Assembly (NCBI GenBank): GCA_023853785.1
Contig: JAJIRX010000871.1
Coordinates: 496,001-560,000, forward strand
From: Psilocybe azurescens
Lineage: Eukaryota > Basidiomycota > Agaricomycetes > Agaricales > Agrocybaceae
DNA: 64,000 nt
Direction of reading: 5' to 3'
Part shown: one piece after another, positions 1-64,000 of the stretch
Position numbering within the stretch: position 1 is the stretch's first letter
How the letters are laid out: every line of letters starts with the position of its first letter
Notes under the pieces: model-generated
What the model saw: the letters and a program-made list of their open reading frames with translations, nothing else
What the model was told of the DNA's origin: nothing
Database searches by the model: none
Program-made: the position numbers and the translations under genes

Positions 1-399
1 TATGTAGTTACAAGTATACTAAAATTTTATGCTCTAGACTCGCCCCATGCAATTACGATTGACAGCGTGCTGCGTAGTTCATAGCATCCTTCATAAAACG
101 CCTACCTGAGTAGTACTACTTGCCTTCTTCATGGCTATTTTTGGAACTCTGCTTTAATTATTTAGTCAAACACCACTTACACCCATTTTTAATACTGCTC
201 TTACGCCTACTCCTTTCCATAACTTAATTAAAAGAGTTGTGTATACAACGCACTTGATTAATTGAGTTCCAAGTCCATGACGCGGATTCTAAAAATAGAT
301 TTAAAGTCGGCCAACGAGTGCCTCAAATGTTCATGATCTATTATAACTGCCTAATGCTTCGCAGTCATAACATGGCACACCAACCCGTAATGCAGAGCG
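1..399. other. left flank, no gene recognised
   Basis: No ORF with recognisable protein similarity is visible. Bases just before 440 may hold the eroded first exon of GNAT copy 1, because an intron-like GTATGC donor at about 441 and a CTCAG acceptor at about 490 sit where copy 2 has its first intron. The exon sequence itself is too degraded to call. Confidence 0.4.
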
Positions 400-406
400 T
401 TTACTC

Positions 407-1760
407 ATGACGCTACTTTTAATCTCTGTCAGCAGGGTATGCTTAGATGGGAAGCAAGTGGTTCGTGAAATGACTGATCCCGCGGCTCAGATATTGAAAA
501 CAGGCGCAGATATCCAAGCTTGCCACTATAGGAAACGGTTCAATTTTTTTTCTTGTGAAGGAGTATTATCTTGCTGCGGGGAATATCACCCTTGCATTTG
601 AGTGTGCCTCTGGTTGCCCTTTCGTGAACAACCATCGGTTTGGAAGGCACTGACCTGCAAGCTTACAAGTTGGAGAGAAAACAGCTCTGTGAACCTGGGG
701 CCTGAATTGCCTAATAGTCGGTGCGAATTAGCTTTACAAGCCTAAACGGTCAACGCAACCCGAAAAGGTACGTATGCACCTACAATATTCAATATTGATC
801 CCGTTGCACTGAAGCTGCTGTAAGGCTTGATATTGCTCCTGATTCGCACACATACGCCTTATAGTGCCTCCTCGCTCGAGGCAACCTCTTTCAAATCTTG
901 TATTTTACGGCATTCAATACTGTCGTACCTGAGGTACTATAGGCGGACGCATGTCCCTTGTTGTCGAGCGTAGTGGGGATGAAGACAAAGAGAGAATTCT
1001 GGCAGGGTGTCTCTGGTATACTCCACGTATTCGAGCGGCATTATGGATGGTACCAACCTTGTTACGCTCTAGGATAGTCTTTCTTCTCAGAGGTTTGGGA
1101 ATGAGTGGATTTACAGTGAGTGCTGAATCTCTGTCATCGAGTGAAAGGCCATAACAAGGATCGTCCAGCGAATCAATCTAGAATACCAACCAGAAGCCGA
1201 GAAGAAATTGGAAGAATGCCTCAAGATAGGAAATTGTACAAAGTCTCCTGAGGAATCTTGGCATCTGCAGCTGGCTTTTACGAGTCCAGAACATCAGGGA
1301 CAAGGTACAGCTCCTGTTCATGCTTTCGGTAAACGACCTTGACATCCTTAATTGATCGTTTTTCGCTAGGTCTAATCTCACTCCTTATACAAGAAGCGTT
1401 CGCAAATGCGCCAGAGGATATTCGAAGCCACAACGCCGAAAGCTCGAGACCAGTATGCACCTTTTGGATACAACCTGCGTCGTGAGGATATCCGACTCGG
1501 AAGAGTGTGTTAAAGTATGAACCTGACTTGCTTACGCATGGTGCAGATTCGGGTTGCTATAAAAATTGGTCAGGGGAAAACGGATGCTGGTGGGTTATCT
1601 GCGACAGGTGCAGATGCGGTAGGAGTAGACATTTAGGCAATGGCAAAGGTGACATATCTTGACGATCCGGATGACCTCTCACCGTCTTTGGCCTTCTTTC
1701 TAACTCTTTCTTCAACTTTCACAGTTGCCAATGGCCAGCTTTTCGCAATTGTAGGATGCG
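407..1760 (+). pseudogene. GNAT N-acetyltransferase copy 1, degraded
   Basis: This is the first of three tandem relatives of a fungal GNAT-fold acetyltransferase (acetyl-CoA-dependent transfer to an amine; substrate unknown). Recognisable pieces align with copies 2 and 3: a block from about 491, then GGRM..VVERS and ERILAGCLW (938-1020), then the acetyl-CoA-loop segment LAFTSPEHQGQG (about 1270-1310). Several lesions are seen. About 370 bases are inserted between the 491-570 block and the GGRM block. There is an apparent 8-base deletion near 1414-1424 relative to copy 2. An in-frame TAG stands at 1634, where copy 2 has a Trp codon. Unlike the single homopolymer breaks elsewhere in the window, these lesions point to a true pseudogene. 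Exact ends are uncertain. Confidence 0.65.
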
Positions 1761-2014
1761 CCGTGTAAGTCGGATTTCCCATGAATTGTCGAGGAGGGTG
1801 CGCGAAGTTTTGCTGTGGATAAATGTCGTTTGTTAGACTGTAAGTTAGCGTCCTTGGGGCCCGAACCCCTTGATGTGTAGTAACGTGAGCGTGATACCCC
1901 TGTGCGGCAGAAGCCACCGATTACCGGATACCATTATGCCGGCCGTCTCTCGCGATCCCTTTTTACCAAACCTTTCAGTTTCATTCACTGTGCCCAGTTT
2001 CAACCGTCAGGACC

Positions 2015-3085
2015 ATGGATTCCGCAGACATTCATCCTCAGAAGCCCTATGTTAGGCTCGCTACTCCGGCAGAATTCAACGAATTCGTTGATGTTGCGTT
2101 CAGAGCCTTCATTACTGATCCTGTCTATAATTACTTTGGAACCGTCAATAAGGTATGCCCGAGAAATGAATAAAATAAAACAGTGACTGAGCCGAGCACT
2201 CTCCAGATGTTAGATACAGACACGGACCTAAAGGCTTGCAAGAATAGACGGTTGATGCTTAAGTTCTTAACAAAGGCATGTTACCTTGTAGGGGGACGAA
2301 TTACTGTCGTCGTCGAGAAGAAGGAAGATTCCGAAGAGGAACGAATCCTGTCAGGGTGCCTTTGGCTTCCACCGCATAAGCGGCTGGAGGTTTGGATGGT
2401 ATCCACCATTGTACGAGCAGGGGTCATTCCAGTACTAAAAGGCTGGGGGTTGAATGGTTTTATAGTGAGTTCCAAAGTTCTCTCGTAAACGCAGGCCCGT
2501 GTCGGCTTTTGTTAACACAGTGCTCCAGCGCATTGTTTTTGATTATCAAGGAACCGCTGAAAAAGGATGAAAGACGTCTTCAAGGCTGGAAATTCCAAAC
2601 TGTCCCCAGAGAACTCGTGGTACCTGCAGCTCGCATTTACAGCACCGGAACACCAAGGAAAAGGTGCAATACTACATGGACACGTCTTATATTAGTGTAA
2701 ATGACTCAAAATTTGGACAGGCTTACTTTCACTTTTGATCCGAGAACAGTTCGCCCTTACTCCTGACGATGTTATCGTTCTTGAGGCCACGACGCCAAGT
2801 TCTCGAGATCTTTATTTGCATTTAGGTTTTGAGGTAAGCTGGTTCATGAAAGAGGCGGAATGAAGTTTTGACTTGTGGTATTTCGGAGAATCCTGTCTCT
2901 ATCACGTTTGGAAAGGGTAAGTCTGATGCCCGCGGAATTTCTACAAGGGGTGCAGATGCGGTCGGAGTGGAATGCTGGGCAATGGCGAAAGTGAGTACTT
3001 AAACATAGCACAACGAATGTGAATGTTTCTTTTCATGCATTCTTTCTGTGGCTCGCAGTGGCCATCCAAACCGGCGGACTCATAA
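2015..3085 (+). CDS. GNAT N-acetyltransferase copy 2 (one frame break)
   Basis: Predicted cytosolic GNAT-family acetyltransferase. The ATG at 2015 opens exon 1 (2015-2152). Exon 2 is 2207-2464 and contains ERILSGCLWLPP. Exon 3 begins at 2527 and carries LAFTAPEHQGKG, the Q/R-x-x-G-x-G acetyl-CoA loop of motif A, followed by LLSLLIREQF. Intron positions match copy 3. Exon 3 needs one extra A in the run at 2560-2564 to stay open: with it the product reads through to AMAK and ends near 3085 or, if the last intron is retained, at 3002. I read the break as a probable homopolymer error, though a real recent mutation is possible. The substrate cannot be inferred. The neighbouring copies show expansion by tandem duplication. 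Confidence 0.7.
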
Positions 3086-4233
3086 CACGAACCTATGGTT
3101 AATTTCCCACCTTCCTTCCAGTCAAAGCCGGCCCTTAACGCCTTTATCAGATAATTCTGGGGTTCATACACGAATTGCAGCCTCAAACAGTGTAGGATGT
3201 CATATATCCCTATACCCACCGAAACATAGTGAAATGTCGAGATATTCAGTGTTCGTTAGTCAATGATGTAGGCCAAGCTTTCGGTCGGCGCTTAACACTA
3301 GTGCTAAGCCTAAACTTTTTAGTGAGGTATACAAGTATCGGATAATTCTCACCTCCGTTTGATAGCGTTTGGACCCTTGCCTCTTTCAATTTCTTGTGCA
3401 TGGGTGCCTGGGATTTTTGACAGCTCCCCACCTTATGTCCCTATATAGTGCCGCCGAGCAACTTGCGAGCAGCAGTATGTCGACCTACCTTGTCTGTCTG
3501 AGGAACTAACGACAAAACAACACAGCCTTAAAGTCATACATGATTTTGTTCATCTGACTGTGTAGTATGTAAATATATCCAATCCTGACACAACTTTATA
3601 GCTATGTGCATTGACTTCAGGTGAACACCAATCGTACCCTGACACTACCCTCGGTGTCGCCTCGCCATCTTCTCGTTATCCCGAGCATGCCCGAGGCCGA
3701 TCCCCGTTCCCAAGAATATCGACATCTTTCTACAAATACTCTAGGGGCGTTTACTATCTCGCCTTCGACCCACCCTGTAGTTGAACGCCCGCATCATCGT
3801 AGGGGTTACAAGTCCTGCATTTATATCTGCAGATTATGCGCGCCACTTGCAACCTGCTTGTTATTCCCTTCTATATTTTTTTTCGTCGGCGTTCGGTCCG
3901 CCGCTACAAACTCTTGAGCAGAATAGGTCCTGTGGTACGAAATCAGATCGGAGAAAGTGTCGGCTGATTCAAGCGGCATGCAGATAGCACTTGAAGCTGG
4001 TGAGGACCCTATGTGTTTAGCGAATAAAAATATTCCGTTGCATTGACTTATCGCAAGCTAAGCATCGGGATCGTGCTCCGCGAGGATTCTGTGCGGTGTA
4101 TTTTGATCTCCCTGATATCCTCGGATCGGCCCCACTCGACATAAGACAAGAGATCTGTATAAAATGATTCGAGAAGTCGGACGACGCTCTGTTCTCTACC
4201 TCCCCAGATTCTACCAAAGACCGCTAGCCAAGC
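3086..4233. other. spacer between GNAT copies 2 and 3
   Basis: About 1.1 kb. Short ORFs occur on both strands (for example 3621-3917) but none resembles a known family, and no tRNA-like fold or repeat was noticed. It probably holds the promoter of copy 3 and decayed sequence. Confidence 0.45.
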
Positions 4234-5222
4234 ATGCAGAAGACGTATATCCGAACAGCAACAGCTGAGGATTTTGATCGCATTTATAAAGTAGGGGCAA
4301 GAAGCCTTGCAGACGATCCTATATTGACTTACTTTGGATGCACGACGCCAGTGAGTTTTTCGATAATATTATGATCATCATGATCATCGGGCGTTGTAGG
4401 GGTTAATATCAATTCCCCACTGTGAATAGAGTGAAAAATCGACATCCAGACACGGAGTTGCTCTCGAATTATATTTTTCTTTCCTCCTGAACTCCTGTCT
4501 ACAAATTGGGGGAATAATTGACCTGCTTTGTTTGCGGTCGAAAGAAACTGGCGAGGAGGAAATTGCCGCAGTGTCCATATGGCTTCCTCCCCGAAAGCGT
4601 GTCGCACTTTGGAACGTCTTCGTGCTTTTGTTTGCCGGAATTATTTCGCTTGCTGAGCATATAGGTACTCAAGGAGTATGGGTGAGTACTAAAATGACTC
4701 AAATTTTAAGGAGCCATCGTTCTTACCACTATCGACATTACGGTTTTATAGCGCTTGCTCTGGGAATTTCCAGCAATAGTGAACGAGTCATGGAGAGCGG
4801 CCTGCTACTCTCTTGACGATCCTACTAGTTGGTCGTTGTGTGAAAGCTGGTATTTGAAGTTAGCATTTACAGCACCTGAGCACCGAAGAAAAGGTCGGTT
4901 ATATTTTAGATGGTCAACAAAATTGAGATTGAGATGATGTCTTTTCAGGATACATGTCAAAGCTCCTCCGAGAGCGAGTGTCAAGTACCGCCGGTGCCTC
5001 TTTCACGTTGGAGGCAACCTCCACGGAGCTCCAACAGTATTTTTCGCGGCTTGATTTTGAGGTGTGTTTGTGGTCTGCTCCATTGAGTTGAGCAACGTGT
5101 GACGTGTTGCTTCACAGATCATGAATCGGTGTAAACTTGGAGCAGGCCACGTAGATGAGTTTGGGAATTCACAGCAAGGAGGTCGAGGTGTTGAAGTCAC
5201 GAACATGATCAAACACCGTTAA
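4234..5222 (+). CDS. GNAT N-acetyltransferase copy 3 (intact)
   Basis: Complete five-exon gene with a predicted 242-residue product. Exons are 4234-4350, 4430-4681, 4752-4893, 4949-5061 and 5118-5222. All junctions are GT-AG and the phases add up. The start MQKTYIRTATAEDFD is typical of a GNAT N-terminus. The middle has AAVSIWLPPRKRVALW, and LAFTAPEHRRKGYMSKLL supplies motif A with the acetyl-CoA pyrophosphate loop (R-R-K-G). Small fungal GNATs of this length usually act on small amines or peptide N-termini; the substrate is unknown here. It is the only member of the triplet with no lesion, so it is the likeliest functional copy. Confidence 0.8.
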
Positions 5223-5377
5223 GTTCATTGCTCAGTGAGCCGATTGTATTTGGATTGTATAGGCCTCGAGAACTTGCTTGAATTTAATTTGTACATTTAG
5301 GTTATAATACAACATCCGTCCACAGGGCATATAGTCTCGTAAATTAAGAGTGGAGATAGCCTACTTTTGCGTCAAAA

Positions 5378-8190
5378 TTACTGGTCGAGTTTCATCCTCG
5401 AGCTTCTGAACAACTGCACCATCCCAACTGGAATCAGTTTGGGATCCACGACCTCCAAGCCCCCGAACTTCTTCATCACCTCCTCGCCGTACATGCTAAC
5501 CACCCATTTCTCATACCAACTCGTTGAACTCCACTTCCATTTATCCATAACCTCGCGGAGTTTGGGCACAACCTTCAAGGGGAACGTCTCGGGCAACTTG
5601 AGCATGTGCTTGTAGGACTGTCCCCAACCAGCAAGCCAGGACTCGCGCAGGGAGGTGAACTCTTCGAAGGACATAAACTCGTCGTTTACAACTCCCATGT
5701 AGTACCTGGCTCGGCGTTTGTCTTCGTCCCTTTCCCAGACTTCCTTCATGCGTTTGTACGCCTTAGGGTCGTTTTCAATGCGTTTGACGAACTTCTGATC
5801 GGCCATGGCCTCGTCCTCCTCGAAGACCTTATAGTCGTCCAAATCGCTAGAATCATCGCTGCCGGGCTCGCTAGCGGAATCGGAATGCTCAGAGTCATTT
5901 CCCTCTTCATTGTCTGACGCGTGGTCACTGTAGCTGGACAGAGGCCTTCCCTGTCGGTGGAGTGCGAAAAGCTCGAGCATTGTGTTCCTCAGTTCAAGGC
6001 CTCCGCTGCCGATTGGAAAGTAGAAGTAGCCTTCGGGGAGGTCGGCCACGCCAAATCGCTCCTTGAGCGTCTTCCTGAGATATCCCACCGCCCCGCCGTT
6101 GCCATCCGCGGCAGATCCCGGGAAAAGTTCTCGCTGGATGCGGGCAAGAGTATCGATCATGCTGAGGATATGCTTCTTGCTGAAACAGTTCGCGGGAATG
6201 CCACCAAAGTTCCGCATGAAGAACGCCATATACTTGTTGTATGCGTTGATCCAGCCAAAGACGGACTTGGTGCTAGCGAGCTGACGGCGCATCTCCATTA
6301 TATGAAGGTCCACGTCGGCCTGGTTGATCACGAACCGCGACTCTGATGCGTCGAATTTGAGGAATCCCCAGGCTATATCGCCCTTGGGCAACTTGGAAGA
6401 CGATGCGTTCGGGGGTCCGACGTAGGCTGAGCCTGTTTTCTTCTGGTTGAATCTGAGCCCCGCGAGCTCTGCATACTTGTTCATCTCCGCCCAACCGTCG
6501 GCAACCTTCTTGGGATCTGCATCCCAGAGCCAAAGGTCGTCGTGCATCCGGTAGAGGTACAGGCCGTTGGCTCGCTGATTGACAGCAAAGTCCATGATGG
6601 ACATGACGGCCTCTCCGCAGAGTACGCTGAGCGAATAGCTGATGGGTGTTCCCCTTTTTCGTACCCGACTCTCGGTGTCGCCAGCGAAGTACACAGGAGT
6701 GGAGAGAAAAGCTTTATAGAAACCCAGCCATGTTTTGGACATGCCAAAGAACTCGAGGATCGTAAGAATGGATGTGTGTGGAAGTGAGGGACCGAACCAC
6801 TCCAAATCAGAGCAAACGGCTGCATGGGATCCGTGTAAGGCGGTGTTGAGATAGCATTCTGTGGTCATGATGTGAAGGAGCTTTTGCTTGATCGCCGCAC
6901 CGTCTGTGATGTTTTTAGTGTTCTGGTCATCACCAGCTTCGTCATACAGTTTCGGAGTATTGGCCGTATCTTGCAACTGGGTCATGAAGAAATGGTTTTT
7001 CCGCGCCTCGTCTCGCGCAGCCTGAATTGAGGAAGTACCATCGTCGCCTCGTAATCGTTGCTTCCTCTGCTCCTTGACCTTGTGAGTAGGAATATCGGGG
7101 CGAATCCAAGCCTTCCCTTCGAAGATTCTACAAAGGGCGGCTTTGAGCTTGATTTGCCAGGCAACACCGATATAGTGGAGGAGGAGGGCGTCAATAATTT
7201 CTGGATCAGTGAAAGCTCTGACGGGTAAATGATGTTAGAATCGAGTGGCGAATGAGGACCTGAGAAGAAAAACGTACCGGTATTTCCCATTCAAGTGCCG
7301 TCGGAACTCGACTTGAATGCCCTCCTTTGGCCAAGCCCACGAGTCGATACCCGCCATGCGCATGGACAAAACACTCGCAATCTCATCGATGACAATTGCA
7401 TTCTCCTGGAAGGCTTTCAAGGTTGTTCGCTTTTCTTCGTCCATCAACCCGGAGGCCAATAAACCACTGATCGCGTTTTTGACGTCGGTGTTGGAGACCG
7501 GCTGGCGCTTGAACCAATAACTGAAGCTTTTGATTTCTTTACGCAACTTATCGAGAGCCTTGGTCCCCTCCTCCGACTCGAATAACCCTTCTAGATACTC
7601 CTTCAACTTGTCGGCGTCGACAGAGTGGTCGTCGAAGATGATCGAAATGAGCTTTTCCTTCTGCTCGTACATTTCCTTCCGCCCAATTTCCACAAAATCA
7701 GCGCTGGATCCTCCCTTCGCCACTGTGTCTTTTTCATCCGGGCTAGCCTGATACACCACCGCGACGGAGTCACCACTAGCCAGCCATTCGTTGAAGAGGT
7801 TTCCGAAGAGTTTGGCGGCGTCGAATCGAACAACGTTATGTTGGATGTGCTTCTCCAGAGTCGAGGCCCAGCCTTCAGCAATCTCCCGACTAAAACTTGG
7901 ATCCTTCTTTGCCTGTTGCAACCAAAACTCCAAATTGGAAAGGTCAAGTTTACCGCCGACGAGTTTTATAAAGGGGTCAACAGAACCAGAACCGGTCCAC
8001 GATTTGACAGCCTTGGCCAGGACTTCAACCTTTTGATGATATCGCCAGAATCACCTAGCGCTTTGGCCTCGTCCAGGATTTTGGCATGGGCTTGATAGGA
8101 GACTCGTTGCTTCTCGAGCTCGTGGAGCTTGATATCGGTGATAAAATGAAGAGCTTGGCCGAAGGATGATTTGGAAGTAGTGGAAGCCAT
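5378..8190 (-). CDS. rvt: rvt: domesticated reverse-transcriptase-related protein
   Basis: Predicted about 917 aa in two exons (8190-7278 and 7217-5378). The fold is that of the RVT family, single-copy cellular reverse-transcriptase relatives of fungi and some other organisms that are not retrotransposons. The N-terminal third is helical and charged, followed by LLHYIGVAWQIK. The RT core has a motif A-like segment CSDLEWFGPSLPH (Asp about 442), a motif B-like segment around RKRGTPISYSLS, the catalytic RMHDDLWLWD (Asp about 531/532) and motif D-like GLRFNQKKTG. A long C-terminal extension contains an acidic stretch. No integrase, RNase H, LTR or repeat copy is present. One frame break near 8031-8034 is fixed by one more base in a four-T run (plus strand). 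The start at 8190 was chosen because MASTTSKSS begins the conserved N-terminal helix. The gene is divergent from the P4-ATPase across about 1 kb. RVT is known to polymerise NTPs/dNTPs in vitro; its cellular job is unsettled. Confidence 0.85.
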
Positions 8191-9213
8191 GAATGCGAGA
8201 GGCGGGATAAAGAAAATGGTTGTAGACCTAGGTATAAATATTGGATCGCCCAAAGGCAGCCGCAGGTTTCACGGAACCGATGAGACTGTGAACGAGTCAG
8301 GAAGACTCCAAATCGCAGAAAAGGAGTCATGATTTATGCCTAACACGCTCGACACAGGCGCGCGCCGTGGAGTCATTTGGACGACATGTGTTCTGAATTC
8401 TGACTCCTCGACCCGGCCAAGCAAACTGATAAGTGAAACCGCTTGAAACCGTCTGGGATAAATACACTGATCTGCGAAATTCGGATAAAAGTCATGACCG
8501 GTTTGTTGAATTTGCTCGGAATTTGAACTGATTGGGAGGCCACAGGAAAAAGGCTTGACGTGGATGAACCAGTTAAAGAGGCAGGGTAATGTTTTGATTA
8601 CTGAGGGGTATGTATACACATGGTATAAACCTGCAAGCGTGTTCCGATTGCCATGAGTGCTCTGGTAAAGACTTGTTTGAGAAAAAGAGGCGTTTAAAGT
8701 ACATCATGGTTAAATAGACATATGTTACTGAGTCCCGACAGATGCGACTCCAAGCCCAACCTTTGAACCTTTGGCAACCCTGTCTGAGTTTGAATGGAAG
8801 CTGTTCATCCATACTCAGTTATTCTCTTGATTTTTTCGGTAATATGCCAGACTGGAATCAAGTATACAAAGGATATGAAGCTTGGTTGAGACATTCCGAG
8901 CAAGTGCATATGAGTCAAAAATAGAGTTTGAGCCATGATTGGTTTGTTTGTAACCATGAACAATGAGATTGAATGCAAAGAACCCATGTCCTAAGCCGCA
9001 AGCGTGACTTACCGTACAGACTCCACTTAATACTTGCATACCTGCAACTACTGCCCTTACATGAGCACTGCTCTATGTGGTATCTTTCTTACTCTTTAAT
9101 AGTAAGAATTTGAACATGCAATTTAATATAAATACTTAATCTGACGTGTCATTGCGGTGAACAGGCCAACAACCACGGTTGAACCACTACTATCACTTGG
9201 AACACAGTTTTGA
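8191..9213. other. divergent intergenic region between rvt and P4-ATPase
   Basis: About 1 kb that should hold both promoters. Several short ORFs on the minus strand (such as 8269-8619) lack recognisable content. No clear TATA box or repeat could be assigned. Confidence 0.45.
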
Positions 9214-12200
9214 ATGTCGGATAGCATTCCGCTACACAAACTTGGAAGAAACAATCAACCACGAACAGCGGGTGAAGATACAGGCGTATCCCTTTTTCTA
9301 GACACGAACAACATGCCATCCGCAGTAGTCGCAAAGGCGACCGTTGCGTCGCGGCGTAATCGAGAATACAACTCCAGGAGGAGGGGGGAGCGTTATGCGG
9401 ACGACTCGGATGAAGAGCAGGGGCTTTTAAGATCTGCTACGTTTGAAGAAGATGGTGTTGAAGATGATCAACCGAGAAGGAATCTAAGCCCAGTCAGTTT
9501 TTTCCACATAGGGGATGTGTGTGTACTGTAACACGTTTGAAACGACAGGTACACGACCAACCACCTCCAAAGAGCCCTGCCTTTAGTGCGAAAGACAAAT
9601 CACGAACGATACCCTTTAGCGCTCCAGGTAGTCTGTAATCTTGCTAAACGCTCTTTCTCTTTCTGATCAACTCCTCTAGAAAAGCTACAGTCACGATACC
9701 CTCCAAACACCGTCCGAAATCAAAAGTACAACACTTTGACCTTTCTGCCCATTGTATTCTATGAACAATTCAAATACTTCTACAATCTCTACTTTCTCCT
9801 TGTCGCGTTATCCCAATTCATCCCGGCGCTAAAGATCGGTGCGTATACTGTCTCTACACCCGAAATGTTTTGGCTCATTCAGGATATCAGGCTTCATCGT
9901 GACATATATTGCTCCTCTTGCCTTCGTTCTATTTGTGACGATGGGAAAGGAGGCATACGATGATTACAAACGACATCTACGCGATCGTGAAGCCAACTCA
10001 CAGCGATACCTCATTCTCACCCCTCCCCCAGCATCCCGCTCTGAATCCGACGCAGAACAGGATTACCTCAATACCCACGCAAATACTCGATCTGTGCCTT
10101 CGTCCTCTCTGAAAGTCGGCGACCTCATTCATTTGGAAAAGAACCAGAGAGTGCCAGCGGATCTAGTTCTACTCCATACCTCTGAGGCGTCCGGGACGTG
10201 TTTCATTCGAACGGATCAGCTAGACGGTGAAACGGATTGGAAACTGCGCGTAGCAGTGCCAGAGTGCCAGAAGCTGGATGAAGGTGATCTGGTCAGGCTC
10301 GACGCCGAGATATATGGTCAGCTCGTTTCTTGCTCGGCTGCTATCATACCATATACTAAAACCCGAGCTTAGCCGACGCGCCGATAAAAGACATTCATAC
10401 ATTCATTGGAACATTTACGATGAACAAGCCTCCTATATCCAGGTCATTTTCTGAAAACTCTGTGCCGCTGCATCCTCTTCCACCTAGTGTCTCGCCACTT
10501 ACAGTTGAAAATGTGCTATGGTCAAATTCAGTGCTCGCCGCAGGGTCGGCCGTGGGTTTTGTAATCTACACAGGCTCCGAAACTCGTGCAGTTATGAACA
10601 CCAGCCATCCTGAGACGAAGATGGGTTTGTTGGATTTAGAAATCAACAAACTCTCCAAGGTACGTTTTTACTATTTATAAAAGTTACCGATCAAAAACTG
10701 ACAGTTTCTTTCAGATCCTCTGTGCTGTTACCTTTGCTCTATCGCTTGTCCTTGTAGCCCTAAATGGGTTCAGAGGGCAGTGGTATGTCTATGTGTTCCG
10801 TTTTCTAATTCTTTTCTCTTCGATCATCCCCATCAGGTATGTTTCGCCGTCCTTTCACTGCAGTCAGATATTAACTCTGCCGCAGTTTGCGCGTTAATCT
10901 CGACATGGGAAAGACATTATATGCGCAGCAAATCATGAACGATACAGAAATTCCGAACACAATCGTCCGAACAAGTACCCTTCCGGAAGAACTAGGACGC
11001 ATAACCTACTTGCTTAGCGATAAAACAGGGACGTTGACGCAGAATGGTAAGTTTCGCGTTTTCTGATCTGCCATGGCGCATATATTCACATTTTTTTCCG
11101 CAGAGATGGAGATGAAGAAGCTGCACATGGGTACGATGTCGTATGGCTCAGATTCTATGGATGAAATTGCACATCAGCTGGCTGTTGCTTTTGGTGCGAC
11201 TGGCGAACATGGTCATCAGCGGCAGGGGTCACTCGCTACAGGCGCGCAATTGGCAGTACGGGGTCGGAGAGATATGTCTTCAAGAGTGAAGGATGTGGTC
11301 TTGAGTCTTGCTCTATGTCATAATGTAAGCATTAACCTCCCAATTTACCATTCATTGTTGAATGGGATTGTTTCTAGGTTACTCCTGTAACAAACGACGA
11401 TGGCACAGTAACTTATCAGGCGTCCTCGCCGGACGAGGTCGCCATCGTCACCTGGACCGCGTCGGTTGGCCTCACTCTGACATTCCGAGACCGGACCCGC
11501 ATTACGCTATCCACTCCCAGCGGCACAAGTCTGAACTTCGACATCCTGGACATCTTCCCATTTACCTCGGAGAGCAAACGGATGGGCATCGTCGTGCGCG
11601 ACGCGCAAACGGGCGAGATCACGTTCCTGCAGAAAGGAGCCGACGTGGTGATGGCCAAGATCGTGCAGAAGAACGACTGGCTGGAGGAGGAGACGGCGAA
11701 CATGGCGCGGGAGGGGCTGCGGACGCTGGTCATGGCGCGCAAGCGGATATCGGGCACGCTGTATAAAGAGTTCTCGAGTGCATATTATCAGGCGTCGATT
11801 AGTCTGGAAGGACGGAATGATGCGATGAGCAATGTCGTTGCCAAGTATTTGGAGCATGATTTGGAGCTGTTGGGATTGACGGGTGTTGAGGATAAATTGC
11901 AGGATGATGTGAAGGGCACATTGGAGCTCTTGCGGAATGCTGGAATCAAGATTTGGATGCTGACGGGGGATAAAGTTGAGACTGCAAGATGTATTGCCAT
12001 CTCAACGAAATTGGTTGCGAGAGGACAGTACATCCACGAAATGGCCAAGTGTGCGTTGTCATTTCACTTTTGGATTGTTATTCTGATTTGGCTCATACAT
12101 CCTTCCTGCGTTCTTCAGTGAAGACGGGCGATCAAGTTAGAGATCAGCTAGACTTTTTGCAGAACAAACTTGATTGTTGTCTTGTCATTGATGGCGAAAC

Positions 12201-13490
12201 GCTACAGGTACGTTTCTCTTTGTCCTGATTCAAATGTATGCGCGTTTACGACCTTCTTCGTCTAGCTATGTTTAAATCTTTTCAAGAATGAGTTCATTGA
12301 AATTGCGACTAAACTTTCTGCCGTCGTCGCCTGTCGATGTTCTCCCACACAAAAGGCAGACGTCGCACGTCTGATTCGTGCTTTCACAAAGAAACGTGTC
12401 TGTTGTATAGGTGATGGTGGAAATGATGTCAGCATGATTCAGGCTGCCGATGTCGGTAAGTTTGTTCGGTATTCTTTTGTGAACGTGTTCTGACCGGGTA
12501 TGTTTTCCTTTCTATTTAGGCGTCGGTATTGTTGGCAAGGAAGGCAAACAAGCATCTCTTGCAGCTGATTTCTCCGTGACACAATTCTCATATCTCACCA
12601 AACTCCTGCTCTGGCATGGCCGTAACTCCTATCGTCGCTCGGCGAAGCTGGCCCAATTTGTCATCCACCGTGGCTTGATCATTTCGATCATGCAAGCCGT
12701 ATTTTCTGCCATATTCTACTTTGCGCCTATTGCCCTGTATCAGGGATGGCTGATGGTTGGATATGCGACTATCTACACCATGGCACCTGTGTTTTCGCTA
12801 GTCCTCGATATGGATGTTAACGAGGATCTGGCCTTGCTTTATCCTGAACTGTACAAGGAACTTACCAAGGTTGGTACCCACTTTTCTTTTCGTTTTGCGT
12901 ATCTGAGCCTGTGGTTTCTGTAGGGCCGTGCATTGTCATTCAAGACCTTCTTCCAATGGTTGATGATCAGTCTTTACCAAGGTTAGTATTTTTGTCTGTC
13001 GTATATGGTTTCATTTCTGAATGTTATATCTGATTCTTTAGGCTCTGCTATCATGATCATGTCTCTCGTTCTCTTTGAAAATGAATTCCTGCACATCGTG
13101 TCCATTTCATTCACCGCACTCATTTTAAACGAACTCATCATGGTCGCCCTGGAAATTACTACATGGTAATTAAGATTCTTTTCACCAGTTGTTTCTTTGC
13201 TTATCTTTCCACCCAGGCACATCTATATGGTCATCTCTGAAATTGTGACGTTATTCTTCTACATCATTAGTATAGCATTTTTACCAGCATATTTCGGTCA
13301 GTATGCCTCGCTGTCATATATATCTTTTGCTGAAAATTTCTTCTTTTCTTACTCAGATCTCTCTTTCGTTATCACCATTCCTTTCGCATGGAAAGTTGGT
13401 GTCATCGTCGCCATCAGCGCATTGCCATTATACATTTTCAAGCTCATCAAGAGACGGGTGGCTCCTGCTGCTTCAAGTAAACTACTATAG
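9214..13490 (+). CDS. NEO1: P4-type ATPase (phospholipid flippase), NEO1/ATP9 class
   Basis: Sixteen exons with consistent phases throughout give 1143 residues. P4-ATPases flip aminophospholipids to the cytosolic leaflet, and NEO1-class members act at Golgi/endosomes without a CDC50 subunit. An acidic, Arg-rich cytosolic N-terminus (to about residue 140) leads to the first TM block around [20 protein letters not shown]. The actuator loop contains the dephosphorylation motif [10 protein letters not shown]. The phosphorylation site [10 protein letters not shown] has its Asp at about residue 500 (codon at 11031). KGADVVM and MLTGDK lie in the nucleotide-binding region, and [11 protein letters not shown] in the hinge. 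The C-terminal TM segments end in SSKLL. Introns are 43-72 nt. The start at 9214 follows in-frame stops and gives a normal family length. No lesion seen. Confidence 0.95.
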
Positions 13491-13858
13491 TCGAAGGACA
13501 ATCGCTTGGACATAATTTAATACATGCAACTCATTCCAGTGCGGAGATGGACGAGGCCGTGGAATTGGTACCAATCAAGACCTTCAAAATCTCAGCGGCT
13601 TGGAGCATTCAATCTTATTTCACCTGCTGTCCGCTCTGGGTACATGAACTCCCTATTAACATAGCATGAGACTTCATGTTTGATGTGTACTCCCGCCATA
13701 TTGCCTTGGTTCAAATTCAAGATGTCGACTCGATTGCCCTTGTCGTTGCGTGCCAAACTGAAATTTCGTCCTCGTCAAATTCCGAGCTGAAGAAGAATGA
13801 AATTCTGGGGGTATTGACAATACTACATAATGCAGGAAGGTGTTGTTTCATACATTTC

Positions 13859-16161
<2,303 letters not shown>

Positions 16162-17061
16162 ATCGTCTGTGGGACACAGCAATAACGTCAGGAGAGATTG
16201 TCATGGACATGGTCGTGCAGACTTTATACAGCTCTGGAGGCCAGCCCCATGGGGTATGTGCTACCACCACCACCCCACTTCTTCCTTGATCGTGCAGGAC
16301 CATAGAAAAAATTCCTAAACTTAGGTGTGCAGCAAATGAGCACGGTTGCATGTGACCGTTCTTCCAAAAGACAGATCACTAAGCAAGGCAGAGAAAGAAG
16401 ACCCAATCATGAAAAACTCACTACAATTGGATGGGTGGAGGCCAATACCGTGCGACGCTGCTGCGTAGTATTAGTACATATTTGGCGTGGCACGGAGAGC
16501 AGCCAGACAGAGCGTGGGGCAGTCGAGCACAGGAAGAAAAAAGTGCTAAAGAGATTTTCCGATTTGAAAACAAAATCACGTTAGCCTCGGTTCCGACGGG
16601 TAATTCGACTTGATTGCTTTCCAGTAACAGACGGTTTAGATGTTCTTGTGAAGTTTAGCTCCCTTCAACAATGTTAACGGCTGTGATCTTCGAGCCCGCT
16701 ACAACAGAGTGCCATCCACATAATCGCAGCTTCCGAAATATATTCTCATGCATATGAAACAGAATAGATTTCTAAAACTCTCCCAAGTCAAAATTAGACG
16801 CCGGGGCGGAAGGGCCGACTCACCTTCGACATGTCCTAGGGGGTATCATTCAAGTTACTAATCCACCTACAAATACCTGACAGGTTCTCAAGCCATATTT
16901 TCAATGCAGAACATAAGAAGACAAAAGCACCTTTGTGAACATTCCAATAAAACATTCCAGACATTCCAAATAGATCCATCTCATCCTCATTCCGATCGAT
17001 ACTCTTTCATATCTTCCTCAAACGTTCTCCGAACCTATAAGGAAACACGACCACATTATCG
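16162..17061. other. intergenic region upstream of carboxylesterase
   Basis: About 0.9 kb between the esterase start and the M20 gene stop. No supported gene, RNA or repeat was seen; it should contain the esterase promoter. Confidence 0.45.
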
Positions 17062-19320
17062 TCAGCTTTCCTTGATGACGACAGAAGTGTAACAAAAGCC
17101 AAGTATGAAGTATGATTCACCCACCTCCGCAAAGAACTTCTCGTCCGTCAGCACTCTCACGCCAGCAGCGGCAAGGGCCTTGGAAACATCTAGCGTAGCA
17201 TAATGCGCTTCGATCGTTGCAGCAGAGGCTGCAAAGTCCCTGGTGTGGTTGCCGCCATTAATGACGGTCGGTATGGCTGGAGTAGAACAGTGATGAGATA
17301 AAGCGACTGGATGTAAAATATACTGACCAAACCCTGGGTGAAGAGATGGAAGGGCTAGAAAAACACGGGTGTTCAATATCAAGTAAATTTCTTCAAAGAG
17401 AGTCAATTTCTAACTGGCTTACCATATGTGATGGTGCCCTTCAAAATGAGGATTTAGCATAAAATATAATAAGATAACCTTCGAAATGACTGACGAAATC
17501 GGTTGAAGCGCTCTTGATGCCCCACTCGTAGTCTATTGCCCCATATTTATTGACAACAACGTTTGCCACTTCCGAGCCTACAAATGCAATAAAGATAAGC
17601 GTGTTATTTTTTTGAGTCATGACTTAGAGGTGGCAGAAGTGAGGTCAAAGTAACTGACCTAATGCCCGGTTCTGACGAATCTCCGACAAGCCCAACGGAG
17701 ATTCGATTGTGACTTCGCAGCCTGTGGCAAGAGCAGCGGCTCTACAACGATATCACCAAGACGAGGATCATCATCATCATCATGACTGCCTTGATCGATA
17801 AGCTTGAACGTATGCTGCTTACTTGAAACAAGGAAGGACTCGAGCCACGGCCTCTTTCAATTCTTTTACAGTTGGAGCTCGAACAAGACACCTAGATAAT
17901 ATCAGAACCAGCAATGTTCGATGTCGGAGAAAAACTACACTCTGAGAACTTACTTATACTTGGCGTGGTCAGGAATGACTGGAATTAGCATATCGAACAA
18001 ATTGAGGTAAGTCATCGCGGGTCTGGTGTTAAGTGAAAACATGAGAAGGGACGAACTGTTGACCGCCCAATCTTTCCCTTCGAATATTCCATGCACACGC
18101 ACGTTGGGCTTCAGTTGCTGACGCAAGGCAGAGATGTTGTTGTACGCTAGAACGGCCGCGTCTAACGCGTTCTTTCCTTCCCATGGTGAAAGAGCCGCAT
18201 GAGCACTGGTCGTAGTAGTCAGAGGATGCGGGTTTTAAGGATCAGACGGGCAGGATATGACGACAAAAGATGAAGAAACTGACGTATGCCCTCGATATTC
18301 TGCAGTGATTTGTTGGACCGCAAGACAGCCTGTCAAGCTTACCGAGCCTACAGGCCCTGGTGCAGGATGAGACCTAGAGCGTTGTCAGATACGCAATGAG
18401 GCTGTGAATGTATATGACGCGCATACATTAAGCAAATGTCCATTTCCTTATATGCGCCATTATTAAGGAGGATGACTTTGCCACCTCCGCCCTCTTCAGC
18501 TATCAAGCACAAAGGTTGAAGTTTTCTAAGCGAGTGCTATCGAAGGTCGGAACGAACCTGGTGTACCCAAAAGAATAATCTTGCCAGAGATATCGTGCTT
18601 CTCCATAGCAGCCTTGATGGCACAAGCAACAGCGACGCCTACGACACAATTTCGATAGGAGTGAATAATAGCCTTGTGGAACCAGATTGCATTTGCAAAA
18701 CACCCACCTGATATCCCTATCAGATTGTGTCCACAAGCGTGGCCGATGCCAGCAAGTGCGTCCATCTTCAACAATTCAGCCAAAACGATGTCAGTGTCAG
18801 CTAGTTGCGCGAAACAGAAAACACACCTCGGAGTTGATTCCAATAGTCCTTCCCCCGTTCCCTCGTTGAAAGGTAGCCTGCCATGCGGTTTTGAGATGAA
18901 AGTGCTTCGTCACTTGAAAACCGTGCTTGTCAAGGAAAGAGGTGTACACGTCGTGTGCGTGGCTTATTGTGTCCCCAAGTTCAGAGAACATATCCATATA
19001 GCATCATAGAACTGCTTACAATTCTTCAAATCCAAGTTCTGGGTGCGCTATAGGGGTTAAGCAGAAGTCAGCGCCATTTCTTCGCTCGCACAACTTGGTT
19101 TGAGAGCGCGACGCGCCGCGATCGTTTACGTTGATCGGAAAAACGCACCGTGTATTTCGAGACTCACTTCCCGCAGCTCCTTGTCGAGTTCCACAATCCT
19201 CTTCTCAATAGTCTCCAGGATATCAGGCCGATACACTTCACTTGATCCTGGATGGGATGGAGATGGTCGCTGATTATCGTCGGGGCGCCATACTACAGAA
19301 GGGGCTTGGGTTGTGCTCAT
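17062..19320 (-). CDS. M20-family amidohydrolase (PM20D2-like)
   Basis: Predicted metal-dependent amidohydrolase of the M20 family, closest in pattern to aminoacylase-1-like protein 2/PM20D2 enzymes that hydrolyse dipeptides or N-acyl amino acids. No signal peptide is seen, so it is probably cytosolic. More than ten short exons read without a break. The ATG at 19320 opens [11 protein letters not shown]; then [32 protein letters not shown] (the H-x-C-G-H metal site), [14 protein letters not shown] (catalytic/metal Glu pair) and [20 protein letters not shown] (dimerisation and substrate His) follow. [35 protein letters not shown] and [13 protein letters not shown] complete the C-terminal half. 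The last exon ends either after a 54-nt intron or by read-through, at the same TGA (17062-17064). The gene is co-directional with the esterase. Confidence 0.88.
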
Positions 19321-20087
19321 GTTAGGCGAGAAGTTGCTTTGTGGAAGTTCACAAGTTCAACTTTGCCAGGTCAATGACGTTGACCAGGAAGAAATGAGGC
19401 GTAGGGACATTTTCAAGTGCCGAATAATGCGCTAACCAGGTCATTCGGTCGGGCTTGTCAATCGACTGGAGCATATGCCTCTTAATAGGGGCGTGAGAAT
19501 TAAGGAAATCTAAGATAATTAATCTATTTATAGGCATCGCGTTAGTAAGGATCGCGTCGACCATTGGTATTGTAAAGACCAGCTTTAGGATCGGGTATGT
19601 AGCGGTAGATACATATCAAACAAAATCACGCAAATGCTACATTGTTGTTGAGTGGAGAAGATTGATTGAAGATTAATGCAAAGCAAAACGAGAAAAGCTT
19701 GAGAAAAGCGAGAATGCGCTAGAATGATATTTGATGGCATCTTATCTTATCTGTGTGCAAGTGCCGCTAATGCCGCCGCGCAGGCATTCTTCAATGCCAT
19801 TTTGTTTGATACTGAACCAAGGGATTTGCTCAGAACCTAACACGAACAAGATTCTACCATTAATATCTGACTCAGAATTCAAAGTTTACCCTCCAACTCC
19901 TAGCGTCTGGCCGAGCAAGTACGAGTTCTATTCATTTCCTGTTCTTCAGTTTGATGTCATATGCTCTTGCACGCATTTAACTATCCTATCCAGAAACCCT
20001 AGGTTGACAGTCTTCTGCTTCAAAATCTATAGTAGATGAATCAATAAAGACACAATACTCTACAATCTACGGGACCCCACATACACA
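19321..20087. other. divergent intergenic region, M20 gene / Golgi pH regulator
   Basis: About 0.77 kb separating two divergent gene starts. A 71-codon ORF (19564-19349, minus) has no recognisable family. No repeat or RNA seen. Confidence 0.4.
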
Positions 20088-22316
20088 ATGTCCACTACAA
20101 CCGGTGTAGAGACCGCAGTCCTCACTTTAGCAAGGTTCGGCCTACCTACGTATCATACTGCGCGCTCTCGAACTCAACCAGCTCGGATTTCTCAGATTCT
20201 CTCTCTTCTATGCCTGCCGCAAATACCTCCTGCGCACTCTCTACTCCGACCTCAAAAGTCTCTCTGTGACAGCCACCCCAGGCACGCCCAATCCCTCCAG
20301 CCCCACCAACGTCCTTTTTAACGCCAGCTCAAACGGAGGAGACCCCGACGATGTAGAGCTCGACGTCCTTCCTCCTCCGACTACCTACACACCCAAATCA
20401 GCCAAGTTCTCCCTGGAAGACACTACGTATCTGCACACCGCTGTGTCGCGTATCATATTCTCGTGGTGTTTTGCGGAGAGCTGTATGATGTTCTGTCTAC
20501 TCATGCTACAGGGAGCAGGCATATTCTCTGCTGGGTGAGCTTCTCAGCATACTCAATGATCCACTGTTGTATTCTAATTCTCCTGTTTTGATAGTACACG
20601 TTTGCTGAACTGGAAGATATCCCTATTCATCCTCATGTCCGCCATCCTCGTCATCATACCACTATCAATATCACTACTGCTGTCCATAGGAACCAAAGGT
20701 AATGTCGTTTTACAACATACCAGAAAACTACAACATGCTCAACTCCATTCCACAGATGGTTGGGCACTCCGAAGTGTCATAGGCGCTCGCGCCATCCTGA
20801 GCCTTATACCAGTCGCGCTCTATCTCCTCGCTCTCTCATATATCCCCCTGCCTTCTTCACTGGCACCAGCAGATACGCTGACAGCCTCACTCTCTCGACT
20901 CATCGTGTTAGGGACAATTGTCCTTGGGCTCCTCTCGGGATTCGGAGCCATAAGTAGCTCGTGGCAGTTTTTACCATTTGGCTCACGTTCGCAGTGCGTT
21001 TCATGCATTCCTCGATAACATACCGTAAATAAGACTCACGTTCGCTTACACCAGGAGTGTACCATCAGATAGAGACGTCGATACCGCCCAATATGCCCTG
21101 ACGAGTATTAGAAATGACCTGCGAGATAGGAGAGCAGAGGCTGCTCGAAGACAGGGATCAACCGTCAGTCTTTCTTGCTTTTCCCATCTAACCACCTTTG
21201 ACCACCCAAACATAGCAGACCGACAGCTCCTGGTTCTCCCGTGTCGGCGCATCCTTCCGCGGATCCGACAGTCGTGAGTCCCATAACGACGCATCTCGTC
21301 TAATTAATAATTAACAACGACCCGCGAAAATCTACTCAGTCGCCCAAGAGATCCACGGCCTAGAGGCACTCGAATACCAGATGAGCCGCAACCTCGAGGC
21401 GCTGCGCGAGCGGTACACGTCCGCCAAATACGCAGGCACCTTCCGCGGCCGGATATTCAACGTCGTGGGGAGGATCTTCATGGTGTATTGCGTTATTCGT
21501 GTTATAAGTGTGCGTCTCCTTTCCCTTCTCTTCCTCCTTCTCCTTCCCCACCCCCATCCCTCTCCCTCTGCAAAACCGTATCCGTACTAAAAAATTGTTT
21601 TACTTTCGCACAGTCCATCTACAACGTCATATTCCTCCCCGCGCGGCGCGCCTCCTCGTCCACCACATATCCCGATCTGATAACGGACCTCCTCGCCTAC
21701 CTCCTCGCGCACATATCCTCCCTCCAGATCAACACCGAGGACCTCGCCTCGTTCTCGCGGCAGATCAGCCTCTTTCTGGTGGGCATCATCATCCTCAGCA
21801 GCATCCGCTTAGTATTGCGAGGCGCGACGAGGGTGCGTTTTTTAGCCTTTATTCTATTTCTTTTATTTACGGAGTCTTATCATGATGTCTATCTATTTTA
21901 TTTTATTTTTGCAACGAACAGGCACTGCATGTTACGAGCAGAAATCTAGCAGCATCGCTCATGCTCCTCGTCCTCGCACAAATCATGGTGCGCACCCTCT
22001 TCCTGTCCTCTCATCTATCCTCCTCTCATCGTCCATCCATCCTCCACCCATCTTCCATCCATCCCCACAGGGCATGTACATGCTATCCACCCTCGTCCAG
22101 ATGCGCTCCTCCTTCCCCCTCCCCCCTCCCCCTCCCTCCGGCGGCAGCGGCGGCGGGGGCGCGGACGGAGTCACCCCCGAAAACCTCTTCAGCACGATCC
22201 CGCAATATGAGCTCTTCGGCGCGCTCTTCGACTGGTCGTTCCTCGTCGCAGCGGGCGTGTCCGTGTTCGTGCGCTGGGGCGCGGAGCGCGTCAATGGTCC
22301 GCACGAAATGGACTGA
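20088..22316 (+). CDS. Golgi pH regulator / ABA-GPCR-type multi-pass membrane protein
   Basis: Ten exons give 536 residues with all phases consistent. Family members (GPHR/GTG) are nine-TM proteins of Golgi/ER membranes tied to anion conductance and lumenal acidification. The start at 20088 leads to TLARFGL, then a 46-nt intron (20150-20195) and FYACRKYLLRTLYSDLK, the conserved N-terminal segment. TM helices follow at about 20600-20700 and 20760-20990, then a charged region and the ABA_GPCR block: DLASFSRQISLFLVGII, then LVLRGATR, and MYMLSTLVQMRSSFP. The C-terminus has QYELFGALFDWSFLVAAG. A Pro/Gly-rich insertion (about 22115-22175) interrupts the last block and is missing from the duplicate copy at 29.1 kb. 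Confidence 0.88.
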
Positions 22317-22982
22317 ACACTGAATGGATGAAAATGAAACAGTTAAAGGGATACTTGGGTGTAAGAGGTAGTGGTAGTAGAGTGTAATCTATCATTTGTA
22401 CGTGGTTTAGCATCTCAACATACATAGAGTATAACTTGAAATCCGGCGTCGTAATCGTCTTGTTCAGCTTGTTTTCGATTCATCTCAAGGTTGTTTATTT
22501 CTTATAACCTCCTTCATTAAGTGCTTCCACAGTGGCAGAAAGATGAAAGATGACTTTGAAGCTCAGAACAGGGTGTAGGATGTATTTGCCTTGTCATTTA
22601 GTTATGCGAGATCGATCCATAAAACGAAAAGAAAAGAAACAAAGTAAGTAAGTAGGGAAAGGGAAAGGATAGGAGATAGGAGATGTACATATGCGCGAAG
22701 GTCGACGATTGATAGGCAGAAAAATTGAACTGAGCGGTATCATGAATGGTATGGGAGATGGGGTTGATGCGTATGGAAAGCGAGTGACGATAGCGATGTG
22801 AAAAGTGAGAATGAGATGAAAAGTATTAAGACAGGAGACACCGAAGCAGGCAAAGGCGAATGATATTCTATCAACCCCAACAGAATAACGTCCGATAAAT
22901 GAGAGCATGACCACAGGGAGGGAATACCGAAAGAGACGACGAGAGCCCAGAAATAAAGAGACAGAAATACAGAGAGACGGAG
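21860..22982 (+). repeat. segmental duplication, copy 1
   Basis: From the intron at about 21860, through the last two exons of the Golgi pH regulator gene and about 660 bases of 3' flank, this stretch is nearly repeated in the same orientation at 28871-29932. Shared landmarks include ATTTACGGAGTCTTATCAT at the left edge and AGAAATACAGAGAGAC at the right edge. Scattered substitutions and small indels separate the copies, so the event is not brand new, or the two are diverged alleles. Confidence 0.85.
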
Positions 22983-23599
22983 GACTTCTGTAGTTGACCT
23001 ATCCTTGATGCTTGCTTGAGTTTGTATGTTATGTACTGTCGCTTAACCCTCTCGTCCCCAGAATTTGATTATTGTAGGGTGACATAACACGTCGCATGTA
23101 CATAAGTCATATGCATGATGCCTATACAACGGATGGAGGCAAGTCATGATTGACTCTGGCTAGGACAAGGCACTCTGATTTAAGAAGCAGACGTTAGCAT
23201 GTTGATGGCCCCCTGATGTTTCAGTCAAAAGGAAGAGCAGCAATCGCAGCATAAGTTCGGGTGTGAGCAAGGTCGTACTTGCATACTTGGAACGCGCAGG
23301 TGGGGCATGCAGAAAGGAGTGGATGTAATAGTATACAAATGTATGATCACTCTCCTGTTTACGACCCTTCTGCGTCTCGACCCAGTGATTAGAACCCAAT
23401 GCAAATTTTGAACGAATAGTACACTCATCCGAATATAGCCCGCAAGGAATGATTGATCGAGAACAGAGATTTGGCCAATAACTGTGAGAGTGTGGATGTG
23501 TAGGGGTAAGTAGCTGGGATGGATAAATTTACGACGAGAACTCCTCGCCTCCAGGATAGTAAAGAAATGGATGCAGGTGTCTGACGACCCCTTAATCTC

Positions 23600-24034
23600 T
23601 CACAAAACAGAAAGTCTAAGAGTTTCAGTTCTGCAATACGCTCCCTCCCTTTCATTCTTCCTGCTCTTCAGCTCTAGCACCATCACCCTGTTCCGCATCT
23701 GCATCCCCTTCTCCCACACTATCTCCTTGCCCTTTCTCCCCTCCATCAACAGACCCTTCAAGCTCAAGCGTAGCATACCCTGGCGGCGGCGATCCCCAGG
23801 CGCGGGGGGGGAGTAGAACCATGAGTGCGTGCTCTTGCTTTTGGGCTTGCTCCTGCTATTGGGGTTTCCCCTCGCGTTGGGTTTGGATTTACTTGCGTCT
23901 ATGCTCTGACCCGTGTGTTTGGAACTGGAACCGGAAGCAGAGTACGATTTCGGTGTGATCGTGGTCGTAGTTGGAAACGGCAACGGCAATAAAGTACTCC
24001 ACGACGACGAAGCTGCTGTTGCCGCTGTGAGCAT
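23600..24034 (-). CDS. small basic protein of unknown function
   Basis: A 144-codon ORF with ATG at 24034. The N-terminal half is Ser/Thr/Pro-rich, then a Lys/Ser-rich stretch, then a more structured block (WFYSPPAPGDRRRQGMLRLS followed by EIVWEKGMQMRNRVMVLEL). The ordered C-terminal block is the reason to believe it is real. I do not recognise the family. The start is uncertain: the frame stays open upstream to about 24124 with no ATG, and an upstream exon is possible. Other-frame ORFs here are less convincing. Confidence 0.35.
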   Translation of the reverse strand: MLTAATAASSSWSTLLPLPFPTTTTITPKSYSASGSSSKHTGQSIDASKSKPNARGNPNSRSKPKSKSTHSWFYSPPAPGDRRRQGMLRLSLKGLLMEGRKGKEIVWEKGMQMRNRVMVLELKSRKNEREGAYCRTETLRLSVL

Positions 24035-24646
24035 GATATACGACGCAGAAGAGGGTGGAGACGAGGATGAGGGCGAGGAAGGGAGGATATCGACGCCCCC
24101 GCCCCGGATCCAGAGCGAGTGCAAGCTCCAAGCTGCGAGTCGAAGCTACTTCTGCGCGAGCTGGAGGGATTGGTTGATTGGGAGTCCATCCGAACACACA
24201 CATGAGCAGTGGGTCGAGTAATCACAGCTGTGTCTCCTTCTCCGTCTCCGTATTTCGCCCATCCACGTCTGCATACGCTGATATTGGTGTTGTTGGCACA
24301 AATGCGAATACGGGAGCAGCAGCAGCCTTTCGTGGAGAAGAAGTAACTTTAGGTGGCTAGGAAGATGAAGGATATTAAGGGTTCAATCTCCTTTTAAGGA
24401 TGCGTGCCTAACTTAACCACCCAAACATAACCGGGATCAGTAAGGAGAGGTTTCAGGGATAAGGGACGAAGTCGTGTATTAGGAGACAAAACGCAGTGCA
24501 GTCGAAAAGATAAGATTAAACAAGAGATAATCAGTAAGCAAGGAATATACCGGATCGTCACACGGATACAGTAATACCTCTCTTGATTAAGACATCACGT
24601 GTTTTGGTTTTGTCATTACGGTCACGTCTCTTCTTCCCCCCTCATC

Positions 24647-25925
24647 ATGGCTGCAACTGCTCGTCCTGCAATCCAAGTATATGCGTCGTTCCCTCGCGTC
24701 GTCACCCTTGATGGCGCCCTCAACCTTGATGCTGACAATTGGCAGTGGGTCCAATGCCTCGCACTCCCACTTGAGCGCCTCGAAGCACTCCACTTCTCAT
24801 CCAAGCCGTACAAATGGATCCGCTATGCAATCGCAATCATCGTTGGAGCAGAGGGCGATCTTTCGTCTAGGTCCGACTCTCTCGATAACATGGACTACAA
24901 TGCTGGCCTCCCCACCTATTCTGCGGCATTATATTATCACACCAGCGACGAGGAGAAGCAAAGAATGTTCCCGGTCGATCCTAACATTGCGGGCACAAGC
25001 GTCACTTCTAGTGTTGCAACCACTCGCAGGGCTCAACTCCGGTCGAAAGCTGCAGTGCGGGATGGAAACCGATGCGTTTTGTCAGGGATGCCGGAGATAT
25101 TCTGCGATGCCGTCCACCTCCTCGCTCACAGTAAAGGCGATATTGTATGACACTCTTACTCTCATTCTATCATCGCTCACTATTGCAATGGCGGAAGTAC
25201 ATCTCGATATACACTCAACGTCGTAGTAGAGATCCTGCCCGTGATGACGTTATACAGGACATCGATAGCATCCGCAACGGCCTCTTGTTGAACAAGCTCA
25301 CTCACCTCGGGGTAGGTGAACACATTGCATTCTTACCAGTGCGTGCCGCTTGTATGCTACCCAATCGATGTCTGATTGTGTTCATAAGTAGACGCCGAAC
25401 TTTGCTATGGTCACGTCCGACATCGACCCCACCGCATCAGCACTAGAGAAAAGGTGTACCGCACATCTCTTCGAACCAACACTCCCAAATTTTCTCGGCC
25501 CCAATGCAATCCCTTCCGGTACAGCACTCCGGGTTTCTGATACTCCTGACTGGCCCCCTGCGATTCTCTTTGACGCCGTCTACGCTAGCACAGTCCTCCA
25601 CCATTTTGGAACTCAGGCACTAAAGAGGCAGGTCACTGAGACCTGGAACACCACTTTTTACCCCGACGGGGTCACAAATCAGGCACATGCGGAGAAGAAG
25701 GCAAGGGATGATTTAAAAGATGCCACTGCAGAGAAGGTACATCAACAAGCTGGCCGCGCTGTCCCCGACACCTTTGACATGCTCTTGGCCCTGCCATATA
25801 TCTTGGTGCCACCGAACGAGCTACAGGCTACCTTGAGAGAAGCTAAGGAAAAGGCGGCTACGGCGGAGCAGAGGCGTGTGAAGGAGAAAGTTGACAGTTG
25901 GAACAAGCAAGTCACTGCTTCATAA
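24647..25925 (+). CDS. HNH-nuclease-domain protein of basidiomycete type
   Basis: Three exons (24647-25144, 25198-25338, 25392-25925) give 390 residues with intact frame. The core RRAQLRSKAAVRDGNRCVLS followed by AVHLLAHSKGD matches the HNH_2 pattern found in many uncharacterised basidiomycete proteins: Cys of the first strand, then the A-H-L...H-S-K-G-D metal-binding His region. IDSIRNGLLLNKLTH follows, as expected for this domain. The N-terminal 140 residues and the Lys/Glu-rich helical C-terminus are outside the domain. Members occur in large, fast-evolving families with unproven function; nuclease activity is only inferred. ATG 24647 was preferred because the frame upstream (to 24599) begins with a non-ATG codon. 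Confidence 0.75.
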
Positions 25926-26991
25926 CTGGCGCGCAATATTGTTACGTGGTGGGCATACGAGTTCTGTATTTTATTTTCCAACTTTCAGTATTTTCCCTAC
26001 CCCTTTAATTCTGTTCTACTCCAATATCCTAAGGCGACTCTAACCCCAGCTCTGAGAAGTGATGCTGTAGGTTGTATTCAAGCTGTACTCCAGCGTCAAT
26101 AATACTTGAGACTCGATGACGTCACGCTATGTTACATTGACAGGCAATTTGACGTTGAGGTTAGGTGTTACCGGTTATCAGTTACCAGTTACTAGTTAAC
26201 CAATATGATGAAGCAGCTACGGAGTCAACCAGCGCATACTTGTCTGTATGCTCAGACTATGATCGTCTTGGAAGATTTCTGACAGTTCTTTGCAGCACAC
26301 GACTTTTATCATCTTTCCGTTTCAAACGGATAAAATAAATGATCGTGGCTCCCAAATCCAAGAGAGGGTGGTGGACGAAGCTTTAATCGGCCCATGCAAA
26401 GCCATGGACGTGGTGAATAGAGGCGATAAGACTTCAAAGGAGACTGAGCACTAGCGTATAACCCGCTAAATTTGTACTGGCTGCAATATGATCAGCTATT
26501 TCATGCCGAAGAGAAACAGCAAGCTAGGGTTGTCAACAGAACAAAATTTATCAAAGCTCCTGGAGTTCATCTAATCTTCGGTCTCGGGTGGCCTTTCCGA
26601 CTGCGCTTTCATTGAAGGAGTAGATGGATTCCTGTAAGAGAGGTAATTCTGACAGCGTCACTTCAACCGCCGCCGACCTTACTGTTTTCTGAACTCTAGG
26701 ATGACCTTGGCTCTTGTACTATCAAGTTAGGTACGGACGTATCATCGAAGATAATAATATTTATTGATAGCAGCTCGCCGTACTCCCACTGATCGCAACT
26801 CGAATATTTTGAAATGACGACCAGCGACATCGCATTCTCAAAAGTTTAGATGATATCGAAATCAGTATACAAGAAACTGTAACACAATACGTCCATTTGA
26901 ATCAAAGATAGAGTCTGTACCCACACAATTGCAAGAATAGAACTCCTTGATATCTTCTCTAGTCTTATCTTATATTTATCAACAGCTACCT
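25926..26991. other. intergenic region, no gene seen
   Basis: About 1.07 kb with no ORF of note on either strand. A short run of near-repeats (GTTATCAGTTACCAGTTACTAGTTA, 26174-26198 approx.) is the only pattern noticed. It separates the convergent HNH and PCNA genes. Confidence 0.5.
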
Positions 26992-28509
26992 CTAGTCGTC
27001 GCCGATCTTGGGCGCGAGGTAGTACAGGATGTATCCCTGGGTGAAGTCGTATGCGACCTAGAGAGAGAAAGGGGAAAAGAGTAAGTCAGTGAGTAGGTGT
27101 AGCTTTCGAGAGATTATGATTGTGCGAACGGGGAAAGAATGATGGGAAAGAGAAAGAAAGGACGAGAAAATTCAAAGATAGCGAGAATCAAAAAAAAAAA
27201 TCAAAAAGAAAGAAATCAAGAAAACCCACCAACAACGGCACATCATTACGCATCAACAACTGCACCTCGCCGCTCACACTCGCGCTCTTGGAGAAGTTGA
27301 CCAAATATTTGAGGGAGAAGGTGAGCGAGACGTGCTGGTTCATCTCGATGACGACGCCCGCGGGGATGCTGTTGTCGCCCTCGTCTTCAGCAGGGGACTT
27401 GGCTTCGCCTTTGGACTAGGATGACTTTTTTGGAGGGTTTGGAGGAGCCGTTTGCCTGTGGGGACGAAAGGGAAAGGGTATTAATACAGCAAGGAATTTG
27501 AAGGTAGAAGGCGAAAAGCAGCATACATTTTTCTTCCGCTTCTTGTTATCTCCATCCTCATCGTCCTCTTCCCCATCGTCCTCTTTCTCGTCCTCGCCAT
27601 CTTCGTCGTCGTCCGCCTTGGGCTTGAACGATTCTTCGTCCTCATTCTCATCGTCGTCCTCGACCATCTCGATGTTCACGTCCGCTTTTTCCTCCTTGAT
27701 CTTGGGTTTCTTCGCCTTCTTCGCTTTCACACCGCCCTCCTCGTCATCATCATCCACCTTAGCCTCCTCATCCGCCTCGCCCGACCCCTCCGTGCCTTCC
27801 TCCACCTTTGGCTTAATCGTGCCCCCACTCACATGGCCCCCATCGCTCTGCCTCAACAATACACTCCCGTTCGCAGCCTCGCCGTCGCTCGCAAACCGCA
27901 CGCCCTCCTTGGACACCTCGATGCGCACGCTCTCGCTGAGCCGCGAGAGGTCGCGCACGATGCGGGTGAGCTCGGCGGACGGGAGGGTGACGCGGGCGTC
28001 GTATTCGGTCTCGGGGATGGTGAGGGTGTCGGCGTCGATGTCCATGAGCTTCATGTCGTATTCGGCGATGCGGTCCGAGTCTGCGAGGGGGGGAGGGATT
28101 AGATGGATGGGTGAGGAGGAGGGAAGGGGGGAAGGAAGAGGGGAGAGAAAGAGAAAGAAAATAAAGCACGCGTCGCGCCCACCAGCAAACGGGAGAAGGA
28201 GCAAGAAAGAAAAGAGAGGACGCATCGCGCCCATGCCACATGAACGCGAAAAAAAGTAGAAAAAAACGTACTCTTGGCTTCATACACCAGATTCAGCACG
28301 TAGGCCTGGTCCGCGGCCTTTAACGTGCAAATATCGTCGTCCTTCGCGCACCTGAGCACCTTGGTCAGCAAGGTGAGGTTGACGCCCAGCGGCATGGGCC
28401 TGTCGCAGCGATAGAGCGTGAAGCCCGGCGCGCAGAGCTTGAATGGCACGAACACAACGTGTGAGTTATCCATGGCTTGCAGAACGATGCCCTCTTCGTT
28501 GCATTCAAA
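26992..28509 (-). CDS. PCNA: PCNA sliding clamp with large acidic insertion, 5' end not found
   Basis: DNA polymerase processivity clamp, nuclear. Exons: 28509-28272 (from FECNEEGIVLQAMDNSH), 28080-27527, 27415-27230, 27057-26992. The body is clearly PCNA: YRCDRPMPLGVNL, KLMDIDADTL, RIVRDLSRLSESVRIEVS, VSLTFSLKYLVNFSKS, DVPLLVAYDF and the C-terminal LAPKIGDD. Two oddities. First, between SVLLRQSDG and GVVIEMNQHV, normally a loop of about ten residues, there are about 120 residues rich in Asp/Glu with Lys clusters (KAKKAKKPKIK). Second, the conserved start (about residues 1-31, usually M-L-E-A...) is not present in the 360 bases upstream. A bare ATG-CTC at 28583-28578 and a possible splice to GGC at 28491 would give a clamp lacking that segment. 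See findings. Confidence 0.85.
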
Positions 28510-28787
28510 GAAGAAAGAAGAGAGTCAGTCAGTCTACGCGCGTTCAGGGAGAATACAGGGAGGGTGGAGTTTGGGTTGAGCATTGTTGTGGGAGGAGACA
28601 CATTGTGAGAGTCAAGGTGTTGTTTGTAAGAAACGATCGGACCATCCATGGTCACATGACATCACCACCATCCATGGTCAACGCGGTTTTACTTAGTTGC
28701 AACAAGGTTAAACCTCGTATTCTATTCCGCACTGCTCTCTCCTATCCCGCTCGCTTCGATTCTTACGACAACTTCTAACGAACGAAC

Positions 28788-28868
28788 ATGACTGCTACGA
28801 ATAAATGTATGCGTCCCGGGCGGAGCAGCACAAGCAGCGGCTCATCGAGACTGAGATGGAGCAGGCTG
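28788..28868 (+). CDS. 5' fragment of an unidentified gene, cut at the duplication edge
   Basis: ATG at 28788 after a sharp AACGAACGAAC leader reads MTATNK. If the A run at 28802-28804 is one base longer, it continues as MYASRAEQHKQRLIETEME, a convincing charged helical protein start. It ends abruptly where the duplicated Golgi-pH-regulator segment begins (about 28869). It sits divergent to PCNA. The identity is unknown, and without the extra base the frame is unlike protein. Confidence 0.3.
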
Positions 28869-28870
28869 CC

Positions 28871-29256
28871 TGTCCTTTATTTACGGAGTCTTATCATTGT
28901 ATCTATCTATTTATTTATTTTGCAACGAGCAGGCACTGCATGTTACGAGCAGAAATCTAGCAGCATCGCTCATGCTCCTCGTCCTCGCACAGATCATGGT
29001 ATGTAATCAATATCGTCCTGTCCAGACTCCCAAAGCAAGAACCCTCCTCTCATCCATCCATCCACCCATCCATCCCCACAGGGCATGTACATGCTATCCA
29101 CCCTCGTCCAGATGCGCTCCTCCTTCCCCCCCTCACAATCCCGCAATACGAGCTCTTCGGCGCGCTCTTCGACTGGTCGTTCCTCGTCGCGGCGGGCGTG
29201 TCCGTGTTCGTGCGCTGGGGCGCGGAGCGCATTAATGGTCCGCACGAAATGGACTG
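28871..29256 (+). pseudogene. 3' fragment of the Golgi pH regulator gene
   Basis: It duplicates the last intron-exon pair and final exon of the gene at 20088-22316: ALHVTSRNLAASLMLL, then MYMLSTLVQMRSSFP, then the terminal block ending in a TGA at 29254-29256. About 80 bases encoding the Pro/Gly-rich insertion are absent. The upstream eight exons are missing, so it cannot make the protein. The last exon is out of frame by one base at a C run near 29128. Confidence 0.8.
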
Positions 29257-29932
29257 AATGAAAATGAATGAAATGGTTAAAGAGGTACTTAGCATGTGTA
29301 AGAAGGTAGTTGTAGTAGAGTGTAATCTATTATTTGTACGTGGTTTAGCATCTCAACATACATAGAACTTGGAATCGGGCGTCGTAATCGTCTTGTTCAG
29401 CTTATTTTCCGATTCGTCTCAAGATTGTTTATTTCTTTTAACCACCTCAGTTAAGTGCATGCAGGACATGTCCGGGGCTTCCAGTGACAGAAAGATGAAA
29501 GATGACTTTGAAGCTCAGAACAGGGTGTGGGATGTACTTGTCTTGTCATTTAGTTGTGCGAGATCAATCCATAAAACGAAAAGGAAAAGAAACAAAGTAA
29601 GTAGGAAAAGGAAAAGGATAGGAGATAGGAGATGTACATATGTGCGAGGGTCGACGATTGATAAGCAGAAAAGATTGAACTGAGCGGTGTCATGGATGGT
29701 ATGGGAGATGGGGTTGATGCGTATGGAAAGCGAGTGATGATGATAGCGATGTGAAAAAATGAAAGAGACGAGAAGTATTAAGACAGGAGACACCGAAGCA
29801 GGCAAAGGCGAAAGATACTCTATCAACCCCAACAGAATAACGTCCGATAAATGAGAGCACGAGGACAGAGGAAATACCGAAAGAGACGACGAGAGCCCAG
29901 AAATAAAGAGACAGAAATACAGAGAGACAGGA
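28871..29932 (+). repeat. segmental duplication, copy 2
   Basis: Same orientation as copy 1 (21860-22982). Its right end stops about 41 bases before the stop codon of the velvet gene, and its left end abuts a truncated gene start and the defective 5' end of PCNA. It looks like a rearrangement or haplotype-join junction. Confidence 0.85.
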
Positions 29933-29972
29933 GAGAGACAGAAAAGAGAAAGGAAGGAAAGAAGAAAAAAAA

Positions 29973-32900
29973 TCATCTCCCGTCGTCCGAAATAATACTC
30001 CCAATGCTCAACGGGTTTTTCTTCCCGCCATGGCGATCGCCCTCCCTGTCACGCTCCCTATCCCCCCTGCCGCCGAGCGAGCCCCTCTGATCGTCCCTAT
30101 CCCTCTCTCTATCCCGCTCCCGCTCACGACTCGAGCTCGACGACGACACGTACTCGCTCCTGCTGCTGCTCCGCAGCTGTATCACAGGGTACCCCGCGTT
30201 TCCTCCCTGACGCAGTAGGAGGACGTTGAAGACGACGCAGTGTGTCCTAGCACGGGACTCGTGTTGCTGCCCGCATGCCCGCCGCTTCGCAGCAGCGGCG
30301 CGAGCTGGATCCGGTCCCCAGGGCTCCCAACAGCACCGACCAGCCCGCCAGACGGCGACGCAGACGGCGCCGAGGGCGAATGCTGCGGCTGGATAGGTTG
30401 TTGCTGTTGTTGTTGCTGCTGCTGTAGCGGTTGCGGTTGTTGCTGCTGCTGTTGCATGTGCTGATGCGGCGCCTGCATATGCTGTTGAGGATGGTGCATC
30501 TGCTGTTGTTGTTGCTGTTGTTGCTGCTGCTGCTGTGCCCCGCCATACGCATCCCCCCAAGGCGTCGCAGGCCCCGGGGGCACCCCAAACGCCGCGGGCC
30601 ACTCAGGCTGGCTCGGGCTCGGATTCGGCGGGTGCCCGTGCGCAGGCGCAGGCGCATACCCGTACCCATACGGCGGCGGCGGCGCATACGGGTTATGCCG
30701 CGGCGGCATTGGCGGCGGCGGAGGCGGGTGCATCGGGTACCCCTGCGCGTACTGGTACGGCGGCTGCCGCGGCTGCGGCGATCCCGTCGGCGCGCGGTAC
30801 GACGCGGCGTAGTCGTACCCAGGCGCGGGCGGCGCGGCGGCGGGCGGCGGGGTGGCGGTGCGAGCTGCGGCGGCGGGATCGTGCTGGGCGAGGACGTCGC
30901 TGTGCCGGGGGTCGGCTGGGGCGGCGCCAGCGCGGGTGTAGCGTACTGTGGGGGCGGCGGCGGTGCGTGCGAGTGTGGTGGGGGCCCTGTTGGTGCTGGG
31001 GCGGCGGCGGCGGAGGCAGCGGCTGCCCCATCTGCTGGTGGTGGGGGTGCGCCTGTGGAGGCGGCGGTTGCTCGTAATACCCATACTGGTGCGGTGGTGG
31101 CTGCTGGGCGTACATCGCTCCTGAATAATCGTATCTTCCGGGAGGCGGCGGAGGCGGCATACTTTGCTGGGGATAAGCAGCGTAATAGGGATGCATGCCC
31201 TGTTGTTGTTGCTGCTGCTGCTGCTGGTGATGATGGTGATAGGGATCGTAGACAGGTTGCTGCGGGGGAGGTGGGGCCCACTGGGGGTAGGGAGCATACC
31301 CTTGAGGATGAGGAGGGGGCCGCCGTGCATGCCGTGAGGTTGCATTACGTGAGGAGGCGGCATAGACTGTTGCTGAGGTTGCTGCTGGGGTTGAAGTTGC
31401 TGAGGCGCATATTGCTGCGGGTGCTGCTGATGCGGCGGGACACCCTGAAGAGGCTGCTGCTGTGGCGGCGGCGGCTGACTTGGGTCTCTGTATAGCGGGG
31501 GAGGACCTTGCGGAATAGGCTGAGGTTGCGCCAGAGGTTGCTGCTGTGGCTGTTGCCCAGGTTGCTGCTGCTGCTGCTGCTGCTGTTGCGACTGCTGGTT
31601 CTCATACCCAGTCATAAATCCACCACCGCGTCCATCGAACACACTTGGGTCCGGGAAGAGGAGTAGGCGTTGAGTTCATGCTCGCATTGCTAGCAGGCGG
31701 TGAGATTTCTTGGACAGCTTTTGGTGGAGGGATTCCTTGAGGCACTGGGGGCGGTATCGTTGGCCCCATGCCCGGATTGCTGGACGCAACTGGCGGCCAT
31801 GGACCTTGCTGTTGAGGCACAGGTGCTAGGCCAGGAGCCGGGCCGACCCCTGGCGTGGACGAACCAAGATCGACACTGTCATCGACCCGACTCCTCTTGG
31901 ATTCTCGCCGCTTCGGCTGAGGACGCGATTCATCCTCCTCTTCATTCTCCGAGTCGATATTCATAGACACAACCTGCGTCATTGCGGGGTTCGGCCGTTT
32001 CCGCACGCGAATGTCCTTTCGTATGCGAATTTTGATGCCCTGGTCGGCCAAGGAGCATGACAGTGGCGTCGATTCTAAAAGGATGATCTTCGATAAATCT
32101 CTCGACGCCAGCTAATGCACGGACATACCCTCCATTCCGGGAAACTTCTTCGCTGTGTACACATAGAATGGTGCAGAGTAAATTGACTTGCAGTGCCGGA
32201 CATTATTCCTAAAATGGAAAAGGTCGGTCAGATTCATTACATGGCATCACCAAAAAGCTCGGATGGAGAAAGATGGTCCGTCGTGATCGCTGTCATAGAC
32301 GGTGATACACTTAATGAAAGAGTCGCACGTTCATAGAGGTTCATAGCGAATAGCATGGCGATTGCTACGACCAACATCTGATGGAGAAATGGGGGAGAAG
32401 GTTTGGATCTGACCGACAAGTCGGTGCGTGATAGTGGTACCTCAATCGAAGGGATTGGCGCAACCATGCGACTGAAACCATCAAAGTCATATATCACGAC
32501 CGCTTGGCAGAGGAGTAACGGAGATACTGGAGAAGAAATAGTACTCACGCAACGACCTCGAATAGACTCAATTTCAGGCGATAGCTTCCCTCAGTTCTTA
32601 CACTCAAATCAGGGAAAGACAAAGAAACCAGCATCTAAAGATAAGATAGATTAGTGGAAGCGAATAGTGCTGCTGCCAGGCTGCCAGACCTTCATTGTTA
32701 TGCTGCAGGGTCTTTCAGGTGATACAGGGATGACACAACGGAGCCTGGTTGTACATCTTGTCCGACCGTCCTAGAGAATGATTGAGCATCTGGGAAAGGA
32801 GTACAGAAAAGAGTAGTTGAAGTACCTTGAGCCAATGCAGTTCGTTGTCGTCATCTGGTCGTGCGAGACTTGCAAACATGAAATAATACGGATTTTGGAG

Positions 32901-33761
32901 GAACGACTGGGCATAGTTTGCGCCGTCGTTATCATCGGGGTGTTGACGAACGGTCGAGCTTGAGCTTGGAGTAGGAGACCCAGGCGGCGAACCTGTCGAG
33001 CTGTTTCTCCTGCGGCGTGAGGGGGAGATGTTGGAGGATCCTTGAGTAGCGGGGTCAATTACCCGCAGCTGTACGATGGGTGGGGGATCAATGGGTCGAC
33101 GATCGGCTAAAGAACGAGGGGTTGGGTGAGAACTTAAATAGAATTTATGTACGACATACCTTTGCCACCCACACCACACATCCGTGCTTGCTTTGGTTCC
33201 TGACGTACGACCAACTCGTAAATCCTGCGATGCCCAGGATCGTAGGTGTTGATAACAGCGCAGCCATGGAATTGGGATATCGTCATGGGCATTCGAGTTG
33301 ATGGTAGGGGAGGACGGAGAGAGGGAGACGGTGGAAATAAAAATTTAGAGGGAGATTGTCAGCGTTGTCCTGGAGTTTTGATGATAGATATATAAAAGAG
33401 GAGGCTATCCGTGTCCTTACAGACGACGGAGGTGGGACGGAGGGACTCCCACACCAAACGGCAAGAAAGGTTGCCTTCGAATAGCGCACGAAGACCGGAC
33501 TATCGCTGGGAGAATGGGATATTGCATGCCATGACATCCCATCGATGGCGTTGTATACCAGTAAAAGCGCGAACCATAACCAAGGATTCGGAGCAAACCG
33601 AAATTGCAACAGACAAATAAGACTTACAAACGGTCTCTGTCGTAAGAGTAGTGGCCTGTCATGGAGCTCAAACCTGTGAGGACGGAGGCGTTGTTGGCGG
33701 TGGAGGTGGAGTTGTCGTCGTAGGCTGGACGGTGCGATGGGGGAAGAGATTGGTGATCCAT
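29973..33761 (-). CDS. velvet-family regulator (VosA/VelB type) with long Gln/Pro-rich tail
   Basis: Velvet proteins are fungal DNA-binding regulators of spore development and secondary metabolism. Probable first exon 33761-33628 (MDHQSLPPSHRPAYDD and GHYSYDRDR), then 33292-33160 (VINTYDPGHRRIYE and RQEPKQARMCGVGGKA), 33106-32826 (DRRPIDPPPIVQLRV, SFLQNPYYFMFASL), 32770-32690 (DGRTRC, SLYHLKD), 32634-32549 (PDLSVRTEGSYRLKLSLFEV), 32208-32129 (VYTAKKFPGME) and 32074-29973. That is the full velvet domain, ending ESTPLSCSLADQGIKIRIRK. The last exon (about 700 codons) adds an acidic/basic patch, poly-Gln and Pro-rich runs, and an Arg-Glu/Arg-Asp/Ser-rich C-terminus (IGSIISDDGR). Several one-base breaks, mostly at C runs, interrupt the tail and three short stretches of the velvet domain. 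The intron 32548-32209 (340 nt) is unusually long for this window. The N-terminal exon joins are tentative. Confidence 0.8.
30404..30540 (-). repeat. CAG/CAA (poly-Gln) repeats in the velvet gene tail
   Basis: On the minus strand CAG/CAA codons run almost unbroken (for example 30404-30424, 30436-30455, 30503-30536), with further tracts at about 31200-31240 and 31560-31595. They encode poly-glutamine and produce long antisense ORFs on the plus strand. Such tracts often vary in length between strains. Confidence 0.85.
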
Positions 33762-36700
33762 GTGTATGTTACTGTATGTATTAACTACGGCGGTGAATGA
33801 GCCCTGTCGCTGTCTCTAATTATTAATTAGGGTTCGTCCGGGGCTAGCCACCAGATCACATCCACAGTTCTGGGCTGTCCTCTCACGCCCTTCTTTCTCT
33901 CACACCAATTTCCTGGACCAACGTTCGCCGTTCTCTTGGGTCTGCGCGGAAAACATATCCACCGGCAGTTTCTGTTACCGACTGCAACGGCTGAATGCCT
34001 GAAACTCCAGTTATTGTGTCAATCAATCTTAAGCTTATACTCGCCTGCCACGACTCTCTTACGACCTGCGCTCTAGATGATCAGGGTCCCAATGCCTCCT
34101 CACCAGTGCTGGACAGAGTGGGCGTAAAGTCTACGTTACTGCCAGTGCCAAATAAATCCATTCATCTTGATATTCTCACTCGTCGCTTCTAGCAGCAGGT
34201 CTTATCAGATCTCATGAGGCCAGACAACTGAGACCAGCCATCCAAAAACACCCCGGTTACCCACCCAGAAACCCCACTTTCTGGATCGCTCATGCCATTT
34301 CTGTCGCGAACGGAAAATGTCGGTGCATGACTAATGGTTTTGTCCAGGGTTCTACCGTTACGGCACATCCCCTTCATTCATTCACTGGAAAAACTGCAAA
34401 CCGACGAGAGCTTCTGACCCTGCTCAGCTCGTACAGCACCCGTTCTTCCAAATCTCAGTATAGAGCACTGTCGTCCGAGAGCTTAATTCGATGACGGGCT
34501 TTTCACCTATCATATGGAAATTTTCTCTTCGCATCCGGACAACTCTTGGTGGTCTTGGTCCCAAGTCAAATCCACCCTTAAACTAGGCGAATTGTGATCT
34601 TCCTGGGCTCTTAATGCGCATATAAAGGCGTACATTCTTGTCAAACATGTATGATACCTTTACTTTGGAATGCGTTGTTCTCTGCCACTGATGTATGCCA
34701 TATATCCTTCTTAAGATCAAAGTGCTGAAGCAGAAACATGCTTTAAAATCAGAAGTAATGATTCTTCTTCCGTCCGGCGGCCAGGCTCTTCAAACTGTCT
34801 ATTTTAGATTATTGGGGTGGCCCCACTCACTCGAATCCTCCGTAAACTTTCCTTGTGGACCAGGCCAATCATAACAAGCGCATGAACGGTGCGTCTTTAC
34901 CACATGACATCTGCTCACCAGCAGGACATCAACACCGAGTGTCTATATATTAACGGTAACCTCAGTAGACTTGGAGCAGACCATTACCTATGTATTTTCC
35001 GCAAGCATCCATTCAACAGGTAGCTACGGACCAGCACAAATGAGATGAATGTAAGTAATTTGCTTGATACACACTCCTGCGAAGCTTACAGGTACACGCG
35101 CACTCTAGTAGATCATATACATATCCACGATAAAAAAGGGTCTGATGAGGTAGGATTCCACATTGCAAAGAAGGTGAAAGAAAAGACCCTGCACTGCACT
35201 GCGCCATAAAAACAGAGCCGTGGCATGCTCACACATGAACTCAAAATTCGAAGGGTCCGCAGTTCTGATATCCAATAGATGGGGTTAATTATGCACAAGC
35301 ATACGTGGAATCTCGTAGGAACCGTGGACTCCGCGTTGCAAGTTCGTCGCGCGGTTGAATGGTGTCAACGTAGGTATACACCGTGTCGCATACCCATCGA
35401 TACGATTTTTTTTTTCTTGTTGATTTATGTCTATTGGGGCGTGGTCCCATGCAGACCTAACTAACTATTACAAACGCGATAGCGATACACTTTGTATTGT
35501 TCCTTTCCCGTGAGTCCTGTATGCATCCCTGAGGTACAACTATAGGTATCGATCTGATTCCCAGCGTCCTGGACGGCTCCTCCAGTTATCAGCGCACCAG
35601 GAAAATCAAGCTCTGCACAGCTGAACAGCTAGAGCTTCCATTATTTATCTTGTCTAGACCTAAAAGCGCAATGCAATGACCAATCTTCCGCTTCCTTGGG
35701 GATGCTCAGGAGACGGCATGCTGGAAGCTCCACGAGGGAGACCCTAACTTCCGACCTATTATGTACCATTGCACGCTGAGTCCGAGGAATGAGCCCCTTC
35801 AGAGTCCCGACACGCTGGATACCCCGCTCACAGTCTCTGCACCACCACGCGGACCTGAGCGCTCAAATAAAAACTGTGTCATTACTGCACTGCTCTCTTC
35901 CATGTTCGCTGTAGACGTCAACGTTAACGTCAAAACACAAGGGTGCCCAAACCTAGGTGATTTCGAACGAAGTTATATATTTATTTGACTTTTAAACCAC
36001 CAATCGCTTACAGTCATCGACGCTCGTTTCTAATCAGTAGATACCACAACGCGACGCCAATCTCGTGAAATGGTTATCCCCTGGAGTTGTCCTGCTTACT
36101 GGTACCTCTCCGCTGGGCTGGCGTTCCCACATATATAAGCTATCTGGCACACGTCCGGGGTGTGTTCTTTCTTTAGTTGGGGGCACAAAGATAGAATTAA
36201 TGATAACCTATTTATAATTTTTTAATGGTTCGATGGCTATGTTTTTGTTCGATCCTTATGTTTTACTAGTGCCATTATGGCTTTGACATCGAGTATGATT
36301 GAAGATATTGAGGAACCTTGTTCTTAATACAGCTTGAAGGGAACTATGTATTGAGGCGTGAGGGCGACCATTCGTAAGGCATCCAGAAGTTCCCTATATC
36401 CTGTCAATCGAAGAAAACCACTGTCCCCGCCCGTACTTCTAATACGTTTCAGATGTATTATAGATTGTCTAGTCTCAAGAACACTCCACGTAGGTTTAGA
36501 CCATACCGTCAAAGGATGTGATTATCCTGAACGCCGGAAACGATTCTGTCCAAAATCAAGCTCGACATTCACACGCAAATTTCATTTACACCATCCATAC
36601 ATAAACAATGTACTCACGTATCTCGCCCTTTCTCGAAGGTGACAAAGGGCCCTGCAGGCCGGGCAAAGTTATTTTAAAAAGATAGATCAAATCGCCGCTC

Positions 36701-37547
36701 ATGGTCAGCCGGTGGTTATCAGATTATATTGAGCACTCAGCGGTATGTACTTATCTGATAGCGTCGATGTCCTACTCACAGTACGAGATTCCATCCCATT
36801 GCCGGGCACCAATCGCAGTAGGAAATACCCACGCGGGCCGCCCGGATTCTGCTTGCCACAGCTGCCAGGACGGTGCAGCCGCCATTACCGACCGGTTCGC
36901 GCCAGAAATACGAGATTTAATCCGCAGCGCTGGCTTGAGAACTGGAGGGGGCACAGTCCCTTCTCTTGTACACGGCTTCCCAGGTGAAGAATGCTGAATA
37001 TGTGATAAATCTCACGAGTGATGACGCACCGAGGCATGAAACAATCGTGAGTCGTTAACCCTGATTGGCGGGTTATGGCCTGGACGTGTGTTCCCGACCG
37101 AGAGAGTGGCTGACAGTTTTTGGAGGTAAGGCCCTGATGCGTCAGGATATTATTATGGTTTCTCTTTCTCTTAGAGGCTGTAAAAATGGTGTCTTTTCGC
37201 GCCCCTTTGTTTTGTATTGAATTTCCGCCTCTTCATTTAGAATCGGACAACCCGTCTTCGTACCCGTTTCCCATTTCATGGAAACGGTTCTCTTCTGCCG
37301 TAAATGTGCGCCATCACCCTTCAAATACTATCCGGATGTCTCAGTTGGAGACTTCGTGTCATCTCATATTGTGAGGTACATGATTGCTCCTGAGTCCTGA
37401 CTGGCATCAGATCGCAGGCAAGGATTATAATTGAAAAGGACCGCCTCACTGTCAACCGACCGTGCGCCTGCCATCCAGACTCGCAGGAAATGTCAGACAC
37501 CAGGTACCTCCAGTGCTCTGGTATTTTCAAATAAGAGCTAAGCATAT
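33762..37547. other. gene-poor stretch
   Basis: About 3.8 kb in which no protein-coding family, RNA gene or transposon end was recognised on either strand. ORFs are short (largest 98 codons at 36701) and compositionally random-looking. It may contain old decayed elements below recognition. Confidence 0.5.
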
Positions 37548-37651
37548 GGCCGTGTGGCGAAATGGCATCGCGTCTGACTACGATCAGTATGTGCGCTTCT
37601 GAACACGTGATTGGCATCAGGAGATTGTAGGTTCGAGACCTACCTCGGTCA
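37548..37651 (+). tRNA. tRNA-Arg(ACG) with intron, copy 1
   Basis: Folds as a cloverleaf: acceptor GGCCGTG with CTCGGTC (one T-T mismatch at 6:67), D-arm GCG..CGC with a GG loop, anticodon stem TCTGA with TCAGG, loop CT-ACG-A giving anticodon ACG, T-arm GTAGG-TTCGAGA-CCTAC. About 32 bases after position 37 do not fit the arm and are the tRNA intron, in the usual place. A five-T pol III stop follows at 37652-37656. Discriminator A. Confidence 0.8.
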
Positions 37652-37656
37652 TTTTT
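37652..37656 (+). terminator. RNA polymerase III T-run terminator
   Basis: Five Ts directly after the discriminator base of the first tRNA-Arg gene, the minimum usual pol III stop. Confidence 0.65.
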
Positions 37657-38071
37657 GGCCGATCACCGAATTAGCTATAAATGGAAATTGGAATAGCAAC
37701 ACAACACTTGACACTGCCACCGAAAAAATGGTAGACTGCATGAAAGGTTTAAGACTTGTTCTTTTTCTCTAAAATTTCTGTACCTAATTAAACATACGGG
37801 AACATATATTTTGAATTTTATTTTATGGCAAATAGTCTGGAAATGAAAAATATAAACTTGAGGGAGATGCACTTGAGATGCACCTTACTTTTGGCGAGTG
37901 ACTGATGTTCAGATTGTATTTATCGTACTCCATACAGAGAAACCATAATAGCGCAGAGCAGGTCTTTTTGAGTGTATATTTTCTTGACGCGGTTTAATCT
38001 GTGAGTTCAGATGAGTGGTGTTCGATGTAACCTATAGACCCTATAACCGTTAGTACATCATTCTATTACAT

Positions 38072-38175
38072 GGCCGTGTGGCGAAATGGCATCGCGTCTG
38101 ACTACGATCAGTACGTGCACTTCTGAGCGCTTGATTGGAATCAGGAGATTGTAGGTTCGAGACCTACCTCGGTCA
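38072..38175 (+). tRNA. tRNA-Arg(ACG) with intron, copy 2
   Basis: The mature sequence is identical to copy 1 and the total length is the same (104 bases), but the intron differs at several positions, as expected of a duplicated gene under selection for the mature RNA. Anticodon ACG. The same T-T mismatch in the acceptor stem is present in both copies, so it is not a single sequencing error. Confidence 0.8.
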
Positions 38176-38177
38176 TA

Positions 38178-38187
38178 TTTTTTTTTT
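38178..38187 (+). terminator. RNA polymerase III T-run terminator
   Basis: Ten consecutive Ts just after the second tRNA-Arg gene. Confidence 0.65.
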
Positions 38188-38833
38188 AAGTGATCACTGA
38201 AGATGACTATAAATGGTATGACAAACAACATCCAGCACTGCCACCAGTTCTCAGTTCTCTGTACAAACAGCTTCCGTCCCAATTTTTTCATCAGGAAAAA
38301 TTGAGCGCCTAATCAAAATTCCTGTCACGGGTCTTACATGAAACCCGGCGGTTATTATTCTCGTCATAGTGGACATCTTCCTACTCCGTTCATAGTGCAT
38401 ACTGTGCTTCGAGAGTGAGGCCTCGAAGAAGCGACTCCGTAGTCAACTTCCCAGTTTACAGAATCTAGCAATTCCTGCATTGAAAAACCTATAACTTTCA
38501 AATGACCACACCCAATTCATCAGAGACATCTTCGACTCGAACTTGACATCCCGATTGGTATAAACTTAGCATGGACATCTGACGAAGCCGGCTTCACCGG
38601 CAATGTAGCTTGACAGTACTTGCCGAAATGAAGTGAACATGTCCTAGAAATCTAGAAGTCGAACTATGTATATGGCATGTCCATGCAAGCATGGTGAACG
38701 TCGTGCGAGAAAAATAGTGTATACATAGGCATCCCATGGTTGAGTATGATCAGGTGTTGAAGTCATTTGTTGCGCTGGTTCAAAATAGAAAATATGACTC
38801 TTCCTACTATGTAATAGTGCAACTTTCGTAGGC

Positions 38834-41041
38834 TTAGTTTCTAACGATGAACGCCCCAGTTCCCACAGAGTCGAACAGCAAATGCGCTCGAGCAGGATCC
38901 GTCCGAGCCCCACTATCGAGGACCTGAGTAACAGAAGGCTGCGGACTTGGCAACCCCAAGCTCTGTAGGCTTATCGAGACAGACAAGTAGTTCATGTTCG
39001 TCGCAAGAACCAAGGTCTGTCCGCCGACCGTCCACAGCCCGATATCAACTCTGTTGATGGTGATCTGGCGGAATGTGGCGGAGGGGCTGAGGATGAAGGG
39101 TGTCATTTTTGTAAGGGATTGGGCGAGGAGGGAGGCGGAGGCTTTGATGTCGGGTGTGGTGGGGTCGTCCCATGAGACAACGCCTTCAGGCATAGGAGAG
39201 TCAGGAGATGGATGATCCGAAAAGATGTATACCAATGATTACTTACCTAGACCACCATGATTTATTCCTACAACGCTCTCGACGACAAACTCCTGGCCCG
39301 TAGGGAAACGCTTAAGAAAAGAACAGGAATCAGATTTATAACGGGAAGACAAGAAGACAAATGATATCCGACCTTCCAATAACTATAGGAAAAATACCGT
39401 CAGTACCGCAAAATTCAAGTTAGAGAGAAGGCAACAGACGTGTCGTTTCCAAAGCCCTGTGGGACAGTCCAGACAGCTTTCGTGCGTTCCCATCCATTGA
39501 TGAAGTTCCGATCTCTAAATTCATCCATTCTCGTCGATATATCTTCAAATGCCCCTTTGCAGTTATCACATCTGCGGAGAAGGTCGAGTCAGTTTGAATA
39601 CGAGTTTTGGGGACATTCATGAACGAACCCGCAGTCGCCGTAGTCGGGTGTGCAGACCGTACCCCACTGAGAGGAGAAAGTTACGTTGTTGCCAATCATG
39701 TAGGTGTCTTGTAGCAAGATATCGGCCCCGCTGGCGTATTCACTATTTATGCCATAGTAAGTGAGTGAACACTTCTGTCTACATTGCCAAACGTACGTGT
39801 AGTGGAAGTTTTCACAGTTGAGAACCAGTGATACGGGGTGATACCCCGCACCGCCCAAGCCATCTCCGCCGTCCAATGACTGGATCAAGTTGGAAGATTT
39901 GAGGGTAGCGTCGAGAGGGTCAGATGTTCCATCAGGTTCATCGCCTGTATACCAGAGGAGAAGATTCGGTCGGGATTTGATGCGGTTCACTTGTTCAGTA
40001 ACCGCTGTCGCATTCATGTAGTTTCTGGGATATTACCAAACTGTAAGTTGGCGCTTGTAACAAGTTGATACGTGATACTAACAATCTCATGTCGTACATC
40101 AAGTACAGACCAGCCTCCTGCATCTTGTCTAGTACAATGTCGAGTGCGGTCAAATTGTCGAATGACGGGATTGGGTGCACCTAGATATAAGGTTTGAAGA
40201 GTTTCATGCGTTAGATACCTGTGAAAATCATACCACCGTAAATCTACCCAAGATTTATCAACGACGTTCTGGAATACTTTGATGAGAGACATAGTAACGC
40301 ACCCTTGAGCTTTCAGTTGAGCAGGAATCGTAAAGTCATTCGCCAAGTAACCTCCGAAGTCAGTATAAAAACCGATTGGGAATACTGGGGCAAATGGGCC
40401 AGGTTCGCCAGTAGCAGGTCTAGCTAGCAATGCACCGGTTCTCAAATCCATCTTTGTAACTGACCCAATATCGGCTGGGGGCTGGGGAAGGAAACTAAGT
40501 GATCCAGAGGCTTCGAACTTCTGCGACTGCAATGTTGCGGTGCATGAAATATCAAACGCTTTTGCTTGCGGTTTCAAGCCGGATAATTTGAATGGCAAAG
40601 CGTGTTTCGTCGCGTTGAGAGGAACATTCCCGCTCGTTAGCTTCTTTCCATTGACGGTGACGGTGACCGAGACTGAAGTAGATGCGAGCTCATCGAGCCG
40701 AGGAAGAGTGATTGGAGCTGCGTTAGCTATGTGAGAGAAAGTGACAGGCGTGTCAATCAAAATGGCGATGTCATCTGAGTCCGAATTGGCATCCTCTGTT
40801 AGGTATGGTCTGATAGCAGGAGAGCAACGCAGGGCAAGAAGGGGAGTTTTGGAGGTAGCGGGTATAGGAAATAGTCCACCTGGTGGGACGATGGGTGAAG
40901 TGGACATGTAGTTTTTACCGCACCTGATACGCGTGTATTAGTCTATAGCTTCTCTATAACAGCCTACAGGAAGTCTAACGCTCACCATGTCTGTGCTGAT
41001 ACACCAAGTACCAGATGCACTAGAAAGAGTAAGTACTTCAT
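38834..41041 (-). CDS. secreted glycoside-hydrolase-like protein
   Basis: The ATG at 41041 gives MKYLLFLVHLVLGVSAQTW, a clear signal peptide; exon 1 is 41041-40986 and exon 2 starts at 40923 (CGKNYMSTSPIVPPGG). An N-terminal beta-rich domain precedes a barrel-like region with FPIGFYTDFGGYL, HPIPSFDNLTALD, GLYLMYDMR, LLLWYTGDEPDG (likely acid/base Glu), ADILLQDTYMIGN and a Cys-rich loop (CTPDYGDCGCDNC). The C-terminus has GINHGGLGVVSWDDPTTP and a final beta domain. Basidiomycete relatives are usually annotated only as glycoside hydrolase catalytic core. I cannot assign a CAZy family or substrate. Splicing between 40320 and 40170 is unclear. Stop at 38836-38834. Confidence 0.72.
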
Positions 41042-42759
41042 CTCCAACGAGGTAAAGGGAAAGGTATCGTACTTTACACCCTGCATTATAAGCCATGTCC
41101 ATACAAGAAACCCATGTGCAATAGAAGAGGCAGCTTGCCAACACACATGATGTACGCATGGTAATGGGTCACTCCACCTTTACTTCTGTGGGTTCTAATC
41201 TCCGTAGAGTATGATAATTCACATAAATAGGTTAGGATGTCTGTTATGCACGTCAAAATGCAGAAGATGGCCTTCGATTTGCTGGCATTTACGTGTTGGA
41301 CGGTGGGAGAGTTCAGTTACCAGTTAGAGCTAAATGTATTGTAGAGATAGGGAAAAGATAGGGAGACGAACAGCTCGGTCACTAAAGGCTGGCAGCAATG
41401 AGCATTGAGCGCTGTGGTCGCAAGTCGGGACCGCGGGAATTGTCATGACACGTGCAAACTTGCTTCGGCCCGCAACGCAATATAGGCAATCTATTTATAG
41501 ACGATTTGACTGTGCCCTGAATAGCGTCGAATTGGCGTCGAATCCCAGAGAAAGTAATTGATTATAGAGATATAAAGAAAAATAGATATATACACGAGCA
41601 ATAATTGATGTAAACGTACGCATTTATCTCAAAAGTATTGTAACTTCAGGTCAATTGGCCCGGAGTTTGTCACACACGTGCCGCCATATTATATATCCAT
41701 TGTGCAAGTATCCAAGACCCAAGAGGTCTTCAGTAATCTCTAGCCTCATATTTTGAGTACGCGAGCGGAAAAAGGAGACTGATCCACCAGAGTCAAGGTC
41801 TGGGCTTCCATGGCACCCGGTATGCCACCGCCAATTGTGATCGCGCTTGGATCGTGCACTACGTAGTGCATTCACGTTTTATGTATTATTGAGTGGCACG
41901 CTGTATTGCTCAGTATTCACCAAATTGAACATCCTCTGGATTTGCTCTGGACTGTAACACGTTGCAGGCCGAAAGTGTCAAATGTGTATCGATCGTACCT
42001 TTCAACGCGACAAAATATGAGGGCGAATAAACACACCTGTATACTCTTGATTCGGACCTACATACAGTCGTTTTCCAGAGAAAAAGACCGCAAAGTTATC
42101 GGGAGCGGATACTTCAATTTTGACGCGAACGTGCTTCCGTGGTCCACAACGTGCCCAAATCCGGCAATGCAACAAATAAACAACGGCTGGTATGACGGCT
42201 TGGCCTCAAACTTGGCTTTGGCCAAGACACATATCATCTCCACTTCCACTATGGTCTTAAACGACTTTTATGCTCCATAAAATAGGTATTTACTACGTTT
42301 CTGACGGTGCCAGTAAATTTTTGGATATTCCAGAGTAGCTCCAGCTCCCAACAAACTTTTTCTCGTTAGAACAGTTCGATGGCCTTGTGCGTGGAGCGTT
42401 CAACGTTGAACGCTGCGTGCACAAGGCATCGTCTACTGTTCCATTCTTCTGGTGAGTCGTGAGTCGTGACTGATCTGCTCAGGTTTATTTATTCTCCCCA
42501 TACAGTCACTCTCAGGCGTGCTGTTTCCGCCTTTTGATCACATTGGATGGCCAAGAGTCCATCTTCAGGGCGCATCTTTGACGTCCTTGGCGAAAAAATC
42601 TCCAATTGACTCCATTGCATGGGTATCTGACGAACGTGTTCCAGCTGCTTTATAGAAAAGAATTCGTTTGGATTCCTTTCAGGCCAGTTACGCAAGTACC
42701 CCGCAGTTCTAACTCAACCTAACTCACCTCGTCGCAGTCACCCCGCCTAGTTCGTTACA
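41042..42759. other. divergent intergenic region
   Basis: About 1.7 kb between the glycoside-hydrolase-like gene and the transporter. Short ORFs such as 41906-42280 have no recognisable domain. Presumably both promoters lie here; no defined site can be named. Confidence 0.45.
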
Positions 42760-45300
42760 ATGGGTAGAGTGAACGAGATCTGGCATTGTAAGTGAATTCT
42801 ATCTTAGATCATGAAAGACTTACATATGTGTGGATAGCCTACTCTGGCGTAGAGAGGCGCAATATGTGGGTCGCCTTCTAGATCTTATCCTGTTTCCTTC
42901 TTTTAATACTATTTTTCAGTGCCATCTACATCGCTGGAATAATGATGTACAAGTTCGGCCTTGAGTTCTTTAATGGCTCGATCACGACTCTGGCTACAGA
43001 TCGTTTCAGGTCTGCGGACACATTCACGAAGCGTGCGGCACACTTCTGACAACCTGGGGTCGACGACTTATTAACATATTGCACCCTCATTATTAGTGGG
43101 AGCGGCTCAGGGTGTCAATCAAGCAGCTCAGTGCGTCGGTGCGATCCTCATCGCACCTTTGATCAAGAAATGGCCCACTCGTTCAGTCCTAGCTGGTGCT
43201 ATCTTCTTCTTCGGCCTCATGACGGCCATTCTCCTCATCGTTGATGCCGGGACCGGTATGGCATTTCCTTCAATTGTGTACTTGGTAATCAACTTATGTC
43301 TTGATAGGGGGGAAAATCAAGCCAGCCGGTGCCAAAACTCCTGTTTACGGCGACTGGAACCCCAACTTGGTATGTGCAATAACTGAATGCGCATTTATCC
43401 ATATATTCATCCACATGCTATAGATCTTTGTCATCTGGACTCTATCGGGTATTTGTTACGGTATGGTTGAACTTATCCGCCGTGTCATGTGAGATCCTTG
43501 GCCTTTTATCGTACGCAATAGAAGCTGATCCTTTTGATTCGTCCAGCCCTGCCGATATCGTTGGAGGAGATGTCAGTAAATTGCGTAGAATGGATGCCGT
43601 TGTGGTGCGTATATAATACTTAACCTCCGCCTTTTATATGCATAATTAATCACGGACCCTGTAGCATATATTTTATGAAGTCGCTGGAACATCTGGCGCC
43701 TTTTCGTCTTCATCTGCAATCATTCGCTTTGGAAACAACTACAGCTTCTTCATGACCCCTGGTGCGTTTATTTATCACGCTCTGCAAGTACGACTCTTAT
43801 AATGTGAATCTTTTCTGTTTAGTGTTTTTCGCATCTGCCGGGGTACGCATATATGAGTATTTCTGTTTGTATCTTGGCTTATTTTTTCTCGCAAGGCTAT
43901 TTGGATCTTCATCAGTACCTTGAACTTCAAAAGTAGCAAAGTTATTCAAGAAGAACTTGAGCAATCGGGACTCGCTGAAGTTGATAAAAAGCGATCTTCG
44001 AGTAATTACTTGGTTCAAGTTGGATACGGTGCTGTTGCTTTCGGAGAGTCAATCTATGTCGGCTCCAAGATCGTCTTTTTGAACAGACGTTTCATTTGTG
44101 CGTCATCGCATTTTTCTCTTGTTGTCACCTTCATCCTGACTTAGATGTCAACTATACTTAGGGCTTCTACCTTCCTAGTAAGTCCTAATTAAAGGCTTAT
44201 CCATGTTTCGTTTATACTGATTTACCCTCTCAGTGCAATTGCTCTTTATATGCACAGATTCTTAGAGGGCTCTCTCGCTCCGGCCTTCGCCAAACGCGTT
44301 CTCGGCACATCTGCCTGGAGTCAGATTATCGTTGGAGGCTCGAATTTCGGAGAGGTGAGCATCTTGCTTCATCTCTATCATTCTTTCAGGAGTCTAAGAG
44401 GTTCTCCACAGCTGCTTGGCGCCTTCGCTGTGCTGATTCTTTCTGATGTCGTGACCACACCTGTCAGTAGTTTGTCTAATGGCTGCCAGCGTTTGGTCCT
44501 TAAAACTATTTTTAGCTTCCCTGGTTGCGTCTTGATGCGCTTCTCGTATGTGCCACCAGACTGTTCTATGAGAACACAAGCGCTGACAAGAGGTTTACCC
44601 CAGTTGAACATTGTCTGGATTCTGCCTCATTTCTCCACCCGAGCCACCAACGACGTTACGTGGGCATGGAAAATTGCAGGATGCTTCATCCCTATCTCAT
44701 GGGTATGTGGCTTGTAACATGTCATAGCGCTGTGAGCATTACTTAAAGTCTATGCAGGGCTGGGCCGCTGGTGATGTCTCCCTCGCCGCATACATCCAAT
44801 CTTCTCTATCATCCGATCCCAAATTCAGTACGTTTATAAAGCTGCACATCCATTCCAATTTTTATTTAACTCTTTGGTACTTAGAGCACGCGAACGTGTC
44901 TGCTCTTGGAGCAGTCATGGCCTTCCTGTACTCGACCTACATTGTCCTTAATGCTGTCTTTAGCTCTGTCCTTGGCAAGATTTTCGATAAGGACTTTACC
45001 AAAAATGGCAACATCATCTATTCTCTCAAGATGGTCGGAGGGTGAGGCCTCATGTCCTTGCGGAATCCACTATTTCAATCTAACGTATCCCCATGATCTA
45101 GTGTCCATTTCTCAGTCGCGTGCGGAATTATTCTCTTGTCGACTTTCATTCCCAAGGGTGCCTTCGCAATCAACCCCAAGTCGCTCGGCCCCGTGGGCAC
45201 TCCTGAATCGCGGAACGAAACTTCTGACAGCGAGGACGGAGAAGACTTCAAGAAAACCAACACGACTGATCTGGAGACATTGGAGAAGTCTAGATCATAA
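42760..45300 (+). CDS. UNC93-like major facilitator transporter
   Basis: Multi-pass membrane protein of the fungal DUF895/UNC93-like branch of the MFS; substrate unknown, ion or small-molecule transport inferred. It starts MGRVNEIWH (42760), then VERRN and IAGIMMYKFGLEFFNG, then GVNQAAQCVGAILIAPLIKK, GDWNPNLIFVIWTLSGI, SGAFSSSSAIIRFGNNYSFF, SNFGELLGAFAVLI, TWAWKIAGCFIPISWGWAAG and HANVSALGAVMAFLYSTYIV. The hydrophilic tail has SDSEDGEDFKKTNTTDLE and ends at TAA 45298-45300. Ten or more exons with roughly 50-60 nt introns. The join before GAAQGVNQ (about 43080-43097) does not splice cleanly in phase and may hide an indel. Confidence 0.82.
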
Positions 45301-47101
45301 TTTTCTTTTCTTTCTATAGACGCGATGGCTTTACTATACTAGCCGGAAATCGACCACGGATAATATGATAATACCCCCTCGACCTTCATGACTAAGTATC
45401 TAACCCCTCGTATTTTTTAATGTATTTTCTTTGTACTTTGACCAGAATATGACCTGTACTTTACTTGAAAATCGTCTACTTTTAGGGGTAGAATCGGTAT
45501 TACAGCATGTCTAAACTCGGTTGATCGACTATACCTGATAAGAACGAAAACCGTGTCGTCTAAGAATAGCTTTACTAACTACATATTATATCCTACTATG
45601 AAATCTATTTTTGTCATTCCAAAGAGTGCTGAAAACAGAGTACATTGATCAAGTTCATTGACTAGTGCAGCCAGAGCCTGCCATAATCCATACCCGTGAA
45701 AGCCCATAACCTGTTATAACCCATGGTTCTTTCGATTCACCGACTTGGTGCGCAAGGAAATGTAACCCATAACCCATACTTTTGGAATCGGTGGACTGCA
45801 ATTTATGCCCTTTCCTTCTACATTTCGTGATGATTTGTCCTGATATGTACTTAGTTTAGGGCATTGATCACGATGCTATTTAAATAGGTCCTATGGCGTA
45901 CTACTGTAGAATACTGCATAGGACAGCATAGGAACAAAAGTGACCTCTCAGAGCATCACATGACGCCATCCCTTATCGAACTTACCCGAGCAAAGGTTCA
46001 AAATTTTACAGAAAAGAGCAAGATCAGTAAACAGAAGCTCGAAGCAAAGCTAGCTGGGAAAAAATGGGGGCAGAATCTATTTCTTATGAGGACGAAAGCT
46101 GAAATTATTCAAACTTATTTTTAGCACACCTGCAGTACTCATAATCTGTGATGACCCATAGTCTGGGCCGTCTACCGACAGGTATGTATGAGCTATGGCA
46201 GATTCGACTGTAACAGGATCGCTATGTATAGGTATGTGCTAAGTAACGGAGAGTAACGGTGTGTTGAACGAAATCATGCCCTGTCCATGGCGTGTTACGT
46301 GGGCTGCTATACTTAGCAACAAAGAATCTATTTATAGAACAGTGGTCAGTTATGTTGTTGAAGATCCCTGTCAAAGTGTGTTTTGAGTATTGAATAAAGA
46401 GATCGCCCTTGGGAGTAAAATTGGAGACCACCGATATCGGCGGCAGGTACCAAGCAGGAATAGTTGATCTATGTATTAGCGTGTCAATACTTCAAAAGTG
46501 ATTCCACTTTGCATAGAATCCGATGTGGGAGGATGAGAGCTTGTCGAGTGGGCTGGAGCCTCCGACCCGCTTTGATCAGAGGATTAAAAAAGCCGATGAT
46601 GACCCTGGTCGCCTTCGTCCATTTTCTGGCATTGTTGCCGACTGGCGGTCTCCGCGATGTTCGCAGACAACTCGCGAAAGCTCCAATTGCCAATTCGAGT
46701 GTGTAGAAAGCGAGGTTCGAGAAATGCAAAGGGCACTGCAGAAGATTAGTGCCCACAAGAGGCTTGCACAGGTTTATATCTATTCCGATGCCTTCCCATA
46801 TTTTTGGAATCTGTGGCGTTGAACGAGTGTGTGGCGCCTCGTGGCCTCGGGTGGCAGTAACAGGCTGACATCGAATATGGTGATCTCTGATCTTATCTAA
46901 GAACTTCCATCAATATTACCACACAATACCCACAGTCTGTTCGCGGACTCCGGATATCGGGGGCCCTGAGGGATAATTTAATGACGAGATGGACATTGTC
47001 CTCATTGTCTCCTCATTCTTCCGTTCATCCCACCCCCGCCCTCTCTACGATCTGCCTTCCTCGCTTTTGACCTCAGCTTTAGGCTGTAAGTAGGCGGGAA
47101 C
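45301..47101. other. intergenic region, no gene supported
   Basis: About 1.8 kb. ATAACCCAT-like words recur around 45715-45778. ORFs at 46464-46822 on both strands overlap one another and resemble nothing known. No RNA gene seen. Confidence 0.45.
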
Positions 47102-49401
47102 ATGAACTCCACGATTTCGAACTCGATAATGACTGGTCCCGAACATGCGCACACTACTGCTATGAATCTGCATGCGACTCTGGGGGCAGCGTTCTTCGGA
47201 TTCTCAGCCGGCGCCATGTCAGTCTTCTTCATTCCGCCTCTCCCTGTTGAGAGAACTCAACATGCCACGTTAGACTATACGGGATCACAGTCAGACAAGC
47301 CTACCAGTACTACACAACTGCTGGGACTCTCGATTTACTACAGCGCAAACTGATAGTATGGAATGTGTTGCTCTAATCCCAACTCCATGCTAACTTCTAT
47401 GATGTTAGATTGCATTCATCTGGCAGGTCTTGTCTCTTCAAGAGATGCTCGTCTATCTAACGCGATAACATCTCCCTTCAGTCTACTGGACACACTGCAT
47501 TTTGTGTTCTCGATGTACTTGGTCTACAACCTGATCCTGCAGTTTATCGGTTATGCTGAAAGTGCACCGAAAGTTCTATGGTCTGTGGATACTATGCCTT
47601 GTCATCAAAGTATGCAAGTTCTCACAGTGTTTTTATCGGACTGCCCGTGTGTAGGAGCCTGAAGGTATATTGACTCCAATTTGCTTCCATATCTTAAACA
47701 CACAACGCACACACACATCTCTAAATTGTGCATGACAGGGCCTCGGATCGATTCAAGCCATCCTAATTATCTTCGTCCAAGGGTAAGCCATTCATCGCTC
47801 GGTGGCCTACATGGTCCGGCTTGGAGCAGTTGCAGAAGCGACCAAAGCTAACGACCGATTTATTGCACCCTCAATCTCATTAGCTATTACCTATCGCAAA
47901 TATGGCGCCGTAAGTTTCCTTAAATACATCCATCGTGTCTTTTCTCATTACCAATGTCTAGTTTCCGACAATATTCTATTGGCAGACCGCTTCTCAAAGG
48001 CCGTGCATGTGTGTAGTCTTCCTTTTGCCCCATTCTGAACTTCCTCGCAATTTCTGTCTCGATGCTAATTTTCTTTCTTGGTGACTTCTTATAGATCTTT
48101 GTTGTTTTTATCGCTATTCTCGCTGTCGGTATGTTCATTTTATAAGCAATGTAATGCACACAACGCACGCGCGCTGTTTACAAGCAGACCCACAGTATGT
48201 TGCTATCACTGACAATAATCTCTTTCAAACTTAGCCATCGGTATCAGTAAGTCGCTTTATCTACGACCGGCTCACACGAGCATCTATCTATCTATCTCTG
48301 ACCTATCCCTCAGCCTTCCTAGTCGAGCTGTACGTCAATTTCCGAACTACCTCCCCTTCCCCGTTGCCACCACTGGACCCTCTCTCACAACGCTTCCATT
48401 CTCAGGCAAAATATACAGCAAATATCCAACTTTACCTCCGGGTTTGAGGTGTGTCGTCAGACAGTTCATTAATAGGTCTTACAGTATTAAATGGACACCT
48501 TCCATCCAGTATGTAGTGTACCTCGGGTTTGGAGCCACGGCGTTCATAGACTGCGCAATAGCCGGTGCAATGTGCTTGATACTGCACAAAAGTGGCACCG
48601 GGGTTGGTGGGAGGTGGGTGGGGCTGTTGTTCATCTCCGAGTGACCCTTTAAGCAAATGGTTTAATACTTTGTCTTCATTTCAGGAGCGAAGGCGTCCTG
48701 GAGAACATCATCCAATACTTCGTCGGCTCGGGCTTGACCACAAGGTATTCCAAAACTGTACGAAGTTACAGCACGTGTGCTTACAACTCCCATTCCAATT
48801 CCAGTCTCGCCGCAATCTTATGTATCTGTCTGGCGCGTATCTCCTTTTGTCATCGACGTCGAGCGGCGTTTTTAATATTCTACACATTCAGTTTGTGGCT
48901 CAACCAGATACATTGCTGTACCTAGGAATGGAATTCTCAGTTACTCGACGTCCGTCTTACCTGTTAACTTTACTGTCTTTTCCTGCTCAACCTTACCTTC
49001 TTTAGTATACGCCAACTCTGTTCTGGCCATGTACGAATTCTTCTTTCCTTGCGACCTTCTACTTTTTTAAAGCTGACAACTCTGACACCTAGGTTCAATG
49101 CACGCCGACGAAATAACGAAAGAATGAATCAAACAATAGAGCTCAAATTTCCAAGCGGTGTCTTGTTCGGAGAACCAGGATCAATGTCCCAGACAGAATC
49201 TCTCATATCTAATCCCTTCTCACCTGGACAAGAAACAAAATATTCTGAATGTGATCAATGCGACGCGGAGTGCTCTAGCATTAAAGGTATGTGCCCCATT
49301 TTATTACATCCCGCTCATACTGTCACTTTGAACTTATATATGACATTCCAGGTCATAAAGAAAAACGCGCCAGTATATCTTCAAGAGGCTATACTGTATA
49401 G
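47102..49401 (+). CDS. DUF6534-like seven-transmembrane protein
   Basis: Pattern of a large basidiomycete family of seven-TM proteins with a C-terminal DUF6534 block; function unknown. The start MNSTISNSIMTGPEH is followed by LHATLGAAFFGFSAGA, then LYGITVRQAYQYYTTAGT, HFVFSMYLVYNLI, RFIAPSISLAITYRKYGA and VYLGFGATAFIDCAIAGAMC. Then SEGVLENIIQYFVGSG, LAAILCICLARISF and the signature FNARRRNNERMNQTIELK. The hydrophilic tail contains a Cys-rich patch and ends either at TAG 49399-49401 (spliced) or at TGA 49445-49447. The second and third exon joins (about 47420-47480) do not fit in phase, so there is either a frame break or an exon I placed wrongly. Confidence 0.7.
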
Positions 49402-49947
49402 CAGTATAAAACTCGCATTACCGCTTTTAGACTGTTTTAGTCATTGAGACGACTCAAGTTCTGGCCAGCGCGATGTGTATCAGCCTCTGCCAATTATCGT
49501 AATCCACATTTGTTGATTAATGAGTTTCGACTTCAAATGCAAACCCATGTCCATTATCACGTCACCTACACACTATTAACACGAGATACATAAATAGTTA
49601 TCCCAGCTGAATACAACACCTCATAACGATCCCGAAGCGTCAAATTATTTAAAAGCGGATTATTAAAGCAACAAAATTTACATAACCTCCGGGCGCACGT
49701 CGATAATACCATCTTCTCGACGTTATGGAGCTTTCAGCTTTCAAAGACATAAGCAATTGGTCTTGATACGCATAAGCGAGCATGTCTCTTGCCTCTGGCC
49801 AGAGGCAGGTATAGGACTGTAGTTTCTTAGTTCAACTTCAAGTAGCATCTTCTTCCTGTTAGACCTCGCTCGCCCCAGTCCAACCAGGCTTCCATGGTGT
49901 GCAATATTCATGTTCATCAAATAGTCGGTTGCAAGGTTTAACTGCCC

Positions 49948-52171
49948 TCAACGACCCAGGTTGCGAAGCATTACATCATGCAATGCACATTCGTCATCCT
50001 TGAACAACAGAGTCAGGCATTTCCAGTGTGGAAAGAGTTTAACGCAATAAATACCTGATCCAGAGACCATGTAAAGCATCCACCCATCCCAGATTTCTTC
50101 GCAAACGAAGTTTTGCTGGCTATGCTGAAAGGATCATCATAACTGACAACAGTGGTTCGATTTACATTGAAAAGAAACTTCACAAAATAAAAATGTCAAC
50201 GTTCACATGACTATTATAAAGTAGAAAATGAAGTCTCGAACCGGAGTATCGCTGCAATCGTCCCACCCTGATAAATCGAGCATGTCAGTCATGATTCCAT
50301 ATTGAAGCATTTAGCCATACCCATTGTATACCCATTAGCTCCACAATAACTCCCGTCTTGCTTTTTGTTCAAAGCCCCCAACTCAACCAGTTGACTAAAC
50401 GCAATTTGTTGACCCCACATTTTACTGAGATCACCTTGAGCTCCTGATAACCGAATGCTGCGTTTCGTTTTAGGGTGGGCGATAGTATGTATCAATCTAG
50501 ATGGAAGAAGGCTTCCCGAAAGCTTCTTGTCCGCGCTTTTCGAGACATATCCGTAGAGGGGTAGTCCAAGAAGCAGCTTGGAGGCAGGCATTCCGGCATG
50601 GGTCCACTGGGTAAAAGCAGCCTCAGCTGTTGCAGTTGGTTGACGGCTCGTTCCACATCCATCACCTTGAACTCGTAATAAGTCGGTGTAAACGCTTGCA
50701 TCTTAGTTGATATATTACTTAGCGGTGCATTAGGGCCGGGATGAGAGGATGAAGAAAAGACGTCATAATTCCTAAACAAATTATGTCAATATACTGACAT
50801 TTTCTCGGTGTTCAACCAAGGAAACTGACATGATGTTAACGAAGCTCATATATTTCGCATATTCTGCCACATTGGAGAGGGGGAGCCGTTTGGTCCTAAC
50901 CATGGAAGTTGAGTTACTGCCGCAGATATAACTTTCGAATTTCCTGGCGACAGAAACTAGTCATCACAGAGTATTTTTGCAGAAATGTGTGTTACTTACC
51001 AAGGGTGTTGCGAAGCGCTTTAAAAAAGCTCAAAAGGTTTGCAGCGTCCTCTGGGGAATGAGGGTTGCCAGATCCCGAAGAATTGGGATACTCCTTTGAT
51101 ACGATATACGTTAGATGATATTTCAACCAGTTTGGACAGAGATAAGATAGAAACCTACCCAATCTATGTCAATGCCTAAATTTAGCGGAATGTTAGTATC
51201 ATATGTTATTTTATACTACATTCAAAGGACCTACCATCTAAACCGTACGAGTCGACAGTTTCAGCAAGAGTTTTGACCAGTTTAGATCGATTGACTTCTG
51301 TCGACATTGCTTGACTATACCAGTGGCAACCACTCCAGCCCCCTATTATAGCGCATATATTCAATCAAAGGGTACTTTTATTCAAGAAAATAACTTGCCA
51401 ACGGAGAGCACGATTTTTGTTGAATGTCCACTTCTACGCACACAAGAAACAAGGTTCCTGAGAACATCTTGGGCGCCATCATCCCAGTTTATACCAGCAT
51501 CACCATTCGGAGTAGCAAATGCTAGAGACATTGATGAGAAAGACGAATGCACACAAGAAAATTTTTGACACAAACCAAAGAAAAGAATGTCGAACTTGGA
51601 AAAGTCAATCTTGTGCGGCGGACTGGTATCAGATGCCCACGATGGGTAATAGGCCGCGGCGATGGGCTTCGTTGTTCTCTCTGGCTCGTTGCTAGTGGTT
51701 CCATCCGACGCCAAGGACCCTTTCGAGGTCATCTCTGGCAATGCCAGACTGGGCCAGACTCTGGAGTCATGGACCACGAGGTTACCAGCCCCGATGAAGA
51801 AAAGAAAGTCAGGGGCAAAACGAAGCCCCAGATGATGAAGGAGGTAAGTCAGAAACATCTGGAGCCCGCGTTTTCTCTCCTCAATAAGCTCGTTGTCGAT
51901 CCAAGCCGAGGGTAAGAATGAGGTGACCAATGCATGCTTTGGTGGCAATGGAAAAGAGTCTCCAAGGTTCTCTTTCAATGTCACAAACTATAACAAGACG
52001 TATTAGGGCGCATATATGCACTCAAATGACGAGACTTACCTCAGAATAACGTCGGAGGACTTCATATTGGCTACCGTTGTCGCGAACCACGTTAATGATG
52101 TACACGACGTGGGGCAGAGGGGTCGACGACGTAGTGTGGTTGTATATGAAGAGTGAGTTAATAGCAGACAT
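49948..52171 (-). CDS. PX domain-GH18 chitinase fusion, copy A
   Basis: N-terminal PX (phosphoinositide-binding) domain: HVVYIINVVRD, the key LRRYSE, FVTLKENLGDSFPLPPK, then IEERKRGLQMFLTYLL. A single open exon (from 51984 to about 51550) runs from this into the first GH18 strand, AAYYPSWASD and KIDFSKFDILFFG. The GH18 barrel continues with FATPNGDAGINWDDG, IVLSVG and the catalytic DGIDIDWEYPNS (Glu codon 51093-51091, after an intron), then GLPLYGYVSKS, TMGMAKCFNM, VVSYDDPFS and GGCFTWSLDQ. The last exon ends in TGA at 49948-49950. The start at 52171 leaves no signal peptide. Chitin-chain hydrolysis is inferred from the intact D-x-x-D-x-D-x-E motif; location at PI-rich membranes is inferred from PX. 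It is the downstream-most of three tandem copies. Confidence 0.85.
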
Positions 52172-52445
52172 AGAAGTAAGAGGATGAGGGGGAATAAGGA
52201 TAAAACATCTGTGAAGCATGGTATTTAACAGCTCCTAGGGTTTGTATGCATTTGTGCAAACGTCAATGGAAGAGGAAACTTCTTTTCCAGATTTAGCCAT
52301 TGGGTGTCAACACTTCAAAAGCCAAATCAAAATTAGAAAACAAGTTCCTATTGGAATTCGGTGGTAAGCAATACAATTCAAAAGGTCGTCGCGGTCGTAA
52401 TAAGTATCTTCGTTAATGAACAAAAAGGACAGGCTCGATATGCAA

Positions 52446-54963
52446 TTATTTACCCATTGCTGTTCGGATCACGTCCTGAAGGGAGCTCCCATCGTCCTGG
52501 AGGATTCGGCGTAATTAGTAGGGGTCTGAAGTATGCCAAATCGGTTGATTGAAGCTCACCTGATCAAGGGACCAAGTGCAGCATCCTGCTAAATCATTCT
52601 CCTGGGCAAACTTTACTTTTGCAGCAAGAGATCGAGTGTCTAGAGCGGGTGGTCAGTTATCTTGGCCTGATTCCGAAGAAAACGGTAAATTTACTGTCAA
52701 AAGTAATTAAAGTCTTCTTCTCGACACTGAATATATACTGCACAGAATGCATTAGAACATGGACCTTCAATAACAAAGGTGTATGTCTTACAGGAGTAGA
52801 GCTCGGATCGTCCCAACCTGCCATAACGCATCAAGTGACGAATTACAGCGCATATATGAGTAAAATAATATACCCAAAGTGAAACCATCCCCATGTCCAT
52901 AATTTCCGTCAAATCGCTTGACCAGCGCACCTGAGGCCACGATGTCTTTGAACGCAATCGGTTTGCCCCACCAAGCAGCCAATGCCCCCTTCGAGTTGGG
53001 TTTCTTGACGAGATCCTTGATGAAGACAGCTTTATGCGCACCCTTGAACGTGTGGCTGGCAAAAGAGAGGATGTTGTCAGCGACAGAGGGAAGGAGTGCC
53101 TCCATTCAGAGCCGTTTTCTTGCTTTTGAATACATGGCCAAACAGGGGCAAACCAAGCAATATCTAAAGAAAAGCATTTGAATAAAAAGACATTCAAAAA
53201 AAATAAGGAACAAACCTGTGCAGATGGAAAGCCAGCCGTTTTCCATCGAAGAAGTCCCGCTTCTGCTGTAGTTTGCACTCTCCTCTGGTTCTTGACGACT
53301 TGGCCTGATAAAGTCACAATATTAGTTCTGAGTCCTAATCATGAAGAGAAAGCAATTTTACCCAATGGCGCATTAGGACCTGGAGAAGATGTGCCCCAAA
53401 CACTGTAATTCCTGTTACAACCTCAGTTCAAGCGACTTCAATAACAAAGTCAAATTCATACATGATGTTAATGTAGCTCAAACTCTCCGCATAAGCAGAC
53501 ACATCGTTGAGGGTGACGCCGTCTGCACCGGCCCAAGGAGCATGCTGGACTGCAGCAGAAATAATCTTTGCAGGACCTGGAGAAAAATCAACAATTGTGA
53601 GTCATTCTAGGCAGCGCAACAGTGTCATCAACCGCTTACCTAATGCAGAACGCAGCGATTGAATCAATAGCAGGAAATTGGCAGCGTCATGGGACGAGTA
53701 GGGATTTCCAGCTCCTTTAGAGTTAGGGAATTCCTGATGATACATCATATTGTCATCTCATTACAAAATGTCTTTAAGAAAGATAAACATACCCAGTCAA
53801 GGTCAACACCTAAAAGAGTCAACATTCAGATTCAGAACAAAGCCAGATGGCGAAATAGAAAGACGAACCATCCAATCCATACGCATTGACAGCGGTCTGC
53901 ACTGCTTGTACGAAAGTGACTCGATTGTTGGCCGAGGCACAAAGGTGACTGAACCATTGACTGCCGTTCCAGCCACCTATAAGAGTAGGAAAAGTGGTCA
54001 GACAAATAAGAAAGAATCAATATAGACAGCGACATAATCTCACCGATAGACAGCGCTATCTTGGTACCGGAGCCACTGGCCTTTGCGCTTGCCACCATAC
54101 GCTTGAGTATAGACTTGGTATCACGGCCCCAATCAAGTGTCGACGATGCGTTAGGGGTCGCAAAACCTAAACGAAGCACAAGCAAACCCGAAAAATCAGT
54201 CAAAAGAAGGCAAAGAGGCACTGGAGCATTCATGACCCCACCGAAAAAGATAACATCGAACTTCCCGTAATCCAAGCTCTCGGGAGGAACAGTGCCAGCA
54301 CACCACTCCGGATAATAAGCCGCAGAAATAAGCTTCTTCTTCGACTCCTCTTCCCGCTCTGGCTCTGGCTCTGGCTCCTCTTCTTGTTCTTGCTCCCGCT
54401 CGTCCTCCTCCAGAGTTAGCTCCTGGACCTGATCCCGAAGAGAAAAAACGCCGACACGTCCTTCCTCGTTAATGTCGACGGCAAAACATCCTCAACATCG
54501 ATATTCTCATCAGGCTTGAGCATATCCCTTTCAAGGAAGCCTTTGATAATCGGAGTGTCGTGATATTCAGGCGACCACAGTAGCGCAGAGAGGTACTTGG
54601 CTAACCCGATCTTGCGCTCTGCGATCAACGCGTCGTCCAGCCATCCAGATGGTAAAATCGCTGTGAGGATTGCATGCTTCGGAGGGAGCGCGAACCCGTC
54701 TCCTAGTGCCTCTATAAATGAAAAGATGAGATGAGAGACTTCAACGTAAAGAAAAGAAGTGATATATCGTACCATGAAGCGCTACAAACTGTTCAATTCG
54801 TCAGAACCATCCAAAAACTGAAGAAAGAAGGTAAACACACCTCAGAATATCTTCGTTGTATAACCAACTTCGAAGTCTCCAAAGAGACTTCAACGACATA
54901 TACAACATGCGGATACGGCTTCGAAGTCGTAGTGTGCTTATTGATAACCACAGAGACAGCCAT
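52446..54963 (-). CDS. PX domain-GH18 chitinase fusion, copy B
   Basis: Same architecture as copy A. PX: MAVSVVINKHTTTSK, PHVVYVVEV, QRRYSE, LGDGFALPPKHAIL, LIAERKIGLAKYLSALL. A linker PSTLTRKDVSAFF leads to a strongly acidic stretch rich in Glu, Gln and Pro, then GH18: ISAAYYPEW, LDYGKFDVIFFG, FATPNASSTLDWG, IALSIG, catalytic DGVDLDWEFPNS, HMLPWA-like strand near 53535, WWGKPIAFKDI, CCTWSLDQ and a final exon ending in TAA (52446-52448). The frame between linker and acidic stretch needs one more base in the A run at 54443-54448 (plus strand). The central C-terminal exons around 53050-53200 are poorly resolved. No signal peptide. Confidence 0.82.
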
Positions 54964-55698
54964 GACAAAAAAGTCCCCACACGAACAGCCAGGAGAAGGA
55001 GGACGAGGACTCGGGGCGACGATTATATAGAGCATCCCTGCCCTCCATGTCCTCCCTCCATTGCCCGACAACACATAACCAGCCTTCTCGCTGAAAAGTA
55101 TCGTGTCTCACAAACACCACCGCCGACTTCCTTTCTGAGACTGCGCACAGGCGTAGGCGCTGGTCCGGCTATGAGGGTGAAACCAGTGCTGTTGACGCGG
55201 CGGTCATGCGAAGAAGCCAAACATATGAAAGCCGAATAGTTCTCTTCAGGAAAGGAAAGCTAGGATCCGCTGTGTGTCTGACATTCTGCGTTCAAGTAAA
55301 CCACCAAAGCAAGAGATTGGGCAAGAAAAAGGGTAATGCATTCAACAAGAAGGCCATCAACATGAATGTTTGAGAAAAAGTCGCGATGCGACCCCAGCTC
55401 CCACGCGCCGCTGAATACGCGAGAGCCCCTATTTAGGCAATTCAAGAGAAATCAAAAATCGGGAGGCAAGACACAAAAGTCATAGTTGATCACATTTGGG
55501 GGCATAAGCACTAGCACTATTACATGATACAAATGAGCACAGTAGCACTAAATACATAAGACAAGATCTATCAAGAAAAGTAACACTTATAATATCAAAA
55601 TGAGTCCAGAATCCTTTCAAAGTCACGCTCGCAGACCGGCTGAGAACCACACATCCCTCGGGGTGTATTCAAGAACGCGGTCAAAGATACGAGTACTT
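54964..55698. other. intergenic region between chitinase copies B and C
   Basis: About 0.73 kb that should hold the 3' end signals of copy C and the promoter of copy B. ORFs here have no recognisable content. No leftover GH18 or PX fragment was seen. Confidence 0.45.
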
Positions 55699-58224
55699 CT
55701 ACTTTCCAAGGCCCTTGCGTATGGCGTTGTGCAAGGTGATGCCATCATCCTAAAAGTCCCAGCACATACATCAACACACGCAAAAAGAAAAAGAATCAAA
55801 GAGCGACAAACCTGATCAAGAGACCAAGTAGCGCACCCAGCCATACCGCTCGGAAACAGCGAGCTTCGCCTTTATCGGTAAGAGACCAAGTATCTAACAC
55901 AAAATCCATCGTCAGCGAAAAAAAAAATCTTATTCACAAAACACTCACCGTCATAAGTCACAACCGTGCCCTGGTCCTTGTTGAAAAGATACTAAAAAAA
56001 AAAGACGTCCAAAAGAAATCAGCACCATCTACCAAAAAAAAAAATTAATGAAAGCGAAACGAAGCGTACAGGGTGTTACTGCAGTTGTCCCAACCCATCG
56101 TAAACCCACCCGCCTGTCCATAATTCCCATCTGACCTCTTAACAAGCGCGCTAGCCTTCACAATATCGCTAAACGCGATCTGCTTGCCCCAGTACCCCGT
56201 AAGATTCGCAACAGCCGCAGCCGCAGGGGCCTCAACCTCAGGGTTGGTAACCTGCGGCGTCGTATTCGGATGCGCGCCGTTCAAAAACTCCATCGCCTCG
56301 ACCTTGCCATCCGGGCCCTTGGTCTCCTTCTTCTGCAGGAGCAGCATCTCGGCGGAGGGCACAGAGCTGCCTGTCAGGACCGTCTTGGTGCTCTTGGAGA
56401 CGTACCCGTAGAGCGGCAGTCCCAGGATGAGCTGGCGAGAAAGCACAAAAGGACAACGTCAGAAAAGAAAGATTTTTCAGGTGTGTTGATGGTTAGACGC
56501 ACCTTGTTGCCGGGGAACTTGGCGGCGGTCCATTGTTTGTAGGCGGCGTGCGCGCTTGCTTGAGGCTGCCACGACGTTCCGCACAGGTTGCCTATCAAAA
56601 CGAAACGAAGATTCGACATCTCATCGCATCCATCCAACGCGATACAGAAGACGTACCGTACGGCGCATTAGGACCGGGAGTAGCAGAAGCACCCCAAACA
56701 TCGTAATTCCTATTCAAAAAAAGAAGAAAATGTTGAATACCAAAAACGTACAGCCGAAAACGGAAAACACAACGAACATGATCATAAGATAATCCATCTC
56801 AGCCGCGAACGCCGAGACGTCAGTGAGCGGCGCGCCGTTGGATCCCAACCAGGGCATGTGGGATACAGCGGCAGAGATGATCTTGCACGGTCCTGAAGGA
56901 AAGGACAGGAAAGGGAACAACACAAGATCAGCAAAAATCATCGCAGACAATCATGAGAGGAAGGTCGTACCAAGAGAGACCCTCAAGAGCTTGATCAGAC
57001 TGAGGAGATTGGCAGTGTCAGCAGCAGAGTAAGGTTGACCAGCTCCAGGAGAGTTGGGGAATTCCTACGACGAAAATACGAGAATGTCAATATTCCTGAA
57101 AAGAAGTAACATTGAATACAATGAGACGATGTACCCAGTCAAGATCGACACCTAGCAAAAAGGAATCGTTAAGATTAAGATGACACTGCAAAAGAAAGAA
57201 AGAAAGAATAACTGACCATCGAGGTTGTAAGTATTGATAGCGGAAGCGATCGAATTGGCGAACTTGGTTCGATTTGCAGAGGTCGAGCACGCCTGGCTGA
57301 AGTACTGGCATCCACCCCATCCACCTGACAAGACAATCTTAGACAGGAACATCAGAATGCTATCTGTTCGACGTACCGATGGAGATAACAACGCGGGTGC
57401 CCTGGCCGCTGCTGCGAGCCGCAGTGACCAAGCGCCTCAGAAGCGCCGTGTTGCTGATATCAAGCGTGTTGGACGAGGTGGGGACACCAAACGCTGAGCA
57501 AAAGGTACAAAATGGTCAGCGTTCAAGACCGCACCAAGAAAAAGTTGCACGACTAACCATAGAAAAGCAAATCAAACTTGGAGTAGTCGATGTTCTCAGG
57601 AGGACGATTACTGGACCAAGAAGGGTAATAAGCCCCCGCAATCATGCTCGCATTCGCGGCGGCGGCGGCGACGCCTTCACTTGGCTCACTCGCCGCGATC
57701 TGCATCGCCTCCTTCCTAGTGAGCGTCGAAGGCAGCGCGTCCTCCGGGTCGAACTTCATATCGCGCTCGATGGTCTGCGCGGAGAGAAACTCGTAGAGAA
57801 GGGACTTGTCCTTGTATTTCGGGGTGGAGAGCAGGTCGACGAGGTACTCGGCGAGCCCGGCTTTGCGCTCTGCGATGAGCTCGTCGTCGACCCATGCGGA
57901 GGGGAATAAAAGTCGTCGCCAGAAGGCGCTTGGGAGGAAGGGTGTAAGGATCCTTTAAGGCCTCTATATCATGGATTAGAATTTGATTCAAGTACGCGAG
58001 GGATGGTGTTTCAACATACCATGAAGAGTGACAAACTGCAACGGTTCAAAGAAACATTTTATCAGCGCGTAGCCCGAACAGCAGAGAATGAACAACCCAC
58101 CTCAGAATAACGTCTATGCGCAGTCAAACCCTTACCATCAACATTGGCGTTGATAGTATAGATAATATGCGCACGGGGCTTTAGAAGCGGTGGTATGGCT
58201 GGAGATGGTAACAGTGGGTGCCAT
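55699..58224 (-). CDS. PX domain-GH18 chitinase fusion, copy C
   Basis: The ATG at 58224 reads MAPTVTISSHTTASK, then AHIIYTINANVDGKG and HRRYSE, then DPYTLPPKRLL, DDELIAERKAGLAEYLVDLL (PX end). The linker is DMKFDPEDALPSTLTRKE, as in copy B, followed by an Ala-rich spacer. GH18 follows: AGAYYPSWSS, IDYSKFDLLFYG, catalytic DGVDLDWEFPNS, GLPLYGYVSKS, KQIAFSDIVKASALVKR, GFTMGWDNCSN, YLFNKDQGTVVTYD, AGCATWSLDQ and a last exon NAIRKGLGK with TAG at 55699-55701. Three single-base breaks (near 57905, near 58174 and at the A run 55854-55856) interrupt the frame, two as an extra C and one as a missing T in coding sense. Catalytic residues are intact. No signal peptide. Confidence 0.8.
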
Positions 58225-59354
58225 ATTCAACAAAAGAAGGGCAACAGCAGATATTCTGTCCCCAGCTCGGGTGGTCGGATTATTAAATACAACTCAAGAA
58301 TTTCCATTCATGCAGAACTCGGCGATTGAGGCCCTGGAGATGACAGGGGTGGAGGACTCGATGCCTTTCTTGGATGTCTCACGAACAAGACGAGCGCCTG
58401 CATCCACGATTCCATTTTGTCAGTTCAACAGGATGCTTGGAACGCGACTGATAAATTTGAAAATCGGTGCCGTGCACACCAACTCTTGCGCTGCTCACGT
58501 ATGGGCTGTAACTGCACGAAAGTCAACAGAAACCATGAGATTGAACGTACAATTGACTTACTTGGAATCCCATTACCCCTTCGCGGATGAATCTTCAATC
58601 GACATACTCGATAATCAGGAAACGGATCCACAAATAGGCGCACCGGAAGCAATCCATGGCATTTGCTGGAGCTAGCACCAGACCCAAGGGCGCATTAACA
58701 GGCAACTGGACATAACAGAAAGAATGTTATCGTTTCTTAGACATCCAAGGGAGCCAGAGGAGCACCGAGAGAGGCTTGTCATTCAACGATTATCATTGCG
58801 CAGAGAATATGAAGCAGAAAGCTGATGACGTTCGATCGGCCAGACGCATACTATTAGTTATAGTATGGCCGGGGTGACGCTGACGATGTAGTCCGGTTTG
58901 CCACTGATATAGACGTTGGATCATATCGCCCCTTGTCAGTGGCCCCTGTTGAAGAAGGTTTAATGGTGGTGGCCCGTCAATCTAGCTTTCAATTTGACGT
59001 TGCACTCCAGACCAAGCTAGAAGGGGAGAAAAAGATTAAGAAAGGATCCCATTACCTTAAAATTGAAGCAGGGACGCAGGTTAGAGCAAAGAACTTGAGC
59101 GCCCAGGCCGTCTAATTCGGATGCTGGCCTGGAAAACATGACGGGCCGATCAGGTTCAGGACAATCCAATTTATATGAACCCTAGCTCTTACGACAGTCA
59201 GAGCCTCGCGGCCTCAAACGAACAACAATACCCAAAATGCACCAAACGGCAGGCTCGTTGACGTGGTATCCATATAACACCCTCCTACTCATGTTTTGTG
59301 TCCCCGCTGGTCCCTGTACACGGGTGTCTACCGTCGATTTGAAGCTCGATAGTA
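58225..59354. other. intergenic region with an unexplained coding-like block
   Basis: On the minus strand, about 58440-58320 reads DAGARLVRETSKKG and ESSTPVISRASIAEFC in one frame, which looks like a protein segment, but I could not extend it into a gene or name a family. The rest (58700-59350) shows nothing supported apart from the F-box gene's promoter. Confidence 0.3.
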
Positions 59355-61090
59355 ATGGCGCGTAAAATACTATCGGAATCGAGCTGCAGCGTCTTCCAAT
59401 GGCAGGACATGCCTCGCGACGTCCTCATCGAGATATTCCTCGAATGCCTCCCCATCGACCCCCTGAAGCACCAGCAGCCCAACACCACAGTCGCGCCGAT
59501 GCTTCTCTGCCAAATCTGCTCTTACTGGCGCTACGTCGCCTTGAGCGCCCTGCAGCTCTGGGAGTCCCTCTATCATGTTTCCAAGAATGGAATCCGCAAC
59601 AAAGATATCCGCTTTTTTAAGATGGTGGTCCAAGAACCTCAAGCTGAAAAGCCCCCGTCTGCGCCTCAGGATCAACTGGTCCGTGGATATCCAAACATAT
59701 CAGAACCCAGGACAAGCATTCGAAGCTAAGGAAGAAGAAGATCAAGGCAAAACGGAAGACCCAAGTCTATTTCTCGAAAGCCTGCTCACATCCGCGAAAT
59801 ACCTCGACCTGGACCCTTCATATATCACCATATTGTTCAACTACAAATTCGGACGTCCTTTGAGCTACCCTAACCTCGACACGCTTGTCATGCGACAGAA
59901 CACCTGCACGCCTACAAGGGCCTCCATCATGTTCAGAAGCCACCTCACTACGGTCATGGACCGCGCCCACACGCGCCCCATCCGCCAGCTCCATCTCGAA
60001 AGTTTCACGTTCTCCGACCGCGCCTTCCTGACCACCTTCCGCTGGTCGCACCTCGCCCACGCAAGCGTGCTCGACATCCGCATCGCGCTCTCCGCCTGGC
60101 ACCACCTCATCCGCGCGCTCACAAGCCTCCAAACGGGCACATTCCACATCACCGCGCTCGACCCCGGCGACACGCCCGACATCTTCTCCCTCGCCTCCAG
60201 CAGCAGCTCCTTCAACCGCGCCCCGGCCGCAGCGGCGCTGCCCCAGCTGCACACCCTGCACCTGTCCCTGCCCTCCGACCGCACGCTCACCGCCCAGATC
60301 CTGCGCGGCCTCGCCCTCCGTCGCTCCGCCGCCTGCGCCTCGCGTCCCCGCGCTCTCCCTCTCCTCGCTGCACACCATCCTCGCGTCGACCCCCGCGCTC
60401 ACGCAGCTGCACCTCTGCGGGCGCATCCCCTTCTGCTGGACCTCCCACACCATATGCATCCCGCCCGCGCACCCGCCGCACGCCCTCGCCCTCGCCCATG
60501 TCCAGCAGCACCAATACCAGCACCAGAGCGCCTGCATGCCCCTCCCCAGATCTTGCCCAGCCTCACGCATCTCCTCCTCGACGGCAGCATCCAGAACAAC
60601 CACATGGTGCTCTCCTGGGCGCGCTCCGTGCTCTCCTCCCCCTGGCTCCAGCTCCCGGTCGTCCAACCACACGCAGACCGCGGTGCTGAGTCCGGCACTG
60701 CCATTGGCGGGGCGGCATCACGCACCTCCAGCTCGCGATCTCCAACCCCTCCTCCGAAGAGAGCGACATGTCCGCCTCCGCCGCCCCGCCGCCGAGAACC
60801 AACACCAGCACCCATTCGCAGTGCACAACAATCCCAACCCCAATCCCGCCTCTACAAATACAAATCCAACCGCGAACGGGAACGGGAGGGTCGCCACGAG
60901 CCCCTTCTCGATGGAGCGCTCGCGATACGTGCTGCAGAAGCTGCGGGGCATCTTGCTGAGCTGCGACCTGGACCTCGCACGCGTGCAGGTCGTGATCCGT
61001 GGGCCTGACGCGCCCAAGCTGTGGTCGGGCAGTCTTCTCAATGAGGATCTGAACCCTACGTTCGACGTGCCGGGGTTCGAACCTACCTAG
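59355..61090 (+). CDS. F-box protein with leucine-rich tail
   Basis: The N-terminal F-box is clear: QDMPRDVLIEIFLECLPI, then MLLCQICSYWRYVALSA and LQLWESLY. F-box proteins recruit targets to SCF ubiquitin ligases, and Agaricomycetes carry many of this form. The rest has regularly spaced Leu-rich segments (LLTSAKYLDLDPSYI, RPIRQLHLESFTFSDR, LPQLHTLHLSLPSD, LPSLTHLLLDGSIQNN) as in the usual LRR-like C-terminus, ending QVVIRGPDAPKLWSG and TAG at 61088-61090. No intron is evident. The frame breaks at a T run (59613-59618, one T too many) and again in the very GC-rich 60320-60760 part; every segment looks functional in one frame. The target is unknown. Confidence 0.75.
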
Positions 61091-61118
61091 CATCTCTGGG
61101 CTCTGGCTGACTCTAGCG

Positions 61119-61285
61119 TACACCTACACCTACACCGACAACTTACTCGGTGAAAAAAAAACATTTTCCAAAACCCAATGTACATATTCCGTAAATCTAC
61201 ACCCACACCTACACCAACAACTTAGAGTACTCAGTGAAAAAAAATTACTTCCCAAAACCCAATGTACATATTTCGTAAATAATCA
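61119..61285. repeat. two-copy tandem repeat, unit about 82 bases
   Basis: The block CACCTACACC..ACAACTTA..CTCGGTG, A run, CCAAAACCCAATGTACATAT, TCGTAAAT occurs at about 61120-61197 and again, slightly changed, at about 61202-61280. It lies in the shared 3' region between the convergent F-box and elongation factor genes. Confidence 0.8.
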
Positions 61286-61506
61286 CACCCATACCATGTA
61301 ATTTAATTTTTGTTTCATTACTTTCATTTTCGATAGGGGAAAAAGTAGAAGATAACAAAAGTGTCGGCTACGTATGCATGCATGGCAGAAAGAAGAAAAA
61401 AGAAAAGCAAAAGTGATGCACAAAAGAGAAAAAAAGGCTACATTCTAGATTTCCCCTCTTTCCTCGTCAATACAGTTACAAAAAGCACAATCCAACAACC
61501 CATCGT

Positions 61507-63206
61507 TTACTTCAACTGAAAAAGAAGGAAATAATCGCATCAGCAAACATGCAGCAGCAAATAAATGTTGAAACCGATAAAAACTCACGTTTTTGCCATC
61601 AACCCACTTCTTGCCGTCGATCTCAAGATCCCAGGCGAGAGCAGCCTCGAAGAAGGCCTTGTCCTCAGCGTTGTTCTTCACATCGAGCTTGGTGTACGAG
61701 TACGACTCGTAGTCAGGCGCAACGTTAACAACGGGGACAGCATCCTGTCCACGGCAGATGATGGTTCCAGCAATGGCAGAGTTTCCAGGAGGTGCCGAGG
61801 ACACCGACGGATCCGAAGATGTACTTGCGGGAAGCCTCCAGGCGGTTGAAGAATCCTCCGATCTGGTTGGAAGACATGAAGGTCTGCGTGAGCTCGTCGT
61901 TGTACTTGAAGTCCACTCTCCAAACGGAGAAGCCCTCGTGGTCGAAGCTACAAAAAAACATTAGATCATCTAGAAAGAAAAAAAAAAGACTACGCGAACT
62001 TACTTCTCGTAGAACCACTCGATAGCACCACCGGCACCACGGGTCTCCTTGTTGGAGTAGGCACGTTTCCAGTCTTCAAGGTTGAAGGTGGATTTGGGGA
62101 GGTCGTCAAGGGGGTTCTTGGCTTTGGGCTCTTCAGGGACAAGAGGCTCCTCCTCGTCATCATCATCAGCAGCCTTTGGCCTTTGGCTTCTTCTCGGCCT
62201 TGGGAGCAGCAGGGGAGCGGGCTTGGGTTCCTTCTTCTCCTTAGCAGGAGGGGTGAACTGGATAGCCTTCTCAGCGAATGTGGTCTCGCCGAACACAGCC
62301 TTGAGTTTGGGCTGGTTGACGATCGTCTCGAGGTGACGGATGGTGTTGGGGAGCTTGGCGCGAAGATCAGCGTCGACGGTAACGCCGACGGCTTTCTGGA
62401 TGACACCAGCAACGACGAGATCGGCGAGGGTGATGCGCTCGCCGACGAAGAAGGTGCGGGTGGCAAGGTGGGCCTCGAGGGTGTTGAGAGTGCGGGTCTG
62501 ACGATCAACTAGGCCGGTGTGGGTCTGCATTTTCCGTCAGCACACGAAATTCCAAACGCACTTGAAGGTGTAGAATTGGACTTACGGCCTTGTTGTAAGG
62601 GTAGACACCGACGCAAATGCCACGGATGAGATCAGTGAAAGAGTCGAGTTCAGCTTCTGTCACATGGACCCATTGGTCAATGAGAGCAGCATCCTCAGCA
62701 GTGCCTCCGAGAAGGCCAGAGTTGGGGGCAAGGCCGGCAACTAGAGAAAAAGAAATAAGAAAATCAGCATATAAGAAATTAAACAGGTCAAATCGGATTT
62801 CGCGCGAGTATCTGCACAGATATCAGTGTATCCAGCAGTACGGATCGATGGCTTGATATCCACGATAGATTCTCTGAAGGCGTCGCGATCGATTAGATAA
62901 GGACACTTACGGTAGCGAGCAATGACAACACCCTCGAACAGCTTGAAGCCATTGGTGCTTTCCCAAGCAGGGATCTTGCCATGGGGAACTTGGACAAGAA
63001 CTCAGACTTCTTGTTGTCGACCATGTGCTCATAGTTAGCAGGCAGGGTGATTTCGACGCCAGCCAAGGCAGCTACGGCCTTGATCTACAGTTTACGGCAA
63101 CATGAATTCATTTGAGCATCACATTCGAGCCAGGATCATAAGCACGACGTACGATCTTCCCCTTTGCCTGGTAGTCGGTGGTCCACAGAGTTCCAGCTGG
63201 TGCCAT
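61507..63206 (-). CDS. translation elongation factor 1-gamma (eEF1B gamma)
   Basis: Structural subunit of the eEF1B exchange complex that recharges eEF1A with GTP in cytosolic translation. The ATG at 63206 starts MAPAGTLWTTDYQAKGKI (GST-like N domain), followed by YEHMVDNKKSEFLSKF and APNSGLLGGTAEDAALIDQW. The GST C domain is FFVGERITLADLVVAGVIQK and NQPKLKAVFGETTF. A Lys-rich then Asp/Glu-rich linker precedes the EF1G domain: NPLDDLPKSTFNLEDWKRAY, EGFSVWRVDFKYNDELTQTF, SSNQIGGFFNRLEASRKYIF, AFFEAALAWDLEIDGKKWVD, ending DGKNLK with TAA at 61507-61509. Frame breaks occur at 62983-62986 (a C short in coding sense), in the linker near 62185-62215 (two that cancel) and near 61805. The gene is essential and otherwise perfect, so these are best read as assembly errors. 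Confidence 0.93.
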
Positions 63207-64000
63207 TTTTGAGTATTGAAGGGTAAGGATATGGTAAAGATGAGAAAACAAGATAACTGGTCAAATTTTTGTTGAGTCAATCGGTGATCACAGATCAGAG
63301 CTATCACGTGTATCTTCAGGGTCGGTTATTGCGGTGTCCTCGATGTTATGCTCGTCAACGCACCGCCTCTCAAAGTTATGACCCATATGCATACGTTCTG
63401 GCTTTGAGCCGCCACGAAACAGGTCTACACTCAATTTGAATTCATAATCACCCCAAACCTATGACTTGGGCTATCCACACTTTAATATGGATATTGAGGG
63501 TTCAACTGCAAAGTCTAAATCGGCTTCGTACTGTGTACGCGTACCAAGGTTGAATGCATCGGTTTAATCTTAGCTTGAAGGCTGTATCGAGCGTGTGGTC
63601 TTCTATAACCTTTATATACGACCATCAACTCAGCCAGCTTCCAGTATGCCCTTTCTTTTTCTGTTGACAAGTCATAACTGTCCTCAACACCGTTATGTCA
63701 GAATCGAAATTACCCGATGATTATCACAATTCAGAACTGCGCCCCACCCAAGGACCAGGATCTCGTATGGTTCATGTTCGTACCATGATTTAAAAATGGC
63801 TTTTGTAATTCTGAATAATATATTATTATAGATGTCAGGTGGAGAAACTGGCGGTACAGAAACAAGTGCACAAAAAGCCCTCAAAGTCCAGTACGTCGTT
63901 CACCGTTTTATATCCATTGCTATCTAATGAAGAGCAGGTCAGAGATATGGGTCCAGCTGAATGCGATGCAGACACCGGTGGAAATGTGACTGCGACAGAT
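63207..64000. other. right flank; possible start of another gene at 63695 (+)
   Basis: An ATG at 63695 opens MSESKLPDDYHNSELRPTQG, followed by a plausible intron (GTATGG at about 63758 to ATAG at 63831) and MSGGETGGTETSAQKALK. The composition resembles a real fungal N-terminus, but the window ends before any domain appears and the phases of later exons are unresolved. The 63207-63690 part holds the elongation factor promoter. Confidence 0.3.

Follow-up and report, generated by a model that had tools for sequence, protein, structure and literature searches.

Tandem genes of Psilocybe azurescens encode proteins that join a PX domain to a GH18 chitinase domain, an architecture common among mushroom-forming fungi

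A chitinase on the cytosolic face of a membrane has no obvious substrate, yet proteins that would place one there have kept the key residues of both halves near-invariant in at least 173 relatives from mushroom fungi. What such proteins may do is the question raised by a locus of Psilocybe azurescens. The window (the whole stretch of DNA that was analysed, 64,000 nucleotides) carries three tandem minus-strand genes, C, B and A, each of which encodes a PX-GH18 protein in hand-spliced models. Their features are:

55699..58224, minus strand: copy C, PX-GH18 gene (564-position spliced model; start at 58224)
57778..58124, minus strand: PX match of copy C (model residues 36-111; span with introns)
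55747..57633, minus strand: GH18 match of copy C (model residues 160-549; span with introns)
52446..54963, minus strand: copy B, PX-GH18 gene (565-position model)
54527..54873, minus strand: PX match of copy B (model residues 31-108; span with introns)
52494..54323, minus strand: GH18 match of copy B (model residues 177-550; span with introns)
49948..52171, minus strand: copy A, PX-GH18 gene (535-position model; last base of the stop codon at 49948)
51793..52078, minus strand: PX match of copy A (model residues 32-109; span with one intron)
49996..51657, minus strand: GH18 match of copy A (model residues 155-520; span with introns)
51577..51987, minus strand: exon 2 of copy A, open throughout and covering the second part of PX, the linker and the first GH18 strand

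Both domains of the spliced models score above the Pfam cut-offs in all three copies: (i) PX (PF00787, cut-off 21.6 bits), with 38.5 bits in A, 35.0 in B and 39.8 in C (E-values of 1.7e-9, 2.2e-8 and 7e-10), and (ii) GH18 (PF00704, cut-off 29.6 bits), with 189.5, 178.3 and 160.6 bits, respectively (E-values of 1.5e-55, 4e-52 and 9.9e-47). A preliminary description of this DNA had read three tandem PX-GH18 genes in the interval, had named this profile search as a check and had placed PX and the first GH18 strand of copy A in one exon; the models and profiles agree with it, and 51987-51577 is unbroken. The 11 introns of copy A measure 47-65 nt (ten GT-AG and one GC-AG). For the other two copies, intron borders were set with a tolerance of up to 6 nt, which gives 14 introns in B, all placed as GT-AG, and 13 in C, of which 12 are placed as GT-AG and one has an ambiguous border. 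The relatives are the best 120 matches of each search, two lists that together hold at least 173 distinct proteins. Both Pfam domains are present in 168 of the 173 relatives among the matches listed; of the other five, four have a PX domain (one partial) by the PX profile, which found none in P0287. Because the exon of copy A is continuous and most of the listed relatives have both domains, a gene-model artefact is ruled out. The PX-GH18 architecture is genuine, is common in fungi that form mushrooms and is annotated in many Agaricomycetes.

Single-base frame breaks, which the preliminary description does not mention, occur in all three copies: one in A (in the GH18 part), two in B and four in C, with perhaps one more in C at an intron edge. 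If the breaks are real rather than sequence errors, none of the three proteins is uninterrupted. Among seven Hsp70 loci of the same assembly, three have abutting frame switches (two of them read by eye), one has overlapping frames, one has a gap of unclear kind and two have no break over the compared part. As Hsp70 genes are broken in the same way, error is favoured over decay, and the breaks in A, B and C look like assembly errors. Decay of the three genes into pseudogenes would fit the breaks found in each copy, and a GH18 gene elsewhere in the genome (on contig C470), spliced by eye, showed none; this alternative is nonetheless highly improbable, and was set aside as the main reading after the Hsp70 comparison, as database proteins of P. 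cubensis match all three copies and the key residues are intact in every copy, with the exception of one Asp of B described below. Among the matches listed, P. cubensis P0103 is closest to copy C (90%) and P. cubensis P0001 to copy B (83%), and the closest Psilocybe protein to copy A is P. cubensis P0242 (76% over 88%).

The PX domains of A, B and C have the Arg-Tyr, Lys and Arg residues expected from p40phox, which are taken here to be the positions of its PI3P contacts. Among the 173 matches listed, these contacts are kept as Arg in 169, Tyr in 157 (Phe in a further 13), Lys in 167 (Arg in a further 4) and Arg in 172, and a Trp is found in the expected membrane-insertion loop in 172. The best solved match to the PX domain of one relative, P0017, is a designed CISK PX (E-value of 1.2e-6). 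A signal peptide is not found in A (1.62), B (1.60) or C (0.73), all of which fall below the line of 1.9 in a crude test that used N-terminal hydropathy only, in place of SignalP.

The favoured reading, given a probability of about 0.4, is that of a chitinase made in the cytosol, held on phosphoinositide membranes and put to use, with no passage through the ER, at septa, in vacuoles or in autolysing cells. After synthesis in the cytosol, the N-terminal PX domain would dock the protein on phosphoinositide membranes, most likely those that carry PI3P, on endosomes or vacuoles. Docking would keep the GH18 domain and may bring it, with the ER route bypassed, to chitin or chito-oligosaccharides, with septa, vacuoles that take up wall debris and autolysing cells as the predicted meeting places. 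The absence of an obvious substrate before release counts against this reading. Signal-less fungal chitinases with links to autolysis are known, and the low N-terminal hydropathy would also suit a reserve that is stored on internal membranes via PX and acts only at lysis, with no regulated export. Such a reserve is unlikely, as the near-invariance of the PI3P contacts suggests more than passive storage.

The catalytic motif DxxDxDxE of GH18 is whole in A, B and C. Among the 173 matches listed, its three Asp residues are kept in 155, 169 and 172, respectively, the last of these being the Asp two positions before the catalytic Glu, which is itself kept in all 173; the Tyr of the MxYD motif is likewise found in 173 and a barrel Trp in 170. 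The MxYD motif is important in the active site of active GH18 chitinases. Copies A and C have this motif, and in copy B its Asp is replaced by Ser. The three copies fall into separate old clades, each of which recurs in other genera. In the clade of B (B and nine mates), all 10 members lack the MxYD Asp and have Ser or Gly in its place; the remaining 164 relatives among the matches listed retain it, so that within this set the loss is confined to the B clade. Three of the ten also have Asn at the second Asp of the catalytic motif. Trees built separately from PX and from GH18 both recover the B clade, and the PX-only tree places copy A on a long branch without support. Thus, the copies are not equivalent: those of the A and C types should be hydrolases, and B-type copies should be weakened or altered in activity, as judged from these residues. 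The B clade provides a natural comparison between an altered active site and the canonical ones of the other two copies.

The copies differ from one another by 0.39-0.45, 0.31-0.33 and 0.62-0.67 at the first, second and third codon positions, respectively. The B-C pair has a dN of 0.48 and a dS of 2.25; dS is unusable for A-B and A-C. Together with the conserved residues, these values support old tandem paralogs that appear to have been maintained under constraint. The preliminary description had likewise held that selection keeps the diverged copies, and this stands, as do the fusion itself, the PX contact residues, the intact D-x-x-D-x-D-x-E motif and, by the crude hydropathy test, the lack of a signal peptide in each copy. 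Its suggested roles, namely control of chitin-synthase-carrying vesicles, binding of chitin oligomers or defence, are conjectural. Its view that the architecture was undescribed does not stand: in addition to the annotations in many Agaricomycetes, PX-domain chitinases are reported in the available text of PMC8097845.

One such chitinase is reported from Ganoderma boninense and another from Phanerochaete chrysosporium, the latter expressed but 'chitinolytically inactive' (PMC8097845, citing Karlsson et al. 2016, Fungal Ecology 22:52). The reported proteins are chitinases with PX, as here, and P0050 of Phanerochaete sordida and P0105 and P0106 of Ganoderma belong to the present family. Among the matches listed, Coprinopsis is represented by C. 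marcescibilis alone (P0044). A PX-domain chitinase is thus already in print; what is added here is the tandem arrangement, the clades, the residue conservation and the loss of the MxYD Asp in the B clade, analyses that are absent from the account of the Ganoderma and Phanerochaete proteins in the available text of PMC8097845.

The inactivity of the Phanerochaete protein, known at second hand, counts against a membrane-held chitinase. It agrees with a pseudo-enzyme that is held at endosomes by PX and binds or senses chito-oligosaccharides, with no need for hydrolysis, and the residue losses of the B clade point the same way. Binders, however, usually lose the catalytic Glu and the Asp two before it over such time, and the retention of these residues, and of the MxYD Asp outside the B clade, makes this alternative rather unlikely. 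Intact catalytic residues combined with the reported lack of chitin hydrolysis could instead indicate a cytosolic hydrolase of another GlcNAc glycan at endosome or vacuole membranes, for example an ENGase-like enzyme that acts on the chitobiose core of free N-glycans. The EndoS barrel model gives matches of 23.3 bits in A, 20.5 in C and 12.7 in B, but these are below the cut-off of 27, and weak matches of this sort are to be expected among proteins with the GH18 fold. By sequence, the best solved GH18 matches are chitinases (that of Rhizomucor miehei with P0017 as the query and 5gzu with the query profile), and this hydrolase is very unlikely. For the favoured membrane-held chitinase, the destination, once found, would reveal an ER-independent placement of wall enzymes or, alternatively, a cytosolic role for chito-oligosaccharide binding.

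A parallel to the favoured reading is provided by Cts1 of Ustilago maydis, a GH18 chitinase that has no signal peptide and is secreted unconventionally (PMC12167484, PMC6386918). The placement of Cts1 depends on phosphoinositide binding and on the partner Jps1 (PMC12167484). A signal-less GH18 protein and, as predicted for PX-GH18, a dependence on phosphoinositides are common to both systems; the Ustilago system, however, uses two separate proteins, and a single PX-GH18 polypeptide would do the job of both. Jps1 lacks a canonical PIP-binding domain and binds preferentially to PI(4,5)P2 (PMC12167484), and the parallel is therefore functional only. An extension of this idea, quite unlikely as a whole, is that Agaricomycetes evolved unconventional delivery by one polypeptide, in which PX replaced the signal peptide and GH18 would travel via PI3P membranes to septa or the outside; the trio may then have divided its tasks, members of the B clade having become oligomer binders, either non-hydrolysing or altered, that possibly regulate the neighbouring copies.

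When the genome was searched with copy B, no PX domain beyond the cluster matched except that of locus L023 on contig C864 (37% over residues 4-106), which scores 60 bits with the family PX profile and for which Pfam lists PX alone. It has PX like the cluster copies but no GH18 was found; a coil follows instead, and we take the tail to be Vam7-like and the coil SNARE-like. PX was not found beside other GH18 genes in 13 locus records covering 11 contig places (the GH18 place on C604 was left out), in a scan that could miss intron-split PX pieces and had the Vam7-like locus as its sole match. Outside the cluster, copy B has its longest match in the C470 gene (44% over residues 228-417), and the PX profile found no PX in the 120 best proteins of the C470 family (P0121-P0240). 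A strict linker motif between the domains, which copy A lacks by eye, occurs in 76 of the 120 best relatives versus 0 of 120 in the C470 family. The C470 family shares GH18 with the cluster but has a hydrophobic N-terminal stretch (hydropathy line of 1.9) in 106 of its 120 best matches, compared to 7 of the 120 best PX-GH18 relatives.

Copies A, B and C lie in tandem on the minus strand and follow one another from right to left along the window in the order C, B, A, in models that were spliced by hand with frame breaks marked X:

58224-55699, minus strand, copy C, PX-GH18 gene (hand splicing)
54963-52446, minus strand, copy B, PX-GH18 gene (hand splicing)
52171-49948, minus strand, copy A, PX-GH18 gene (hand splicing)

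The three tandem fusions of the preliminary description are borne out on the spliced proteins, in which both Pfam domains exceed their cut-offs in A, B and C: (i) PX, with significant HMM scores of 38.5, 35.0 and 39.8 bits (cut-off 21.6), and (ii) GH18, with 189.5, 178.3 and 160.6 bits (cut-off 29.6). The GH18 motif DxxDxDxE is intact in each copy and, as had been proposed, PX and the first GH18 strand share an exon in copy A, where exon 2 (51987-51577) is unbroken from the second part of PX into that strand. The copy A model has 11 introns of 47-65 nt, ten GT-AG and one GC-AG (intron 3, 51398-51343, minus strand), at which the B and C models use GT-AG. The models of B (14 introns, all set as GT-AG) and C (13 introns, one with an unclear border) permit border shifts of up to 6 nt. 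An intron inside PX in B (54773-54713) and C (58020-57965; both minus strand, give or take a few nt) is absent from A, through either loss in A or gain in B and C.

The PX-GH18 architecture, thought undescribed at first, is already known, and A, B and C are new members of it; the present analysis adds the active-site change in the B clade, the recurrence of the trio and the counts of conserved residues. Protein searches, in which only the 8000 candidates with most shared words were scored, return 197 matches for copy B and 2055 for copy A at E 1e-3 or better; the best 120 of each give 173 distinct relatives, with both Pfam domains in 168 of these listed matches. Of the other five, a PX profile recovers PX in P0103, P0088, P0284 and partly P0253, and finds none in P0287, a protein with a different additional domain whose gene model may be a fusion. 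The named sources among the listed matches, which from their genus names we take to be Agaricomycetes, include Agaricales, Polyporales, Gloeophyllales, Auriculariales and other orders.

Key residues are nearly invariant in both halves of the 173 listed relatives. The PX residues, which we equate with the PI3P contacts of p40phox, are the first Arg (169), Tyr (157, with Phe in 13), Lys (167, with Arg in 4), a later Arg (172) and a loop Trp (172). In GH18, the three Asp of the motif are kept in 155, 169 and 172 and the Glu in 173, alongside Met (171), Tyr (173) and a barrel Trp (170). This near invariance suggests that the functions of both halves probably matter. The linker between them has a conserved motif close to ED(A/V)LPSTLSRK (P0017 residues 120-129 and relatives), five positions of which are nearly invariant in the family alignment; it is not seen in copy A.

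The Asp of the GH18 active-site motif MxYD is kept in 164 of the 173 and replaced by Ser in 6 and Gly in 3. In a 176-row tree these nine relatives group with copy B in a clade that contains no other row (10 rows, support 1.0), and three of its members also carry Asn in place of the second Asp of DxxDxDxE. Since the loss is confined to this clade, B is, as read from its residues, a distinct active-site type.

A tree of 53 proteins (50 picked from the first 120 relatives, with A, B and C) sets B in a group of 10 (100/100), C in 10 (99/96) and A in 6 (100/99). Single-domain trees (35 relatives with A, B and C) give the identical 10-row B clade from PX and GH18 (96 and 100) and a nearly equal C clade (9 rows at 89 from PX, 10 at 96 from GH18). 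The A clade is present in the GH18 tree (6 rows, 99) and is not recovered in the PX tree, which leaves A unplaced on a long branch. In a quick tree built from the 173 listed relatives and the three copies, a group of 10 rows (0.98) joins A to P0242, P0241, P0245, P0249 and others, and one of 9 rows (0.96) joins C to P0103, P0055, P0028 and others. The fusion predates the split of the B clade at least. Contigs of equal length point to genes of the A, B and C types lying together on one contig in Agrocybe pediades (P0249, P0002, P0055) and in Pholiota conissans (P0247, P0007, P0028). Codon-position differences among the copies are 0.39-0.45, 0.31-0.33 and 0.62-0.67, in equal order in PX and GH18; for B-C, dN is 0.48 and dS 2.25, while dS is not computable for pairs with A.

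In the searched assembly (70.4 Mb, 937 contigs; window on contig C750), copy B matches with both halves only in this cluster, and elsewhere finds GH18 parts and one PX. A family PX profile detects no PX in 13 records of GH18 loci, taken from 11 contig places, a search in which it did match a Vam7-like PX locus (L023), nor in 120 listed proteins of the C470 family, to which belongs a non-cluster GH18 of this assembly that shares 98% identity with a protein from Psilocybe cyanescens. Judged by this one gene, the host is probably a Psilocybe related closely to P. cyanescens. A 10-residue hydropathy test over the first 30 residues, with a self-chosen line of 1.9 and distinct from SignalP, upholds the claimed lack of a signal peptide in every copy (A 1.62, B 1.60, C 0.73); 7 of 120 PX-GH18 proteins (best 120 of 197) exceed the line versus 106 of 120 listed C470-family proteins.

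PIP binding by PX is predicted and likely. Hydrolysis by the A and C types, set against a second-hand report of inactivity, is predicted with less assurance, as somewhat more probable than not. The proposed route of the protein to chitin is the weakest step of the reading, and a doubtful one. In the part of PMC12167484 consulted, export of the signal-less Ustilago chitinase Cts1 depends on the PI(4,5)P2-binding Jps1, and Hebeloma cylindrosporum is noted to have a GH18 chitinase for which no signal peptide is predicted; that text does not say whether either Hebeloma PX-GH18 protein among the listed matches (P0003, P0244) is meant. The passages drawn from PMC6386918, PMC11076350, PMC7399148, PMC13220806, PMC13301363 and PMC2614207 name no PX-domain chitinase.

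Frame breaks number one in A, two in B and four in C, with a possible fifth at an intron border, and are most likely assembly errors. Hsp70 loci of the same assembly served as control: two read by eye lose frame within a conserved stretch, and tblastn gives abutting frame switches at 3 of 7 (L031, L033, L035), overlapping frames at L034, a gap at L036, perhaps an intron, and no switch at L030 and L032 over the compared part. The C470 gene, however, spliced by eye, has no visible break, which counts against assembly error. Counterparts in P. cubensis among the listed matches are P0242 for A (76% over 88%), P0001 for B (83%) and P0103 for C (90%). Within each of the contig pairs C831/C174 and C746/C108, the PX matches agree in score and range; with the Hsp70 breaks, these indicate an assembly that may in part hold two haplotypes and has single-base errors.

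Other features in the window are as follows:

5378-8050, minus strand, reverse-transcriptase-like ORF (618 aa; RVT_1 23.3 bits, below cut-off), with a 271-aa ORF upstream; probably a mobile element
11378-12121, plus strand, P-type ATPase fragment, which we take to resemble a P4 flippase
27416-28279, minus strand, PCNA C-terminal domain (63.6 bits in Pfam), of which only the first half is covered, then about 90 very acidic, lysine-rich residues in the same frame, either an insert of unusual kind or sequence left unspliced
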